A program made the position numbers and the translations under genes. Below the pieces are notes generated by a model, which saw only the letters and a list, made by a program, of their open reading frames with translations, was not told the DNA's origin and made no database searches. A stretch of 64,000 bases of DNA from Psychrobacter jeotgali (GTDB lineage: Bacteria; Pseudomonadota; Gammaproteobacteria; Pseudomonadales; Moraxellaceae). This document shows positions 1 to 64,000 of this stretch, in pieces (positions within the stretch are counted from its first letter, which is position 1; each line of letters opens with the position of its first letter). The stretch is taken from NCBI RefSeq assembly GCF_904846315.1, contig NZ_CAJHAF010000001.1, positions 2,232,001 to 2,296,000 on the forward strand, read 5' to 3'.

Positions 1-2
1 CC

Positions 3-1283
3 TACGGGGCAGATGCCGTCTATGCTGGACAGGCTCGCTATAGTCTGCGCGTACGTAATAATGACTTCGATGAAGAAAACTTACAACGTGGTATCGACTA
101 TGCTCATAGTTTGGGTAAAAAGTTCTACGTAGTGGTCAATATACAAGCGCACAATGCCAAGCTAAAAACTTTTATTGAGGATATTCGTCCGATAGTCGAG
201 ATGCAGCCTGATGCGCTGATTATGTCGGATGCTGGCATGATCATGATGGTACGTGAGCACTTCCCGCAGATGGAGATTCATTTATCGGTACAAGCTAACG
301 CGGTGAACTGGGCAACGGTCAAATTTTGGCAGCAGATGGGTATCAGCCGTGTGATTCTCTCTCGTGAATTGTCGCTAAAGGAAATCGGTCAAATCATCAA
401 AGAAGTGCCAGATATGGAGATTGAAGTATTCGTCCATGGCGCATTGTGTATGGCTTACTCAGGACGCTGTCTGCTATCAGGCTATATCAATAAGCGCGAT
501 GCTAACCAAGGCACTTGTACCAATGCTTGCCGCTGGAATTATAATACTTATCAAGCTAAAGAGAATGAAACCGGTGATATCGTACCGGTGACGGCGCTAT
601 CGCCGTCAGACCCCGTCCAGTTGCAAACGCCCAGTGATGAGGTAGTGTTGCTTGAAGAGCAAAATCGTCCGGGCGAGCTGATGGCGATGTATGAAGATGA
701 GCATGGCACTTATATTATGAACTCCAAGGATTTACGTGCGGTAGAGTTGGTGCCAGAGTTGACCCGATTGGGCGTGCATTCGCTCAAAATCGAAGGTCGT
801 ACCAAGTCGCATTATTATGTGGCACGTACGGCGCAAGTTTATCGCCAAGCGATTGATGATGAAGTAGCAGGCAAGCCTTTTGATAGCTCATTGATGGGTG
901 CCTTAGACGGACTGGCAAACCGGGGTTATACCGAAGGATTCTTACGCCGTCACGTTCACAGCGATTATCAAAACTATGAATACGGCTCTTCCAAGACCGA
1001 TCACCAGCAGTTTGTAGCAGAAGTGACTGACATCATCGATGACAAGCTGATCCTTGAGATTAAAAATAAAGTAGAGGTCGGCGACACCATAGAGATTATG
1101 ACGCCCAAGGGTAATTTGACCTATACCTTGGAGCAGATGTGGGACAAAAACGGCAATCCTATCGAAGCAGCGCTAGGCTCAGGCTGGATCGCTCAAATTA
1201 ATAACCCGTTCAAAGATATGAGCGCTGACAGCCTAAAGTTTGCTTTGATTATGCGCAATATCAAACAGCCGATATTTACTTAA
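3..1283 (+). CDS. trhP: tRNA hydroxylation protein TrhP (U32 peptidase family), 5' end missing
   Basis: The reading frame is open from base 3, before the first ATG at 111, and encodes YGADAVYAGQARYSLR, a hallmark of the YegQ/TrhP branch of the U32 family, so the gene starts upstream of the window. In this family the protein acts with prephenate in forming 5-hydroxyuridine at tRNA position 34. The conserved block with cysteines around GALCMAYSGRCLLSGY and the later NQGTCTNACRW is present; in family members such cysteines hold an iron-sulfur cluster. The C-terminal beta domain ends normally at a TAA. Family assignment is firm; whether it is TrhP rather than the RlhA paralogue rests on the N-terminal YGADAVY/RVRNNDF pattern. 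Confidence 0.88.
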   Translation, partial: YGADAVYAGQARYSLRVRNNDFDEENLQRGIDYAHSLGKKFYVVVNIQAHNAKLKTFIEDIRPIVEMQPDALIMSDAGMIMMVREHFPQMEIHLSVQANAVNWATVKFWQQMGISRVILSRELSLKEIGQIIKEVPDMEIEVFVHGALCMAYSGRCLLSGYINKRDANQGTCTNACRWNYNTYQAKENETGDIVPVTALSPSDPVQLQTPSDEVVLLEEQNRPGELMAMYEDEHGTYIMNSKDLRAVELVPELTRLGVHSLKIEGRTKSHYYVARTAQVYRQAIDDEVAGKPFDSSLMGALDGLANRGYTEGFLRRHVHSDYQNYEYGSSKTDHQQFVAEVTDIIDDKLILEIKNKVEVGDTIEIMTPKGNLTYTLEQMWDKNGNPIEAALGSGWIAQINNPFKDMSADSLKFALIMRNIKQPIFT

Positions 1284-1288
1284 CCCTT

Positions 1289-2360
<1,072 letters not shown>

Positions 2361-2656
2361 GTCATCAGTTATTGAGCAGTAGTATAGCGCCGCTCCAAGT
2401 GAGCGTATTGGAGTTATGTACAGCTGTGACATAGACTTACTAGATTGGGTAGTAATATACGTTTGAAGGGCAATCGTTACCTTTCTTAATGTTTCCTTAA
2501 TGTTCTTAACCTCCATTTGTTCTACTATAGAGACATCCACATCGCGTAAGGCCTTTAACAGCCTCTGATGTCAATCATATCGAAACTATTAGCTCTCATA
2601 TTAAAACTTAACTTTTGAGCTAATAAATAAAATTAAAGTAACTTATGGAGAATATT

Positions 2657-3295
2657 ATGAGAAATTTAGTATTGGGTTCTGTAGTAGCCGTATCAAGCCT
2701 ATTTGCCCTTACCGCCTGTGCTAACGTTGGTGCTGCGACAGATAATACGCCACGCTACAAAACCATGCCACAAGGACAGATGCAGGCACAAAGACAGAAC
2801 ATGATGTCCGAGCTCAATTTAACCGCTACCCAACAAGCGCAAATGCAAGCCATTAGACAAAATAACCGTGGTAATCGTGCCCAAAATCATGAAGCTATGA
2901 TGCAAATATTAACCACTGCACAGCGCCAACAAGTGCAGCAAATGCAGGCACAGCGTATGAGCCAAGGCGGTCGTATGATGAATCAAGGACGTGGTGGTCA
3001 TCATATGAGTCAAGGTCAAGGTGGTCGTATGATGAATCAGAGTCAAGGTGGCCGCATGATGAATCAGGGTCAAGGTGGCCGCATGATGAATCAGGGTCCA
3101 TGGTCTCAGCTAAACTTAACGGCCGACCAGCAAGCTAAGATACAGGCTATTAGACAAAATAACCGTGGTAATCGCACCCAAAACCACAATGCTATTATGC
3201 AAGTATTGACTCCTGAACAGCGTCAAAAACTGCAGCAAATGCAGTCTCAATATATGAACCAAGGCGGTCGTATGATGAATCAAGGTCAAAACTAA
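2657..3295 (+). CDS. Methionine/glutamine-rich lipoprotein with duplicated LTXXQ (Spy/CpxP-like) module
   Basis: The ATG at 2657 is chosen over 2645 because GGAG at 2647-2650 sits 6 nt before it. The protein (212 aa) begins with a lipoprotein signal ending in the lipobox LTAC, with Cys21 as the probable lipid anchor. Two homologous units follow, each built as L-N-L-T-A-x-Q-Q ... AIRQNNRGNR ... NH.A.MQ.LT..QRQ, matching the LTXXQ helical hairpins of Spy/CpxP periplasmic chaperones. Between and after them are five GGRMMNQ motifs. Methionine-rich repeats can bind copper, but no function is shown here. A terminator follows at 3355-3388. It is preceded by 296 nt without a gene, so it likely has its own promoter. 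Confidence 0.75.
   Translation: MRNLVLGSVVAVSSLFALTACANVGAATDNTPRYKTMPQGQMQAQRQNMMSELNLTATQQAQMQAIRQNNRGNRAQNHEAMMQILTTAQRQQVQQMQAQRMSQGGRMMNQGRGGHHMSQGQGGRMMNQSQGGRMMNQGQGGRMMNQGPWSQLNLTADQQAKIQAIRQNNRGNRTQNHNAIMQVLTPEQRQKLQQMQSQYMNQGGRMMNQGQN
2961..3099 (+). repeat. In-frame 27-bp-type repeats coding for GGRMMNQ
   Basis: Four imperfect copies of a unit containing GGTCGTATGATGAATCA or GGCCGCATGATGAATCA lie in tandem within the lipoprotein gene; a fifth copy closes the gene at about 3264-3288. The last two copies in the tract are nearly identical at DNA level, which suggests recent slippage and likely copy-number variation between strains. Confidence 0.8.
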
Positions 3296-3354
3296 GGTTA
3301 GCTTTATAGGTATTAACCTTTAAGACTCTAATCTTTAAGGCTCTCAAGTCACTT

Positions 3355-3388
3355 AAAGCGTATCAGTTTAATGCTGATGCGCTTTTTT
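3355..3388 (+). terminator. Rho-independent terminator after the lipoprotein gene
   Basis: AAAGCGTATCAG pairs with CTGATGCGCTTT around a 7-nt loop, with a T run (3383-3388). It lies 60 nt after the lipoprotein stop. Confidence 0.8.
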
Positions 3389-3572
3389 GGTTTTTATGAG
3401 AGTATTAAAGCTTTCTGATCAAGATTTTTAATAAACTGATAATTTAATAAATTAATAAGCATTTTTGGATATAACGGGGTTTGCCAACCCTATACCAATA
3501 TCTTTTAGAATTCATGTATAGTAAATACGGTTTGCTTATAAATAATAACGATAACAAGATCGGACTGCGCTT

Positions 3573-5096
3573 ATGCTGCTGGATATCTTTTTAACCATTC
3601 ACTTCATATTATTACTACTGGTATCACTGCGAGTGCTCGCTCGTAACAATCTAACTTCACCTGCTCGTCTAGCTTGGTTGGTGGTGTTATTTATATTGCC
3701 TTATTTGGGGTTACTGGTCTATTGGATGTTTGGTGAAATTCATCTGGGACGCAATTTTGAGCGTGAATATAAAAAGATTATTGAAAAACTCCATAGCCAT
3801 AACCCAGAAGTATTGGGTAGCGATGCAGCATTGGCAGCCATAAAACCTGAATATCAGGCCGCTTTTGCTTATTCAGCTAACGTCACTGGTTACCATACCA
3901 CCTTGGGCAATCGCGCTGAATTGATGGCCGATGCCGCTGAGACTCAAAAGCGCATGATTGCCGACTTTGATGCCGCCACAGATCATATTCATGTCCTATA
4001 TTATATCTGGCTTATCGACGGCATGGGTATTGATACCGCTCAAGCATTGATGCGAGCAGCAAAGCGCGGAGTAACTTGCCGAGCGATGGTTGATGGGATG
4101 GGTTCGCGTAAGCTAGTACGCTCTAAGCTATGGAAGGAGATGGAGGCAGCGGGCGTAGAGGTCAGTGTTGCCCTGCCCATTCGTAATATCATCAAGGTCA
4201 TGCTATTTAGCCGAATTGACCTGCGTAATCACCGCAAAATCACTGTAATAGACGGCAAGATTGGTTACTTTGGTAGTCGCAACTGTGCCGATCCTGAGTT
4301 CCGAGTAAAGCCTAAATACGCGCCTTGGGTAGATATCATGATGCGCATGGAGGGGCCAGTAGTCGCTCAAAATCAAATGCTATTTGCCAGCGACTGGCTC
4401 ACCAAAAATCCAGAGACACCCTTTGATAGCTTCCCTTATTTTACTGGGCCGGCTAAAGCTTTAAAGGCAGATACGCACCCAAACGAGCTGATAAATTCAG
4501 AGCAATTAAAACTAGAAGAATTAAAGCTAGAAAAATCAAAATTAGAAGGCTTTGCAGCCCAGATATTTGTCGATGGCCCGACTCAGCGTCAAGGTACAAC
4601 CCCGCAGTTCTTGGGTGCGCTTATTAGCCAAGCCCAGCATACTCTAATTATCTCGACCCCTTATTTTGTACCTGATTACTCGCTAATCAGCGTGCTATGC
4701 GCTACTGCTTATCGCGGGGTTGAAGTGACGATGATTTTCCCCAAACATAATGATTCGCTTATTGTGGCAGCGACTAGCCACAGCTATTATTGGCAATTAT
4801 TAAAGGCTGGGATAAAGGTTTATGAGTATAAACCGGGCTTGCTGCATGCCAAAACCTTGACCGTTGACGGTGAAATCAGTCTTATTGGCTCCAGTAACTT
4901 AGATCTACGCAGCTTTGATTTAAATTACGAGAACAACGTGGTCTTCAGCGATAAAGCTTTAAGTAGCAAGATTATTGAACGCCAATATCAATATATTGCT
5001 GACTCTGATGAGATTCAACTTGAGGATGTCGAAGATTGGCCATTAGCATATAGAGTTTGGAATAATGTCGTCGCTACTATGGGACCAGTTTTATAG
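3573..5096 (+). CDS. cls: Cardiolipin synthase (phospholipase D family)
   Basis: A 507-residue protein with two N-terminal membrane helices (about residues 4-22 and 33-52) followed by two phospholipase D domains, each with an HKD motif: H220-R-K222-x4-D227 and H425-A-K427-x4-D432, each followed by the GSxN signature (GSRN, GSSN). The family condenses two phosphatidylglycerols into cardiolipin at the inner membrane. Length and layout fit ClsA. A charged insert with repeated KLE/KSKLE units (about residues 311-325) separates the two catalytic halves and is probably a strain-variable linker. It is monocistronic by position, being convergent with rlmA downstream. Confidence 0.92.
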   Translation: MLLDIFLTIHFILLLLVSLRVLARNNLTSPARLAWLVVLFILPYLGLLVYWMFGEIHLGRNFEREYKKIIEKLHSHNPEVLGSDAALAAIKPEYQAAFAYSANVTGYHTTLGNRAELMADAAETQKRMIADFDAATDHIHVLYYIWLIDGMGIDTAQALMRAAKRGVTCRAMVDGMGSRKLVRSKLWKEMEAAGVEVSVALPIRNIIKVMLFSRIDLRNHRKITVIDGKIGYFGSRNCADPEFRVKPKYAPWVDIMMRMEGPVVAQNQMLFASDWLTKNPETPFDSFPYFTGPAKALKADTHPNELINSEQLKLEELKLEKSKLEGFAAQIFVDGPTQRQGTTPQFLGALISQAQHTLIISTPYFVPDYSLISVLCATAYRGVEVTMIFPKHNDSLIVAATSHSYYWQLLKAGIKVYEYKPGLLHAKTLTVDGEISLIGSSNLDLRSFDLNYENNVVFSDKALSSKIIERQYQYIADSDEIQLEDVEDWPLAYRVWNNVVATMGPVL

Positions 5097-5129
5097 CTCA
5101 ATGGTTTGGTTAGATAGTTACTATTTATC

Positions 5130-5156
5130 CATGTTAGTCATGTTAGTCATGTTAGC
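5130..5156. repeat. Three tandem copies of a 9-bp unit CATGTTAGT/C
   Basis: CATGTTAGT, CATGTTAGT and CATGTTAGC lie end to end between the convergent cls and rlmA genes. Likely a slippage tract with no visible function. Confidence 0.8.
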
Positions 5157-5191
5157 CATTTATTAAGAAAGCTATTAAGTTAGAGTCTAAA

Positions 5192-6163
5192 TTAGGTATT
5201 AAGGCTTACTATTTTTTGTAGAACATAAACCACAAACTTGGCTTCGGTGTTAAATGGCATACCTTCAGCCATTGCTAGCAGGGCTTGACGTTTCTCACTG
5301 CGAGCGCGGTAAGCATAGGGTGTCATGGTTAATAAATCAGCCAAATCTGGTGCCGACAAGCTCAATAAAGTACTGATATGCTGAGTCTCTATTAGCTTAA
5401 AATAAGGCGCTAAAGTCGGCAAAAACTTGTCAGAGTCATGCTCTCGCACTTCATCAAATAAGGCTTCACGAATACGGGCTAAATGGCCAACATCGGGCTT
5501 AGCAATGACTAAGTAGCCGCTCTCTTGCAAAATCTCATTAAACGCCTCTGGCAATATCGGACTAAAGATACTACTAACACCCATCATACTATTAGCACGT
5601 AATGGCAGATGCGCAGCGCTGGTCACCAAGGGATAAATAGCAGCGGTCTGTTTGTCTTCTGGCTTAACCTCTTTAGCCTTCTGATACCAAAGCCGATTAG
5701 CCGCTTTGCTGGTTTTAGCAAGCTCGACGAGTGCAGGTTTACTGATATCAGCGGCTATCAAGGTATCGATTCTTAGGGGCGCCATTGCCTGTGTATAGTA
5801 GCCCTCGCCGCAGCCAATATCTAACCAGCGCACCGTTGAGCTATTTTTATTTTCGGTGCTTTTATTGAGGCTAGCTCGATACTCTACCAACAGCTTATCC
5901 ATCTGCTCACAAATAAGCGCTTGCAGTGGTTGATAATGACCCGCCGCTAAGAAGCGTTGACGGGCGGTAATAGACTCTTGACTATCACCCGGCGCTTTGG
6001 ACTTCTTTTGCTGGACGGGCAATAGATTAACGTAGCCTTGACGCGCCACATCGAATGGATGCGCTATCTGCTTAGGATTGAGGCTACCATCACAGCGCCA
6101 CGTATCGGGTGCAGGATGCAATGGAGATTGGCAAAGCGGGCAAACAAACAAGGACACGAGCAT
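5192..6163 (-). CDS. rlmA: 23S rRNA (guanine-N1)-methyltransferase RlmA
   Basis: The N-terminus carries the RlmA zinc finger (CPLC...C with a following His) and the diagnostic stretch FDVARQGYVNLLPVQ, then PGDS and a RQRFLAAGHYQPL block that is nearly invariant in the family. A Rossmann methyltransferase domain follows with WLDIGCGEGYYT as the SAM-binding motif I. The enzyme makes m1G745 in 23S rRNA helix 35. I chose ATG 6163 (MLVSLFVCPLC), giving 323 aa; the frame also opens upstream from TTG 6199, but the added residues are not family-like. It is somewhat longer than the E. coli protein because of low-complexity inserts around residues 95-110. It lies downstream of mraY on the same strand, with a gap of about 126 nt. 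Confidence 0.9.
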   Translation of the reverse strand: MLVSLFVCPLCQSPLHPAPDTWRCDGSLNPKQIAHPFDVARQGYVNLLPVQQKKSKAPGDSQESITARQRFLAAGHYQPLQALICEQMDKLLVEYRASLNKSTENKNSSTVRWLDIGCGEGYYTQAMAPLRIDTLIAADISKPALVELAKTSKAANRLWYQKAKEVKPEDKQTAAIYPLVTSAAHLPLRANSMMGVSSIFSPILPEAFNEILQESGYLVIAKPDVGHLARIREALFDEVREHDSDKFLPTLAPYFKLIETQHISTLLSLSAPDLADLLTMTPYAYRARSEKRQALLAMAEGMPFNTEAKFVVYVLQKIVSLNT

Positions 6164-6289
6164 CTCACAGTGATATAAATATAATGGGTATTTTAACAAA
6201 AGACAGAGGCGTTAAGCGAAAAAAGCTACCTTAACCTGACTATTAAGATAGCTTTTTATGGCTGAAATATAAGCTTAAAGTGCCAAATT

Positions 6290-7408
6290 TTAACGTAGCT
6301 TTAAGGTCATAAGACCTAATATCACCAGCACAATAGCGATAATCCAAAAGCGCACCACCACTTTAGTTTCTTTCCAGCCAATTTCTTCAAAATGGTGATG
6401 CAGGGGCGCCATGCGAAAAACTCGCTTTTTGCGTAGTTTATACGAGCCCACTTGCAGCATTACTGATAAAGCCTCCGCCACAAACAAACCGCCCATAATC
6501 GCAAAAGCAATCTCTTGCCGCGACATCACTGCAATCGTTCCTAGCATCGCTCCTAATGCCAAGGCGCCGACGTCACCCATAAACACTTCTGCTGGGTGGG
6601 CGTTGAACCATAAGAATCCGAGGCCGGCACCAATCATAGCGCCGCAAACGATAATGACCTCAGAATTATAGGCAATGTAAGGCACATGCAAATAGTCGGA
6701 AAATATAAGATCGCCTGACACATAGGTCATGACGCCGAGACCCGCAGCCACCAATACTACTGGTAAAATAGCCAAACCATCTAAGCCATCGGTCAAATTG
6801 ACCGCATTCGAAGCGCCATTGATAACAAAGTAAGTAAAGATAATAAAACCAAGACCGAACGGTACTAGCGAGAACGGGATGACCCAATCTTTAAACACCG
6901 GCAATAACAAATCCTGCATCGCATAAGTGGTTTCTATATCAGGCTGCAAGGTGGAGATGTAGTATAAAGAAACTCCAACGAACAACGCCCCCATCGATAA
7001 CCAAAAATACTTCTTGCGTGCAATTAAGCCTTTGGGATCTTTGTATTTTATCTTTAGCCAATCGTCAGTCCAGCCTACGGCCCCAAAAATGATCATGACA
7101 ATAAGCAAAATCCAAACATACGGATTAGTCAGACGCGCCCACAGTAAGGTCGAAACCCCAATGGAGCTTAAAATTAATACCCCGCCCATGGTTGGGGTGC
7201 CGGTTTTCACCAAATGCGTTTGGGGCCCATCGTTACGAATGGCTTGCCCGTATTTAAGCGTGCGCAAATGCTGAATGACCCGCTTGCCAAAGAATAAACT
7301 AAATGCCAACGCCGTAACCACTGCCAGCAGCGCTCGTAGCGTTAATGAAGATACCGCAGAAAACGGCGTATAGTACTGACTAAGCCAGCCAAATAACCAA
7401 ACTAACAC
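6290..7408 (-). CDS. mraY: Phospho-N-acetylmuramoyl-pentapeptide transferase MraY
   Basis: A 372-residue, ten-helix membrane enzyme that transfers phospho-MurNAc-pentapeptide to undecaprenyl phosphate, giving lipid I. Visible signatures are the acidic motif GWTDDWLKI with [16 protein letters not shown], and the C-terminal APLHHHFE. Translation starts at GTG 7408; a GAGGAG ribosome site overlaps the end of murF, so the two are translationally coupled. It ends the cluster here: murD, ftsW, murG, murC, ddl and ftsQAZ do not follow, and rlmA comes next. Confidence 0.96.
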
Positions 7409-7411
7409 CGC

Positions 7412-8878
7412 TTACTCCTCGATTAGCGTATGAATAAGGGATTCCATTTGCATGGAACGAGAGCCTTTGAACAGTACCGTACAAGGCTGTTGTTGCTGCG
7501 CTTGCAAGTATTGCTGCAAATATTGTAATAAGCTGTCTTTATCATCAAAAGCATGCGCTTCCGTCGTACCGACCTCTTGCGCGCCAGCGACACTATAAGT
7601 AGCAAACTCGCCCACACAAAGCAGCATATCAATACCAGCGGCGCTAATAGAGCGCCCTAAACTTTGATGCTCACTCACCGCCGCGGCGCCAAGCTCAGCG
7701 ATATCGCCCAGCACCATGACCTGCGTACCGGTTTGCGCCGCCAACACTTTTGCCGCCGCCCTTACAGAGTGCGGGTTGGCATTATAAGTATCGTCAATGA
7801 GGCGGTGCATGCCTAGCATTTGACTATTGAGACGACCTTTAGCCGGACGAGCATTCTCAAGACCGGTAACAATATCATCAATATCGATATTTAGTGCATA
7901 AGCACAGGCAGCAGCAGCCAAGGCATTATTGACGTTATGCTCACCTGCCAGCGGCAGATTGATATCATGAACATGGCTGCCGATATGCAGCTTAAACTCA
8001 CTACGCTCGGGCTCCACATCGAGATGACTGGCACTCACATCAGTATTACCAAAACCTATCACGTGCGAGGTATGCTGTTCTGCAATTCGGCGCAATTGAT
8101 TGGTAAAATCGTCTTTATCAGGAACAATCGCAAACTGCTCATCATTTAAGGTATGAAAAATCTCCGCTTTGGTCTGGCAAATACCTTCACGGCTACCAAA
8201 CTCGCCCAAATGAGCGGTACCAATGTTCAAAATACAAGCGACATCGGGACGAACCAGCTCAGTGGTATAAGCAATCTCGCCGATATGGTTGGCACCTAAT
8301 TCTAAAATAGCATAGCGATGATGGTCGGATAACTCCAGCAGCATCATAGGCACGCCTAAGTCATTATTTAAGTTGCCACGAGTAATCAAGGTAGGCGCTA
8401 GGCGTCCAAAAATACTACCCAGCATCTCTTTACAGGTAGTCTTGCCGCTAGAGCCGGTGATAGCAATAACGGTCAAATCTTGATGCTGCTGGCGACGATA
8501 AGCGCCCAGTTGACCCAGTGCTAAGCGTGTATCGCTGACAACCAATTGCGGAATACTGGTTGAGATTGGCCGTGACACGATAGCCGCAATGGCGCCTTGG
8601 CTAGCCGCCACATTGATATAATCATGACCGTCAAAATTATCACCGCTTAGTGCCAAAAAGATATCGCCGGTTTTGATAGTACGGGTATCGGTAGCAATGC
8701 GATTACTGGTTACAGCAATATCAAAAGTAATATCAGCTTCAGCTTGTACTTGTTGCCCTGCCTCCGTCGCTTGAGCCGCTTGCCAGCGACTATCAAGCGC
8801 TTCGGTCGCTGCAAGCAGGTTATCTGCTTGCCAAACATAGAGTCCCTGTGACTGGATGGTATTATTGTCAGCGGTCAT
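7412..8878 (-). CDS. murF: UDP-MurNAc-tripeptide:D-Ala-D-Ala ligase MurF
   Basis: Adds D-Ala-D-Ala to the UDP-MurNAc-tripeptide, the last cytoplasmic step of the precursor pathway. The ATP-binding GSSGKTT is at residues 142-148, followed by RGNLNNDLGVPMMLLEL and the ELGANHIGEI block of Mur ligases, and DDTYNANPHSV in the C-terminal domain. At 488 residues it is slightly longer than E. coli MurF because of an Ala/Gln-rich N-terminal segment. Its 3' end overlaps the mraY ribosome site; upstream a 144-nt AT-rich gap separates it from murE, containing a duplicated TTATTTATTAAG at about 8967-8994. Confidence 0.95.
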   Translation of the reverse strand: MTADNNTIQSQGLYVWQADNLLAATEALDSRWQAAQATEAGQQVQAEADITFDIAVTSNRIATDTRTIKTGDIFLALSGDNFDGHDYINVAASQGAIAAIVSRPISTSIPQLVVSDTRLALGQLGAYRRQQHQDLTVIAITGSSGKTTCKEMLGSIFGRLAPTLITRGNLNNDLGVPMMLLELSDHHRYAILELGANHIGEIAYTTELVRPDVACILNIGTAHLGEFGSREGICQTKAEIFHTLNDEQFAIVPDKDDFTNQLRRIAEQHTSHVIGFGNTDVSASHLDVEPERSEFKLHIGSHVHDINLPLAGEHNVNNALAAAACAYALNIDIDDIVTGLENARPAKGRLNSQMLGMHRLIDDTYNANPHSVRAAAKVLAAQTGTQVMVLGDIAELGAAAVSEHQSLGRSISAAGIDMLLCVGEFATYSVAGAQEVGTTEAHAFDDKDSLLQYLQQYLQAQQQQPCTVLFKGSRSMQMESLIHTLIEE

Positions 8879-9022
8879 AGATTTGCCTTTATAATGACTG
8901 TTGTTACCCAGCTCAAAAATGAATTAGCCTTGCTTGCTTGACTATTTTTATTTTTGGAAAAAGGTATTATTTATTAAGTTATTTATTAAGTTGATTATTT
9001 ATTGGATGCTTTAATAGAGCCG

Positions 9023-10765
9023 CTAGGCACGATTAGCTTGTTGTAATGCGTTTTGTAAAACCACGCTGTCATCAAAGTCATAACGGACGTTATTGATCTC
9101 TTGATAGGTTTCGTGACCTTTGCCAGCGATAACCACAATATCATCAGCCCCAGCCTGATTTACCGCATATTCAATGGCTTTTTGCCGCGCCGGTTCGATA
9201 TAACTACGCTGGTATTGCTCAGGGCTCATGCCCGCTTGCATATCTTGCAAGATAGCCTTGGGATCTTCGGTGCGAGGATTATCAGCCGTCAATACGACTT
9301 GGTCGGCGCCAGCCAGTCCCGCCTGCGCCATCAACGGCCGCTTGCCGGCATCACGATCGCCGCCGCAACCAAACACCGCCCATAACTGCCCGTTACAGTG
9401 CGTCCTAAGGCTATCAAGCACTTGGGTCAAAGCGTCTGGCGTATGGGCATAATCGACGATAAAGCAGCCATCATTTGAGGCAACGCGCTGCATACGCCCG
9501 ATAGCGCCTTGTAGCTGCGGTATCACCTCCGCAATGCGCTTGATGTCAATGCCACGCGCCACGCTGGCGCCGATTGCCGCTAGTAAGTTAGCCACGTTAA
9601 AGCGGCCTAATAACGGACTGACAATATCAATAGTTTCTGAATTACTGCCAGCAGATTGACTGCGCAAAGTAATTTCTACCCCTTCAAGGCTGGGGCTAAT
9701 GCTAGTTGCGACAAAAGTGGCCTCACTACCCGCTTGCAAGCTATAAGTCCAAACTATCAAGCCGCTCGCTTGAGCGGTATCTAGCATCACTTGGGCATAT
9801 TCATCATCGCTATTGATGATAGCGTGGGTCAGACTAGGAAAATAGGCTTTATCGAAAAGTTTGGCTTTGGCGGCGACATAATCGTTCATATCCGCATGAT
9901 AATCTAGATGATCACGGCTTAAATTGGTATAAACCGCTACTTTGATCGGCGCACTTTGCAAGCGCTGCTGGTCAAGCCCGTGGGAGCTGGCCTCAAGCGC
10001 TAATATATCAGCACGCTCTGTGCCCATTTGATATAAAAACTGCTGCACGGCGAGCGCATCACCGGTAGTATGACGAGCTTGAACTAGTGCTCCCAGCCTG
10101 CCATTACCAGCGGTGCCCATCACCGCACTACTCATACCTGCTAACTGAGTTAATTGCGCCACCAGCTGGGTGATAGTGGTCTTGCCATTGGTGCCTGTTA
10201 CTGCAACGATAGACGGCAATTTAGCTGGCTGCTGCGCCTGCAAACGTGCTTGTATCAACGCTCCCAGAAAGTCACGAATATTAGGCACATAAACTACCGG
10301 GCAAGGTAATGCGGCGAGCTGCTGTTGCGGGTCAGGTTTTAAATTAGATTGGGCATCAATCGACAGCCCATTATTATCGTTATCCTCATTACTATTGTCA
10401 TCGTCATTGAGGGTAATATTTACATGGGGCGGGATATGACCAATAGTTAGCAGCGCTAATGGATCCATCTCCGATAAGATAAAGGCCGCATGGTTTGCGG
10501 CTTGGTAGAGATAATCACGGCTTTTTTGACAATTGGGCACCTGACTCTTGAGCAATACAAACACATCGTTAGCATTAACTTGACGGCTATCTAACCGCAG
10601 TTGCTCAAAGGGAATATTGAGCACTGAATCAATATCTTTATTGCTCGGATTCGTCTGTTCTATACCTGTCCTCTGTAATAATGCCGCTGCTATAGTGGTA
10701 CCGCTAGCGGCATTATTGTCGATAAGCTGTTGCAAAGTTATCATGCTTTCAGAGGTGGTAGTCAT
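9023..10765 (-). CDS. murE: UDP-MurNAc-L-Ala-D-Glu:meso-DAP ligase MurE
   Basis: The start is taken at ATG 10765 (MTTTSESM), with AGGA about 6 nt upstream, rather than the in-frame ATG at 10804; this gives 580 aa. GTNGKTT (about residues 191-197) binds ATP, HTTGDALAVQ and SSHGLDQQR are typical MurE motifs, and DNPR within TADNPRTEDP marks specificity for meso-diaminopimelate rather than lysine. It is about 80-90 residues longer than usual; most of the excess lies in the N-terminal domain, including an Asp/Asn-rich stretch at about residues 120-134 and a Gln-rich segment after it. This is probably a surface loop. It sits 54 nt after ftsI. Confidence 0.95.
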   Translation of the reverse strand: MTTTSESMITLQQLIDNNAASGTTIAAALLQRTGIEQTNPSNKDIDSVLNIPFEQLRLDSRQVNANDVFVLLKSQVPNCQKSRDYLYQAANHAAFILSEMDPLALLTIGHIPPHVNITLNDDDNSNEDNDNNGLSIDAQSNLKPDPQQQLAALPCPVVYVPNIRDFLGALIQARLQAQQPAKLPSIVAVTGTNGKTTITQLVAQLTQLAGMSSAVMGTAGNGRLGALVQARHTTGDALAVQQFLYQMGTERADILALEASSHGLDQQRLQSAPIKVAVYTNLSRDHLDYHADMNDYVAAKAKLFDKAYFPSLTHAIINSDDEYAQVMLDTAQASGLIVWTYSLQAGSEATFVATSISPSLEGVEITLRSQSAGSNSETIDIVSPLLGRFNVANLLAAIGASVARGIDIKRIAEVIPQLQGAIGRMQRVASNDGCFIVDYAHTPDALTQVLDSLRTHCNGQLWAVFGCGGDRDAGKRPLMAQAGLAGADQVVLTADNPRTEDPKAILQDMQAGMSPEQYQRSYIEPARQKAIEYAVNQAGADDIVVIAGKGHETYQEINNVRYDFDDSVVLQNALQQANRA

Positions 10766-10819
10766 ATTAATCCTAGACGTGTAAAAAGAGCCATGGTTAA
10801 CCACTATATTAAATGGGGC

Positions 10820-12919
10820 TTATTCTGTTTTCAGGGGTTTATCCAGTGGCACATTATATAAACGTAGCGCTTCTTTCATCACATTATGAAAGACTGGCGC
10901 TACTGTTAAACCGGCATAAATCTGGCTACGAGGGTCTTCGATTAACATCACCCCGACCAATCTTGGGTTAGACGCGGGTGCCATCCCCGCAAAGACGTTA
11001 CGGTATTGATCGCTATAATAACCGCCATCAGGATTGATACGGCGCGAAGTACCAGTCTTGCCTGCCACCCGGTAACCGTCAATAGCGGCAGCTTTTGCGG
11101 TACCGCCTGGCTCGGTGACCGCCTCCAACATCTGTACAATAGACATGGCTTGCTCACGCGCCATAATGCGTTTACTAGGCAGAGGCTTGTCGGTTTTGAT
11201 CAAGGTTAAGGGATGCATGACCCCGCCTGCACCTAGCGCTGCATAAGCCTGCGCAACCTGTGCTAATGTCACTTGTAGACCATAGCCATAACTGACCGTC
11301 GCACGACGAGCGGTTTCTTTCTCTTTGGGAGTAACCACCAGCCCACTACCCTCACCCGGGAACTGTAACGGGGTCTTACTACCAAAGCCAAATTGTTTTT
11401 GCATATTGGTGATGGCATCCGGCGGTAATGACAAAGCAATCTTGGTAGAGGCGACGTTACTGGACTTCTGTAACAGCGTTGCCATATTAATCGTACCGAG
11501 ATTATTGTGATCACGAATAGTATAGCCGCGCACCCGAATGGAGCCCGGATTGGTATCGATCAGCGAGTTTGCAGTATATTTTCCAGAATCTAAAGCCGCC
11601 GCTACGGTAAAAGGCTTCATCACCGAGCCGGGCTCAAACACATCAAGTAGGGCGCGGTTACGCTGATTCTCGCCGGTCATCTCATTAAGATTGTTGGAGT
11701 TAAATGACGGCCAAGTTGATAACGCCAACACCTCACCGGTCTGTACATCCACAATCATACCGGTTGACCAACGGGCTTGTTGTAAACGCCCTGCCTTTTC
11801 TAGCTCCTTATAGAGCAAATACTGCAAGCGTGAATCAATGGTCAAGGCTACATCTTGACCGGGCACTTCAGGCTCTAGCTGCTTGATCTCTTTTAAGCTA
11901 TTTTGTCTGGCATCTTTTAGGATTAGAACCTTACCATCTTCCCCTGCTAATATTTTTTCGAACTGACGCTCAATTCCTGCACGCCCTTCATAACCGCCCT
12001 CGGGATCATTAGCATTTTGCCCCATAAAGCCTAGTAGTTGAGAGTTGGGCTGCGGCTGCGGATAATAGCGCTGGAAGAAGTTTTTCTCGTAAACTCCAGG
12101 AAAGTTAAGCGAGCTGACACTTTGGGCAATTTCAGGAGTGACTTTATTAAGTAGGGGTAGATAGTGCGATCCCGGGCCTGAAGGTAGAGCCGCTTTGACT
12201 ACCTCTTCATTAGTAAAATCAATACTGTCATCAATAGCTGCCGCTTTTTTTAACTCTGCGACTGGGATATTAGCTGCCGCTGCCAAAATAGTCAGATCCA
12301 TATTCTCAAGGCGCTTTTTTACCCGAGCTTGTAGTTGCGGCTGATCAGGATTTTCAATTCTGATACGATTAAGCTCGTAGTATTCTTGGGCATAATCGTG
12401 CGGGCTAAAAGAAACCGTCGCTAGCGGAGCACTAACCGCAAGTGGCAGCTGATTACGATCAGTAATCATACCGCGATACGAGGTTTGCGTGCGTACACTG
12501 GTAATCAGCTCGTCACCTTTATCTTGATAAAACTTAGCATTAGCTACTTGTATGTAATAGGCTCGACCGATAAGCAGCGCAAGCATAATCAGCGCCAAGC
12601 CCCAAATCATCCGAAAGCGATTTTTATCATACTCAAAACCACCACGTGAAGAAGCACCAGACGCTTTATTAAAAATGGCTTTTTTACGGTTTTTGACACT
12701 GGTATAAGCGCCTTCAGTTTCATGGTTTTTTAGACGTCCGAATAGCTTAGCTGAGCGATCTTTAGCTTTGTTTTTTGCACCCGACGCCTTATCGGCATTT
12801 TTATTAGCAGATTTGGCAGTGCTGGCTCGGCGTAAGGGCTTAATAACTTTGCCGCTTGCTGCTTTTTTGTTATTGGCGTCATCTTTACCTTTGGGGCTCG
12901 CTGGCTTTTTATTACTCAT
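10820..12919 (-). CDS. ftsI: Septal peptidoglycan transpeptidase FtsI (PBP3)
   Basis: A 699-residue class B penicillin-binding protein. One membrane helix (about residues 105-120) is followed by the PBP dimer domain and the transpeptidase domain with catalytic SVMK (432-435), SSN (486-488) and KTGT (621-624). It crosslinks septal peptidoglycan with FtsW, FtsL and FtsB. The unusual part is a roughly 100-residue cytoplasmic extension before the helix, rich in Lys, Ala, Ser and Asn; the E. coli protein has only about 20 residues there. The start codon overlaps the ftsL stop by 4 nt (ATGA), indicating coupled translation. Confidence 0.96.
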   Translation of the reverse strand: MSNKKPASPKGKDDANNKKAASGKVIKPLRRASTAKSANKNADKASGAKNKAKDRSAKLFGRLKNHETEGAYTSVKNRKKAIFNKASGASSRGGFEYDKNRFRMIWGLALIMLALLIGRAYYIQVANAKFYQDKGDELITSVRTQTSYRGMITDRNQLPLAVSAPLATVSFSPHDYAQEYYELNRIRIENPDQPQLQARVKKRLENMDLTILAAAANIPVAELKKAAAIDDSIDFTNEEVVKAALPSGPGSHYLPLLNKVTPEIAQSVSSLNFPGVYEKNFFQRYYPQPQPNSQLLGFMGQNANDPEGGYEGRAGIERQFEKILAGEDGKVLILKDARQNSLKEIKQLEPEVPGQDVALTIDSRLQYLLYKELEKAGRLQQARWSTGMIVDVQTGEVLALSTWPSFNSNNLNEMTGENQRNRALLDVFEPGSVMKPFTVAAALDSGKYTANSLIDTNPGSIRVRGYTIRDHNNLGTINMATLLQKSSNVASTKIALSLPPDAITNMQKQFGFGSKTPLQFPGEGSGLVVTPKEKETARRATVSYGYGLQVTLAQVAQAYAALGAGGVMHPLTLIKTDKPLPSKRIMAREQAMSIVQMLEAVTEPGGTAKAAAIDGYRVAGKTGTSRRINPDGGYYSDQYRNVFAGMAPASNPRLVGVMLIEDPRSQIYAGLTVAPVFHNVMKEALRLYNVPLDKPLKTE

Positions 12920-13356
12920 TGACCAGCCTCCTCAGTAGTAGTCTTTGCTACAGGCTCGGTAGCCGTGGCCGTAGCAGCGATAGCTACTGGCGCACCGGGC
13001 TGAATGATCAGCTTATCTTTCAAAGTTGGCGAATACATACCAAGCTCAGCGACAGCGCGGCTGGCTATCTGCGGCGTAGCACTGAAAGTCTGCTGCTCAA
13101 TAAGTAAACGCTGGTGTTCAACTTGTAGTTTGCGCTGTTGTTTCTTCATATCTTGCAAGGTTTTATAATCCTGATGATATTGCTGTACACTTTCGGCCGT
13201 TTTGATACCGCTCCAGACGATAGTAGCGGCCAGCAGCAGCAATACTACTACGTAGATACTAACGACGTTAAAGCGCTTGGCAAATAATTCACCAACATCA
13301 GGCTGAGCTGGTGATTTTGTATTGCGACGGTTGGTAGGTTGGTCAGATATTGCCAT
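12916..13356 (-). CDS. ftsL: Cell division protein FtsL
   Basis: A 146-residue bitopic protein: short cytoplasmic N-terminus, one hydrophobic helix (about residues 34-51), then a periplasmic heptad region rich in Gln/Arg/Leu (LQDMKKQQRKLQVEHQRLLIEQQ) and the conserved E-L-G-M-Y-S-P-T-L-K-D segment near residue 105. It forms the FtsQLB complex that activates FtsWI. Identification rests on both the pattern and the position between rsmH and ftsI. A low-complexity Ala/Thr tail follows (about residues 125-146). Confidence 0.9.
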   Translation of the reverse strand: MAISDQPTNRRNTKSPAQPDVGELFAKRFNVVSIYVVVLLLLAATIVWSGIKTAESVQQYHQDYKTLQDMKKQQRKLQVEHQRLLIEQQTFSATPQIASRAVAELGMYSPTLKDKLIIQPGAPVAIAATATATEPVAKTTTEEAGQ

Positions 13357-13596
13357 GACGCTCTCAAAAGTTAAACTTAAAATATAAACGATAAGATAAA
13401 TAACAAGGTTATTTAATTATCAATGCTTATCCAACAGGGTGGCAGTATTTCATCAGAATTTTTCATAGTAACGATGCTTGTAACGATATTTTTTTATAAT
13501 TAAGCTCATTTTGACCAAAATAGTTATTAATCACCACTTAAAAAACATTTGATGAGCCTAGCAGCTAATCTTTACAGCTTTTTAACAGTGGCGTAG

Positions 13597-14739
13597 TTAT
13601 TCGAACATAAACGCCTCATCCGTACGGGCAGCCACTCGTAACCAAGCACTGCGGGCGCGTGGATTATTAGCAATCTCTGCTTTACTAGGGCCAATACGTT
13701 TGGGTTTACTAAAATAGCGCGGGCGCTTAGGCGGCATAGGCAGTTGCTCATCTTCGGGATACTGACCTTTACTATGACGCTGCAAAAACTGCTTGATACG
13801 CCGATCTTCTAATGAGTGAAAGCTAATGACCGCAAGCTGTCCACCAGCCTTTAATATCGGGATACTTTGCTGCAAAAAGCTATCGACATCGCCCAGCTCA
13901 TTATTAATAAAAATGCGCATAGCCTGAAAGCTTTGCGTCGCTGGATGCTTGCCCTTTTGCCAATTAGGGTGCGCCACTTTAATCACTTCTGCCAGCTCAA
14001 GCGTAGAGTCGTAGCTGTCCATCTGCTTGATAGCTCGGGCGATACGGCGACTGTGACGCTCCTCGCCGAACTCATAGAGTACATTAGCCAAAGTTTCATC
14101 GTCGACATATTCAAGCCATTCGGCGACCGACTGCCCGCGGCTGGTATCCATGCGCATATCGACGGCGCCATCACGCATAAAGCTAAAGCCGCGACTGCCA
14201 TCATCAATTTGCGGCGATGATACGCCCAAATCTGCCATCAAGCCATCAACTTGGCTAATGCCCATGGCGGCTAAGCTAACAGTCAGATTGGCAAAGCTAT
14301 CATGAACGACCTTTACTCGGCTATCCACGCTTGCCAGCTCATGAGCGACGGCGATAGCGGTCGGGTCTTTATCAAAGACAATGAGCTGCGCATCATTGGC
14401 TAGCTGAGACAATAGCAAACGGCTATGACCACCACGGCCAAAGGTAGCATCGACATAGATACCCGTAGCTTTTTTATTATTACTAGCGTTAGGCAATGAT
14501 TTGACACCCAATACGGCGGCAACGGTTTCTGGTAGCAGCACAGCATCGTGTTCAAAGCTTAAAGTCTCTGGTTCTGACTCTGTCTTTAAAACGGGCTGTG
14601 TTGTTAACTTTATATCTAACTCTGAGCTCTGTTGAGCCGTTGAGTACGGGGCAGCTTCCATTGAAGCCGAGCCGATTCTCTCATCGGCGGCAGATAAAGG
14701 GTTTGGTTTAGAATTTGACTTAGACGGTGGTAGGGACAC
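13597..14739 (-). CDS. rsmH: 16S rRNA (cytosine1402-N4)-methyltransferase RsmH
   Basis: Catalyses N4 methylation of C1402 in 16S rRNA. The family start FEHDAVLLPETV appears only at about residue 62, followed by YVDATFGRGGHSRLLL (SAM site), GLMADLGVSSPQIDDGSRGFSF and the C-terminal VISFHSLEDRRIKQF, so the core is complete. The first ~60 residues (Ser/Pro/Glu-rich, low complexity) are an extension; 380 aa compares with about 313 in E. coli. A downstream ATG at codon 27 would shorten but not remove it. It is the first gene of this wall/division cluster: mraZ is not upstream, where divergent gltX lies instead. The 240-nt gap to ftsL is unusually large. Confidence 0.94.
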   Translation of the reverse strand: MSLPPSKSNSKPNPLSAADERIGSASMEAAPYSTAQQSSELDIKLTTQPVLKTESEPETLSFEHDAVLLPETVAAVLGVKSLPNASNNKKATGIYVDATFGRGGHSRLLLSQLANDAQLIVFDKDPTAIAVAHELASVDSRVKVVHDSFANLTVSLAAMGISQVDGLMADLGVSSPQIDDGSRGFSFMRDGAVDMRMDTSRGQSVAEWLEYVDDETLANVLYEFGEERHSRRIARAIKQMDSYDSTLELAEVIKVAHPNWQKGKHPATQSFQAMRIFINNELGDVDSFLQQSIPILKAGGQLAVISFHSLEDRRIKQFLQRHSKGQYPEDEQLPMPPKRPRYFSKPKRIGPSKAEIANNPRARSAWLRVAARTDEAFMFE

Positions 14740-14972
14740 AAATAACTCAATAAATGACGACCAATTAGGCCATTAATAATAAAAAATGGATGAAAATAAA
14801 CAAGTTATGGCTTGTCTAGCGTTATTATCGCAAGGATAACACTGTAGTCAAGCGCTAGAACGCCTTTTCGTTAAAAATATTCTGCATCCCTGCTATACTA
14901 GCGCTATATTTTACGCTATCTACCTACTTAATTGATAACACTTTTCAACTCCAAATATTTTCTGAGGCTCCT

Positions 14973-16517
14973 ATGACAAAAATGTCGACCCAACCGACTT
15001 CTGCTAGCACCAATCGTCCGGTGCGCACCCGTATCGCTCCCTCTCCTACCGGCTTCCCTCATGTAGGTACCGCCTATATTGCGCTGTTTAATTTGGCTTT
15101 TGCTAAATCAAATGGTGGCGAGTTTATTTTACGTATTGAAGATACTGACCAAAGCCGCTCAACTGAGCAATCTGAACAAATGATTTTAGATGCCCTGCGC
15201 TGGGTCGGTCTTGATTGGGCGGAGGGTCCTGATGTCGGCGGCCCGCATGCGCCTTATCGTCAAAGCGAGCGCGCGGATATCTATAAACAGCACGCCCAGC
15301 AGTTGTTAGACGCTGACCACGCTTTTCGCTGCTTTTGTACCTCTGAAGAGCTCGATACTATGCGTAAAGAGCAAATGGCACGCGGCGAAACCCCGCGCTA
15401 TGACGGTAGCTGCGCTCATCTACCCGCTGCTGAAAGTGAAAAAATGGCAAGCGACGGCAAACCACATGTGATCCGGATGCGCGTTCCGACCACAGGAACT
15501 TGCCGGGTTGAGGATATGCTACGGGGTACGGTTGAGATTCCGTGGGAGCAGGTCGATATGCAGGTTCTACTCAAGACCGATGGCTTGCCCACTTACCATT
15601 TAGCAAACGTTGTCGATGACCACTTGATGGAGATCAGCCACGTGATGCGCGGCGAAGAGTGGCTCAACTCTGCCCCCAAGCATCAATTGCTTTATGAATA
15701 TTTTGGTTGGGAGATGCCAGTACTTTGCCACATGCCACTACTGCGTAACCCTGATAAGTCCAAGTTGTCTAAGCGTAAAAACCCAACTTCTATCACCTAT
15801 TACCGTGATGCTGGGGTGTTGCCGGAGGCGCTGCTGAACTATCTAGGCCGTATGGGCTACTCTATGCCTGATGAAGCCGAAAAGTTCACTTTGGATGAAA
15901 TGATAGCCAGCTTTGATATCCATCGGGTGTCTCTAGGTGGGCCTATTTTCGATATCGAAAAGCTTAATTGGCTCAATGCCGAATGGTTACGCGAGCTGAC
16001 CCCAGAGCAACTTAAAAATAAAATACTCGATTGGGCGAATGATAGCGACAAGCTAACGGCGATGGCAGCCGCAATTCAGCCACGTATCGAGCTGCTCTCT
16101 GATGCCATCAATTGGGGCGGATTTTATTTCCAAAACCTACCCGATATCAGCAGCGATGACTTTACTCATAAGACTCTAACCCCTGAACAAGTGATGGAGA
16201 TGCTACAACTGGCCATATGGTCGCTAGAAACCCTACCGGAGTGGACGGAAGAAAATATTTACGCCACTATCAAAGGTTTATCGGCAGCACTAGATATCAA
16301 GATGCGCGACTTTATCGCCCCCTTCTTTATCGCTATCGCTGGCAAATCCTCATCCACGCCAGTGATGAACTCCATGTGGATCATTGGGGCGGACATGACC
16401 TTGATACGTTTGCGTCACGCCGTTGACGTATTGGGCGGACTCGGTAAGAAAAAGCTGAAAAAATTAGAGAAGACGGCAGCAGATTTGCCCGACTTTCTAG
16501 CTGACATTGATGAGTAA
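14973..16517 (+). CDS. gltX: Glutamyl-tRNA synthetase GltX
   Basis: A 514-residue class Ic synthetase that charges tRNA-Glu. The HIGH-type motif is [11 protein letters not shown] (near residue 30) and the KMSKS-type motif is KLSKRK, with the connecting [20 protein letters not shown] block between them. The C-terminal anticodon-binding domain is complete. A second ATG three codons in (14982) is also possible. It is divergent from rsmH, and its cognate tRNA-Glu gene lies 522 nt downstream, which is a nice functional coincidence. Confidence 0.96.
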
Positions 16518-16560
16518 GCTTTTAAAATAGCTAATGCGTAAATCTAGAAATGTAAAGTAG

Positions 16561-16673
16561 CGTGGGTGGTGCGGTATAGTTAGGTGAAAGCAAAACTGTT
16601 ATGCAGATTCAAATGTACTGCTGAACGGTAACGCTTTTAAAGTGACTCAACTATAGCAACACCCACGTTTTTT
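16561..16673 (+). repeat. Inverted-repeat element after gltX, probably serving as terminator
   Basis: CGTGGGTG (16561-16568) pairs with CACCCACG (16660-16667), and further in TATAGTT (16575-16581) pairs with AACTATA (16649-16655); TTTTTT follows at 16668-16673. The inner right part contains GCTTTTAAAGTGACTCAACTATA, which recurs with small changes at about 34403 and, more weakly, at about 32302. It looks like a copy of a dispersed repeat whose end works as a terminator. The gltX-tRNA interval (16518-16824) otherwise holds the tRNA promoter and no gene. Confidence 0.6.
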
Positions 16674-16777
16674 ATCCGTATTCACCGATAAAATAGGAAA
16701 CATTTTAGCTAATCTACTTTATTTTTACTTTTAATTCACTTTTTAACCTATTTATTGCCATTTTGTGAAAATAGCTG

Positions 16778-16806
16778 TTGACAATACCTTGAGGGTTCCC
16801 TAAAAT
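16778..16806 (+). promoter_or_regulatory. Sigma-70 promoter of tRNA-Ala
   Basis: A perfect -35 box TTGACA (16778-16783), a 17-nt spacer and TAAAAT (16801-16806) lie 18 nt before the mature tRNA-Ala 5' end. A GC-rich stretch after the -10 (ACGC) is compatible with stringent control, which is inference. Confidence 0.8.
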
Positions 16807-16824
16807 ACGCATCACTCTTAGCGA

Positions 16825-16900
16825 GGGGCTATAGCTCAGTTGGTAGAGCACTTGCATGGCATGCAAGGGGTCAACGGTTCGACTCCGTTTAGCTCCACCA
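16825..16900 (+). tRNA. tRNA-Ala (GGC anticodon)
   Basis: A 76-nt cloverleaf: acceptor GGGGCTA with TAGCTCC, D arm with AGCTCAGTTGGTAGAGC, anticodon stem CTTGC/GCAAG around the loop ATGGCAT with anticodon GGC at 16858-16860, T arm with GGTTCGACTCC, and an encoded CCA end. Confidence 0.97.
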
Positions 16901-17038
16901 TACTATTCATTATAATATTTTAACCTTTATAATGAGATTCGCTAAAAGGTCAGCATCAGCACCTAGGCAGCGCTTATTATTAAGCTATCTGATGTTGTGT
17001 ACTACCGTTATATTTGAACAAGATATAACACTCTATGC

Positions 17039-17114
17039 GTCCCCATCGTCTAGAGGCCTAGGACACCGCCCTTTCACGGCGGTAACGGGGGTTCGAATCC
17101 CCCTGGGGACGCCA
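17039..17114 (+). tRNA. tRNA-Glu (TTC anticodon)
   Basis: A 76-nt cloverleaf: acceptor GTCCCCA/TGGGGAC, anticodon stem CCGCC/GGCGG around CTTTCAC with anticodon TTC at 17073-17075, T arm GGGGGTTCGAATCCCCC, and an encoded CCA. It lies 138 nt after tRNA-Ala and may be co-transcribed with it, since a terminator is seen only after this gene. Confidence 0.97.
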
Positions 17115-17179
17115 CTATTCGGCGTCAGTTATTAGCACTTTTACTACCTAGTATCAGGTTAGACTAATAAGCGCAATAT

Positions 17180-17218
17180 AAAAAATCCCAGTCATCGCAT
17201 GATGACTGGGATTTTTTT
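17180..17218 (+). terminator. Rho-independent terminator after tRNA-Glu
   Basis: AAATCCCAGTCATC pairs perfectly with GATGACTGGGATTT around a 4-nt loop, followed by a T run. It lies 66 nt after the tRNA. Confidence 0.9.
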
Positions 17219-17539
17219 ATGGTTGCTACTTGGTTAGCATTAAATAGTAGCTCGTGATCAATATAAAGGGTTAAGCAACTTAACGAGACTTTCACGCAAG
17301 TTTACATTGGGCTCATTCTGTGACATAAGTTGACGCATTATACACTCTGGTTATGATTCACTACGCAATAGTATTATTAATGTCCCATGCTATTCCTTAT
17401 GCTGGTTTTATGTTTATTACTGCTACTTATTTATTCTTAATTAAGAACAATGAATAAGGACCTCACTTATAACCCTTAGCAGTAGTGGATACGAGAATTT
17501 TATAAATAATGATAAAACAATCTTTGATAAGGAATCACT
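17219..17539. other. Gene-free stretch upstream of the 17540 membrane protein gene
   Basis: AT-rich sequence between the tRNA-Glu terminator and the next gene. I see no convincing coding frame or RNA; it presumably carries the promoter for the membrane protein gene, whose AAGGA ribosome site is at about 17529-17533. Confidence 0.5.
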
Positions 17540-18580
17540 ATGTTACCTACTTATTCGCCGCAGCGCCGCCCTTCTTGGCGTGGTGTGCTTGCAGGCCTCG
17601 TTATGGGACTCATAGTAGTCATGGCGATGATTGCTATTGCTTTGGTTTTAAGCTCTTTTTTACCTTTTGATTTAAAAGGCAGCAGCATCGCTGGTGGTAT
17701 CTATGCCGCTATTACCGCTCTAGTTAGTGCTTATGTGGCGGGTTATTTTGCAATCAAATACTCTGCGCCTGAAGCTTTATTCGGCGATGGCACTGACATC
17801 GATCCAAAAGACGCTAACTTAACGGGCATGTTAACTGCCGCTTTAATCGTCTTATTTACTACGTTTTTTACTATAAGCAGTGCGACTGGTATCCTAGCAT
17901 CAGCCGGTAATGTCGTTGGTGGTACGGTGAGTACCGTAGCTAAAACTGCAGGCGGCGTAGCAACAGCAGGCGCTACCGCAGTAGGTACCGCAGCCCAAGA
18001 CAGTACCGTCCAGCAGAAAGCTCAAGAAGCCTATCAGCGGGTATCAGGCAACATCAGCCGTGAAGATGTACGCGCTATGGTTGCTAAGAACACCCAAAAC
18101 TTAAGTGAGCAGCAACTGGCAGCGGTTTCAGGTGTGCTAGAAAATATCGTTAATGAAACTAAGAGCGATGTTGCTAACTTAGACTTTACTGATATGAACA
18201 CTTGGCGCAACATTGATGAGTATGCTAAGCAGCGTATGGCATCAATCCAACAAACTCTAGAAGGTCCTGAGTTTATTACTCGCCTACAACAGCAGGGTCT
18301 AACTGAAGCACAAGCGCTTGAAGTACGTACTGAAGTAAGCCAGTCGTTTAACGAGTATAAAATGAAAACTGAGCAATATATCGCTCAAACTCGTCAATCG
18401 GTTGAACAGGCTGCGCAGCAAGCTGAAGATATCGCTCGTAAAGCTGCTTTATACACTGGTCTATTCTGGTTAATCAGTACCATCCTAACCTTTATCGCCG
18501 CTACTATGGGTGCTAAAAATGCAGCGACAACTTATCGCTTAGATAAGCCTATCGTAACTTGGGGTGACAACGTACGCTAA
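17540..18580 (+). CDS. Membrane protein of unknown function with long helical middle region
   Basis: I do not recognise a named family. The 346-residue protein has hydrophobic helices at about residues 16-40, 49-73, 95-122 and 302-326. Between the third and fourth are a Gly/Ala/Val-rich stretch (about 122-152) and a Gln/Glu-rich helical region (about 153-300) that looks amphipathic or coiled-coil. The C-terminus is short and polar. The start has an AAGGA site about 6 nt upstream. It is followed by a strong terminator, so it forms its own transcript. The arrangement suggests an inner-membrane protein with a soluble helical loop; no function can be assigned. Confidence 0.85.
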   Translation: MLPTYSPQRRPSWRGVLAGLVMGLIVVMAMIAIALVLSSFLPFDLKGSSIAGGIYAAITALVSAYVAGYFAIKYSAPEALFGDGTDIDPKDANLTGMLTAALIVLFTTFFTISSATGILASAGNVVGGTVSTVAKTAGGVATAGATAVGTAAQDSTVQQKAQEAYQRVSGNISREDVRAMVAKNTQNLSEQQLAAVSGVLENIVNETKSDVANLDFTDMNTWRNIDEYAKQRMASIQQTLEGPEFITRLQQQGLTEAQALEVRTEVSQSFNEYKMKTEQYIAQTRQSVEQAAQQAEDIARKAALYTGLFWLISTILTFIAATMGAKNAATTYRLDKPIVTWGDNVR

Positions 18581-18627
18581 ACCAAGCGGTTAAATAACCC
18601 ATAGCTAAAGAGCTATTATTAATAAAC

Positions 18628-18660
18628 AAAACGCCCAATCTTTAAAAGATTGGGCGTTTT
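18628..18660 (+). terminator. Rho-independent terminator between convergent genes
   Basis: AAAACGCCCAATCTTT and AAAGATTGGGCGTTTT form a near-perfect hairpin with T and A runs at both sides, so it can serve both the membrane protein gene (+) and the EamA gene (-). Confidence 0.9.
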
Positions 18661-18704
18661 GCTGTTCAGTGGATAACTCTTAGTATAACAAGCAGATCAA
18701 ATTA

Positions 18705-19598
18705 TCACTTAACTAATTTTCTTATCGATAAATTTAAAGATAAATAAGTACCGAACAATATCACTACCGAGCCTACAATCGCAAAAGTATCTAAAGCCTC
18801 ACCTAATAAAATATATCCAAATATTATCGCAAAAATCGGTATCACCAAAGTAATACTGGTGGCACGCATTGGGCCAATATTTTTGATCAATTGATTCATA
18901 AAGATAAGGGCAATAGCGGTAGAGAACACTCCGATACAAATCACCGAACCCCAAGCTTGTAAGCTGATACTCTTGCCATAAGGGAACTCATATAGCCCAA
19001 TAGGGAGCATCACCATACTGGCAATAATAATCGAACCGGCGGTGATAGGTATCGGTGAGAGCTCTTGCAAATAGTTCTTGGTGATATTTGCGCCCGTTGC
19101 ATAACCAACACAGCCTAACAAGGCATAACCCATCGGTAGCAATGCTGCGCTCAAATCTGAGCTTTGTCCGCTAAATAGATTCTCGCTCATGAGAATGACT
19201 ACGCCTATAATGCCTATTATCAAGCCCAAAATCTGCTTTTTTGATAACTTATCATTAAAAAAGGTACTGGCAATAAAGCCGCTCATCATGGGTACCGAAG
19301 CATTGAGCACCGCTAGTACCCCAGCGTTTACCGACTGCGCTGCAAATGAGAATAAAACAAAAGGAATAGCGGTGGAGAATAAGCCAACCAGCGTCAGCAG
19401 CTTCCAGTGCGCTTTAATACCGCGCCGATTGTTTGGATTTAGCAATATAAAAACCAGCATCGTAAGGCCGGCGAATATCACCCGCAAACTGGCAAAAGCC
19501 ATAGAGCCAAACTCGGGCACCCCTACCCGGTAAAAGATAAAGGAGAGCGACCACATAAAGGACAGGGCAAAAAAGGTTATTAGGTCACGTTGGGTCAT
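18705..19598 (-). CDS. EamA/DMT-family transporter
   Basis: A 297-residue protein with ten hydrophobic helices and the two EamA repeats typical of the drug/metabolite transporter superfamily; the second repeat ends in the usual GEALDTFAIVGSVVILFGTYLS pattern. Substrates of this family range from amino acids to metabolites and drugs, and cannot be told here. It is convergent with the membrane protein gene and divergent from the LysE-family gene. Confidence 0.88.
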   Translation of the reverse strand: MTQRDLITFFALSFMWSLSFIFYRVGVPEFGSMAFASLRVIFAGLTMLVFILLNPNNRRGIKAHWKLLTLVGLFSTAIPFVLFSFAAQSVNAGVLAVLNASVPMMSGFIASTFFNDKLSKKQILGLIIGIIGVVILMSENLFSGQSSDLSAALLPMGYALLGCVGYATGANITKNYLQELSPIPITAGSIIIASMVMLPIGLYEFPYGKSISLQAWGSVICIGVFSTAIALIFMNQLIKNIGPMRATSITLVIPIFAIIFGYILLGEALDTFAIVGSVVILFGTYLSLNLSIRKLVK

Positions 19599-19758
19599 TG
19601 TTAACTCTATTGGACAAATGAGCTTCTACTACGTCATTTAAACGGTGAGTGCTCAATTATTAAAATAGGGTGATGATAACTTTTTAATCGCTTTAGGGGT
19701 GGTGTTTTTTTGTGTTTAAGACTGGAGTAGAATAACCTCTAGAGTGTCAATCATCTAT

Positions 19759-19779
19759 AGGGTCTGTTGAACATTCAAA
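19759..19779. repeat. Short dispersed repeat (AGGGTCTGTTGAACATTCAA)
   Basis: The 21-bp sequence recurs with one change (A for G) at 34245-34265, where it begins a larger inverted-repeat element. Here it stands alone in the divergent intergenic region before the LysE gene and may be the trace of a lost element or an insertion-sequence end. Confidence 0.55.
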
Positions 19780-19834
19780 TCTGAAAAACTTTTGCGGCGT
19801 AGAAATGGCGTAAAGAGGTAAGGGAGTTTTGGCT

Positions 19835-20488
19835 ATGTTTGGTATTGAGAACTATCTAGGATTTATCGTCGCTGCTATGTTGTTGAACCTGACGCCCGGG
19901 ACAGATAGCATGTACATCATCACCCGTAGTATCTCACAAGGGCAAAAAGCGGGGGTTTATTCTGTATTGGGTATTGTCTCCGGCATCTTAGTGCATACGC
20001 TACTGGCGGCGCTGGGGTTGTCTATAATATTGGCCAACTCTCCCCTAGCCTTTATGATCGTCAAATATATCGGTGCCGCCTATTTGTGCTATCTGGGCTT
20101 CAAGATGTTAGTCCTTAACTCAGCGCCTCTGATAGCTAATAATTTGCCAGAAAACAACCCTCATACGGCTGCTAAGTCGTCAAGTTATGGGAAAATATAC
20201 CAGCAAGGGGTATTGACCAATACTTTTAATCCCAAAGTTGCTTTGTTTTTCTTAGCTTTCTTTCCGCAGTTTATTGATCCTAGCTATGCTTATAGCACCT
20301 TATCGTTTTTGATTTTAGGGCTTACCTTCGCTACCACCGGCTTGATATGGTGTTTATGTTTGGCACTATTGGCCGCCCGGTTTAGTCAACGCTTACGAGA
20401 AAACCCGGCTATCGAAACCATTTTGAACAAAATAAGCGGGATAGTATTTGTTGGCTTGGGTATTAAACTGTTGACTGAAAAAGGGTGA
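19835..20488 (+). CDS. LysE/RhtB-family amino-acid exporter
   Basis: A 217-residue, six-helix protein with the family N-terminus (NLTPGTDSMYIITRS, the LysE-type GPD-like motif) and the NTFNPKVALFFLAFFPQF block. Members export basic or neutral amino acids such as lysine, homoserine or threonine. ATG 19835 is preferred because AGGGAG at 19821-19826 stands 8 nt before it; a TTG two codons upstream (19829) is less likely. A second LysE-family gene lies at 45249, so the substrate specificities may differ. Confidence 0.9.
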   Translation: MFGIENYLGFIVAAMLLNLTPGTDSMYIITRSISQGQKAGVYSVLGIVSGILVHTLLAALGLSIILANSPLAFMIVKYIGAAYLCYLGFKMLVLNSAPLIANNLPENNPHTAAKSSSYGKIYQQGVLTNTFNPKVALFFLAFFPQFIDPSYAYSTLSFLILGLTFATTGLIWCLCLALLAARFSQRLRENPAIETILNKISGIVFVGLGIKLLTEKG

Positions 20489-20609
20489 ATAACCATAAAT
20501 CAGCCATAAAGAATCCTAACTGGCTTTTTTTAATATCCCAGATTTTAGTAACCTATCTTTAATATCCTTTCTTTAATATCCAAGCCTTATTATCTAAATG
20601 ATCTGCTTA

Positions 20610-21158
20610 CTATTTAGTCGTGCTAATCTTACTTGGATTCATCTTTGGTGACCAAGGCAATCCTGAGTTTTGCCAGCCATTCATTAGACGAAAGCCTTTA
20701 TTCTTACCCTCTTCTATCGTATCTCCCTGAAAGCCGTGATCGACATATTTGACGTTGGTAAAGCCTTGACTCAATAAGTAGTCGGCGCTAGGCTTACCAC
20801 GAGCAGAGCCCGAACGGCACATAGTGACCACTAACGCATCTTTGTCTAGACCTTTAGCTTTAAGTGCGGCTTCGACTTCATTAGCAAAGTCTGGATTAAG
20901 TGGCATCGCAAAAACCGCCTTGTCTTCGTTGAGCTCAGTGCGCTTGACGGTTCTAAACGGAATATTGATGTCGACCGCATCGGTAAAGCCGATAAACATA
21001 ATCTCCACTGGGTCTCTGACATCAACGAATAATATCTCATCAGCATCTTGTTGCACCATATTCCAGACAGATTCTGGAGTCACAGATAATGCGTCTTTGG
21101 CTATAGCATGAGTACTTAGCCCAAACAGCAGCAACAATGACAATATAATAGCTTTCAT
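20610..21158 (-). CDS. Periplasmic rhodanese-like protein
   Basis: A 182-residue protein with a signal peptide (about residues 1-20, cleavage after HAIA) and a single rhodanese domain: DVRDPVE in the first half and the active-site loop TMCRSGSARG with the catalytic cysteine. Rhodaneses move sulfane sulfur, but in exported single-domain forms the role is often unknown. The ATG has a GGAG...AGGAA ribosome region just upstream. It is divergent from a membrane-anchored glutaredoxin-like gene 222-255 nt away, which suggests shared thiol/sulfur chemistry in the envelope; this is inference. Confidence 0.88.
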   Translation of the reverse strand: MKAIILSLLLLFGLSTHAIAKDALSVTPESVWNMVQQDADEILFVDVRDPVEIMFIGFTDAVDINIPFRTVKRTELNEDKAVFAMPLNPDFANEVEAALKAKGLDKDALVVTMCRSGSARGKPSADYLLSQGFTNVKYVDHGFQGDTIEEGKNKGFRLMNGWQNSGLPWSPKMNPSKISTTK

Positions 21159-21413
21159 TTCCTACTCCATATATTATTATTTAAAATAACATTATATTAA
21201 TGATTATAATAAATAGATATCCTACAATTAATAGAGTAAGAGTGCAATAGAGAGGTGATATTTTAGAGATCACAATCTTGCGCAGATTAGATAGGTTGAG
21301 CCCGATAACTATTTAACTTGGCTGATTAACTTTACTGATTGAACCAAATGTAATATCTAAGATGCTATCATTAGTCTTTATTGAAAAAGGGTTTAAAAAG
21401 TAAAGATAAGTCT

Positions 21414-21764
21414 ATGAGTTTTATAAAAATATTTTCGTTCGGGCTTGGTGCAGTTGTGTTAATCGCCTGTATCTACCTTATAAATGCCAGTACCGTCGTT
21501 CCAGAATCTGTCGCCTGTGACCCATCAGCGAGCAATGACATTGTTTTGTATGGTACCGTCTGGTGCCCCTATTGCGAGCAGACCAGACAGTTGCTCGCCT
21601 CGCACAATGTCGACTACTGTGAATACGATATAGAACGCTCGGCTGAGGGCTTTCGACAATATGAGAGCCTAGGCGGTGGCGGCGTGCCCTTGATGCTATT
21701 TAATGGTGAAGTGATAAGAGGGTATAACAAACCTGAGATTGAATGGCAGGTGCAGAATCAGTGA
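21414..21764 (+). CDS. Membrane-anchored glutaredoxin-like protein
   Basis: The frame opens at a TTG (21381), but ATG 21414 (MSFIKIFSFG) gives a normal N-terminus: one hydrophobic anchor or signal (about residues 5-24) followed by a glutaredoxin fold with the redox motif WCPYC, the GGGGVPLMLFNGEVIRGYN segment (cis-Pro and glutathione-site region) and no other domain. At 116 residues it is a small single-domain thiol-disulfide protein probably facing the periplasm. Two further cysteines (in VACDPS and DYCEYD) are present. Function in the cell is not known. Confidence 0.82.
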   Translation: MSFIKIFSFGLGAVVLIACIYLINASTVVPESVACDPSASNDIVLYGTVWCPYCEQTRQLLASHNVDYCEYDIERSAEGFRQYESLGGGGVPLMLFNGEVIRGYNKPEIEWQVQNQ

Positions 21765-21775
21765 TTTGCGATTGC

Positions 21776-22900
21776 TTAAACCCGAACCAACTGCATCAGC
21801 GGCTCAAAGGAATAAAGCGTAGAGGTTCTGCCAGCGCCTTCTTCGACTATTTTTAAAATGTTATTTTCTTCTAATACCTTACTAAACCTAGCTGCCGTAG
21901 AGACAGGAATACCGCTTTTACTAGTGAAGCTAGTGTTCCTAAAAACAGGATTGGTAAAAATGAACTCTAGGGCATTTAATGACCATTTTGATGACAGCAA
22001 ATCGCTAAACTCTCTTTTCATAGTCTCATACAGCTGACCAATCTGCTCAGCAATCTCTAGATTATTGGTGGCTTGCTCCTTAACTGCTTCCAGAAAAAAT
22101 ACGCACCAATTATCCCAATTGCCAGTCTCTGAGACTTCTCGCATCAAATCAATATATCTATCTTTGTTCTCTTCAAAATAACCACTGATATAAAAATGCG
22201 GCGCAGAAATCGTCTGTGCTGACCATAATATTAAGGTAATCAACATTCTACCAATTCTGCCATTGCCATCTTGAAAGGGATGCAAAGCTTCGAACTCTAA
22301 ATGACTGACGGCCGTTTTTAGCAGTATTGGTGACGAGTCGTTATTAATATAATCAAACAAATCATCCAAGCCGCTTTGCAGTTTTTCAGGACTAATCGGC
22401 ACAAACAATATACTTTTTTTCGAACGGTCAGCCAAATAGTTTTGTTCGTTTTTGACCTGACCTGGTGACTTTCTCGCGCCTCTACCCTTTGATAATAGCT
22501 GCTCATGCATAGTTTTTATCAAAGATTTGCTGAGAGGATAACCATCGCTCATCGCCTGCTGTACATTTTTTAGCGTACGTTGATAAAGAATAGTTTCGAT
22601 AATATCACTACGAACCTGCGCCGAATGCTCTTTGCCGTCACCATAGTCTGCCTCGTACTGCATAATCTCATCTAAGGTACTGATGGTGCCTTCCATACGT
22701 GAAGAGATGACCGCTTCTTGATTACGCAGTGGTGCCAGCAAAATCTCACTGTTGTGCATGCTTTTGAGCATTTGGTCAAAGCGAGATATCGCTTCAGTCG
22801 CGCCTATCATAGCGTCCATAATAACTTGATAATTGATAGACTGAGGGGGAAAGCCGCCATAATGATAATGTACGGCGTGTTCTAAATTGAAATCGGTCAT
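21776..22900 (-). CDS. Fic-family AMP-transferase with built-in inhibitory motif
   Basis: A 374-residue protein. The catalytic Fic motif is complete: HPFQDGNGRIGR at residues 207-218, with His207 as the general base. An N-terminal inhibitory helix carries SSRMEG (66-71), the class II [S/T]xxxE[G/N] motif whose Glu blocks ATP binding, so the enzyme is self-restrained. A helix-turn-helix-like C-terminal region (TSKSGIPVSTAARFSKVLEENNIL, about 325-348) suggests DNA binding. Fic enzymes usually transfer AMP from ATP to Ser, Thr or Tyr of a target protein. The target is unknown. Repeats of TTGTCTCTCAAA directly upstream suggest self-regulation. It is divergent from the STAND gene. Confidence 0.9.
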   Translation of the reverse strand: MTDFNLEHAVHYHYGGFPPQSINYQVIMDAMIGATEAISRFDQMLKSMHNSEILLAPLRNQEAVISSRMEGTISTLDEIMQYEADYGDGKEHSAQVRSDIIETILYQRTLKNVQQAMSDGYPLSKSLIKTMHEQLLSKGRGARKSPGQVKNEQNYLADRSKKSILFVPISPEKLQSGLDDLFDYINNDSSPILLKTAVSHLEFEALHPFQDGNGRIGRMLITLILWSAQTISAPHFYISGYFEENKDRYIDLMREVSETGNWDNWCVFFLEAVKEQATNNLEIAEQIGQLYETMKREFSDLLSSKWSLNALEFIFTNPVFRNTSFTSKSGIPVSTAARFSKVLEENNILKIVEEGAGRTSTLYSFEPLMQLVRV

Positions 22901-22911
22901 CTTTATATACC

Positions 22912-22993
22912 TTGTCTCTCAAAATGAGCGTTTTTTGATTCACAAGTTGTATTGTGGCTGCTATTTGAGAGACAAATTGGTTTGTTTCTCAAA
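22912..22993. promoter_or_regulatory. Three-copy operator-like repeat upstream of fic
   Basis: TTGTCTCTCAAA (22912-22923) is inverted perfectly at 22964-22975 (TTTGAGAGACAA), and a third copy in the first orientation with one mismatch (TTGTTTCTCAAA) lies at 22982-22993. The first copy is 11 nt before the fic start codon, so a bound protein would cover the promoter or ribosome site. Confidence 0.65.
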
Positions 22994-23191
22994 AATGGCG
23001 GAAAGTGAAAGACTAAATGGATTACTTCTTGAATTGAGTGGTTTTGGAAAGACAATATAGTTTTTTCAGTCTAATATTACAAAAGTTCGATAAGATTAGA
23101 GGCGATAATAAATCTGAGATTGTACATCACAATTAGTTTATCGGAGTATACTAATTTTAAACTATCAAATTACTTACATATGGATCTTTAA

Positions 23192-26100
23192 ATGGCAAAA
23201 AAAATAATCTTGGTTCACGGATTGGGTGGCATTGCAGATGGTACTTGGGGGAAATTCCCACACTTACTAGAAAGAGACAACGATATAGATTTTAATATTA
23301 TTTCTCTTGGTTATGAATCTCCAAGCCTATGGAAATTCTGGAAGCGTGCTCCAAGTATCTTAAATATTGCTGACGGAGTTCTTACAGATATTAAAGCTCG
23401 ATTTGATATAGAGAATGATGAGATAATTTTAGTTGGTCACAGTTTAGGTGGAATTATAGTAAAGAAAGTCCTTCTTTTATTGCACAATCGACAGACCTCC
23501 CACAAAATTTTTAAAGTATGCTTTTTTGATGTTCCACATGATGGCTCAGGTTATGCTAACGTTGGAAAGTATCTTTCTTTTAGAAATCGCCATTTAAAGA
23601 GTTTGACTCGAGATTCGAGTGAACTAGATGATATAAATGACCAGTGGATAAGAAGTAATTTAAATAGCTCATTAGTTATATTAAGCATTATCTCTGCTAA
23701 TGATGACATTGTATCTTCTTCTAGCTCAAAAAGTATTTTTAGAGAACATGAAGTTGAAACTATAAACAATGTTAATCATATTACAATCGTCAAACCTGAA
23801 AGTGAAGAGTCCTTATCCTATATAGTATTTAAAAAATTTATTTTAAAAAAAAATTCCGTTAATAGATATAGAAATCTAGCCTCTCGTGACCTTGAGGACT
23901 GGAAAAATATAGAAAGAAAACATAATTACCATTACGTAAGCGATGAGGCAAGAAAAAATGATTTTGAAGCTCTTACTACTGCACTAGAGTTAGATCAAGC
24001 TATGGTGCGGTTAACAGGCGCATCTGGGCTAGGTAAAACACGCTTATTACTAGAAGCTATTGAGGCCTCTACCTCTATTGATGATTCCTGTGTGCTTATT
24101 TTCGATGCGTCTGAATACGATACAACCATTAGAGAAAGTATTAGAACAATGGTTGAAGATCGCGTTCATGGCCTAGTTATTATTGAAAATTGTAATATTA
24201 ATTTGCACGAACAAATGACGAAAGAAATCAACAAAACAGAGTGCTTACTAAAAGTTGTCACTGTTGGTTACTCTGATGAACAAGTAGACAACTCTATTCA
24301 TATTAAACTATCTCCTTTAAATAATGATTCTATAAAACAAATTCTATTGCCAATACTGGTCGGAATGGATTCAGGTGAGGTTGATCGAGTAGCTCAATTT
24401 GCTCAAGGCTACCCGTTGATGGCGACACTTATAGCTGAGCAATATCAAAAAGAAGGCCAATTACTTGGCTCTATTGAAAGTAGTTCTGTAGTAAGAAAGC
24501 TGATCGATGGTGACGGAGGTATAACAGATGCAGAAAAAGAAATGTTATCTGCTTGTTCATTGTTTGATGTTTTTGGTACAGAAGAAGGTATAGCTGGTGA
24601 AGAAGCTAAGTATATTGCAGAAAATGTTGCTGGATGGAACCTGAAGACATTTGATAAAGTAATAAAAGAGTTCACTCGCCGGCAGATTATAAATCGTGCA
24701 GGAAGATACGCTAGGCTAGTTCCTAAGCCACTTGCTTTGACGTTAGCGTCTGAGTGGTGGGAAGAGGCATCTTATGAACGCAAACAACAACTAATTGATA
24801 CTATGCCTGAATCTCTCATGCAAAGCTTTTGTACGCAAGTAGCATATCTTGATAGCCAGCCAAGCGTTCAACGATTTTCAGACCAATTATTTGGAGGAGC
24901 TAGCCCTTTTGTCCAAGCGGAAGCGTTGCTTACAGAGAAGGGTTCGAAACTCTTCCGCGCATTTGTCGAAGTAAATCCTGAATCAACTAGCAACGCCCTA
25001 TATCATACTTTATCTACATGCAGTCACGAAGAGCTTGAGGCTATAGATGGAAATACTAGAAGAAACTTAGTCTGGGGATTAGAAAAACTGTGCTTTCATG
25101 CTGATGTATTTGAAAAGTCAGCATGGTGTATGCTACTGCTTGCATCAGCCGAAAATGAAAATTGGAGCAACAATGCGACCGGTATGTTTGCTCAGTTATT
25201 TCGAGTAAATCTATCTGGAACACAAGCAAAGCCCAAAATTCGCTTCGATATATTAAAGCAAGCTATTGATATTAACCAACCCAATATCGATATAGTGGTT
25301 CTAGAGGCTTTAAGTCAAGCAATTGGTACTTACGGAGGCACACGAACAGTTGGTGCTGAATATCAAGGAACTAAAGCTGCGCTTGAAGAGTGGCGACCAG
25401 AGCTATGGCAAGAAATTTTTGATTTCTGGAACACGGCTTTTGATTTAATGTTAGTTCTGTTTGAACGAGGCGATGCTCAAAAAGATAAGGTTCTATCAGT
25501 TATAGGTCATTCAATGAGAGGTTTTATTGCTCAAGGTCGTATTGAAATGCTGGATACGGCGATAAAAAAGATAGTAGATATCAATGGTCGTTATTGGCCA
25601 GCAGCTCTAACCAGTATTAAAAATACTTTAAAGTATGATTCAGAAGGTATGAATCAAGAAGTAAAAGATACGCTAAACAGTTGGTTATATCTGTTAAGCC
25701 CTCAAGATTCTGAGTTACCAGAGAAATTAAAGATTATTGTAAGTAACCCTCCTTGGGAGCATTATGAGGATGAGAATAACCAGTACATTGATGTAGCTGC
25801 GGAGAAAGCTAAAGCACTTGCAACAGAGCTTTCTAATAATATTGAGGAACTTTTACCTCATATCGGCTTATTATTGCAAGGTGAGCAGAAGCAGTCCTAC
25901 GCTTTTGGATATCAACTAGCCTACGACTTAACTAATATTACTCCAATAATTGATTTGACATTAAAATGCTTAGTTAATATTGAACAGCCTGACTCACGTT
26001 TAATTTTAGGGTTATATCGAGGACTCTTTGAGCAGTCACCAGAACTATGGCAAGAAAATATTGATCGATTAATTTCAGATGATTTGTTAGTCCACCTTTA

Positions 26101-27088
26101 CCCTGATTTTATACGAACTGGCGATATTCATAAAGCACACTTAGACACGTTATTAAAGCTCATTCAACGTGAAATATTAGCGCCAAATAGCGCGAATGTT
26201 CTCAGCTATGGCAGTGTAACTAATAGTGTAGAGCCCAATGTTATAGCTAATTTCTGCTTACAGCTTTCAAAGTTGGGAGAGCAAGCAAGTTGGACAGCGC
26301 TCAATGTGATCTATATGTATTGCTTTAGCAATGCAGATAGTATTAAAGAGTTGCGTTGTACGCTTAAGCAATTAATTATTACTGTACCTTTAAATAATAA
26401 ATTGAATAATATACATGTAGATATTCATCACTGGCACGATTTAGCCGAAAAGATTATGAATGTGGATGATCCTGAATTTGCTGTTGCACTATCTAATAAA
26501 GTCATAAATGATTCTGAGAATGGTTTAAATCATGGTGATACATGGTCCTATATCAAGCCTCTGATACTAAGCCTAATGAATGATTACAATGATACGCTTT
26601 GGCCATTATTTAGCGAGGCTATTATTCAAGCAGACTTAAGAAAGCGATATTGGCTAAAACAACTCTTAGGTCGGACAAATTCCTTGGTAAGCAATACACC
26701 AAGTATGCTATCTGTAATACCTGTAAATAATATTATGGATTGGTGCAAAGCACATCCAGAGATTGCGCCAGTTTTTACAGCTAGTTGTTTAAATGTTCTG
26801 GAAACGATCAATAACAAATTACAGCCAACCCAATTGTTTGTAACATTGCTTGAAAATTTTGGTGGGGATCAGAGGGTTGCTAATTCGCTTGAAGCAAATA
26901 TAAGCTCTCGTGGTTGGTCAGGCTCACTCGTTCCTTACTTAGAGTCTGATAAAACTGCACTTACTCCTCTTCTCAATCATGAAAACATTCATGTAAGGCA
27001 TTGGGTTAAAGACCATATTGCTTATATTAATCGCCAAATAACTGAAGAGTCGAAGCGAGATGAAGAACATGGTTTTGGGTTTTATTGA
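23192..27088 (+). CDS. Alpha/beta-hydrolase-STAND NTPase-helical repeat protein (candidate antiphage NLR-like protein)
   Basis: A 1298-residue protein in three parts. Residues 1-215 form an alpha/beta hydrolase of the SERAC1/PGAP1-like lipase type: VHGLGG (8-13), nucleophile elbow GHSLGG with Ser84, a VPHDGSG loop (114-120), and candidate acid D171/D172 and base H196. Residues about 250-450 form a STAND/NACHT-like P-loop NTPase: Walker A GASGLGKT (276-283), Walker B-like LVIIE (328-332) and a GYP motif (406-408). The rest, to 1298, is helical and likely a superhelical sensor region. This effector-NTPase-sensor order is that of Avs/NLR-type immune proteins. Base composition is AT-richer than the flanking genes, suggesting transfer. 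Start: ATG 23192 follows a weak ribosome site and a 3-codon mini-ORF (23180-23191). The fold assignment is firm; the antiviral role is inference. Confidence 0.85.
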   Translation: MAKKIILVHGLGGIADGTWGKFPHLLERDNDIDFNIISLGYESPSLWKFWKRAPSILNIADGVLTDIKARFDIENDEIILVGHSLGGIIVKKVLLLLHNRQTSHKIFKVCFFDVPHDGSGYANVGKYLSFRNRHLKSLTRDSSELDDINDQWIRSNLNSSLVILSIISANDDIVSSSSSKSIFREHEVETINNVNHITIVKPESEESLSYIVFKKFILKKNSVNRYRNLASRDLEDWKNIERKHNYHYVSDEARKNDFEALTTALELDQAMVRLTGASGLGKTRLLLEAIEASTSIDDSCVLIFDASEYDTTIRESIRTMVEDRVHGLVIIENCNINLHEQMTKEINKTECLLKVVTVGYSDEQVDNSIHIKLSPLNNDSIKQILLPILVGMDSGEVDRVAQFAQGYPLMATLIAEQYQKEGQLLGSIESSSVVRKLIDGDGGITDAEKEMLSACSLFDVFGTEEGIAGEEAKYIAENVAGWNLKTFDKVIKEFTRRQIINRAGRYARLVPKPLALTLASEWWEEASYERKQQLIDTMPESLMQSFCTQVAYLDSQPSVQRFSDQLFGGASPFVQAEALLTEKGSKLFRAFVEVNPESTSNALYHTLSTCSHEELEAIDGNTRRNLVWGLEKLCFHADVFEKSAWCMLLLASAENENWSNNATGMFAQLFRVNLSGTQAKPKIRFDILKQAIDINQPNIDIVVLEALSQAIGTYGGTRTVGAEYQGTKAALEEWRPELWQEIFDFWNTAFDLMLVLFERGDAQKDKVLSVIGHSMRGFIAQGRIEMLDTAIKKIVDINGRYWPAALTSIKNTLKYDSEGMNQEVKDTLNSWLYLLSPQDSELPEKLKIIVSNPPWEHYEDENNQYIDVAAEKAKALATELSNNIEELLPHIGLLLQGEQKQSYAFGYQLAYDLTNITPIIDLTLKCLVNIEQPDSRLILGLYRGLFEQSPELWQENIDRLISDDLLVHLYPDFIRTGDIHKAHLDTLLKLIQREILAPNSANVLSYGSVTNSVEPNVIANFCLQLSKLGEQASWTALNVIYMYCFSNADSIKELRCTLKQLIITVPLNNKLNNIHVDIHHWHDLAEKIMNVDDPEFAVALSNKVINDSENGLNHGDTWSYIKPLILSLMNDYNDTLWPLFSEAIIQADLRKRYWLKQLLGRTNSLVSNTPSMLSVIPVNNIMDWCKAHPEIAPVFTASCLNVLETINNKLQPTQLFVTLLENFGGDQRVANSLEANISSRGWSGSLVPYLESDKTALTPLLNHENIHVRHWVKDHIAYINRQITEESKRDEEHGFGFY

Positions 27089-27241
27089 TAGCTGTAAAAT
27101 TATTCATCTAAACTTAAAAAAGTATAGATATTGCCTGTGATATCATTAGTTATGGTTACTTTTTTTGAAAGCTTATCATTAACCTCACATTTTCCAAAAA
27201 CTCTTTATTAGAAATAGTATATTCACCTTAACCACTTAAAA

Positions 27242-27271
27242 AAAGCCCAATCACAAAGATTGGGCTTTCTC
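27242..27271. terminator. Bidirectional hairpin terminator between the STAND gene and acnA
   Basis: AAAGCCCAATC and GATTGGGCTTT pair around a 5-nt loop, with A runs before and a T-rich stretch after, fitting termination of acnA (-) and possibly of the STAND gene (+). Confidence 0.75.
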
Positions 27272-27299
27272 TAATGCTAAACTAACTCTTACTCAACCA

Positions 27300-30086
27300 T
27301 TAAGCAGCATCTTTACTCTCAGCTGCTAGCTGACGTAACACATAGTGTAATACCCCGCCATGACGTACGTATTCGCGCTCTTTTGGCGTTTGCAAGCCAA
27401 CGTTGACTTCGAAGTTTTCCTCTGAGCCGTCAGCACGAGTGGCAGTGACTTTGGCGGTTTTGCTCTCACCATTATCAAGACCACTAATACTAATCACTTC
27501 TGAACCATCAAGATTATAGGTGTCTGCGTTCTCGCCATCTTTGAAGGTCAATGGCAACACGCCCATGCCCACTAGGTTCGAGCGGTGAATACGCTCGAAT
27601 GAGGTAGTCAATACCGCTTTTACACCAAGCAGAATCGTACCCTTTGCTGCCCAGTCACGGCTAGAACCCGAACCATACTCTGCTCCGCCTAATACCACTA
27701 GCGGACGGTTGTCTTCTTTATACTTCATTGCTGCGTCATAGATGGCCATTTCTTCGCCATCTTCTAATTTAGCTTTGTCATCTTTGAAGTAGTAAGTATA
27801 GCCACCTTCTTTCCCTTTCATCATTTGGTTCTTGATACGAATGTTGGCAAAGGTACCACGAGTCATGACGGCATCATTACCACGGCGTGAGCCATAGCTA
27901 TTGAAATCAGCTTCCATAACACCACGCTCTTGCAAATATTTACCGGCTGGCGAGTCGGCATCTATATTACCCGCTGGCGAGATATGGTCAGTAGTGATTG
28001 AATCACCGAATAAGCCTAGGATACGAGCACCTTCGATATCGGGGATACCTTCTGGTTCCATGGTCATACCATCAAAGAACGGTGGGTTCTTGATGTAAGT
28101 AGACCCTTCATCCCATGGATACAGCTGGCTATCAGACGAGCTAATAGCATTCCATGCTTTACTACCATCGAACACTTCACCGTAGTTTTTGCGGAACATG
28201 TCAGCGTCAATGTTATTAGCAATCAACTCGTTAATCTCTTCAGAAGTTGGCCAGATGTCTTTTAGGAATACATCATTGCCGTCCTGATCTTGACCCAGTG
28301 GCTGCGTCGTCAAGTCGATATCGACCGTACCTGCCAATGCATAAGCAACAACCAATGGTGGTGAAGCCAAGTAGCTTGCTTTAACGTGCGAGTGGATACG
28401 ACCTTCAAAGTTACGGTTACCCGATAACACCGCCGCAGCAACTAGATCATTTTCTTCAATACCATCTTCAATGGCGTCAAGTAGTGGCCCTGAGTTACCG
28501 ATACAAGTGGTACAGCCATAACCAACTAGATAGAAACCTGTTTTTTCTAGCTCATCCATCAGCTTAGTTTTTTCAAGATAGTCAGTAACAACCTTTGAGC
28601 CTGGTGCTAGTGAAGTTTTAACCCAAGGCTTGGCAGTCAGCCCTTTTGCCGCTGCTTTTTTAGCAACCAGTCCGGCACCAATCATTACTGCTGGGTTTGA
28701 GGTGTTAGTACATGAGGTAATCGCCGCAATAACGACTGAACCATCGCGTAATTGATGTTTTTTATCATTGATATTAACTTCAGAGAAAACGTTTGGCTTG
28801 GCATAAAGTCTGTCGGCTTGCTCTTGTTCGCCGCCTTCTTGATCAAAGCGTACTTTGCCTTCGACTTCTGATTTGCGATCTTTAGTCATTTTTTCTAAGG
28901 TTTCGCCAAACTTTTCGTGCATATCAGATAGATTGATCCGCTGCTGTGGCAGATTAGGACCGGCAAGTGCTGGCTGTACCGTAGACAGGTCTAAATGCAG
29001 GTTACTTGAGTAAGTCGCTGCTGGCGTATCAGCATCATGCCACATGCCTTGTGCCTTAGCATACTTTTCAACCAACTCAATCTGATCTTCTTCACGGCCT
29101 GATAAGCGCAAGTAATCAATCGCCATTTGGTCGATCGGAAAGATACCGCAGGTTGCACCATATTCTGGTGACATATTAGCAATCGTAGCACGATCCGCTA
29201 GCGGCATGCTGTGTAAGCCTTCACCATAGAATTCGACAAACTTACCTACCACACCATGTGCACGTAGCATCTCAACCACACGCAATACTAAATCGGTAGC
29301 TGTGACACCTTCTTTTAATTTACCGGTCATCTCAAAGCCGACCACTTGTGGAATCAGCATTGATGAGGGCTGACCTAGCATCGCTGCTTCCGCTTCGATA
29401 CCGCCGACACCCCAACCAAGGACGCCGATACCATTAATCATGGTGGTATGACTATCCGTACCGAAAACCGTGTCAGGATAAGCGGTGAGCTCGCCATCAA
29501 CGTCTGCTGCCATCACCACCCGCGCTAAATACTCAAGGTTAACTTGATGCACAATACCGGTCGCTGGCGGTACTACCACAAAGTTTTCAAAAGCATTTCT
29601 GCCCCAATGTAGGAACTCATAACGCTCATTGTTACGTTTAAATTCGATCTTTTCGTTTAGATCAAGTGCGTCTTCACGGCCATAAGCATCGACCTGCACC
29701 GAGTGGTCAACGACCAACTCACTTGGAATAAATGGGTTAATTTGTTCGGCTTTACCGCCAAGCGCAACCACCGCATCTCGCATCGCAGCCAAATCAACAA
29801 CCGATGGCACCCCAGTGAAATCCTGTAGCACTACACGGGCGGGCATGAAGGCAATCTCTTTTGAAGCTTCGGCGCCGGCATCCCAATTGGCAACCGCTTC
29901 GATATGGTTTTTACCAACCGACTGACCGTCATCTTCGTTACGTAATAGGTTTTCTAATACGACTTTCATACAGTACGGTAGCGTATTAATATTGTCATAT
30001 TTTTCAGCAAGTTTGGGCAGGCTATAGTAAGCATGCTCCTTGCCGTCGACACTAATGGTGTCCTTTACATTGAAAATATCACTCAT
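27300..30086 (-). CDS. acnA: Aconitate hydratase AcnA
   Basis: A 928-residue monomeric aconitase/IRP1-type enzyme that interconverts citrate and isocitrate in the TCA cycle. Cluster ligands are in SCTNTSNPAVM and GCTTCIGNSG; substrate motifs include VFGTDSHTTMINGIGVLGWGVGGIEAEA, GSRRGNDAVMTRGTF and the swivel-domain EYGSGSSRDWAAKG. The start ATG has a GGAAG site 5 nt upstream. AcnA is the stress-stable form in many Proteobacteria. It stands alone, with a 315-nt upstream region containing a strong inverted repeat. Confidence 0.97.
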   Translation of the reverse strand: MSDIFNVKDTISVDGKEHAYYSLPKLAEKYDNINTLPYCMKVVLENLLRNEDDGQSVGKNHIEAVANWDAGAEASKEIAFMPARVVLQDFTGVPSVVDLAAMRDAVVALGGKAEQINPFIPSELVVDHSVQVDAYGREDALDLNEKIEFKRNNERYEFLHWGRNAFENFVVVPPATGIVHQVNLEYLARVVMAADVDGELTAYPDTVFGTDSHTTMINGIGVLGWGVGGIEAEAAMLGQPSSMLIPQVVGFEMTGKLKEGVTATDLVLRVVEMLRAHGVVGKFVEFYGEGLHSMPLADRATIANMSPEYGATCGIFPIDQMAIDYLRLSGREEDQIELVEKYAKAQGMWHDADTPAATYSSNLHLDLSTVQPALAGPNLPQQRINLSDMHEKFGETLEKMTKDRKSEVEGKVRFDQEGGEQEQADRLYAKPNVFSEVNINDKKHQLRDGSVVIAAITSCTNTSNPAVMIGAGLVAKKAAAKGLTAKPWVKTSLAPGSKVVTDYLEKTKLMDELEKTGFYLVGYGCTTCIGNSGPLLDAIEDGIEENDLVAAAVLSGNRNFEGRIHSHVKASYLASPPLVVAYALAGTVDIDLTTQPLGQDQDGNDVFLKDIWPTSEEINELIANNIDADMFRKNYGEVFDGSKAWNAISSSDSQLYPWDEGSTYIKNPPFFDGMTMEPEGIPDIEGARILGLFGDSITTDHISPAGNIDADSPAGKYLQERGVMEADFNSYGSRRGNDAVMTRGTFANIRIKNQMMKGKEGGYTYYFKDDKAKLEDGEEMAIYDAAMKYKEDNRPLVVLGGAEYGSGSSRDWAAKGTILLGVKAVLTTSFERIHRSNLVGMGVLPLTFKDGENADTYNLDGSEVISISGLDNGESKTAKVTATRADGSEENFEVNVGLQTPKEREYVRHGGVLHYVLRQLAAESKDAA

Positions 30087-30401
30087 GATAGCTTCCTTAT
30101 CTCATTTATGGAGTGTGATGAATTTATTGTTATAACGCTGGCTTTAGGCTTGCTATATTTAGCAACTGCTTCGTTATGCTGATAATCGCTATGCTACTGG
30201 CTATACTAACTATAAGCACTATATTCATAACGCTTCACTAATAACTACTTATTAACAAAGGTTATCAATAAAGGAGTAGCGATTAACAGTAACGCACTAC
30301 TACCATAACAAATAAGCTTCACTTTGTTAACGCCAACTGGTTAACAAATGGTGGCAGAATCGTAACTAGAACCTATACTTGGTGATATGACATTAGTGGG
30401 T
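30087..30401. other. acnA upstream region with a 9-bp-arm inverted repeat
   Basis: Gene-free AT-rich stretch. TTTGTTAAC (30323-30331) and GTTAACAAA (30340-30348) form a perfect inverted repeat with an 8-nt spacer, about 240-260 nt before the acnA start; a half-site-like TTAACAAAGGTTA is at about 30250-30262. It also contains several CTATA-rich near-repeats (30180-30225). The inverted repeat may be a regulator site; no coding frame is convincing. Confidence 0.55.
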
Positions 30402-31403
30402 TTAGCGTGCTCTACGCTGGCGCCCACTCCGAAAGACGTAGCTGTCCTTATAAAACTCAGCATTAACGTTTTCCGCCCAAAAGTGCGGCACACCTAAAAT
30501 TGGCAGTGGTGCTAAATAGCGTGGTGTGACCTCATTTTTTGACAACAACTCATCCATATAGTCCGCAAGGGTAGCGTCCAAAAACGTCATGCGCTCAGAT
30601 GTGGATAAGGCAAAAAAGTCTTGGCTCACGTTAATGACCACACTATGGGCGCATAACGGCTTGCGCGGCTGTACCAATTGCTCAATGAGTGCATGCCCAA
30701 AGATATAAACTGCAGCTTGAGCGTGTGAGTTTGGCTGCTTTGGATCGTCCCATTGAGCACGAGTCTTGACCAAACTTCCTTGCCAATCAAAATCAATCAA
30801 TGCCTTGCCAATGCTGGGATTTGAGGTGACCAAAATGGCACCGTTCTCATCAAATACCGTAATAGTATCCCGAACCCGCCCCCGACTCTCGCCTATACCT
30901 TGCTGGGCAATCTCTAGCATGTGATAGTAATTAAGTAGCGCTTTGGTCTTGGGAAAGGTCAGCCAAATACTGCCGTTAAACAAGTCATGCAAATTATCAC
31001 GAGTCGGAATATTACCGGTAGTGGCGATAAAGTGCTCATACGCCTCGCCCTCAGGTAGTGCATTTTGCGAGACAAACTTTAGCGTATGTGCTTGCTGTTC
31101 TTTGGTTGGCTTAGTGCTCGGCAATAGCGTTTGCTGCTCTGTGCTTTGCTGCTTTAATGCGCTGTTTAAAACCTTAGCGATAGTATCTAGTGATTCATGT
31201 GGTTCATTGTCATGAGCTGAAATATCTGCTTGCTGATTGACCTCACTCCGTTGTTTTACGGTTTTACTCAAGTCATTTAGCTGACTTAAATGACATAACC
31301 ACGGTGCTTGCCAGTCTATTTTAGCAAAGCTATCGTCAAGCGCTTTATTAACATTCGACAAATTTTTATCCTGGGTGTCATTAAGTAGATCAGAGGTGTT
31401 CAT
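30402..31403 (-). CDS. DUF3025 domain protein
   Basis: A 333-residue protein. The N-terminal ~110 residues are Asp/Gln/Ser-rich and probably disordered; the conserved DUF3025 domain follows, with HDLFNGSIWLTFPKTKALLN, a RGRVRDTITVFDENGAIL segment and the C-terminal PLPILGVPHFWAENVNAEFYKDSYVFRSGR. Function is unknown for the family. It is transcribed towards acnA, with a 315-nt gap between them, and is divergent from the YdjM-like gene. Confidence 0.82.
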   Translation of the reverse strand: MNTSDLLNDTQDKNLSNVNKALDDSFAKIDWQAPWLCHLSQLNDLSKTVKQRSEVNQQADISAHDNEPHESLDTIAKVLNSALKQQSTEQQTLLPSTKPTKEQQAHTLKFVSQNALPEGEAYEHFIATTGNIPTRDNLHDLFNGSIWLTFPKTKALLNYYHMLEIAQQGIGESRGRVRDTITVFDENGAILVTSNPSIGKALIDFDWQGSLVKTRAQWDDPKQPNSHAQAAVYIFGHALIEQLVQPRKPLCAHSVVINVSQDFFALSTSERMTFLDATLADYMDELLSKNEVTPRYLAPLPILGVPHFWAENVNAEFYKDSYVFRSGRQRRAR

Positions 31404-31547
31404 AGCAAATATCTTTATTAGAAGTACAAATTGTAGACGGCTATTTCGAGACTGTTTTTTGGTTTGGCTATGGTATCATAGGACGCTTTTTTGCCGCTAG
31501 GCGATAAATTAAATCGCCTTTTGAGAGATTATCTACAACGAGTTTTT

Positions 31548-32261
31548 ATGGCAAATTTTAATACCCACTTGAACGGCGCTTTTATGGTCAGTGGGGTAAT
31601 GAGTTTAACGGTTTATAAAGCCGGTCTCATCGACGATTCTGGCTTTATCATGTGTGTGGTACTCGGCACTATCGGTGGGTTGTTGCCTGATTTGGATTCT
31701 GATAATTCGACACCGATTAAGCTTGGTTTCAATCTTGCATCCTTTGTATTCGCTTTTGCACTGGTAATGCACTGGCGTAGCGAGCTGAGTTTATTAGCAT
31801 TAATGGCGCTATGGTTGGCAGGCTATGGCTTTATGCGTTACGTGGTGTTTTATATTTTTACCACTATGACCGTGCATCGCGGGGTTATCCATTCTGTGCC
31901 TTATATGGCAATTTTGGGATTGGGTTTGACTTATCTAAGCTATTTTGTATTAGAGATTTCACTTACCGCCAGCTGGTTCTACGGCTTGTTTTTATTTGGC
32001 GGGGCGATGGTGCATTTGCTGCTTGATGAGATGTACAGCGTGAATTTGATGGGTATGAGAATGAAGCGCTCATCGGGTACTGCGATGAAGTTTTATCAGC
32101 ATAAAGATAAATGGTGGTATCTGCTACTGTATGTGATTCTTGCGTTACTGCTGTACTTTGCACCACCATTTGAGTCGTTTTGGCAGCAAATAACAGATCC
32201 TGCGCCTTGGACCAAGCTTAAACTTGGAGTGTTACCGACCATGATAGAAAACAGGCTATAG
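31548..32261 (+). CDS. YdjM-like membrane-bound metal-dependent hydrolase
   Basis: The frame opens at TTG 31491 but ATG 31548 (MANFNTHLNGA) matches the family start, giving 237 aa. About six membrane helices. Conserved polar motifs are the N-terminal THxxxG, GGLLPDLDSDNSTP, TVHRGVIHS and HLLLDEMYS, the His/Asp set expected of the DUF457/YdjM family, assumed to bind metal. In E. coli ydjM is an SOS gene; I see no clear LexA box upstream here. Its substrate is unknown. Confidence 0.82.
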   Translation: MANFNTHLNGAFMVSGVMSLTVYKAGLIDDSGFIMCVVLGTIGGLLPDLDSDNSTPIKLGFNLASFVFAFALVMHWRSELSLLALMALWLAGYGFMRYVVFYIFTTMTVHRGVIHSVPYMAILGLGLTYLSYFVLEISLTASWFYGLFLFGGAMVHLLLDEMYSVNLMGMRMKRSSGTAMKFYQHKDKWWYLLLYVILALLLYFAPPFESFWQQITDPAPWTKLKLGVLPTMIENRL

Positions 32262-32325
32262 TCAGTTCTAAATAAAATTGACAACTAATATTGCCAGTTT
32301 TATAGTGATTCAACGATACATTAAA
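32262..32325. repeat. Possible degenerate copy of the dispersed repeat
   Basis: TCTAAATAAAATTGACA (about 32267-32283) resembles CCTAAATAAAGCTGACA at about 34288-34304, and TTTTATAGTGATTCAACGATA (about 32298-32318) resembles TTTTAAAGTGACTCAGTTATA at about 34406-34426 and its partner after gltX. The two conserved edges are here brought together without the central inverted repeat. Confidence 0.4.
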
Positions 32326-32363
32326 CCCTGTCAGATAGCTAAAAGAGGAATTTAGGATAAACC

Positions 32364-32921
32364 ATGCAACCTTCAACCCAAACTTGCCCTTGCCAAGTCA
32401 ATCCTGTATCCCCTATCGAAAATCCATTATCTTATAACGATTGCTGTCAGCCTTATCATGACGGGCTTTGTCATAGCAATATTGATAAAGCGGATGCCAT
32501 TAAAGCGGAAAATGCTGAAAGATTGATGCGCACTCGCTATAGTGCTTTTGTGCTGGTCAAGCCCGACTATATCGTCAAAACCACTCTACCGGCGCAGCAA
32601 GCTCTGCTTGATATGAAAGCGATTGAAAAATGGGCAACCGATACAGATTGGGCAGGACTTGAGATTATTAAACACACGCCAAAGCTTGGCAAACGCCATG
32701 CGCAGGTTGAGTTTAAGGCTTATTTTAATAGCTCTGATACAGCTGAAAAACTGCAAGCGCATCATGAGCTATCTACCTTTGTAAAAGTTAAAGATCAGGC
32801 TAATAATGATAAACGTTGGTATTTCTTAGATCCGACGGTAGCGATGAGCGTAACGCAGAAACAGCCGTGTCTTTGTGGCTCAGGGGAGAAGCTTAAAAGG
32901 TGTTGTGGACTGTACCCCTAA
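32364..32921 (+). CDS. YchJ-family protein with two SEC-C-type motifs
   Basis: A 185-residue protein with cysteine-rich ends and an NTF2-like core, as in YchJ: N-terminal CPCQ...YNDCCQPYHDG, the conserved RLMRTRYSAFV segment, and a C-terminal SEC-C zinc motif CLCGSGEKLKRCCG. SEC-C motifs bind zinc and often contact SecB or ribosome-associated partners; YchJ itself has no settled role. Its last 4 bp overlap the end of the convergent amidotransferase gene. Confidence 0.9.
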   Translation: MQPSTQTCPCQVNPVSPIENPLSYNDCCQPYHDGLCHSNIDKADAIKAENAERLMRTRYSAFVLVKPDYIVKTTLPAQQALLDMKAIEKWATDTDWAGLEIIKHTPKLGKRHAQVEFKAYFNSSDTAEKLQAHHELSTFVKVKDQANNDKRWYFLDPTVAMSVTQKQPCLCGSGEKLKRCCGLYP

Positions 32922-33826
32922 ACACTCGCCCCAACCGCTCTTGCAATCGAAATCCCTTCTTCAATCGTTAAAAACTTACGCTGGCTGGGACTGTTTTTAT
33001 AGATAATCTCACCATCTTGAAAGATTAGGCACTCATTGACCGCTATCTGTTGCCATTTTTCATTTTCAGTCAAAGGCACAGTGACTAAAATGGTCACTTT
33101 ATCGGTGTCGGTGGTCACGTCTTTAAAGTTAATGGCTAAATCATTATCGGCCAACTTGGCTTCACCGAATGGCGCTTGGCGGGTCAGATAAAACAGTAAG
33201 CTGCCAGCATAAGCCAATTGCCAACGACCGTTAGATATCAGACAATTAAATAACCCATTAGCGGATAAATAACGGCACTGCGTGGTTAAAAAGTTAAATA
33301 GGGTTTGGTCATCAGGACGCGATTTAAAGCTACTTTTTAGCCGATTGACCAAGTAACAAAAGGCAATTTCAGAATCCGTATTGCCCACTGGCTGACAATG
33401 GACGGCGTTACCATTTTCCTGCAAGCGCTGGCAACGTTTTATAAACTCGCTATTCATCTGACCGTTATGGGCAAACACCCACTGCTCGCCCCAAACTTCA
33501 CGTACAAACGGATGGGTGTTCGCTAAGCAATTCTGCCCCTGAGTCGCTTTACGAATATGGGCAACGACATTCATGGCTTTGATAGGATAGTTATTGACCA
33601 AATCAGCGACTGGCGATAAGTGGCTCGGTCGATTATCATGAAACAAGCGCAGACCAGTCGAATCATTGCTGTCCTTATCCCCACCAGCGCACTCACTGCG
33701 CTCAAAAAAGGCAATCCCAAAGCCATCTTCATGGCTATCGGTCATGCCGCCGCGCTGGCGAAAGCCTGCGAAGCTAAAGCCAATATCAGTTGGGGTATTA
33801 CAGTTCATTCCTAAGAGTTGACACAT
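32918..33826 (-). CDS. Class II glutamine amidotransferase (YafJ-like)
   Basis: A 302-residue protein beginning MCQLLGMNCN, where Cys2 would be the N-terminal nucleophile after removal of Met. Further GATase II signatures are VAHIRKATQGQ (Arg/Thr loop), FAHNGQM, and GNTDSEIAFC. It matches YafJ-type stand-alone amidotransferase domains, which release ammonia from glutamine for an unidentified acceptor. It lies 42 nt after the DUF2007 gene and probably in one transcript with it. Confidence 0.88.
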   Translation of the reverse strand: MCQLLGMNCNTPTDIGFSFAGFRQRGGMTDSHEDGFGIAFFERSECAGGDKDSNDSTGLRLFHDNRPSHLSPVADLVNNYPIKAMNVVAHIRKATQGQNCLANTHPFVREVWGEQWVFAHNGQMNSEFIKRCQRLQENGNAVHCQPVGNTDSEIAFCYLVNRLKSSFKSRPDDQTLFNFLTTQCRYLSANGLFNCLISNGRWQLAYAGSLLFYLTRQAPFGEAKLADNDLAINFKDVTTDTDKVTILVTVPLTENEKWQQIAVNECLIFQDGEIIYKNSPSQRKFLTIEEGISIARAVGASV

Positions 33827-33868
33827 TGATACGTTACCGCCTTGATTGCTTTTACTATTGGTCTTGAT

Positions 33869-34168
33869 TTATTGATCATCTGGAACTGGTTTTTCTTGAC
33901 TATCCGGCCCGATGCCCAGCTCAGCATCGCTCATACTCTCTAACAGGGTTTCGCCGTCAATAGCATTACTATTCAACAGCTGCTGAGCCTGAGACAGATC
34001 TTCATCTTGTACCCATAGCACGATACCAGAATTCATACCCGGAATGGCGCTTAGCGCTTGTAGAGAAACCGTAATACCATTATTGCGCAGCAAATTGGCG
34101 TGCAGCTCGCCTTGCATATTGGTATCGAAACGTGCCAATTTATGCCAGTTATCGACTTGATCGGTCAT
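33869..34168 (-). CDS. DUF2007 (putative signal-transducing) small protein
   Basis: A 99-residue protein with the DUF2007 pattern: LARFDTNMQGELHANLLRNNGI near the start, a short beta segment ending in the conserved V-x-E/D-D (LWVQDEDLSQAQQLL), and an acidic tail. Related domains bind nucleotides or degradation factors in some proteins, but no role is known here. Confidence 0.75.
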   Translation of the reverse strand: MTDQVDNWHKLARFDTNMQGELHANLLRNNGITVSLQALSAIPGMNSGIVLWVQDEDLSQAQQLLNSNAIDGETLLESMSDAELGIGPDSQEKPVPDDQ

Positions 34169-34244
34169 GAGACTATCCTTAAAAGGTTAAAAATTAAATA
34201 CTGAAATAACGGTGGTTTAATCGCTTCAAGATGAACCATCAACT

Positions 34245-34426
34245 AGGGTCTATTGAACATTCAAAGTTAGGTTTTAATATAGTAAATCCTAAATAAAGCT
34301 GACATATTTAGCCACGTGCTACTGGTATTAGTTTTGCGCAGCCTCTGGCTGCAACGACACAGCACGCAAGTAAAACTAATACCAGTAGCACTAAGTTGTA
34401 ACACTTTTAAAGTGACTCAGTTATAC
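34245..34426. repeat. Dispersed element with 20-bp perfect inverted arms and nested hairpin
   Basis: The element begins with AGGGTCTATTGAACATTCAA (also at 19759). Its core has perfect 20-bp arms GTGCTACTGGTATTAGTTTT (34316-34335) and the reverse complement (34372-34391), enclosing a second hairpin GCAGCC-TCT-GGCTGC (34338-34352). It ends with CACTTTTAAAGTGACTCAGTTATA, shared with the gltX-downstream element. No coding capacity. A MITE-like or REP-like repeat is the likely class; the family is not identified. Confidence 0.7.
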
Positions 34427-34443
34427 CTTTAAGCCTAATAAGA

Positions 34444-35616
34444 TTAAACCCATTGATCCAGTGTATATTCTTTAACCTCTAATGTATTGTCAGCATTGTC
34501 ATTTAAACGCTCACGTGCCTGCTCAGCTTGGGAAATACTACTAAAAACACCCTTTATTTGCTGGTCAGCGTTTAGCAGCACAAATACGGTATCTTGCGCT
34601 TTTTCCACATGCGCCCAATGATAGGCGGCGAGACGTTTCATCAGATCAGGGTTTTTGACCATGATATTATCGCCCGTACGGCCTTCAGTACGGTTGTAAT
34701 GAATGACATTCAAGCGCAATAGCCAAAATATCACCGCCGCTTTGGCGAGCATCACTGGCAGAGCACGTTTTTCATCGCTATTCAGCGCCCGCTTTGACTC
34801 ATAACCTTGCAAAAAGGCAGTCATTTTTTCACGGTCGAAGTGAACTCTTTCGCCTTGTTCCGCATCGCCCCAAGTGGTACAAAAGTCATTAATAGTAATG
34901 GCAATATCCATCACATAGTGCTCAACGCTGACCTCGGTGAAGTCCAATAATCCGGTTAATTTTTCTTTACCCTCAGTCAAGTCCCACAAGGTATTATCAG
35001 CGAACATATCCAAGTGACACAGTCCTTTGGGTAAGCGCTCTAATGGCAGATCATTATAAGATTGCCAAATATCGCGCATTAGTTTGGCTTCGTCGCTTGG
35101 CATAAACTGTATTTCACGGTCACGCACCTCACCCCATGGATAAAGAGGTACGCCGTAATCCTCTGCTGGCTGCAAGTCTTGCAGATTCTCATGCAACATA
35201 GCTAATGCCGCTCCAATCTCGTGACACATTGCTTGCGTGGTCTGTTTGGGGTGCGCGCCTGCTAGACAGGGTACTAAAGTGATGCCTTTATCTTCATAAT
35301 GAATAACGTAGCGTTTGTCGCTATTATTGGTCGTATTAGTAGCCTCTGAATCAATAAGAGCCAGCGGGGCGGCAACGGGCAATTTGCCATCCAATTGACT
35401 CAGAATAACCGCCATTTTTGCCACATCAGCAGGCGGACGCTCTTCATATAAGGTAAAAACATAAGAGTAGTCACCCTCGGCGTCATCGGTTGTCTGAATA
35501 AACCAGTTAGAGTTTTTGATACCTTGAGTAATCGGAATAGCTCGGGCAAAAGACACCCCATAGCTTTGGCAAAAGGTAGCAAATTGATCATTAGTTAACT
35601 GGGTATAGACGGACAT
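34444..35616 (-). CDS. thrB: Homoserine kinase, choline-kinase-fold type (ThrB)
   Basis: A 390-residue protein of the Pseudomonas/Acinetobacter-type homoserine kinase, unrelated to the GHMP-fold ThrB of E. coli. The N-terminus carries GIKNSNWFI and YVFTLYE, the catalytic loop is GLCHLDMFADNTLWD (HxDxxxxN), and the metal-binding DFTEVSVEH follows. It phosphorylates homoserine on the way to threonine. The C-terminal ~60 residues (after about 330) form an added domain with a short beta-alpha pattern beyond the usual ~316-residue length; its role is unknown. Confidence 0.9.
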   Translation of the reverse strand: MSVYTQLTNDQFATFCQSYGVSFARAIPITQGIKNSNWFIQTTDDAEGDYSYVFTLYEERPPADVAKMAVILSQLDGKLPVAAPLALIDSEATNTTNNSDKRYVIHYEDKGITLVPCLAGAHPKQTTQAMCHEIGAALAMLHENLQDLQPAEDYGVPLYPWGEVRDREIQFMPSDEAKLMRDIWQSYNDLPLERLPKGLCHLDMFADNTLWDLTEGKEKLTGLLDFTEVSVEHYVMDIAITINDFCTTWGDAEQGERVHFDREKMTAFLQGYESKRALNSDEKRALPVMLAKAAVIFWLLRLNVIHYNRTEGRTGDNIMVKNPDLMKRLAAYHWAHVEKAQDTVFVLLNADQQIKGVFSSISQAEQARERLNDNADNTLEVKEYTLDQWV

Positions 35617-35794
35617 AACATCTCACTTATGACAAGTAAACAGAGGTAAATTTAAACGTTAATGGCAATAATGACACCACATACCAGCAGACTTTCACAA
35701 AAAACGTATTAATCTTACTAAAACCCGCCTGATATGCTAGTGATTTTGCTAAACTAGCGCTTATGAATGAATTGATTATAAGGTGAAACCCCCT

Positions 35795-36580
35795 ATGTTA
35801 GCAAAGCGTATCATACCTTGTTTGGACGTCGATAATGGACGCGTAGTCAAAGGCGTTAATTTTATCGATATAAAAGACGCCGGCGACCCGGTAGAAGTCG
35901 CCAAACGCTACAATGAGCAAGGCGCAGATGAGATTACCTTTTTGGACATCACCGCTACCAGTGATGCACGCGAGACCACTTATCACATGGTTGAGCGTAT
36001 CGCTGAGACCGTATTTGTGCCACTAACCGTTGGCGGCGGCGTGCGCAAAATTGCTGATATTCGTAACCTGCTCAATGCTGGCGCGGATAAAGTAGCGATT
36101 AACTCGGCGGCAGTATTTACCCCAGAGTTCGTTGGAGAAGCAGCGCAGAAATTTGGTAGCCAATGTATCGTCGTCGCTATCGATGCCAAACGTGTGGATG
36201 ATATCGATGATGGCACTGGTGAGGTACAGCCGCGTTGGGAGATTTTCACTCATGGCGGCCGTAAGCCCACGGGCATTGATGCGGTGGCTTGGGCAGTAAA
36301 AATGGCCGACTTGGGCGCTGGCGAATTACTAGTCACTTCAATGGATGGTGATGGCACTAAAAAGGGCTATGATTTGGCACTGATGCAAGCCATTACCAGC
36401 CAAGTAAACATACCGGTTATTGCTTCGGGCGGTGTGGGTAATTTGCAGCATTTAGCCGATGGCGTCCTCAAAGGCGGCGCTGATGCGGTGCTGGCCGCCA
36501 GTATTTTCCACTTTGGTGAGCACACGGTGATGGAAGCCAAAGAATACATGGCCGCTCAAGGTATCACCATGCGTCTGTAA
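35795..36580 (+). CDS. hisF: Imidazole glycerol phosphate synthase subunit HisF
   Basis: A TIM-barrel cyclase of histidine biosynthesis that with HisH turns PRFAR into IGP and AICAR. ATG 35795 ([12 protein letters not shown]) is the family start; AGGTG (35781-35785) lies 9 nt upstream, so the in-frame GTG at 35783 is part of the ribosome site. Catalytic Asp in [14 protein letters not shown] and in VVAIDAKR are both present, with GGGVR and ASGGVGN phosphate loops. Length 261 aa is normal. No other his gene is in the window. Confidence 0.96.
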
Positions 36581-36673
36581 TAGGGCGCTAAAGTAAAAAC
36601 TTATCTAGAAAAAATGCTATCATAGTCAACTACTTATTTTAGCTCGTTTAGTTGTCGTAGGCTAGGTTTTTCA

Positions 36674-36733
36674 CCCAGCTTTGCAACATTGAAGCTTTGC
36701 AAAAGCAAAATGCTGGGCTAAAGCCACAGCATT
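36674..36733 (+). promoter_or_regulatory. Competing stem-loops in the ribH leader
   Basis: CCCAGCTTTGC (36674-36684) can pair with GCAAAATGCTGGG (36705-36717), while AATGCTG-GGCT-AA-AGCC-A-CAGCATT (36709-36733) forms a second strong hairpin using the same bases, and GCTTT-GCA-AAAGC (36694-36706) a third. The structures exclude one another. It is not the FMN riboswitch consensus as far as I can see. Whether it regulates ribH or is a repeat element is open. Confidence 0.45.
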
Positions 36734-36851
36734 GTATCTTGACTAGATGATCGTTCATGCCAGTTGAGAGTTAGGTATTTATTCTATTTTTAATCAAATT
36801 TCAATCAAACAATAATTTTAATTATTCATTAACCAATCAAAGGATCTTCTC

Positions 36852-37373
36852 ATGTCAAATTTACAACAGCAGCGCAATGACGTCACTCATATCGATGGTA
36901 ATCTGCACCAAAATGAAGAGGTTCGTATCGGTATCGTTGTTGGGCGTTTTAACGGTTTTGTAGTGGAATCATTAGTAGATGGTGCTATTGATGCGCTACT
37001 TCGTCATGGCGTTTTGGGTAGCAATATTACCGTCGTTCGGGTACCCGGCGCTTATGAACTACCACTGGTTGCTCAGCGTGCCGCAGAGTCTGACCGTTTT
37101 GATGCTATTATTGCCTTAGGCGCGATTATCCGTGGCAGCACGCCACATTTTGACTTTGTCGCCAGCGAATCTGCCAAGGGCTTGAGCAATGTCGCCACCG
37201 ATTATAATATCCCGGTTGCTAATGGCGTATTGACCACCGATAGCATCGAGCAAGCGATTGAGCGTGCAGGGACTAAAGCCGGCAATAAAGGCTCAGAAGC
37301 GGCGATGGTGGTGCTCGAGATGCTAGCGGTATTGTCGCAATTAGATATTGATGACGATAGCGATGAAGATTAA
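36852..37373 (+). CDS. ribH: 6,7-dimethyl-8-ribityllumazine synthase RibH
   Basis: Makes the lumazine precursor of riboflavin from 5-amino-6-ribitylamino-uracil and dihydroxybutanone phosphate. Family motifs: [44 protein letters not shown] (substrate site with the catalytic His region) and [16 protein letters not shown], then the GNKGSEAA block. At 173 residues it is of normal length with a Gln-rich start and an acidic tail. First gene of the common ribH-nusB-thiL-pgpA cluster. Confidence 0.96.
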
Positions 37374-37554
37374 TTTTAGCTATTAATCTATTAATCTTTT
37401 ATTGTACGAATTAATCTTGGCGCTGAGGCTGCTGCTTACAGCGTCAATGCACAAAACTTAACTGTCAAAGCCGACAGTCGATTACTATTTAACCTCTCTT
37501 ATCTTATGACACCTCATATAACATTGTTATTTAAAATTTAGGTATTGACCCTCT

Positions 37555-38397
37555 ATGACTGACCAACTCAAGCGTGCTATTAACGCTGCGAAAACGGCAC
37601 AAACCGATGCTACGACCACTGATAAAGCGAGCATGAGTGCTGATGAACAACACTTCGACATGAGTGAATCTTCTTACAAGACCAGTCACACGGCTGTGCG
37701 TAAGGCACGGCGTTTTGCTATGCAAGGCTTATATGAATGGCTGGTTACTGACCGCCGTTTCGATCTAGATGGCAAGCTGGGTTGGAAAGATAATGCACCG
37801 CACGATATTGCAGCACGCACACGGGCAACCAACGCTATGCATACGGTTCATATCGGTTATTATCACGAAATGATGCGCGATATTCCAGAGCAGATCGATG
37901 CGCTAGATGCACTCATTGCGCAGCATTTAGACCGTGGTATCGATAAGCTTGATACCGTTGAACATGCCATTTTGCTTATCGGGGCTTATGAGCTACAAAA
38001 TCGTCTTGAGATTCCTTATAAAGTGGTGCTTGACGAAGCCATGAAGCTCAATAATCATTTTGGTGCCACCGACGCCCATAAACTGATCAATGCGGTACTC
38101 GATAGAATGGCTATTGAGGTACGTGCTATAGAAGTACAAGCAGATACCAAGGCTAACTTACGTACATCACAAAAAGCAGCAGCTAAGCAGGCCAATGCTA
38201 CAAACGATACGCAAGATAATGCTAACAGCCAGCCTGAACCAACGCCAGATAAACCAACCGCTTCAACCAAACCGCGTATTAGCGCTAACAAAACCAACGT
38301 TAAACGCAATCGTCCTAATAAAGCCGATGCCAATAAACAGAGCACTGTTACTGATTCTGCTGCTGATACTGTGCCAACAGACAACAGTGATAAATAG
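37555..38397 (+). CDS. nusB: Transcription antitermination factor NusB with long tails
   Basis: The NusB fold occupies about residues 48-190: [18 protein letters not shown] at its start, [30 protein letters not shown] and [30 protein letters not shown]. It binds boxA RNA with NusE (S10). At 280 residues it is roughly twice the usual ~140: an N-terminal ~45-residue Thr/Ala-rich tail and a C-terminal ~90-residue tail rich in Ala, Asn, Thr and Lys (low complexity, basic near the end). The tails are likely disordered and could add nonspecific RNA contacts; that is inference. Confidence 0.93.
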
Positions 38398-38400
38398 TAA

Positions 38401-38445
38401 TTATATAAACAGTACTTATATAAACAGTACTTATATAAACAGTAC
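38401..38445. repeat. Three perfect tandem copies of a 15-bp unit
   Basis: TTATATAAACAGTAC is repeated three times without change just after the nusB stop (38397), and a fourth partial copy (TTATATCAGTA) follows. It separates nusB from thiL. Confidence 0.9.
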
Positions 38446-38487
38446 TTATATCAGTATGGATATGAAAGGTAAAAACTAAGACTAGCT

Positions 38488-39525
38488 ATGAATGAGTTTG
38501 AACTGATTGAGCAAATATTCTCCCAGCTACAAAATGATCCTGCTTTTATAACGGCTAGCAAAGCGGCTGGTATAGAAAAAGCGATCGGCGATGATGCGTC
38601 AGTTATGGCGCTGCCAGCAGGCGCACGCTTGGTCAGTTGTATAGATACGCTAGTGCAAGGACGCCACTTTAGCGCCGATTGGGATCAAGTTAACGATTTA
38701 GCCTTCCAGATCGGTTATAAAGCCGTAGCGGTAAACGTCTCAGATATCGCCGCTATGGGCGCAACGCCGCACAGTATTTTATTGGCATTAGCACTTCCTG
38801 AGCGCCTAGCGACTGAGCAGTGGCTTAGCGCCTTTGCTCAAGGTTTATTTCATGCCTGCAAATTATTCGGGGTTACGCTGATCGGCGGTGATACTACTCG
38901 CAATGACACTTTGGTCTTGAGCGTTAGTGCGCAAGGCTTTCTCAGTGCAGACACGCCAGCCGTTTACCGCTCAGGCGCCCAAGTTGGCGACAAGGTTTAT
39001 GTGTCAGGAACGCTCGGTGATGCCGCTTACGCTCTACAGCACCCCGATGATGAGATTGGACGAACGTTAGTCCATCGACTGCACATGCCAACTCCGCGTA
39101 TCACCCTAGGCGCAACACTCGCAAAACTTGGTGCTAGCGCCATGATAGATATCTCCGACGGTCTTTATCAGGACTTGGGACATATCTGCCAACAAAGCGC
39201 CGTTGCTATGCGCCTCAATCTTGAGCATCTGCCTACCAGTCAGCCCCTATCAACTATCGATTTGTCCCAAAGATTAATCCATCAACTGACCGGTGGTGAT
39301 GACTATGAGCTGGCTTTTACCCTGCCAGCCGGCATCGAGCCGCCCTTTGATAACGCTGATACTCCTGTGACCTGCATTGGTGAAGTGGTGACATTGACTG
39401 ACGATAAGGACGAGGCTGATGGGTGTCCGCAACTATTTTATCAAGGGCAAGCAGTAACCCAAATGCAGCCTGCGCCTTTTAACACTTTACCCAAGCTTAT
39501 GGGTTATCAACATTTTATAGGTTAG
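38488..39525 (+). CDS. thiL: Thiamine-monophosphate kinase ThiL
   Basis: Phosphorylates thiamine monophosphate to the active diphosphate. PurM-like ATP-binding fold: GDDASV near residue 32, the VNVSDIAAMGATP block, LIGGDTTRN, ISDGLYQDLGH and TGGDDYELAF. At 345 residues it is of normal length with a slight acidic insert (about 305-312). Its stop is 3 nt before pgpA. Confidence 0.95.
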   Translation: MNEFELIEQIFSQLQNDPAFITASKAAGIEKAIGDDASVMALPAGARLVSCIDTLVQGRHFSADWDQVNDLAFQIGYKAVAVNVSDIAAMGATPHSILLALALPERLATEQWLSAFAQGLFHACKLFGVTLIGGDTTRNDTLVLSVSAQGFLSADTPAVYRSGAQVGDKVYVSGTLGDAAYALQHPDDEIGRTLVHRLHMPTPRITLGATLAKLGASAMIDISDGLYQDLGHICQQSAVAMRLNLEHLPTSQPLSTIDLSQRLIHQLTGGDDYELAFTLPAGIEPPFDNADTPVTCIGEVVTLTDDKDEADGCPQLFYQGQAVTQMQPAPFNTLPKLMGYQHFIG

Positions 39526-39528
39526 CCC

Positions 39529-40128
39529 ATGACTGATAATGCTCCTAAAAACCATCATAAACCTGATATTAGTAAAGCTAATGACTGTCCGCCCCTGCCT
39601 GCTAATGCCAATGTATTCGATGGTATTATTTATTGGTTAGCGCTTGGTTTAGGTAGCGGCCTCCCTCGCCGTGCTCCTGGTACTTGGGGCACAGTTGGTG
39701 GCTTGATTGTGGCGATACCTTTATTAAGTTTAGGCTTTGTGCCTTTTTTAATGGTGACTATCTTGTCTTCTATTATCGGCGTGTGGATATGCGGCCGGGC
39801 GTCCGAGCTGATGCAAGTCCATGATGATCCGCATATTGTTTGGGATGAGTGGGCAGGTATTTGGATTACTTTGCTGCCGTTGTCATATATGGGCATCGCT
39901 AATGGCAATTTTTGGCAAAACATCGCCCAACCTTTTTCTATCTTTGCCTTAATCATCGCCTTTATATTGTTTCGCTTCTTCGATATCATTAAGCCGCCCC
40001 CTATTGGCTGGGCTGATAAAAAGGTCGCTGGCGGTTTAGGTATTATGCTTGACGATATTATTGCCGGCATTATGGCGGCAGTCGTTTGGGTAATTATTTA
40101 CACGGCTATTTTTTATTTTGCAGACTAA
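39529..40128 (+). CDS. pgpA: Phosphatidylglycerophosphatase A PgpA
   Basis: Dephosphorylates phosphatidylglycerol phosphate at the inner membrane, feeding the cardiolipin pathway that Cls completes. Family motifs: GLGSGLPRRAPGTWGTVGGL, the acidic DDPHIVWDEWAGIW and FRFFDIIKPPPIGWADK, then GGLGIMLDDIIAG, all expected to bind metal and substrate. About four membrane helices. The N-terminal ~25 residues are polar. It starts 3 nt after thiL. Confidence 0.94.
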   Translation: MTDNAPKNHHKPDISKANDCPPLPANANVFDGIIYWLALGLGSGLPRRAPGTWGTVGGLIVAIPLLSLGFVPFLMVTILSSIIGVWICGRASELMQVHDDPHIVWDEWAGIWITLLPLSYMGIANGNFWQNIAQPFSIFALIIAFILFRFFDIIKPPPIGWADKKVAGGLGIMLDDIIAGIMAAVVWVIIYTAIFYFAD

Positions 40129-40288
40129 CCGTATCTTTTGCTCAGACTACATTTATTAAATATAGTATTTATTGCTTATAGTTACTTCAAGCTATATTTA
40201 GTTTACAAAGAGGGCACGACATACCGTTTCTGTTAGCCTGTCATTTACGCTATAATTTATTATATTTTGTTACATTTATAGAGCTCAT

Positions 40289-41671
40289 ATGAAAAAATCC
40301 CTATCTGTCATTATTCTTGCGGCCGGTAAAGGCACTCGTATGCAATCGGCTAAGCCCAAAGTATTGCAAACTTTAGCCAGCAAAACGCTGCTTGGTCATG
40401 TTCTTGAGACCTGTCATAACCTTACCGTTGATAATACGGTGGTGGTTTACGGCTTTGGCGGCGACCAAGTTCAATCAGTAATTAGCAATCATTACGCTGA
40501 TATGTCTATTACTTGGGTAGAGCAAACTGAACAGCTAGGGACCGGTCATGCGGTAAAAGTTACTCTTAATGAGCTGCCAAAAGAAGGGCAAAGCTTGATT
40601 CTATATGGCGATGTGCCATTGGTCAGTGCGCAGACTTTAGCCAATCTACAAGCGGCCAATACCGACGGCATGTCAATGTTGACCTTGACCGTAGATAATC
40701 CATTTGGGCTTGGTCGTATCAAACGTGATGCTGGTGGCAATATTGAAGCTATTGTTGAACAAAAAGATGCCAGCGCTACCGAGCAACAGATCACTGAAAT
40801 CAATAGTGGTATCTATTGTGTCGATAATGCCCTTTTGCATAAATATTTACCCAAACTGTCCAACGATAACGCCCAAAACGAATATTATCTGACTGATATT
40901 GTCAAAATGGCGGTGGCTGACGGTATTACTATTGCCGCTATTGAACCGGACTATGATTTTGAGATCGAAGGGGTCAATAATCGCCAACAACTGGCAAGCT
41001 TAGAGCGCTCTTGGCAAGCTAAGTTAGTCGCTGACCTGCAAGAAGCGGGTGTGCAATTTGCAGATCCTAAACGTGTCGATATTCGTGGCACTTTAAGCGC
41101 AGGCCAAGACGTATTTGTGGACGTCAATGTGGTATTTGAGGGCGATTGTGTCTTAGGCGATAATGTCTATATCGAAGCGGGCTGTGTCATTAAAAATGCG
41201 CAAATCGGCAATGCTTGTCATATCAAGTCTCATTGTGTCATTGATCAGGCACAGGTTGGCGCTGGTGTCGATGTTGGACCATTTGCTCATTTACGCCCCG
41301 ATACGGTTTTGTCTGATAATACTAAGGTCGGCAACTTTGTCGAGATCAAAAAATCAGTGATTGGTCATGGCAGTAAGGTGAATCATTTAAGCTACATTGG
41401 TGATGCCACCATCGGTGCCGACGTCAATATTGGTGCTGGGACTATTACCTGTAATTACGATGGGGTTAATAAGTATCAGACTACTATCGGTGATAATGTT
41501 TTTGTTGGTTCAAACTCAAGCCTTGTAGCGCCAGTCACTCTTCATGATACCGCCACCATTGCAGCTGGTTCGGTTATCACTAAAGATGTCGATACTAATG
41601 CATTAGCGTTTGGCCGTGCACGCCAAGTACAAAAAGAGGGCTATCAGCGCCCCCAGAAAAAACAGAAGTAA
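40289..41671 (+). CDS. glmU: Bifunctional GlmU (GlcN-1-P acetyltransferase / GlcNAc-1-P uridyltransferase)
   Basis: Makes UDP-GlcNAc. The N-terminal nucleotidyltransferase has [17 protein letters not shown] and YGDVPL; a left-handed beta-helix acetyltransferase with hexapeptide repeats ([37 protein letters not shown]) follows. Length 460 aa is normal. It sits 159 nt before glmS, the enzyme that makes its glucosamine-6-phosphate precursor. Confidence 0.97.
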
Positions 41672-41719
41672 TGACCTTTTTATTTAGACAGTTTTTGATT
41701 AGCATTGAATAAAACACTT

Positions 41720-41755
41720 TAAGCAGCACAGCGATAATCATTGCAGTGCTGCTTA
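41720..41755. promoter_or_regulatory. Hairpin between glmU and glmS
   Basis: TAAGCAGCAC (41720-41729) and GTGCTGCTTA (41746-41755) are perfect 10-bp arms around a 16-nt loop. There is no clean T run, so it is at best a weak terminator; it could instead be an RNA-processing or RNA-stability element between the two genes. Confidence 0.5.
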
Positions 41756-41830
41756 CTATTATTTATCAACCGACCTTAATCAACACTCTCTTTTTATTAT
41801 CAACAGTACACTTTATTATAAGGAATAGCT

Positions 41831-43675
41831 ATGTGTGGAATCGTAGGCGCAGTTGCTGAGCGTAATATTGCCAATATTTTACTTGAAGGGTTAAAGCGTC
41901 TTGAATATCGAGGCTATGATTCTGCCGGCCTGACCGTCATTCGTGATGGCGAGCTCCATCGTGAGCGTCAAGTGGGCAAAGTGCAAGCTTTGGTGGATGC
42001 CGTAGAAGTTAACCCAGAGTTTTTTAATGGTCATATTGGTATCGCTCATACCCGCTGGGCGACTCATGGCGAGCCTGCTCAGCGTAACGCCCATCCGCAT
42101 GTCTCTGGCAAAATTGCGGTAGTTCATAACGGTATCGTTGAGAATTACGCTGAGCTTAAAGAGGACTTGCTGGCTAAAGGCTATGAATTTACCTCGCAAA
42201 CTGATACCGAGGTGGTCGCTCATTTAATCCATGACGCTTATAAACAAACCCCGGATCTGATGGAAGCCGTTCGCACCGTTACGCCTTTATTACAGGGTGC
42301 CTTTGCCCTTGGTATTGTCCATGTCGATAGTCCAGATGAGCTGATTACCGTACGCCTAGGCTCACCCCTAGTAATCGGTGTCGGTATCGGTGAGAACTTT
42401 ATCGCCTCAGATCAGCTAGCGCTACTACCGGTAACCAACCGTTTTATGTACCTAGAAGAAGGTGATATCGCTAGAATTACCCGTGATAGCATTCAAGTTT
42501 ACGCTGATGGGATCGAAGTTAAGCGCTCAGTTAACGAGATAGACGCCTCGCAGCATAATGCTGATAAAGGCGAGTTCAAGCATTATATGCTTAAAGAAAT
42601 TTATGAGCAGCCAGATGCCGTCGCTCGTACCCTTGAGATGGCAATAGATAGCAGTAATACATCAAGTCTGCGCAAGGATTTTTTACAATGTAACGAGGCT
42701 CAGCTGGCTGGTATTCGCCATATTCAGGTACTTGCTTGTGGTACCAGTTATCACGCTGGCATGGTGGCCAAGTATTGGTTCGAAAACCTAACTCGCCTGC
42801 CCTGCTCGGTTGAGATTGCCAGCGAGTTCCGTTATCGTAACCCCGTTGTGGTTGATAACTCACTTATCATTTGTATTTCGCAGTCGGGTGAAACTGCAGA
42901 TACGCTATCGGCATTACGTGATACTCAAAAGCAAAAGCCAACAGGCTTGGTGAGCTTGGCATTATGTAACGTCCCAACGTCATCACTGGTGCGTGAAACG
43001 GATATCTTTTTACCGACTCACGCCGGCCCTGAGATTGGCGTGGCTTCTACCAAAGCCTTTACCACTCAGCTTGCAGCCTTAATGCTGCTGGTACTCAAGA
43101 TCGGGGTTACTCAAGATCGTATCGATGAGCAGCGCCTAACCACTTTACTAGGTGAGCTTCATAAGCTGCCGGGTCAGCTCTATGCCAGCCTACATCTTGA
43201 TGCCTCTATCAAAAAGATGAGTGAGCATTTTGAAGAGAAAAGGAGTTGCCTATTCTTAGGTCGGGGACTACAGTTCCCAATCGCTCTTGAAGGGGCGCTC
43301 AAGCTCAAAGAGATCTCCTATATCCATGCTGAAGGCTACGCGGCGGGCGAGCTAAAACACGGCCCATTAGCGCTAGTCGATAAAGATATGCCTATTGTGG
43401 TTTTGGCACCAAAAGACAGCATGTTCGATAAGCTTAAAGCCAATATGCAAGAGGTGCACGCCCGTCACGGTGAGCTATTTGTGTTTGCTAGTGAAGAAAG
43501 TAAAATGGTCGCTGAGGAGCGCATGCATATAGTATACGTTCCTGAAGTCTGCGAGATATTAGCACCTATCGTCTATAGCGTGCCCGTACAACTGTTATCG
43601 TACCATGTGGCAGTCATGCGCGGCACCGATGTCGATCAGCCACGGAACCTCGCAAAATCAGTGACGGTCGAATAG
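41831..43675 (+). CDS. glmS: Glutamine-fructose-6-phosphate aminotransferase GlmS
   Basis: First step of hexosamine synthesis. An N-terminal GATase II domain (MCGIVGAVAER with nucleophile Cys2, HTRWATHGEP, VVHNGIVEN, TDTEVVAHL) is followed by two SIS domains (ACGTSYHAG, ISQSGETADTL, ASTKAFTTQ) and the C-terminal DVDQPRNLAKSVTVE. Length 614 aa is slightly above the E. coli 609. GGAATAG lies before the ATG. Confidence 0.97.
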   Translation: MCGIVGAVAERNIANILLEGLKRLEYRGYDSAGLTVIRDGELHRERQVGKVQALVDAVEVNPEFFNGHIGIAHTRWATHGEPAQRNAHPHVSGKIAVVHNGIVENYAELKEDLLAKGYEFTSQTDTEVVAHLIHDAYKQTPDLMEAVRTVTPLLQGAFALGIVHVDSPDELITVRLGSPLVIGVGIGENFIASDQLALLPVTNRFMYLEEGDIARITRDSIQVYADGIEVKRSVNEIDASQHNADKGEFKHYMLKEIYEQPDAVARTLEMAIDSSNTSSLRKDFLQCNEAQLAGIRHIQVLACGTSYHAGMVAKYWFENLTRLPCSVEIASEFRYRNPVVVDNSLIICISQSGETADTLSALRDTQKQKPTGLVSLALCNVPTSSLVRETDIFLPTHAGPEIGVASTKAFTTQLAALMLLVLKIGVTQDRIDEQRLTTLLGELHKLPGQLYASLHLDASIKKMSEHFEEKRSCLFLGRGLQFPIALEGALKLKEISYIHAEGYAAGELKHGPLALVDKDMPIVVLAPKDSMFDKLKANMQEVHARHGELFVFASEESKMVAEERMHIVYVPEVCEILAPIVYSVPVQLLSYHVAVMRGTDVDQPRNLAKSVTVE

Positions 43676-43862
43676 GTTTTAATTTTTAGGTGACAGCTTT
43701 TACTTGTATTAATAATCACCTAAAATAACTGCTACTTTTGCAGATGATTCATTTATTATAGGGCAGTTTACTACAAGTATTATTGCAAAATAGGCTTGAT
43801 TTGGTACGTATCAGATTTGCCGTAACTGTCCGCAATACCAATACAACTTAAGGCTAATTATA

Positions 43863-44858
43863 ATGACAGCAGTAATTAAAGTTGCCATCGCCGGTTACGG
43901 CAATCTTGGCCGCGGTGCCGAGGCCGCTATCCAACAAAGCCCAGACATGCAGTTAATAGGCGTATTCAGTCGCCGAGATCCTGCATCTGTTACCTTGATT
44001 GACCAAAGCGTGCCGGTGTACGCCATGGACGATATCGAACAGTATCAAGATGAGATAGATGTGTTGATATTATGTGGCGGCTCTAGAACTGATTTGCCAG
44101 AGCAAGGCCCTGCTCTTGCCAGTCTCTTTAATATCGTTGATAGCTTCGATACGCATGCTAAGATTCCTGAATATTTTGCGGCGCTCGATGCCCCAGCTAA
44201 AAAGGCGGGCAAAGTCGCTATGTTATCAGTAGGTTGGGATCCCGGTTTATTCTCTATCAACCGTTTATACGGCGAAGCTATTTTGCCCGTCGGCGAAACT
44301 TACTCCTTTTGGGGCAAAGGATTAAGCCAAGGACATTCAGATGCTGTGCGCCGTGTAGACGGGGTTAAGGCAGGCGTGCAATACACTATTCCCTCAGAAT
44401 CTGCTATGACGCGCGTACGCAATGGCGAGCAGCCCACGCTCAGCACTCGTGAGAAGCACGTCCGCGAATGTTATGTGGTCTTAGATGATGGCGCTGATGC
44501 CGATACGGTACGCAACGCCATTGTGACCATGCCAGATTACTTTGCTGACTACGACACCACGGTGCATTTTATTGATGAGCAAACGCTTAAGTCTGAACAC
44601 AGCAAAATGCCACACGGTGGTTTTGTCATTCGCAGCGGCGTCAGCGGCATTGATAATGAGCAGAATGATCAAGTAATGGAGTTTTCATTAAAGCTTGGTA
44701 GTAATCCTGAGTTTACCGCCAGCGTGCTTGTGGCTTACGCCCGCGCCGCCTATAAAATGAACTTAGCAGGAGAGACTGGTGCCAAAACCGTGCTTGATGT
44801 CGCCCCAGGTTTATTGTCGCCTAAATCGCCTGCGCAGTTGCGTAAAGAGCTGCTGTAA
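43863..44858 (+). CDS. ddh: meso-Diaminopimelate dehydrogenase Ddh
   Basis: A 331-residue NADPH enzyme that reductively aminates tetrahydrodipicolinate straight to meso-DAP. Rossmann start VAIAGYGNLGRGAE, then FSRRDP, LILCGGSRTDLPEQGP, DSFDTHAKIP, SVGWDPGLFSINRLYGEA, FWGKGLSQGHSDAVRRVDGVKAG, MPDYF and MPHGGFVIRSG all match the Corynebacterium-type enzyme. This one-step route is unusual in Gammaproteobacteria, which mostly use the succinylase pathway. It comes after glmS with a 187-nt gap and is followed by a terminator. Confidence 0.93.
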   Translation: MTAVIKVAIAGYGNLGRGAEAAIQQSPDMQLIGVFSRRDPASVTLIDQSVPVYAMDDIEQYQDEIDVLILCGGSRTDLPEQGPALASLFNIVDSFDTHAKIPEYFAALDAPAKKAGKVAMLSVGWDPGLFSINRLYGEAILPVGETYSFWGKGLSQGHSDAVRRVDGVKAGVQYTIPSESAMTRVRNGEQPTLSTREKHVRECYVVLDDGADADTVRNAIVTMPDYFADYDTTVHFIDEQTLKSEHSKMPHGGFVIRSGVSGIDNEQNDQVMEFSLKLGSNPEFTASVLVAYARAAYKMNLAGETGAKTVLDVAPGLLSPKSPAQLRKELL

Positions 44859-44880
44859 ATGCTAGTTTTGAGATAAAATA

Positions 44881-44919
44881 AAAGCACTGAGTTTTAAGAG
44901 CTTGGTGCTTTTTTTTGGT
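44881..44919 (+). terminator. Rho-independent terminator after ddh
   Basis: AAAGCACTGAG and CTTGGTGCTTT pair with two mismatches, followed by a run of T (to 44916). It lies 22 nt after the ddh stop. Confidence 0.7.
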
Positions 44920-45248
44920 TTAGTTTTTGGTATTGCTGTTCTAGTTTCTGTAAAGCTGACCTTTAAGTTTTGGAGATAAGGTCTGATAACCACTTGTGTC
45001 AGTGATTTTTTAGCTAAAATTAGTGTATGGTACCCTAGTGAGGACTCGAAACTTGGGCTGTAGGCTAATAGCATCAAGGTTTTAACTTGCTGAAATAGTT
45101 ACAGTGTACTTCGTAGTGTACATGCAGTAAGCTTTTGGATTTTTATTTTTATTTACCATAAGCGCTGTTGCTCGTAATGGAGTTACAGAAAATTTCTGCT
45201 TAACGAAGCTATTCTAGTCTTTTACCTTTATCAGAACGGAGAATTTTT
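44920..45248. other. Gene-free stretch upstream of the LysE gene
   Basis: AT-rich region with no convincing frame. A direct repeat of AGTGTAC around TTCGT (about 45103-45122) is the only visible structure. It presumably holds the promoter of the LysE-family gene. Confidence 0.45.
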
Positions 45249-45884
45249 GTGTCAGATTTAAGTTTTTGGTTGTTATTTTTTTCTACTGCATTAGCGTTGA
45301 ATATTGCACCTGGTCCAGATCTTCTTTACATTCTAACTAAGACAATAGCAAATGGGAAAAGGGTTGGGGTAGCATCTGCGCTCGGAGTTTGTACTGGAGC
45401 TCTTTTTCATGTTGGATTGGCGTCACTTGGGTTGTCAGCAATTCTAGTGTCATCCGCACTTGCATTTTCTATAGTTAAGTATATCGGTGTTGGTTATTTA
45501 CTATATCTTGCATATAAATCTTTCCGTTCAGCTGGTACTAGTTTAAATATAACTCCAGCAGACAAGCACAAAGAGTCTGCGTGGAAAGCTTTTAAACAAG
45601 GAGTGCTTATTGATATATTGAACCCCAAAGTAGCTATATTTTTTATGGCATTTTTACCTCAATTTATTCGTGATGGTCATGGAACAGTTCCAATACAGCT
45701 ACTTTATTTAGGTTTGTTGGTAGTTGCTGTTGCTGTCGTCGTTGAGGTAACTTACGTATTACTTGCATTTAAGCTAACAAAAAAAATAAGAAGCAGTAAG
45801 CGTGTAAGTGTGTTGCTAGACAGAGTTATCGGCACTGTTTTTGTTGCTCTAGGGATTAAGCTAGCAGTAAGCACTAGCAGATAA
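45249..45884 (+). CDS. LysE-family amino-acid exporter
   Basis: A 211-residue, six-helix exporter. Starts at GTG 45249 with GGAG 8-11 nt upstream. Family motifs: LNIAPGPDLLYILTKT near the start and DILNPKVAIFFMAFLPQF in the middle. It is AT-richer than the gene before it, and differs clearly from the other LysE-family gene at 19835. Being directly after ddh, it might export lysine or related products; that is a guess from context only. Confidence 0.9.
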   Translation: MSDLSFWLLFFSTALALNIAPGPDLLYILTKTIANGKRVGVASALGVCTGALFHVGLASLGLSAILVSSALAFSIVKYIGVGYLLYLAYKSFRSAGTSLNITPADKHKESAWKAFKQGVLIDILNPKVAIFFMAFLPQFIRDGHGTVPIQLLYLGLLVVAVAVVVEVTYVLLAFKLTKKIRSSKRVSVLLDRVIGTVFVALGIKLAVSTSR

Positions 45885-46216
45885 GATCGTGATACTCTTT
45901 GAGCAAATTATAGACAATGACTGAACTTAATACCTGCGATTTTAAGCTAGTATCTTCAACGCGAAATTAGGGCATACCCCACCGGAACCAGTTATTTTAC
46001 CCTCAAAACCTATTAACAGACTACTTAAAACAGACTGCTATAATGGAACCACTTATATTAGACGACTAAGCCAGTGATCTCCATCAAAAATGAATTAAAG
46101 GCGACTAAGCTTAGGATAAGAACTGAAACGATCAAGCCTATAAAAAGTCAGCTGGAAAAACCTCCACCCTTAATAAAGAGTGGAAGTTTTCTGCTGTTAT
46201 TTTAGTCTGCTTACTT
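45885..46216. other. Gene-free stretch with CGACTAAGC pair and MFS terminator
   Basis: CGACTAAGC occurs twice (about 46061-46069 and 46102-46110). A hairpin terminator for the minus-strand MFS gene lies at 46157-46190. No coding frame is convincing. Confidence 0.5.
46157..46190 (-). terminator. Rho-independent terminator of the MFS gene
   Basis: AAAACCTCCAC and GTGGAAGTTTT pair with one mismatch around a loop; read on the minus strand a T run follows. It lies 27 nt after the MFS stop. Confidence 0.7.
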
Positions 46217-47647
46217 TTATTGCTCACTCGATGTCTTTATAAAAAACGACATAACCAGTCCACTAATCGCTAATACAATACCTAAAATAAACGCTGTTTG
46301 CACGCCAGCAGTCAATGAAGTGCTTACCATAGAAGGGTTAGATGGATCAGCAACCGTCTTCAAAAAGTTATTTTGCGACGTAGACATTATCGTAATCGCC
46401 AGCGCCGTTCCGATGGAGCCAGAGACTTGCAATAAAGTATTTATCAAAGCGGTGCCGTCTGGATACAGGTTTTTGGGTAGGGCATTCAAACCATGAGTTT
46501 GCATCGGCATCATAACGAATGTCACCCCGATCATCAGACCTGAATGCAACAGGATAGCCATGAGAATAGAGGTCTCCGTAGTGACATTCGATAGCATCCA
46601 CAGCATGATAATCATTATGATAAAGCCCGGCGTAAAGAGCCACTTAGCCCCATACTTATCATAAACACGTCCTGCTACTGGCGATAGAATGCCATTTAGT
46701 GCGCCCCCTGGCATCAATATCAGACCGGCCGTAAGTGCTGTTAGCCCCAGTCCAATTTGTAGATATAAGGGCAGTAGAATCATGCTAGATAAAATAATCA
46801 TAAAGGTCGCAGAGACACTTAACAAAGCTAAGGTAAACACCGGATATTTTAAAGTACGCAGATCTAACATAGGCTTATCAAGTTTGAACTGTCTTGACGA
46901 AAATACTAGAAGAGACACTAGCCCAATAATTAGCGTACCAATGACCAGCGGACTGCCCCAGCCTTTGTGTCCTGCAATACTAAAGCCATAGACAATACCG
47001 CCAAAGCCAAGTGTTGATAAAAATATTGATAGCCAATCTATTTTAGGTTTGGTCAGCTCCGTAACATTCTGCATAAACAGCAGTCCATATACTAATGAAA
47101 AAGCCAAAAATGGAATGAGCAGCCAAAGAATCCAATTCCAGCTCAATACTTCAATAATTAACCCCGCCGTGGCCGGTCCAATAGCCGGTGCTGACATCAT
47201 AACCAGCCCGATTAGCCCCATAATGGTCCCTCTTTTATGAATAGGGAAAATGACTAATACGGTGTTAAACATTAGAGGGATCAACAAACCAGTACCGATC
47301 GCCTGAATAACTCGGCCTAGGAGTAAGACATTAAAAACTGGTGCCATACCAGAGACTATCGCTCCAGCAATTGAAAACAGCAAGGAGGCCACAAATAACT
47401 GCCGCGTACTAAACCATTGTATCAATAGGGCCGACACCGGGATCAGTATCCCCATGGTTAGCAGGTAACCGGTGGTTATCCATTGTACTGTGGAAGAAAC
47501 GACGCCAAATTCAAGCATTAAATTGCCAAGCGCCATATTTAAGGCCGTCTCACTGAATAACCCGGCGAATCCTGCTATTAAAAAGGAGATTAGAATGGGA
47601 ATTGGTTTTATAGCAGTTTGGCTTTGTTCCATGGTAAGGGTAGACAT
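46217..47647 (-). CDS. DHA2-family MFS drug:H+ antiporter (EmrB/QacA type)
   Basis: A 476-residue protein with about 14 hydrophobic helices, the length and layout of DHA2 transporters. The antiporter motif C region reads GLVMMSAPAIGPATAG, and motif A-like residues follow the second helix. Such pumps export lipophilic drugs, dyes or disinfectants. It lies 35 nt downstream of a TetR gene on the same strand, with which it probably forms an operon, suggesting control by that repressor. Confidence 0.9.
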   Translation of the reverse strand: MSTLTMEQSQTAIKPIPILISFLIAGFAGLFSETALNMALGNLMLEFGVVSSTVQWITTGYLLTMGILIPVSALLIQWFSTRQLFVASLLFSIAGAIVSGMAPVFNVLLLGRVIQAIGTGLLIPLMFNTVLVIFPIHKRGTIMGLIGLVMMSAPAIGPATAGLIIEVLSWNWILWLLIPFLAFSLVYGLLFMQNVTELTKPKIDWLSIFLSTLGFGGIVYGFSIAGHKGWGSPLVIGTLIIGLVSLLVFSSRQFKLDKPMLDLRTLKYPVFTLALLSVSATFMIILSSMILLPLYLQIGLGLTALTAGLILMPGGALNGILSPVAGRVYDKYGAKWLFTPGFIIMIIMLWMLSNVTTETSILMAILLHSGLMIGVTFVMMPMQTHGLNALPKNLYPDGTALINTLLQVSGSIGTALAITIMSTSQNNFLKTVADPSNPSMVSTSLTAGVQTAFILGIVLAISGLVMSFFIKTSSEQ

Positions 47648-47682
47648 TAAAACTCTCTTTTTTATTAGCTGATTTGCTTTTT

Positions 47683-48297
47683 TTAATAGGTTGTATGATT
47701 GTTTTTATCAATTTTTTCAGTAAATAATGAAGGAATCTGTTCTGCTATGGCTTCAAGTGGTTTTCCACTTTTCATCGTTAAAGCTAACAAAATACCGCCT
47801 TCAGTAAGTGCATGAAAAACGGTAGCTAAACTGGTGGCTTGCTCTTGGGGATAGCCTGCTGTAAGAAACCTCTCTGCATAAACAGCTTGCCAATCCTTAA
47901 AAGTAGCTTCACAGGCCGATCGAATCGGCTCACTGGTAGAATGCTTTTCCCCAGCAATGGTGCCAATTGGCGAGCCAATCGGATCACCGCCTGCGCCAAA
48001 CATTTTGGCTAATTCGTACACATAAGCTTGCAAGGCCTGTATTAAACTGCCAGCACCTAGCTTAGAAGTACTATCAAAAACTCGCTTAATATCAGCCATA
48101 ACCAGTGTTTTGGTATTATTAATCGCAGCAATCGCTAATTGTTCTTTGCCCTCTGGGAAATAGTGATACAGCGATCCTTTAGGGATACCGCTTTCTTCAA
48201 TGATGTCATTTAGGCCCACACCGCAATAACCACGTACCTTAAACAGACGTGATGCAGTCTCAATGAGTACCTCTTTTGGCTTTAACTTGTCATTCAT
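47683..48297 (-). CDS. TetR/AcrR-family repressor (YxaF/LmrA-like)
   Basis: A 204-residue regulator with an N-terminal helix-turn-helix (VGLNDIIEESGIPKGSLYHYFPEGKEQL, about residues 26-53) and a ligand domain with the YxaF/LmrA-type pattern (GGDPIGSPIGTIAGE, ALTEGGILLALTMKSG). It likely represses itself and the MFS pump gene downstream. An operator-like inverted repeat lies 26 nt upstream. Confidence 0.9.
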   Translation of the reverse strand: MNDKLKPKEVLIETASRLFKVRGYCGVGLNDIIEESGIPKGSLYHYFPEGKEQLAIAAINNTKTLVMADIKRVFDSTSKLGAGSLIQALQAYVYELAKMFGAGGDPIGSPIGTIAGEKHSTSEPIRSACEATFKDWQAVYAERFLTAGYPQEQATSLATVFHALTEGGILLALTMKSGKPLEAIAEQIPSLFTEKIDKNNHTTY

Positions 48298-48322
48298 TAC
48301 TATAACCCTTTTAAAATTATAA

Positions 48323-48340
48323 CAACTGGTCTATTAGTTG
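48323..48340. promoter_or_regulatory. Possible operator upstream of the TetR/MFS genes
   Basis: CAACTGGTCTATTAGTTG has inverted CAACT/AGTTG ends and an inner GGTCTA, as seen in operators of this TetR subgroup. A second palindrome, ATGAAT-TTCGT-ATTCAT, lies at 48394-48410. Confidence 0.45.
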
Positions 48341-48481
48341 GCTATGATAGTGATCCCCTTCTCATCTGTCAATACCATAAAGATAGGCTAAAAATGAATT
48401 TCGTATTCATTGAGATGACTAAAAAGGTTGATAGTGTGCTTTAACATGCTTTGTAACTGACTCATCGAGTCTTTGACGGCA

Positions 48482-48522
48482 ATAAAAAAACACCCAATCA
48501 AGTTGAGTGTTTTTTTATTTAA
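48482..48522 (-). terminator. Rho-independent terminator of the TauE/SafE gene
   Basis: AAAAAACACCCAATCAAGTT and the facing TTGAGTGTTTTTT pair with one bulged base; T runs exist on both strands. It lies about 90 nt after the TauE-family stop. The remainder of 48341-48613 contains no gene. Confidence 0.75.
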
Positions 48523-48613
48523 AGCAAGAATGGCTAGATGGGCTTAGTAGGACTTGGTCACATCATTAATCAAATATCACTTTTTGAATCTGGAAATCGA
48601 TATGATAATAATC

Positions 48614-49471
48614 TCAAAATAATCCCTTATAAAGAAAATAAAACCCGACTACGAATAACAACACCGAGAAGCATTTTTTTAGCAGTGACGGTGAGAGCAT
48701 GTGCGCGACTTTTGCCCCTACTTTGGCAGTAAAAAAGCTCATGATGCTAATGCCCAAAAAGGCATAAATGTGCACAAAACCGATGGTATTAGGCACATCA
48801 ATTTGCGCCTGTGTTCCAAATACCATATACCCTAACGCCCCAGCAATGGCAATCGGCAGACCACATGCCGCTGAGGTGCCCACCGCTTTTTGCATGACCA
48901 CATTATAACGGGTGAGATAAGGCACGGTTAAGCTACCACCGCCGATACCGAAAATGGCTGAGGCGACGCCAATAACGCCGCCTGCTGCTAACTGCTTGGA
49001 CTTTGCTGGTAGTGCAGCATGGGCGTGAGGGCTGTCAGTGTCATTATCAGTATTAGTATTAGTGCCACTAGCAGCATTGGTAGTTATTGGTTTTTTGGCT
49101 TTGGCAAACATCCTATAAGCGACCCACAGCAAAAACACCCCAACAATGAGCTGAAGATATAGCCCAGAGATTTGTCCTGCAATCCCTGCACCCAAAAAGC
49201 AGCCAATAGCTAGACCCGGTGCTAGATTTTTAAACACTGGCCACATGACCGCACCTTTTTTATTGTGCGCCATCAGTGAACTGATAGAGGTCACAATAAT
49301 GGTTGCTAGCGACGTCCCTAGCGCCAGATGCATGATATTGTCAGGGCTGTAGCCCATTTGGGTAAAGACGATAAATAACAGCGGCACGATAATGGTGCCA
49401 CCGCCTACGCCAAATAGCCCTGCAGCAAATCCTGCTAGAGCGCCTATTATTAAAAAAGTGATTAATTCCAC
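48614..49471 (-). CDS. TauE/SafE-family sulfite/anion permease
   Basis: A 285-residue protein with eight hydrophobic helices in two repeats, each with the family glycine motif (GLFGVGGGTIIVPLL near residue 18; AIFGIGGGSLTVPYL in the second half). These proteins move sulfite, sulfoacetate or similar anions across the inner membrane. The central loop (about residues 133-153) is Thr/Asn/Asp-rich. It stands alone, and the flavin reductase gene upstream is on the same strand with a 129-nt gap. Confidence 0.9.
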   Translation of the reverse strand: MELITFLIIGALAGFAAGLFGVGGGTIIVPLLFIVFTQMGYSPDNIMHLALGTSLATIIVTSISSLMAHNKKGAVMWPVFKNLAPGLAIGCFLGAGIAGQISGLYLQLIVGVFLLWVAYRMFAKAKKPITTNAASGTNTNTDNDTDSPHAHAALPAKSKQLAAGGVIGVASAIFGIGGGSLTVPYLTRYNVVMQKAVGTSAACGLPIAIAGALGYMVFGTQAQIDVPNTIGFVHIYAFLGISIMSFFTAKVGAKVAHMLSPSLLKKCFSVLLFVVGFYFLYKGLF

Positions 49472-49600
49472 GGGCTATTTACTTCTCAGTTAAATGCTAC
49501 TCTCAACTTATTAAAAGTCTTGTAGGCTGGTGCTTTGGTTAGATCATTATTAAAGGCGGTTATATTAAACAGATTCTAAATAATTAAATTAAACGCTGAC

Positions 49601-50107
49601 TTAAACTATCTCTACTTGACCCACTTGATGATAATTTCGATTAAAATAAATCAAACCTTCATCCGTCGCATCTTGTGGTTCAGCGTGCTTGATGGCGACC
49701 ACCCGGCACATAAACACACTATGGGTACCCACTTGTTGAATATCCTCAATCTCACAATCAAAACTAACCAGCGCCTCTTCCAAAATCGGCGCACCAGTTG
49801 CTAGCTCAGTCCAAGAGCCATATTCAAAGCGTTCTTCCGAATTTAGTTTAGACGCAAAAGCATTAGATATGGCTTCATGTTGGGCGCCCAACACATTGAC
49901 GCTCAAAATTTTATTTTGTATAAAATAGTCGTGTGAGCGCGCCGCCTGATTCATACAGACCAGCAAGGTTGGCGGGGTGTCGGTGACGCTACATACCGCA
50001 GAGGCGGTAAACCCATGAACGCCAGACACACCTTTGGTGGTGATAATATTGACCGCCGTTGCGAGCAAAGACATGGCATTTCTAAAATCGATTGCTTCAA
50101 TCATCAT
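49601..50107 (-). CDS. Flavin reductase-like protein (HpaC/RutF type)
   Basis: A 168-residue FMN-binding split-barrel protein: FRNAMSLLATAVNIITTKG, HGFTASAVCSVTDTPPTLLVCMNQAA and YFNRNYHQVG follow the short-chain flavin reductase family, which hands reduced FMN or FAD to a monooxygenase. It lies 250 nt after mesD on the same strand. The neighbouring MesD/MesX system needs oxygen, so a supply of reduced flavin to it is a reasonable but unproven idea. Confidence 0.85.
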   Translation of the reverse strand: MMIEAIDFRNAMSLLATAVNIITTKGVSGVHGFTASAVCSVTDTPPTLLVCMNQAARSHDYFIQNKILSVNVLGAQHEAISNAFASKLNSEERFEYGSWTELATGAPILEEALVSFDCEIEDIQQVGTHSVFMCRVVAIKHAEPQDATDEGLIYFNRNYHQVGQVEIV

Positions 50108-50357
50108 TCAAATCCTAAATTTATCATAGCTTATTTTAAAACAGCGCTTAGTTGTAGGCCAGATTTTTATCCTGCTTCTATATAAAGTTACCCTGCTGGG
50201 TTAAGTGTCCAGCCTGCAATAATTACCTACAATAAGTATAACTATAAGTATCTTTATACCTGAGGTCATTTATAAGTATAAACAAGATTTTGTAGATTGA
50301 GTTTTATTTAAGATTAAGTTTCTATTCAAAAGATAATATTCGAAGCATCAAAGGAAA

Positions 50358-51386
50358 CTAACTCGTCAGCTCTTTACGCACAATGGCTGCACCCGCACTT
50401 AACGCTGCAAGTTTACCGCGTGCCACTTGCCGTGACAAAGGCGCCATACCGCAGTTGGTCGAAGGATAAAGCTTATCAGCATCGACAAATTGCAGCGCTT
50501 TGCGTAATGTATCAGCCACCTGTTCAGGACTCTCAATATTATTAGTTGCCACATCAATGGCACCGACCATCACTTTTTTACCACGAATGAGTTCTATTAA
50601 ATCCATCGGTACATGCGAGTTTTGACACTCAAGCGAGACAATATCGATATTGGACTGCTGCAACTTAGGAAACGCTTGCTCATATTGACGCCACTCTGAG
50701 CCGAGTGTCTTTTTCCAATCATTATTGGCTTTGATACCATAGCCGTAGCAAATATGCACCGCCGTTTCACACTTTAAGCCTTCGATAGCACGCTCTAAGG
50801 TGGCGATACCCCAGTTATTGACATCATCAAAGAACACGTTAAAGGCAGGCTCATCGAATTGGATAATATCCACCCCAGCTGCTTCCAACTCTTTGGCTTC
50901 TTGATTAAGAATCTTAGCAAATTCCCAAGCCAATTTTTCACGGCTTTTATAATGCCCATCATATAAGGTATCAATCATGGTCATCGGCCCCGGCAGTGCC
51001 CATTTGATAGGCTGATCGGTTTGCGCTCGCAAAAACTTTGCATCGTCAACAAACACAGATTTTGGACGGCTTACGCTACCCACCACTGATGGCACACTGG
51101 CCTCATAGCGGTCACGAATTTTAACAGTTTTACGATTCTCAAAATCCACGCCATCGAGATGTTCAATAAAGGTGGTCACAAAATGCTGGCGGGTTTGCTC
51201 ACCGTCGCTGACGATATCAATACCTGCCTGCCTTTGCTCTTGTAAAGTTAAACGCAAAGCATCTTGTTTGGCTTCAATTAATTGCTCCCCTTCTAATGCC
51301 CAAGGGGACCAAATTTTCTCAGGTTCTGCCAGCCAAGACGGTTTGGGTAAGCTGCCCGCTGTGGAGGTTGGTAATAGTAGTTTCAT
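50358..51386 (-). CDS. mesD: Core-MetE methionine synthase MesD (folate-independent type)
   Basis: A 342-residue protein equal to only the C-terminal catalytic half of MetE. Zinc ligands are all present: H211 and C213 (HICYGYG), E253 (SLECQNS) and C312 (STNCGMAPL). The N-terminal half that binds folate polyglutamate is absent. In Acinetobacter such a short protein next to a DUF1852 protein (MesX) makes methionine without methyl-folate, in an oxygen-dependent way. It lies 51 nt after the DUF1852 gene. Substrate (methyl donor) is not established. Assignment to MesD rests on length and the DUF1852 neighbour. Confidence 0.88.
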   Translation of the reverse strand: MKLLLPTSTAGSLPKPSWLAEPEKIWSPWALEGEQLIEAKQDALRLTLQEQRQAGIDIVSDGEQTRQHFVTTFIEHLDGVDFENRKTVKIRDRYEASVPSVVGSVSRPKSVFVDDAKFLRAQTDQPIKWALPGPMTMIDTLYDGHYKSREKLAWEFAKILNQEAKELEAAGVDIIQFDEPAFNVFFDDVNNWGIATLERAIEGLKCETAVHICYGYGIKANNDWKKTLGSEWRQYEQAFPKLQQSNIDIVSLECQNSHVPMDLIELIRGKKVMVGAIDVATNNIESPEQVADTLRKALQFVDADKLYPSTNCGMAPLSRQVARGKLAALSAGAAIVRKELTS

Positions 51387-51437
51387 ATTAATTTATCTTC
51401 TATATTTCGGTTTTGATATTTTGAGTTATCAGATCTG

Positions 51438-52460
51438 CTAAGCCGCTTGTTTATCATCAGCACGTTTCTCCGCAGCACTTTTGTCTACCACAAATTTTGC
51501 CGCCCACTCTTCAAGAATGTCTTGGTAAGGCTTAATGAACTCATCTTCAGTAAACTTACCTTGGGTCACTGCCATTTGGCTACGCTCTGCGCGATCGTAC
51601 ACAATTTGCGTCAGTGAATAATCTTGGTACTTCAAACTAGGTTGATATACCGCACCCGCTCTTGAATTAGCATTGTAAATCTCAGGACGGTAGATCTTTT
51701 GAAAAGTCTCCATCGTAGCAATGGCACTGATCAGCTCCAAATCGCTATAGTCGCCGAGCAAATCCCCAGCAAAGTAAAACGCCAAGGGTGCCACGCTACC
51801 TGTAGGCATAAAGTAGCGCACGGTTAAGCCCATTTTATGGAAATAATCATCGGTTAAAGAGTACTCATCTTGTTTATATTCCACCCCTAAAACCGGATGC
51901 TGATTGCCAGTACGTTGATAAGTTTTACTAGTAGAGACACTCAGGCAAATCACTGGCTGTTTATCAAATTGAGCTTGGTAAGCCTCTGATTTTAATAAAT
52001 GCTGAAACAATTTACCGTGCAGCTCACCAAACTCCTTTGGTGGTGTGGATTCTGGATGGTTTGCAAAATGATCTGGCAGTACCACACTAAAATCATAATC
52101 ACGCACATAAGACGAAAAGCTATTGCCAATCATACCGTCAATACGAGTGTTCTCTTTATGGTCGATAATCGTTGTTTTTAAGGTCTCGATGACCGGGAAA
52201 GTATCGCCATTGCCTTCGATATCCAAGTCTGCTGAAATAATATCAACCTCAACAGAATAACGGTCCGCTGTCGGGTTATCCCAATGCGCTAGAGCGTTAA
52301 AACGGTTGTTTATCATGGTCAACGTCTTGCGTAAGTTCTCTTGACGACGCTCGCCACGCGCCAAATTGGCAAAATTCGTCGTTAGACGCGTGCTGTTAGC
52401 AGGCTGATAGTTCTCATCAAAACGAATACTTGCGATGGAATATGTAAATGATTTACTCAT
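51438..52460 (-). CDS. mesX: DUF1852 protein MesX
   Basis: A 340-residue DUF1852 protein (SIRFDENYQPANSTRLTTNFANLARGERRQENLR at the N-terminus, CLSVSTSKTYQRTGNQHPVLGVEYKQDEYSLTDDYFHKMGLTVRYFMPTGSVAPLAFYF in the middle). It is the known partner that MesD needs for methionine synthesis. No cofactor motif is obvious. It is first in the unit mesX-mesD, and a MetR-like box lies about 105-120 nt upstream. The C-terminal ~25 residues are Ala/Lys/Asp-rich. Confidence 0.87.
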   Translation of the reverse strand: MSKSFTYSIASIRFDENYQPANSTRLTTNFANLARGERRQENLRKTLTMINNRFNALAHWDNPTADRYSVEVDIISADLDIEGNGDTFPVIETLKTTIIDHKENTRIDGMIGNSFSSYVRDYDFSVVLPDHFANHPESTPPKEFGELHGKLFQHLLKSEAYQAQFDKQPVICLSVSTSKTYQRTGNQHPVLGVEYKQDEYSLTDDYFHKMGLTVRYFMPTGSVAPLAFYFAGDLLGDYSDLELISAIATMETFQKIYRPEIYNANSRAGAVYQPSLKYQDYSLTQIVYDRAERSQMAVTQGKFTEDEFIKPYQDILEEWAAKFVVDKSAAEKRADDKQAA

Positions 52461-52565
52461 GATAATCCGCTACCTTTAATATCCAATATAAAACCAAAGT
52501 TCTGTATGGGATAAATCATACCTAAACTCTGACATGAATAAAAATGATACTATTTAAATATAAGA

Positions 52566-52578
52566 TGAATAAAATTCA
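52566..52578 (-). promoter_or_regulatory. MetR-type box upstream of mesX-mesD
   Basis: TGAATAAAATTCA fits the MetR consensus TGAA-N5-TTCA exactly. It lies 106 nt upstream of the mesX start, a plausible activator position. Confidence 0.65.
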
Positions 52579-52689
52579 CTATTTGAAGTTTATGGTGTGA
52601 AAAAAAAGGGGAAAGTGGAGGTTTTGAGTAAAAAGTTAAATACTAAACTTGATAGAAAAGACTAAAGATCAGTGATCAATCTATCTATG

Positions 52690-53403
52690 TTATCTATCAA
52701 ATCCCCTCCCTTCACCAACTTCCTCATGGGTTACACCGTCGCGAATGTGGTAGATGCGCTTGAAAGTAGGAAGAATTTTTTCATCATGAGTAACGACGAT
52801 GATGGCGGTCTCGAACTGCTGAGCCATCTCATTGATAATGCGAATGACTGTCATAGCGCGCTCGCCATCTAGAGCTGCTGTGGGTTCATCCGCCAAGATT
52901 ACCGGTGGTCGATTAACCAATCCGCGGGCAATGGCAACCCGTTGTTGCTCGCCACCTGAGAGCTGTGCAGGCATAGCGTGAGCACGGTGGTGCACATCAA
53001 GAGCCGTGAGCAACTCTAACGCTCTTGCTCGTGCGGCAGTATTTGAAACGCCGGCAAGCATGGGTAGCAAAGCCACATTATCGGTAACATCAAGAAACGG
53101 AATCAGATACGGCGATTGGAAAATAAAACCAATTTTATCGCGGCGCAAGGCGCGCAGATCACGAACTTTCCAACCATCGTCGTAGATCACTTCATCACCT
53201 AGAGTCATCCGTCCAGCGCTCGGGTCAATCACCGCACCAAGGCACTTAAGCAGCGTGCTTTTACCTGAACCAGAGGGTCCGATCAAGCCGACAACTTCAC
53301 CTGGTGCAACCTGCATGTTTACGTCTTTTAATGCATAGACAGCCGTATCACCTTTGCCAAAGCGTTTGCTTAGGCCTTCGATGTGTATTCCTGTTTTAGT
53401 CAT
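52690..53403 (-). CDS. ABC efflux ATP-binding protein (MacB/LolD type)
   Basis: A 237-residue ATPase: Walker [11 protein letters not shown]-loop in [12 protein letters not shown], signature LSGGEQQR, Walker B VILADEP with the D-loop TAALDGE, and the H-loop VVTHDE. The domain layout is that of MacB/LolD-type exporters. It is the last gene of a four-gene unit (TetR, adaptor, permease, ATPase), 4 nt after the permease. Confidence 0.94.
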
Positions 53404-53407
53404 TAGA

Positions 53408-54610
53408 TCATCCTATCGCTTCGGCCGGATCGACCTTGAGTGCCATACGAATGGCGATAATACTGGCCAGCACACAAATTACGAGCACAGAAAAAAACCC
53501 GAGCACAGAGTCCATGGGGGTAAGTAGTACATATTTGGGAAACAGCGGCGCTGCAAAAGTAGCGGTGATTTTACCGACTACAAAGCCAATTACGCCTAAA
53601 GCCAGTGCCTGCTGCATAATCATCGCTGCAATCGTGCGGTTGCGAGTACCGATGAGCTTTAATACCGCAATCTCACGGATTTTGTCCATCGTCAACGAGT
53701 AGATAATAAAGGCTACAATCGCTGCGCTAACGATAGCTAGAATGACGAGAAACATACCTATTTGCTTCGCCGAAGTGGCAATTAACTTGCCAACCAGAAT
53801 TTCTTCCATTTGTGCTCGAGTGTAGACTGTCAGCCGCTTCCAGCGCTGGATTGACTCAGCCACTTCATTCTGCGCATAGCCGGGTTTCAGAGTGACTAGC
53901 ACGGCATTGACGGAGGCGTTGGTGCTCTGTGAGGCAATGACAGCATCTAACAAGCCTGGTACACCAGGACGATTGAAGGCTGGGTTGGCCTCGGTACGCC
54001 GCCGACTTTGCCAAATAGCGTCGTTATTTTTGAGGAACTGAGCCTCTTGGGCGTCCTTGAGCGGAATGAATACCATCGGATCACCACTAGACGACACCAT
54101 GCGCCGTGTTAGCCCCACAACAGTATAATTATTGCGTCGAATCGATAGAGAATCTCCCTGTTTAAAGCCAGTTGCGATATCGGCTACTGCTTCGTAATGA
54201 CCACGGGTAACTTGGCGTCCAGCGACGAGATAAGGCGGCCATCCAGGTGTAGCTCCTGAAGCGCTTGGCGCAATGCCAACCACCATAGCTCGTACATCGC
54301 TATTACCCTTGTGCACCTGCGTGGTTAAATAAGTCACATTCGCTGCCTGAGCGACACCCGGCATACTAAGGATCGAACGATACACATCATCATTGAGACT
54401 AGACGATTCTGCATAAGGGCCCAGCGTATCTTTTTGTACCACCCAGAGATCAGCGCCACTATTATCTAGTAAGGCCTTACCATCATCTACCATGCCACGA
54501 TACACGCCAGCCATGACGAGGGTGACACCAATCAGCAAACCTAGACCAACGCCGGTGAAGACAAATTTCCCCCAAGCATGCAGAATATCGCGGCCTGCTA
54601 GGCTTATCAT
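53408..54610 (-). CDS. FtsX/MacB-type ABC permease
   Basis: A 400-residue permease with one N-terminal helix, a large periplasmic MacB-PCD domain (about residues 40-250), then three helices ending near the C-terminus, and the cytoplasmic IREIAVLKLIGTRNRTI loop (about 305-321) that contacts the ATPase. It overlaps the adaptor gene by 4 nt (ATGA). Together with the adaptor and ATPase it should form a tripartite-type exporter of unknown substrate. Confidence 0.92.
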   Translation of the reverse strand: MISLAGRDILHAWGKFVFTGVGLGLLIGVTLVMAGVYRGMVDDGKALLDNSGADLWVVQKDTLGPYAESSSLNDDVYRSILSMPGVAQAANVTYLTTQVHKGNSDVRAMVVGIAPSASGATPGWPPYLVAGRQVTRGHYEAVADIATGFKQGDSLSIRRNNYTVVGLTRRMVSSSGDPMVFIPLKDAQEAQFLKNNDAIWQSRRRTEANPAFNRPGVPGLLDAVIASQSTNASVNAVLVTLKPGYAQNEVAESIQRWKRLTVYTRAQMEEILVGKLIATSAKQIGMFLVILAIVSAAIVAFIIYSLTMDKIREIAVLKLIGTRNRTIAAMIMQQALALGVIGFVVGKITATFAAPLFPKYVLLTPMDSVLGFFSVLVICVLASIIAIRMALKVDPAEAIG

Positions 54611-55758
54611 GGCGACACTCCTGAGATTTGATCGACCACTTTAATACGACTGCCCGCTTTTAGCTCTTTTTGGCTATAGATTACGATTTGATCGCCATCA
54701 TTAAGCCCTTCCTGGACTTGCACATAGCCATCAAGATCGGCAGTACCGAGTGTAACAGGGACGAAGCTCAGATCACCATCTGTGATTCGCCAAACACCGA
54801 CCTTGCCCTCTTGACGTTGAACGGCAGCGTTAGGAATTAACGGCATAGCTGGAAGCGCAGGCAACTCAACCGTGACTTCAGCCAATTCACCTAATGAAGG
54901 TAGAGGTTCTGGTTGATTATCGAATGTCACCTTGGCGAGCATCTCTTCAGTGACTTCGTCAGCCTTGAGCTCTACACGCAGCACGTGCCCCTCCAAAACT
55001 TCTCTGCTACGTGATCGCAGGGCGATACGAGCCGGTAGATCAGCAGCCAGTCCCGATGCATTGATCTGATCGAAGCGCACATTTACCCATAAGCTTTGGG
55101 GGTCAATCACTTCCACCACGGCCTGTCCTGCGACCACAGTCGTGCCGGGATCAGCATCCCGCACAGCGACGACCCCATCAACGGGTGCGATCAAGCGTAA
55201 ATTGCTTTTTTGTACTATCAGTCCTTCGCCGTCGGAGCGTGCTCGGGCAATATCAGCCTTGGCAACGGATAAAGCCGCATCAGCAACTTGTAAGTCCTGT
55301 CGTTTTACGGTGATGCTTTCTTCACTGACCGCTTGCACGTCAAGTAGCTGCGCATAGCGTTGCAGTTGTTGTTCTGCAAAGACTTTCCGAGCTTCTGCTT
55401 CGACTAATGCCGCCTGCGCCCGTTTTAATACAGACTCCTGAGAACGAATCCGCTCATCTAGATCAACTGGTTCCATCTCGCCAAGTACTTGTCCAGCTTT
55501 GACGTAATCACCTACATGGACATCCAAGTTTTTAATGCGTCCAGCGAATGTAGGACCAATCTTGTAAGTGTAGCGTGCCTCCACCGTGCCGATACCGAAT
55601 AAGGAGGGAGTAATAGCTCTTGACTTTACAGTTTCTACTGTCACTGAAACTGGAGCTAGCGGTCCTGATCTGAGACCGACGTAGACGAAGAGAGCCAGTA
55701 ATGGAACGATGACAGCGAGCAGTGCCAAAGTGCGTCCTTGCAAGGGCAACTTTTTCAT
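54607..55758 (-). CDS. HlyD/MacA-type periplasmic adaptor
   Basis: A 383-residue adaptor anchored by one N-terminal helix (about residues 9-27). A split lipoyl domain (AGQVLGEMEPVDLDERI and LIAPVDGVVAVRDADPG), a helical hairpin (about 95-175) and a C-terminal beta domain follow, as in MacA/RND adaptors. It overlaps the TetR gene by one base (TAATG), implying translational coupling. Confidence 0.92.
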   Translation of the reverse strand: MKKLPLQGRTLALLAVIVPLLALFVYVGLRSGPLAPVSVTVETVKSRAITPSLFGIGTVEARYTYKIGPTFAGRIKNLDVHVGDYVKAGQVLGEMEPVDLDERIRSQESVLKRAQAALVEAEARKVFAEQQLQRYAQLLDVQAVSEESITVKRQDLQVADAALSVAKADIARARSDGEGLIVQKSNLRLIAPVDGVVAVRDADPGTTVVAGQAVVEVIDPQSLWVNVRFDQINASGLAADLPARIALRSRSREVLEGHVLRVELKADEVTEEMLAKVTFDNQPEPLPSLGELAEVTVELPALPAMPLIPNAAVQRQEGKVGVWRITDGDLSFVPVTLGTADLDGYVQVQEGLNDGDQIVIYSQKELKAGSRIKVVDQISGVSP

Positions 55759-56369
55759 TAACTACTCCTTATACCGCGCTGATAGATCGCAAAGACCCGC
55801 GGCGCATCACGCTGCATGTGTGCCACATCACCCAGCAGTAGCGATTGCATTACCAAACCTTGGATTGTCCCTATGAACAATACTGCCGCGGCCTCACTAT
55901 CAAGAGAGGACGACAGCTCACCGCTGGCCTTACCTTTATCGATTAGGCGATGTAAACGTTCGCTATAGCGCTTAATCAAAGTCTGTACCATAAGCTTAGC
56001 GGGGGTTTCTTCGGTACGCTGAAGCTCCCCAAAAATCATTCTAGGCACACCTGGATGCTCAGCCACAAACTCGATATGACTCATAAACATCGCCTCCATG
56101 GCTGCCAAAGGTGATTCGATTCCTTTTGTAGAGCGATCTATTTTCGCTAGAAGCCGCTCTGTCACCCATTCCATAACCGCCTGCCAAATAGACTCTTTGT
56201 TTGGGAAGTGACGAAACAGTGCCCCTTGAGTCAGATTCATGTGTTTTGCGATGGCCGCCGTCGTGATCTTACTGGGATTTTGCGTACCAGCTAACTCTAC
56301 GACGGACTCTACCGTTACGGCTCGACGTTCATCGGCGGGTAGATGTTTTGGATGGGGATTCATAAGCAC
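55758..56369 (-). CDS. TetR-family regulator of the ABC efflux operon
   Basis: A 203-residue regulator with an N-terminal HTH (ITTAAIAKHMNLTQGALFRHFPNKESIWQAV, about residues 37-67) and a ligand-binding helical C-terminus. It is the first gene of its operon and a perfect palindrome stands 8 nt upstream of its start, so self-repression and control of the efflux genes is the simple reading. Confidence 0.9.
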   Translation of the reverse strand: MLMNPHPKHLPADERRAVTVESVVELAGTQNPSKITTAAIAKHMNLTQGALFRHFPNKESIWQAVMEWVTERLLAKIDRSTKGIESPLAAMEAMFMSHIEFVAEHPGVPRMIFGELQRTEETPAKLMVQTLIKRYSERLHRLIDKGKASGELSSSLDSEAAAVLFIGTIQGLVMQSLLLGDVAHMQRDAPRVFAIYQRGIRSS

Positions 56370-56376
56370 TCCTATA

Positions 56377-56400
56377 AAGATAGTAATTGATTACTATCTT
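56377..56400. promoter_or_regulatory. Palindromic TetR operator
   Basis: AAGATAGTAA and TTACTATCTT are perfect 10-bp arms around TTGA, immediately upstream of the TetR start codon (56369). The size and position are typical for a TetR-family operator. Confidence 0.8.
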
Positions 56401-56552
56401 AGTTATTAAATAAAAGGAATGCAAGAAATAAGTCAAAACTCGGTTCACTGCTAAGTGCAATACTTTGAAAAATAGCACTTTACGATTTTAATAATTAGCA
56501 AATGCAGCTTAACAGATAAGCTTCTATATAGAGTTGGATACCTGTAATAATA

Positions 56553-56590
56553 AAAAGGCCAAGACTTAATCAATTAAGTCTTGGCCTTTT
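56553..56590 (-). terminator. Strong terminator after the RND/YceI genes
   Basis: AAAAGGCCAAGACTTAA and its exact reverse complement give a 17-bp stem around TCAA, with a T run on the minus strand. It lies 28 nt after the YceI stop and ends the transcript from the RND genes. Confidence 0.9.
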
Positions 56591-56617
56591 CAATATTTAA
56601 ATAAATCTCAATAAAAT

Positions 56618-57247
56618 CTACTGCTTCGCCGCCTCAATCTGAATATCTAGATCAACCTTTTCGGTAATGCCTAATAAAGTATATTTATCAAGATTCCACT
56701 GACTTCTATCAATGGTGGTCGTAAAATCGCCGCCGCATACTGGCTTTTTGAGTAATAAGTTAAAGTAACAGTTGAACTTGGTGGCGGTTAATACTACCGG
56801 ATTGGTGATACCACGTAAGGTCAGATCCCCTTCAACCTTGGTGACAGCCGCCCCTGCTTTCTTATTGGCGAAATGCCATTTGGTAGATTTAAAATAAGCC
56901 AGCGGATACTTTTCAGTATCAAAGAAATCAGCGCCTTTTAGAGTGATATCAAAAGCTTTATTGCCAGTATTCAAACTATTGACAGGAATGAGCAATGAGA
57001 TATTGCCCACATTAGCGCTGGGATCATACTCCAGTTGCCCCGTTAAATTATAAAAACCACCGGTGTTAGTTGAGGTATTAAAGTGATCGATAGCAAAGCG
57101 CACATTGGTATGAGTAGGATCAAGATGATAAGTAGCAGCCTGACTACTACCAACACCGCTACCGATACCCGCAATCATTAATAACAACAACGCTGCTATA
57201 GATTGGCGATAACTTGACGCCAGAGGGTTAAATGAAAAAATGCTCAT
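56618..57247 (-). CDS. YceI-family periplasmic lipid-binding protein
   Basis: A 209-residue protein with a signal peptide (about residues 1-37, cleavage after SQAA) and the YceI lipocalin-like barrel: YHLDPTHTNVRFAIDHF, GDLTLRGITNPVVLTATKF and FTTTIDRSQWNLDKYTLLGITEKVDLDIQIEA. YceI proteins bind isoprenoid-type lipids in the periplasm. It has two cysteines (FNCYF and PVCGG). It follows the RND pump gene by 44 nt and precedes the strong terminator, so it probably belongs to that operon. Confidence 0.92.
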   Translation of the reverse strand: MSIFSFNPLASSYRQSIAALLLLMIAGIGSGVGSSQAATYHLDPTHTNVRFAIDHFNTSTNTGGFYNLTGQLEYDPSANVGNISLLIPVNSLNTGNKAFDITLKGADFFDTEKYPLAYFKSTKWHFANKKAGAAVTKVEGDLTLRGITNPVVLTATKFNCYFNLLLKKPVCGGDFTTTIDRSQWNLDKYTLLGITEKVDLDIQIEAAKQ

Positions 57248-57291
57248 AGTGACAATCCTTTGTAGTGATTATTTTCGGCTATATTAAAAGC

Positions 57292-60200
57292 TTAAGGTTT
57301 TTCAGCAGCCGGGCTAGCGTTATCTTTACCGTGCGGAATGAGCCATTTGGCAAACCACCCTGATACATCATCCATAAAAGTATAAACCACCGGAATCACT
57401 ACCAAGCTCAATAAAGTAGAGGTTACCAGCCCGCCCAATACCGCCGCGGCCATCGGACGTCTAAAGGTGGGATCCGCCTCCCCCCAACCAAAGACCAGCG
57501 GCAACATGCCAGCACCCATCGCAATAGTGGTCATAATAATCGGACGGGCACGTTTACGACAAGCATCCAAAATAGCTTCAAAACGCACCAGTCCGCGGCG
57601 CTGCGCAATCAAGGCATAATCCACCAGCAAAATAGAGTTCTTGGTGGCAATTCCCATCAGCATAATAAAGCCAATCATCGACGGCATCGACAAGCTACTG
57701 TTCGTAATGACTAGCCCAACAAACGCCCCACCTATCGATAATGGCAGCGCCATAAGAATGGTAAAGGGCTGTAATATACGACCAAATAATAGAATAAGAA
57801 CGCCTAAAATACAGATAATACCAACCGACATCGCAATGACAAAGCCGCTAAACAGCTCGGCCATATTCTCCGCTTGTCCTTGTTCAATCAGGGTAATAGA
57901 AGTCGGTAGCTGCTGCATGCTAGGCACCGCTTTGACCGCTTGAACCAGCTCGCCAAGCTCGCCTTCGGCAGGCTGCACGGTAATGGTGATTGAGCGCTCA
58001 CGGTCCAATCGATTAATCTGCGCAGGACCAGTAGCAAAATTCAGCTCTGCCACTTCGCCCACACGCACCCCTTGTCCTGCTGGACGCGCGCTAGGCACAT
58101 ATAAGCCTTCTAATTGATTGACGTTTTGTTTAGCGACATCAGGTACTCTTACCACGATGGGAACTTGGCGGGTATCAAGATTGAGCTTTGATAAACGCTG
58201 CTCGTAATCACCGACTGTCGCTATTCGTAGGGTGTCGGCAACATCTTGGGTCGTCACGCCTTTATCCGCCATCGCCAGACGGTCAGGAGTCACGGTCAAT
58301 TCTTGACGGGGTAAGCTGCGATCACTGGTAACCGAACCTGCGATGGATAGACTTCGAATATCGGCCATCACTTGTTGCACGGTCTGCTCAAGTACTTGCG
58401 GATTGGTACTGGTCAATGAAAAGCTATAGCCGGTCTCACCGCCACTAGATAACCCTACGGTAAAGCGAGCGCTAGGGACTTCAGACAACAGCGCACTGAT
58501 TTTTTGCTCAATCTCTTTTTTGGAGTGGCGCTCGGCGCGCGGAGCAAGGACAATATCCAGACTGGCAATATTCTCCGCCCCACTATTACTACCTGAGTTA
58601 GGTCCCATGGCCTCTTGTGCTTCACCTACGGCGGTAAACACATGGGTGACGCCTGGCAAGTCTAATATACGCTGGCGTGCCAGCGCCGCTATACGCTCAG
58701 TTTCTTGTAGCTCAACCTCTGGCGTCAGCTCGATACCTACTCGGGTTTGATCGATATCATTATCAGGGATAAATGAGGTTGGCAAAAACTTGACCAGTCC
58801 AAGCGATGCCACAAATAAAACGATAGTAGCGCCTATAGTTATCCAGCGATGATGCAGCGTCCACGACACTATTTTTAGATACCAAGTCATCAGCGCGCTT
58901 TGCTTTTCAACTTGCCGCTTCTCTGGACGCAGCACATAGGCGGCCATCATAGGCGTGACCAAACGGGCTACCATTAGCGAGACAAAAATCGACATCGCTG
59001 CCGTCCAGCCAAATTGGCGGAAGAACTGGCCAACGATACCGCCCATAAATGCTGTTGGTAAAAATACCGCTATCAAGGTAAAGGTCGTCGCAACCACGGC
59101 TAGCCCGATCTCTTCTGCCGCCTCCATCGCTGCTTCATAAGGGGTTTTACCCATGCGTAGGTGGCGAATGATATTTTCAACCTCAACGATAGCATCATCA
59201 ACCAGCACCCCGATGACCAACGATAAAGCCAATAAAGAAATGATATTAAGACTAAAACCGAATAAATACATTCCTAAGAATGTCGGTATCACCGATAAAG
59301 GTAGGGCCACGGCCGCAACGATAGTAGCGCGAATGTTTCGTAGGAATAAAAACACCACGATAACTGCCAAAATACCGCCTTCAATCAACATGCGTAGCGA
59401 TGCTTTATAATCCTCCGCTATCGGCGTCGCTCGATCATAGGCTTTTTCGATAGTGATATTACCCATATCGGCACTTAATTGTGCCAAGGCGGCATCCGTG
59501 CGCTCCATCACCTCAACTTCACTAGCGCCGCGTGAGCGCGTGATATTAAAGGCGACAACCGGTTTCCCATCTAGCTTAGCCATAGAAGTGGGATCCGCAG
59601 CGCCATCCGTCACTTGCGCCATCCGTCCAAGTGCTTGGGTGCCACCTGTAGGCACCGCGATCTGCAAGTCATTAAGCTCACGGGCACGCTCTACTGCACC
59701 CAATACTCGAATAGTTTGGGTAGTATTACCAACTTCAGCTTCACCACCTGAAGTATCTTGCTGAATACCGGCGAGCTGCTGTGATAACTGCACAATAGAG
59801 AGCTGCAAACCACTTAATAAAATGGGGTCAGCAGCAACGATAATTTCACGTTCAAGGCCACCGATACGGCTGATTGAGCCTACCCCTTGAATATCGGATA
59901 AGCGCTTGGTAATGGTGTCATCAACGAACCATGATAGATCTTCAACGCTCATATTGTCCGCGCTGACGGAGTAAGTTACTACTGGAAAACCTGCGGTTGA
60001 CACCTTAGTAATAATAGGATCGTTGGCCGCAGCAGGTAGGTCGCCACGAACCTCCCCAACCGCTGAGCGCACATCGTCAACCGCCTCTTGAATGTCCTTT
60101 TCTAGGACAAATTCAGTCACCATAGTGGCGGCGCCCGTTTGTAAGGTCGTGCGTATATGCTTGATACCTTCTATACTGGTCAGCCTATTTTCAATCTTTT

Positions 60201-60399
60201 TGGCGACATCATTTTCAAGCTGTGAGGGTGCCGCTCCCGGCAGCGTAACCGTGACCACTACCGCAGGCAAATCGATGTCCGGAAACTGCTGCACCTTCAT
60301 TTGCATAAAGCCATAGATACCGCCCAAAGTGAGCAATACAAATAGCAAAATGGCGACTAAAGGGTTTTTGATCGAATAAGTAGAGACGTTCAGATTCAT
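57292..60399 (-). CDS. RND efflux pump (HAE1 family) permease
   Basis: A 1035-residue AcrB-like pump: 12 expected helices, two large periplasmic loops after TM1 and TM7 (VQQFPDIDLPAVVVTVTLPGAAPSQLENDVAKKIE at the start), and the proton-relay helix with LVIGVLVDDAIVEVENIIRH (paired aspartates, near residue 405). It starts with ATGA overlapping the adaptor's stop. Substrates cannot be told; an outer-membrane channel is not in the window, so the pump must recruit one encoded elsewhere. Sequence is closer to the MexK/BepE-like branch by feel, unverified. Confidence 0.95.
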   Translation of the reverse strand: MNLNVSTYSIKNPLVAILLFVLLTLGGIYGFMQMKVQQFPDIDLPAVVVTVTLPGAAPSQLENDVAKKIENRLTSIEGIKHIRTTLQTGAATMVTEFVLEKDIQEAVDDVRSAVGEVRGDLPAAANDPIITKVSTAGFPVVTYSVSADNMSVEDLSWFVDDTITKRLSDIQGVGSISRIGGLEREIIVAADPILLSGLQLSIVQLSQQLAGIQQDTSGGEAEVGNTTQTIRVLGAVERARELNDLQIAVPTGGTQALGRMAQVTDGAADPTSMAKLDGKPVVAFNITRSRGASEVEVMERTDAALAQLSADMGNITIEKAYDRATPIAEDYKASLRMLIEGGILAVIVVFLFLRNIRATIVAAVALPLSVIPTFLGMYLFGFSLNIISLLALSLVIGVLVDDAIVEVENIIRHLRMGKTPYEAAMEAAEEIGLAVVATTFTLIAVFLPTAFMGGIVGQFFRQFGWTAAMSIFVSLMVARLVTPMMAAYVLRPEKRQVEKQSALMTWYLKIVSWTLHHRWITIGATIVLFVASLGLVKFLPTSFIPDNDIDQTRVGIELTPEVELQETERIAALARQRILDLPGVTHVFTAVGEAQEAMGPNSGSNSGAENIASLDIVLAPRAERHSKKEIEQKISALLSEVPSARFTVGLSSGGETGYSFSLTSTNPQVLEQTVQQVMADIRSLSIAGSVTSDRSLPRQELTVTPDRLAMADKGVTTQDVADTLRIATVGDYEQRLSKLNLDTRQVPIVVRVPDVAKQNVNQLEGLYVPSARPAGQGVRVGEVAELNFATGPAQINRLDRERSITITVQPAEGELGELVQAVKAVPSMQQLPTSITLIEQGQAENMAELFSGFVIAMSVGIICILGVLILLFGRILQPFTILMALPLSIGGAFVGLVITNSSLSMPSMIGFIMLMGIATKNSILLVDYALIAQRRGLVRFEAILDACRKRARPIIMTTIAMGAGMLPLVFGWGEADPTFRRPMAAAVLGGLVTSTLLSLVVIPVVYTFMDDVSGWFAKWLIPHGKDNASPAAEKP

Positions 60400-61724
60400 G
60401 AAGTAGCCTGCACAGTTGGATTGTTAGCTACCTTATCAGTTACTTTGCCAGCTACGTTATTAGCAGTATCAACCACCCGTACCAAGTCGCCATCATTTAA
60501 AAAACTACCGCCTTGTTTTACTAAGCGACTGTCTGCTGGTAACGGCTCTAGCACTGCGACACTATCGCCGATGCGCTCGCCTAACGTCACCCGTTGCTGC
60601 AAGATGCGACCCATAGTTTGACCATCTCGGCTATTAATATTGGTGACCAGCATCACATAATCATAGCCATCGTTACTGACGATAGCGCTATTAGGTACGG
60701 TTTGTAGGTTTTCACTACCCAGTAAGAATTCACCCGTCCGATACATACCCGCTCGTGCACCCGAATCAGCAGCCAAACTAGCATAAATAGTAATCTGCCG
60801 ATTATTATCCGCTGTCGGGGCAATACGGCGTACCTCACCCATAACGAAGCGCTCTTGTGGCAAGCTCACTCTAACTGGCGTACCGATATTAATCTCCCCT
60901 ACCAGCTTGGGATCAATATCCGCCCGCCACTCCAAAATGCCATTTTTGATAATGGTAAATAGAGGCTCTCCACCAGATACCATGCCTACTTCAGCCATCT
61001 TATCACTAATAATACCACTGACCGGAGCGACAACTTTAGCATTATTAAGGGTTAATTGTTGATTGCTCAAACGTGCTTTAGCTGCTTGGAGAGCGGTTTC
61101 AGCACGAATCTCTGAGGTTCGGTATCTATCTGCTTCTTGTTTACTAATAGCATCAATATCAAGTAGCGGTAGCACCCGTGCGGCATCCGCACTGGCATTA
61201 GCAAGCGTTGCTTCAGCTTCGGCTACATCGGCTTGGGCTTGCACCACTTGCTGCTCCATAGCATCGGTATCAAATATCGCTAATACTTGACCCGCCTTGA
61301 CCCTCGCCCCTTCTTCTACTAACACCTGCTCAATGGCAACCCCATTGACCTTTGGACTGACATTAGCGATATCTTTGGCACTAATGGTGCCATCTGCGCT
61401 TAAAGTATTGCCAATATTATCTTGACTGGGCAGCACGGTTTCGACCGATAATACGGCTTGTTCGGTAGTGATACCATCAGCACCCACACGGCTCTGAGCT
61501 TCACTGGTAGCGAAATTTTGACTGTCCATAGGGTCATCGTTAGCATCACTGCCCCAATATCTACCGAGCAGTACCCCAACGACCAGCACCGCTATCAATA
61601 CCGGTATTAGCCATGGCGGCATTTTAGAGGCTGGCTTATATGCCGATGCATCAACCGCATCAGTTTGACGGTATGGTGGCAGCTCAGATTCAACTGGCCG
61701 ATTGTTGTCTTCAACATCGCTCAT
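60396..61724 (-). CDS. RND periplasmic adaptor protein
   Basis: A 442-residue adaptor. A short cytoplasmic Pro/Asp-rich segment precedes one membrane helix (about residues 38-54); then come a lipoyl domain (VEEGARVKAGQVLAIFDTDAMEQQVVQAQADVAEA), a helical hairpin, the second lipoyl half (VVAPVSGIISDKMAEVG) and a beta-barrel. Overlaps the pump gene by 4 nt. The gene is the first of an adaptor-pump-YceI unit; I see no linked regulator. Confidence 0.94.
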   Translation of the reverse strand: MSDVEDNNRPVESELPPYRQTDAVDASAYKPASKMPPWLIPVLIAVLVVGVLLGRYWGSDANDDPMDSQNFATSEAQSRVGADGITTEQAVLSVETVLPSQDNIGNTLSADGTISAKDIANVSPKVNGVAIEQVLVEEGARVKAGQVLAIFDTDAMEQQVVQAQADVAEAEATLANASADAARVLPLLDIDAISKQEADRYRTSEIRAETALQAAKARLSNQQLTLNNAKVVAPVSGIISDKMAEVGMVSGGEPLFTIIKNGILEWRADIDPKLVGEINIGTPVRVSLPQERFVMGEVRRIAPTADNNRQITIYASLAADSGARAGMYRTGEFLLGSENLQTVPNSAIVSNDGYDYVMLVTNINSRDGQTMGRILQQRVTLGERIGDSVAVLEPLPADSRLVKQGGSFLNDGDLVRVVDTANNVAGKVTDKVANNPTVQATS

Positions 61725-62562
61725 GATAACTCTCTGTCAATACAGGCAATTGTAAGAATGGTATATAGATATAGTTAACGATATATAATTTGCAAAAAAA
61801 CAGGCTAGCGTCACGATAAATCGGCATTGTTTATTATTGCAATGGTCGATAAATTTATTGAGGATAGCATATATTAAGTCATCATCTTATTCTTATATAT
61901 ACTGTTTTGGGTTGATAATTTTAACATGCACTAAAAATATATCAGCATGAAAATATCCAAAATAAATGCTATAAGACTGATAAGCGATGAATATCATTGA
62001 TAAATCAATTAAGCTGCATAGAGCTATTATCAGTTTTGAAGTAATCAAAGGCAGCAAAAGCGGATTGGCTGAATAATAGAGGGGCAACTATGGCGCAGGT
62101 AAAAAGTACAATGTTTTTCATCGAACATCCTTGTATAAAGTTTTAATAGGAAAGCCTGACTCTTTAAAGAGTATGTGCATTAGTGAATTAAAAGCACAAA
62201 AGTCAGTCTTATTAAGACCACTAAGATTCCAACATCCTGTCAAAATCTATCTTAATACTAGACAATTATTTTTATAAGTTGCCATTTTGACCTGAGGATA
62301 TCAACGCCGATTACCGAACACATGAGTCAGAGATTATTAACAAATATATTAAAAAATTAACTTTAGCGTTACTTAACCCTGTATTTCATACCAGATACCC
62401 GTCTGCTAACTCCCATTTATAACTTCATTAATAAATCAACGACATCACTTTATCAATAATCTCTAAAACACAGTGCGTATCAGTGCTATATTAATAAAGT
62501 AAGATCAGATGATCACATTCTGAAAGCAAAAATCATTTAACTTGTAGACCAAGGAGTTCATC
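61725..62562. other. Long gene-free stretch between the RND operon and the lysine-rich gene
   Basis: This 838-nt AT-rich stretch has only very short frames; the longest candidates (a 64-residue minus frame at 61893-62087 and a 29-residue plus frame at 61987) lack ribosome sites and family-like sequence. It presumably holds the divergent promoters for the RND operon (near 61750) and the 62563 gene. I see no tRNA or known RNA element; a small RNA cannot be ruled out. Confidence 0.5.
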
Positions 62563-62727
62563 ATGGCTAATAAAGAGAAAGTAAAAGCGCTCAAAAGTGA
62601 TATCAAAGACACTAAAAAAGAGATTAAAAAGCAAGAACAGAAACTTAAAGATCTTAAAAAAGATCTGAAAAAAGCAAAAAAAGAGAAACCCGAGAAAAAA
62701 GCTAAGAATAAGAAGAAAGATAAATAA
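62563..62727 (+). CDS. 54-residue lysine-rich coiled-coil protein
   Basis: A perfect ribosome site AAGGAG (62551-62556) lies 6 nt before ATG 62563. The protein has 25 lysines in 54 residues, no aromatic residue, and heptad-like spacing of Leu/Ile (ALKSDIKDTKKEIKKQEQK) over about residues 9-38, followed by a K/E/P/N tail. Both its Shine-Dalgarno and the terminator directly after the stop support a real gene. Its high net positive charge suggests nucleic-acid or membrane contact, or a histone H1-like role; function is unknown. Confidence 0.82.
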   Translation: MANKEKVKALKSDIKDTKKEIKKQEQKLKDLKKDLKKAKKEKPEKKAKNKKKDK

Positions 62728-62739
62728 CATTTTTCATTA

Positions 62740-62773
62740 AAAAAGAAGGATAGCTAATGCTATCCTTCTTTTT
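62740..62773 (+). terminator. Rho-independent terminator after the lysine-rich gene
   Basis: AAAAAGAAGGATAGC and GCTATCCTTCTTTTT form a 15-bp perfect stem with a 4-nt loop and T run, 12 nt after the stop codon. It may also stop recG transcripts arriving from the other strand. Confidence 0.93.
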
Positions 62774-62848
62774 ATTTATACTCTAACTTAACACAAGCCG
62801 GCTGAGATAATTACGACTAGCACTTACCCTCAATATTGCTTAAGCATA

Positions 62849-64000
62849 TCAAGCATTGGTATAACGGCTGGCCTCCGGCATCCAGCGATGAATCAGCTGG
62901 CTGACATCAGCCTTACGTGTAGGGTCTGATATTAAATGCTTAGCTAAACGCTGCGCGATGGCAAATAACTGCTCATCTCTGATTAAATCAGCTAGATAAT
63001 AGCCGACATTACCTGTTTGGCGCTTGCCTAACAGCTCACCAGGTCCACGCAGCTCTAAGTCTTTTTGTGCAATCACAAAGCCATCAGTACTATCCCGCAG
63101 TACATTTAAACGTTCGGTGCCAGTCTCAGATAATGGCTTTTGGTATAGCAATACACAAAAGCTCTTAGTCGAACCACGTCCCACTCGTCCACGCAGCTGA
63201 TGCAACTGCGAGAGCCCCAAACGTTCAGCATTTTCAATCACCATTAGTGAAGCATTAGGCACATCAACGCCGACCTCTATCACGGTGGTCGCTATCAATA
63301 ACTCAAGGTTGCCCGCCTTAAACTCTTGCATGATAGCTTGCTTATCAGCAGATTTCATTTTGCCGTGCACGAGGCCAATACGGATATCCAAACGCTCGTT
63401 TAAATCCTCAAAGGTCGCTTCGGCTGCTTGTGCATCGAGTACACTGGACTCCTCTACTAGTGAGCATACCCAATATGCTTGCCGTCCTGCTGCGCAATTA
63501 ATGGCAATGCGCTCAATCACTTCGTCCCGCCGATTACGATCAATGGTGACGGTAGTAATCGGCGTGCGTCCAGGCGGCAATTCATCGATAATGGAAGTAT
63601 CCATATCGCCGTAGACACTCATCGCCAGCGTACGCGGTATCGGGGTTGCAGTCATAATCAGCTGATGCGGGGTGCTACCTGCCACACCTTTGTTAGTTAA
63701 GGCCATACGCTGCTCGACCCCAAAACGGTGCTGCTCATCAATAATGACCAGACCCAATTTAGCAAACTGCACTTGCTCTTGGAATAACGCATGAGTGCCA
63801 ACTACGATTTGTACCGTATTTTCGCTCACCGCTGCTAACGCTTCACGGCGCTGCTTGGCGGTTTGTTTACCTGCCAGCCAGCCCACGCTAACTCCTAACG
63901 GCTCAAACCACTGCTTAAAATTGAGCAGGTGCTGTTCAGCTAATATTTCAGTAGGCGCCATGACTGCCACCTGCCAGCCACTATCAAGCGCGTAGCCTGC
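62849..64000 (-). CDS. recG: ATP-dependent DNA helicase RecG, C-terminal part
   Basis: The frame is open to the window edge (the last codons on this strand read AGYALDSGWQVAVMAPTEILAEQH), so the N-terminal wedge domain and Walker A lie outside. Visible motifs are DEQHRFGVEQR (DExH box), TATPIPRTLA, IATTVIEVGVDVPNA, and QLRGRVGRG, then the RecG-specific GPGELLGKRQTGN. RecG remodels stalled replication forks and Holliday junctions. The downstream end is normal. Confidence 0.96.
   Translation of the reverse strand, partial: AGYALDSGWQVAVMAPTEILAEQHLLNFKQWFEPLGVSVGWLAGKQTAKQRREALAAVSENTVQIVVGTHALFQEQVQFAKLGLVIIDEQHRFGVEQRMALTNKGVAGSTPHQLIMTATPIPRTLAMSVYGDMDTSIIDELPPGRTPITTVTIDRNRRDEVIERIAINCAAGRQAYWVCSLVEESSVLDAQAAEATFEDLNERLDIRIGLVHGKMKSADKQAIMQEFKAGNLELLIATTVIEVGVDVPNASLMVIENAERLGLSQLHQLRGRVGRGSTKSFCVLLYQKPLSETGTERLNVLRDSTDGFVIAQKDLELRGPGELLGKRQTGNVGYYLADLIRDEQLFAIAQRLAKHLISDPTRKADVSQLIHRWMPEASRYTNA

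Follow-up and report, generated by a model that had tools for sequence, protein, structure and literature searches.

The window analyzed here is a 64,000-nucleotide stretch of the Psychrobacter jeotgali genome, and all positions refer to it. At 23192..27088 on the plus strand lies an intact open reading frame, placed there by the original prediction, that runs from an ATG at 23192 to a stop at 27088 and encodes a 1298-residue NLR-like protein in which a hydrolase, a STAND module and helical repeats follow one another, and which is matched by the PADLOC model PD-Lambda-4_A. The gene, present in one copy in this genome, belongs to an inserted stretch (20490..27238, ends approximate) that also carries rhodanese-like, glutaredoxin-like, and Fic genes. 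The left-hand border of the insert is a LysE-type exporter gene (19829-20488) and its right-hand anchor is acnA (27300..30086, minus strand; NCBIfam AcnA). The sequence at 27239..27299, from direct reading and blastn, is a remnant of the ancestral LysE/acnA intergenic region with a terminator-like inverted repeat (AAGCCCAATC...GATTGGGCTT), which a terminator scan did not list. The divergent neighbor at 21776..22900 on the minus strand, noted from the start as a Fic gene, encodes a relative of SoFic (PADLOC SoFic, E 5.4e-103), its score with the NCBIfam SoFic model (149.7 bits) being below the cut-off of 550 bits. The NLR-like gene is, as had been pointed out, AT-richer than acnA, with a G+C content of 36.7% versus 46.5% overall and of 27.4% versus 42.4% at third codon positions.

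Comparisons within the genus show that the stretch was inserted horizontally. Similarity of the flanks to insert-free loci of the same genus stops at ~20481-20496 on the left and restarts at ~27228-27258 on the right. A match to acnA is present in all 40 genomes of the genus sample, including that of the window (in G014 at paralogue level only), and its 3′ flanks were compared in 20 of them. In 14 of these flanks a LysE-type gene is on the side of acnA where the window has it, and the other six are without that anchor. The LysE-acnA gap of the 14 is either 94-111 bp with a terminator-like repeat (6/14) or 603-6873 bp with varied cargo (8/14). In the window the ancestral terminator is retained on the acnA side of the insert. 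The rhodanese, glutaredoxin, and Fic genes recur in the genome designated G022, where stops split the Fic gene and the place of the NLR is taken by a different gene of 1004 amino acids encoding HD-CE and a GHKL-type ATPase. An NLR that is 81% identical to the window protein is found at the same site in Psychrobacter sp. JB385 with no other ORF of at least 80 amino acids in the gap, which bears out the proposed stand-alone nature of the protein. The LysE/acnA site is therefore a chromosomal hotspot in which the NLR gene can occur by itself. No orthologue was found in any of the 35 other same-genus genomes searched, a sample without JB385, and two of them (G029 and G030) gave remote partial matches only, at 21-22% identity. 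The region is thus an accessory stretch, as was originally suggested, the site being empty in relatives.

The order of the domains in the protein is clear. Residues 1-222 (23192..23857, plus strand) form the effector, an alpha/beta hydrolase with GHSLGG at 82, which includes S84 (codon 23441-23443), DVPHDGSG at 113, D171/D172 and H196. Residues 233-548 (23888..24835, plus strand) form an NB-ARC-like STAND module made up of a P-loop NTPase, a helical part and a winged-helix-like part, with the Walker A motif GASGLGKT at 276-283 (24017..24040, plus strand; K282), LVIIE at 328 and GYP at 406. Residues ~549-1298 (24836..27085, plus strand) are HEAT/ARM-like helical repeats, the putative sensor. 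All of these motifs are where they had been read, and they are not chance matches since they are conserved across an alignment of 112 hydrolase-type sequences of more than 1240 amino acids, including the window protein, in which S84, H196, K282, G406, and P408 are invariant (112/112). The catalytic acid had been left as either D171 or D172, and D171 is the more probable as it is present in 107 of the 112 sequences while D172 is present in only 83. The catalytic and P-loop residues of the window protein are intact.

The predicted structure is in accord with the proposed order of a lipase-like effector, STAND NTPase and repeats. The N-terminus matches Pfam PGAP1 (8.2e-8) and DUF676 (2.1e-4), and each passes its curated cut-off. 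The best that Pfam provides for the NTPase is AAA_22 at E 0.038, which is below the cut-off, and the assignment of this module is therefore based on structure. The prediction gives the STAND fold that the original proposal presupposed, a P-loop NTPase followed by a winged-helix part, and the structural matches of the NTPase region are NB-ARC-type proteins. The C-terminal HEAT/ARM-like array is predicted with a mean pLDDT of 90.7, and the matches to it are under the level at which a family can be named and so do not fix the exact repeat family.

The closest described relative is PD-lambda-4. The PADLOC model PD-Lambda-4_A (PDLC03991) matches residues 261-1293 of the window protein over profile positions 226-1278 (E 1.5e-50), and profile positions 1-225 have no match in the protein. 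The front end of the model is of the nuclease type, because two relatives with nuclease-type N-termini (P0122 and L037) align to it from positions 4 and 3, respectively. This front end has a conserved DgGeDGR...FQxKA pattern and gives a weak match to the Pfam Cap4-nuclease family (E 0.011). The window protein and the model therefore have in common the NTPase and the C-terminal array but differ at the N-terminus, where the window protein has the alpha/beta hydrolase, and hence it is a variant that shares the core and is not PD-lambda-4 proper. PD-lambda-4 is a two-gene system, and no partner or second component of it was recognized by PADLOC among four neighbors in the window. The PD-lambda names go back to a study in which E. 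coli DNA was functionally selected for protection against phages, and each candidate system, in a statement made for all of them together, cut plating of its selecting phage (Vassallo et al., 2022; PMC9519451). In a review, PD-lambda-4 is credited to the same study, and a P-loop NTPase is given for it (PMC10952713). The original description of the gene as a candidate anti-phage NLR is therefore sharpened, as its core matches that of a family recorded as anti-phage.

The likeness to Avs (AVAST) proteins, which was part of that description, holds for the plan and probably not for the family. The common plan is that of effector, STAND NTPase and long sensor, and the proteins matched by Foldseek include Avs3 (E 5.9e-8). 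The PADLOC library includes Avs models, and none of these is among the three PADLOC families listed for the window protein at E up to 1, so the term Avs probably denotes only a likeness of plan. The trigger of Avs1-4 is the terminase or portal (PMC12724215). The bNACHT proteins have the same tripartite effector-switch-sensor plan (PMC12169576), whereas the structural matches of the window protein are of the NB-ARC type, and Pfam gives no NACHT family for it at E up to 1, in a search in which HMMER drops most weak matches and may miss a divergent one. Membership of either family was considered and is not upheld by the PADLOC and Pfam lists.

Relatives were collected from genomes, with each species represented once (65 loci), and from viral contigs (two loci), and nine of these 67 loci were dropped before effectors were counted as their ORFs were broken, cut or short. 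With the window protein and three plasmid proteins (rows P0001, P0122, P0123, and P0124), the remaining 58 loci give 62 intact proteins. Their N-termini, grouped by linked sequence similarity, are nuclease-like (29), hydrolase (24), TIR-like (four), metallophosphatase (three), and trypsin-like (two). In a Pfam scan of representatives of the groups, the curated cut-off is reached by the metallophosphatase but not by the TIR, trypsin-like and nuclease-like front ends. An exchangeable N-terminal effector, which is a STAND/NLR-like trait, is therefore represented here by N-termini of five kinds joined to related cores. In the two C-terminal parts, for example, a cyanobacterial protein armed with a nuclease is 54 and 50% identical to the window protein. 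In a first tree of the shared core (62 rows), nine nuclease-armed proteins fall inside the hydrolase-armed group. This tree joined the long branches P0124 and L074, and it was rebuilt with 53 rows by removing the long branches P0124, L074, L056, L060, L063, and L071, together with L068, L069, and L072, which are near L071. The hydrolase label changes three times in the 62-row tree and at least twice in the 53-row tree. Forcing the 23 hydrolase-bearing cores of the latter together costs 81.5 log-likelihood units and is rejected by the AU test (p 4.5e-10), with the groups set by N-termini and the first tree already known at the time. Hence the hydrolase has changed places on the PD-lambda-4-like core, having been gained twice, or gained and then replaced. 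An independent gain by P0124 was also considered and is set aside, because this long-branch row is not in the rebuilt tree. Exchange of effectors among bacterial NLR-like proteins, involving TIR, SIR2, and nuclease domains, is already reported (PMC9122126).

Relatives are also found on 48 plasmid records, 21 of which are predicted to be conjugative, and on viral contigs, where two of 18 candidate stretches encode relatives, both with nuclease-like N-termini. The tblastn searches of phage records with the window protein and with P0124 gave no match. A megablast search of E. coli genomes with the DNA of a Lelliottia gene also gave no match, which does not show absence since this mode requires near-identical DNA. 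In a class-wide search (E up to 1e-30), eight of 369 genomes have a match, including that of the window, and those in the seven others begin at residue 233 or later, so that the hydrolase has no match in the 368 other genomes of that sample.

The top fold match of the effector is PlaB, a phospholipase of Legionella (structures 6zth and 6zti), which is ~4 Z units above the next match and is also first in the profile sequence search. PlaB has a similar hydrolase fold with 18% identity to the effector, and its chains are of ~465-489 residues, with the match confined to the hydrolase part of the window protein. A structural similarity at this level of identity leaves the substrate unfixed. The matches ranked below PlaB include BlEst2 (21.5), TesA thioesterase (19.3), feruloyl esterase (18.7), and palmitoyl-protein thioesterase (18.3). 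The hydrolase was initially thought to be a rarer choice of effector, and this fails for NLRs as a whole, as the four largest families of effectors in fungal NLRs include the alpha/beta hydrolases, and PGAP1, DUF676, and Abhydrolase_6 are among the Pfam profiles for the N-termini of these NLRs (PMC9815663). The fungal proteins have the same effector superfamily ahead of an NTPase switch, a comparison of architecture alone.

We propose, with a probability of about 0.7, that the window protein is an NLR-like anti-phage protein that acts on its own and belongs to the PD-lambda-4 kind, with a phospholipase-like hydrolase in the place of the nuclease-type domain. A role in defense is highly probable, and for a lipid as the effector substrate we put the chances at about even. 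The C-terminal HEAT/ARM-like array would keep the NTPase closed as long as the cell is at rest. A molecule made or altered by the phage may bind to the array, whereupon the NTPase would exchange nucleotide and oligomerize, and the clustered hydrolases would switch on and hydrolyze either the phospholipid of the membrane or some other acyl ester, such that the infected cell would stop or die ahead of phage release. In its build the protein resembles the immune receptors of plants, animals, and fungi, and it probably kills or stalls the cell upon sensing a virus. Phospholipase effectors occur in CBASS. Oligomerization and the hydrolysis of membrane lipid are favored because of the architecture and of precedent, including the tripartite STAND plan (PMC12169576).

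The surroundings of the relatives are in part those of defense genes. Up to eight of the nearest ORFs at each of 16 hydrolase-type loci (125 ORFs in total) match 119 PADLOC families at 1e-15 (25 of which are listed) versus 12 among 115 control ORFs, although such family counts are inflated because a single protein of a restriction or Zorya system can match a large number of models. The 12 control families, with one ORF each, are of the DEDDh, BrxHI, DpdF, PDC-S48, PsyrT, SngC, subtilase, and Cas3g kinds. The controls are from 13 genomes, against 16 loci, and comprise the surroundings of gltX in six genomes (seven of 15 have a gltX match at E up to 1e-100) and contig starts in seven others. They are taken from a list limited to 125 ORFs, which covers part of L112 and none of L113 or of the genome of L029, and from which the ten ORFs of L103 were dropped, as they come from the stretch with the JB385 copy itself. 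When the large neighbors at nine loci were assigned protein by protein at 1e-60, named systems were evident at three of the 16 loci, namely type I restriction (L031), Zorya with a truncated restriction subunit (L032), and PDC-S06 (L034), and those at L010, L011, L028, L030, L033, and L041 gave no match. At L042, which is outside the 16, hsdM, hsdS, and hsdR surround the NLR gene. It lies between hsdS and hsdR in both L031 and L042, with gaps of 3 and 1 bp in L031, and in L032 it adjoins a disrupted version of this restriction operon. In the window, only the Fic gene is defense-like among the four neighbors scanned with PADLOC.

These placements raise the idea that the protein, instead of sensing phage directly, watches over a restriction system or over DNA metabolism and responds to a block of host restriction or to disturbed DNA. 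It would also suit a nuclease-armed relative in Pseudanabaena galeata that is near a phosphorothioation-associated gene, but no restriction gene was recognized among eight neighbors in the window (17540-31403), and the JB385 gap has no other ORF of the size given above, which make such a role improbable. Slightly more improbable is that the protein serves in conflict with plasmids or conjugation, or in kin recognition, and not against phages. Fungal NLR proteins serve allorecognition, and the many relatives on plasmids, some of them predicted to be conjugative, are in line with it; set against it are the record of a family member as anti-phage and the known anti-phage genes near some relatives.

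An NLR-like defense protein whose hydrolase is a thioesterase, a small-molecule esterase or another serine hydrolase, with a target that is soluble, is a possibility of a different order, doubtful rather than remote. Pfam PGAP1 and DUF676 are broad families, and many alpha/beta hydrolases of other activities, BlEst2 and TesA among them, match below PlaB, but the lead of PlaB in both the fold and the profile searches favors a phospholipase. Conservation of the catalytic residues over the full length would suit a regulator that has a hydrolase domain and a housekeeping function, yet the gene is not conserved at the locus, the site being empty in relatives, has no orthologue in the 35 same-genus genomes, and is low in G+C. 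These features contradict a housekeeping role, which we consider extremely improbable.

The hydrolase effectors of fungal NLRs (PMC9815663), the exchange of effectors in bacteria (PMC9122126), and the PD-lambda-4-like core are already known. Among the literature matches listed, which cover titles and the starts of abstracts, mostly for the first 15-20 entries of longer lists, and leave many subscription papers outside, there is no publication on a hydrolase-armed PD-lambda-4 core, and neither the single-gene insertion of the lipase-armed core nor its placement in restriction operons was met. A far-reaching and unlikely extension of our proposal is that the PD-lambda-4 core is a general bacterial NLR chassis that repeatedly swaps effectors, with the lipase-armed branch between hsdS and hsdR serving as a membrane-killing backup upon inhibition of restriction. 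The swapped effectors in such a chassis would be nuclease, phospholipase, TIR, metallophosphatase, and protease. The window protein, an NLR-like candidate for anti-phage defense, represents a bacterial single-gene counterpart of the hydrolase-armed fungal NLRs on a core that is recorded as anti-phage. As the effectors differ between natural relatives whose cores are related, the trigger of the core may be approached with a nuclease and then a lipase read-out.

The gap between the LysE-type exporter gene and acnA, in which the NLR gene of the window (the hydrolase-STAND-repeat gene) is inserted, is an integration hotspot of the genus (window 19829-30086 and acnA-flank loci L078-L097). Its cargo includes RlaP-type nucleotidyltransferases (L089), an uncharacterised protein of 152-164 aa that recurs in five loci (L079, L080, L082, L085, and L091), an uncharacterised protein of 446 aa (L083) and, in L092, a 6.9 kb stretch with what was judged by eye to be a VapBC-like pair. 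The window also carries a relative of SoFic (21776-22900, minus strand; PADLOC E 5.4e-103), which PADLOC lists as an anti-phage family in its own right. Of the 39 genomes that were sampled from the genus besides that of the window, only G030 and G034 have relatives of this Fic gene with more than 60% identity, together with a split copy in G022 (L078:8441-9564, minus strand), in which stops divide the gene into two open reading frames that are 95% and 98% identical to the window Fic. Adjoining this same Fic gene in G022, the position of the window NLR is occupied by a gene of 1004 aa encoding HD-CE and a GHKL-type ATPase (L078:9878-12892, plus strand), which had no match in PADLOC at E values up to 0.01 and is a candidate defence gene.

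Relatives of the NLR with a hydrolase-type N-terminus lie between hsdS and hsdR of a type I restriction operon in two loci (L031:7118-17099 and L042:2875-12879); that in L032 is accompanied by Zorya genes and a decayed copy of the same operon. A nuclease-armed relative is located on a plasmid of Pseudanabaena galeata (L005:5452-9204, plus strand), near an integrase and a phosphorothioation-associated methyltransferase gene.

Related cores (the shared NTPase and C-terminal array) also carry metallophosphatase (L068 and L070-L072), trypsin-like (L063 and L069), and TIR-like (L059, L064, L065, and L067) N-termini, all in Bacteroidota except for the clostridial L070, whose N-terminus was assigned by eye only and which is left out of the N-terminus counts because its open reading frame is short. 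In another core relative (L056:9173-13243, plus strand), the nuclease-like part is preceded by an MqsA/Xre-like helix-turn-helix at the start of the open reading frame (Pfam E 9.8e-15).
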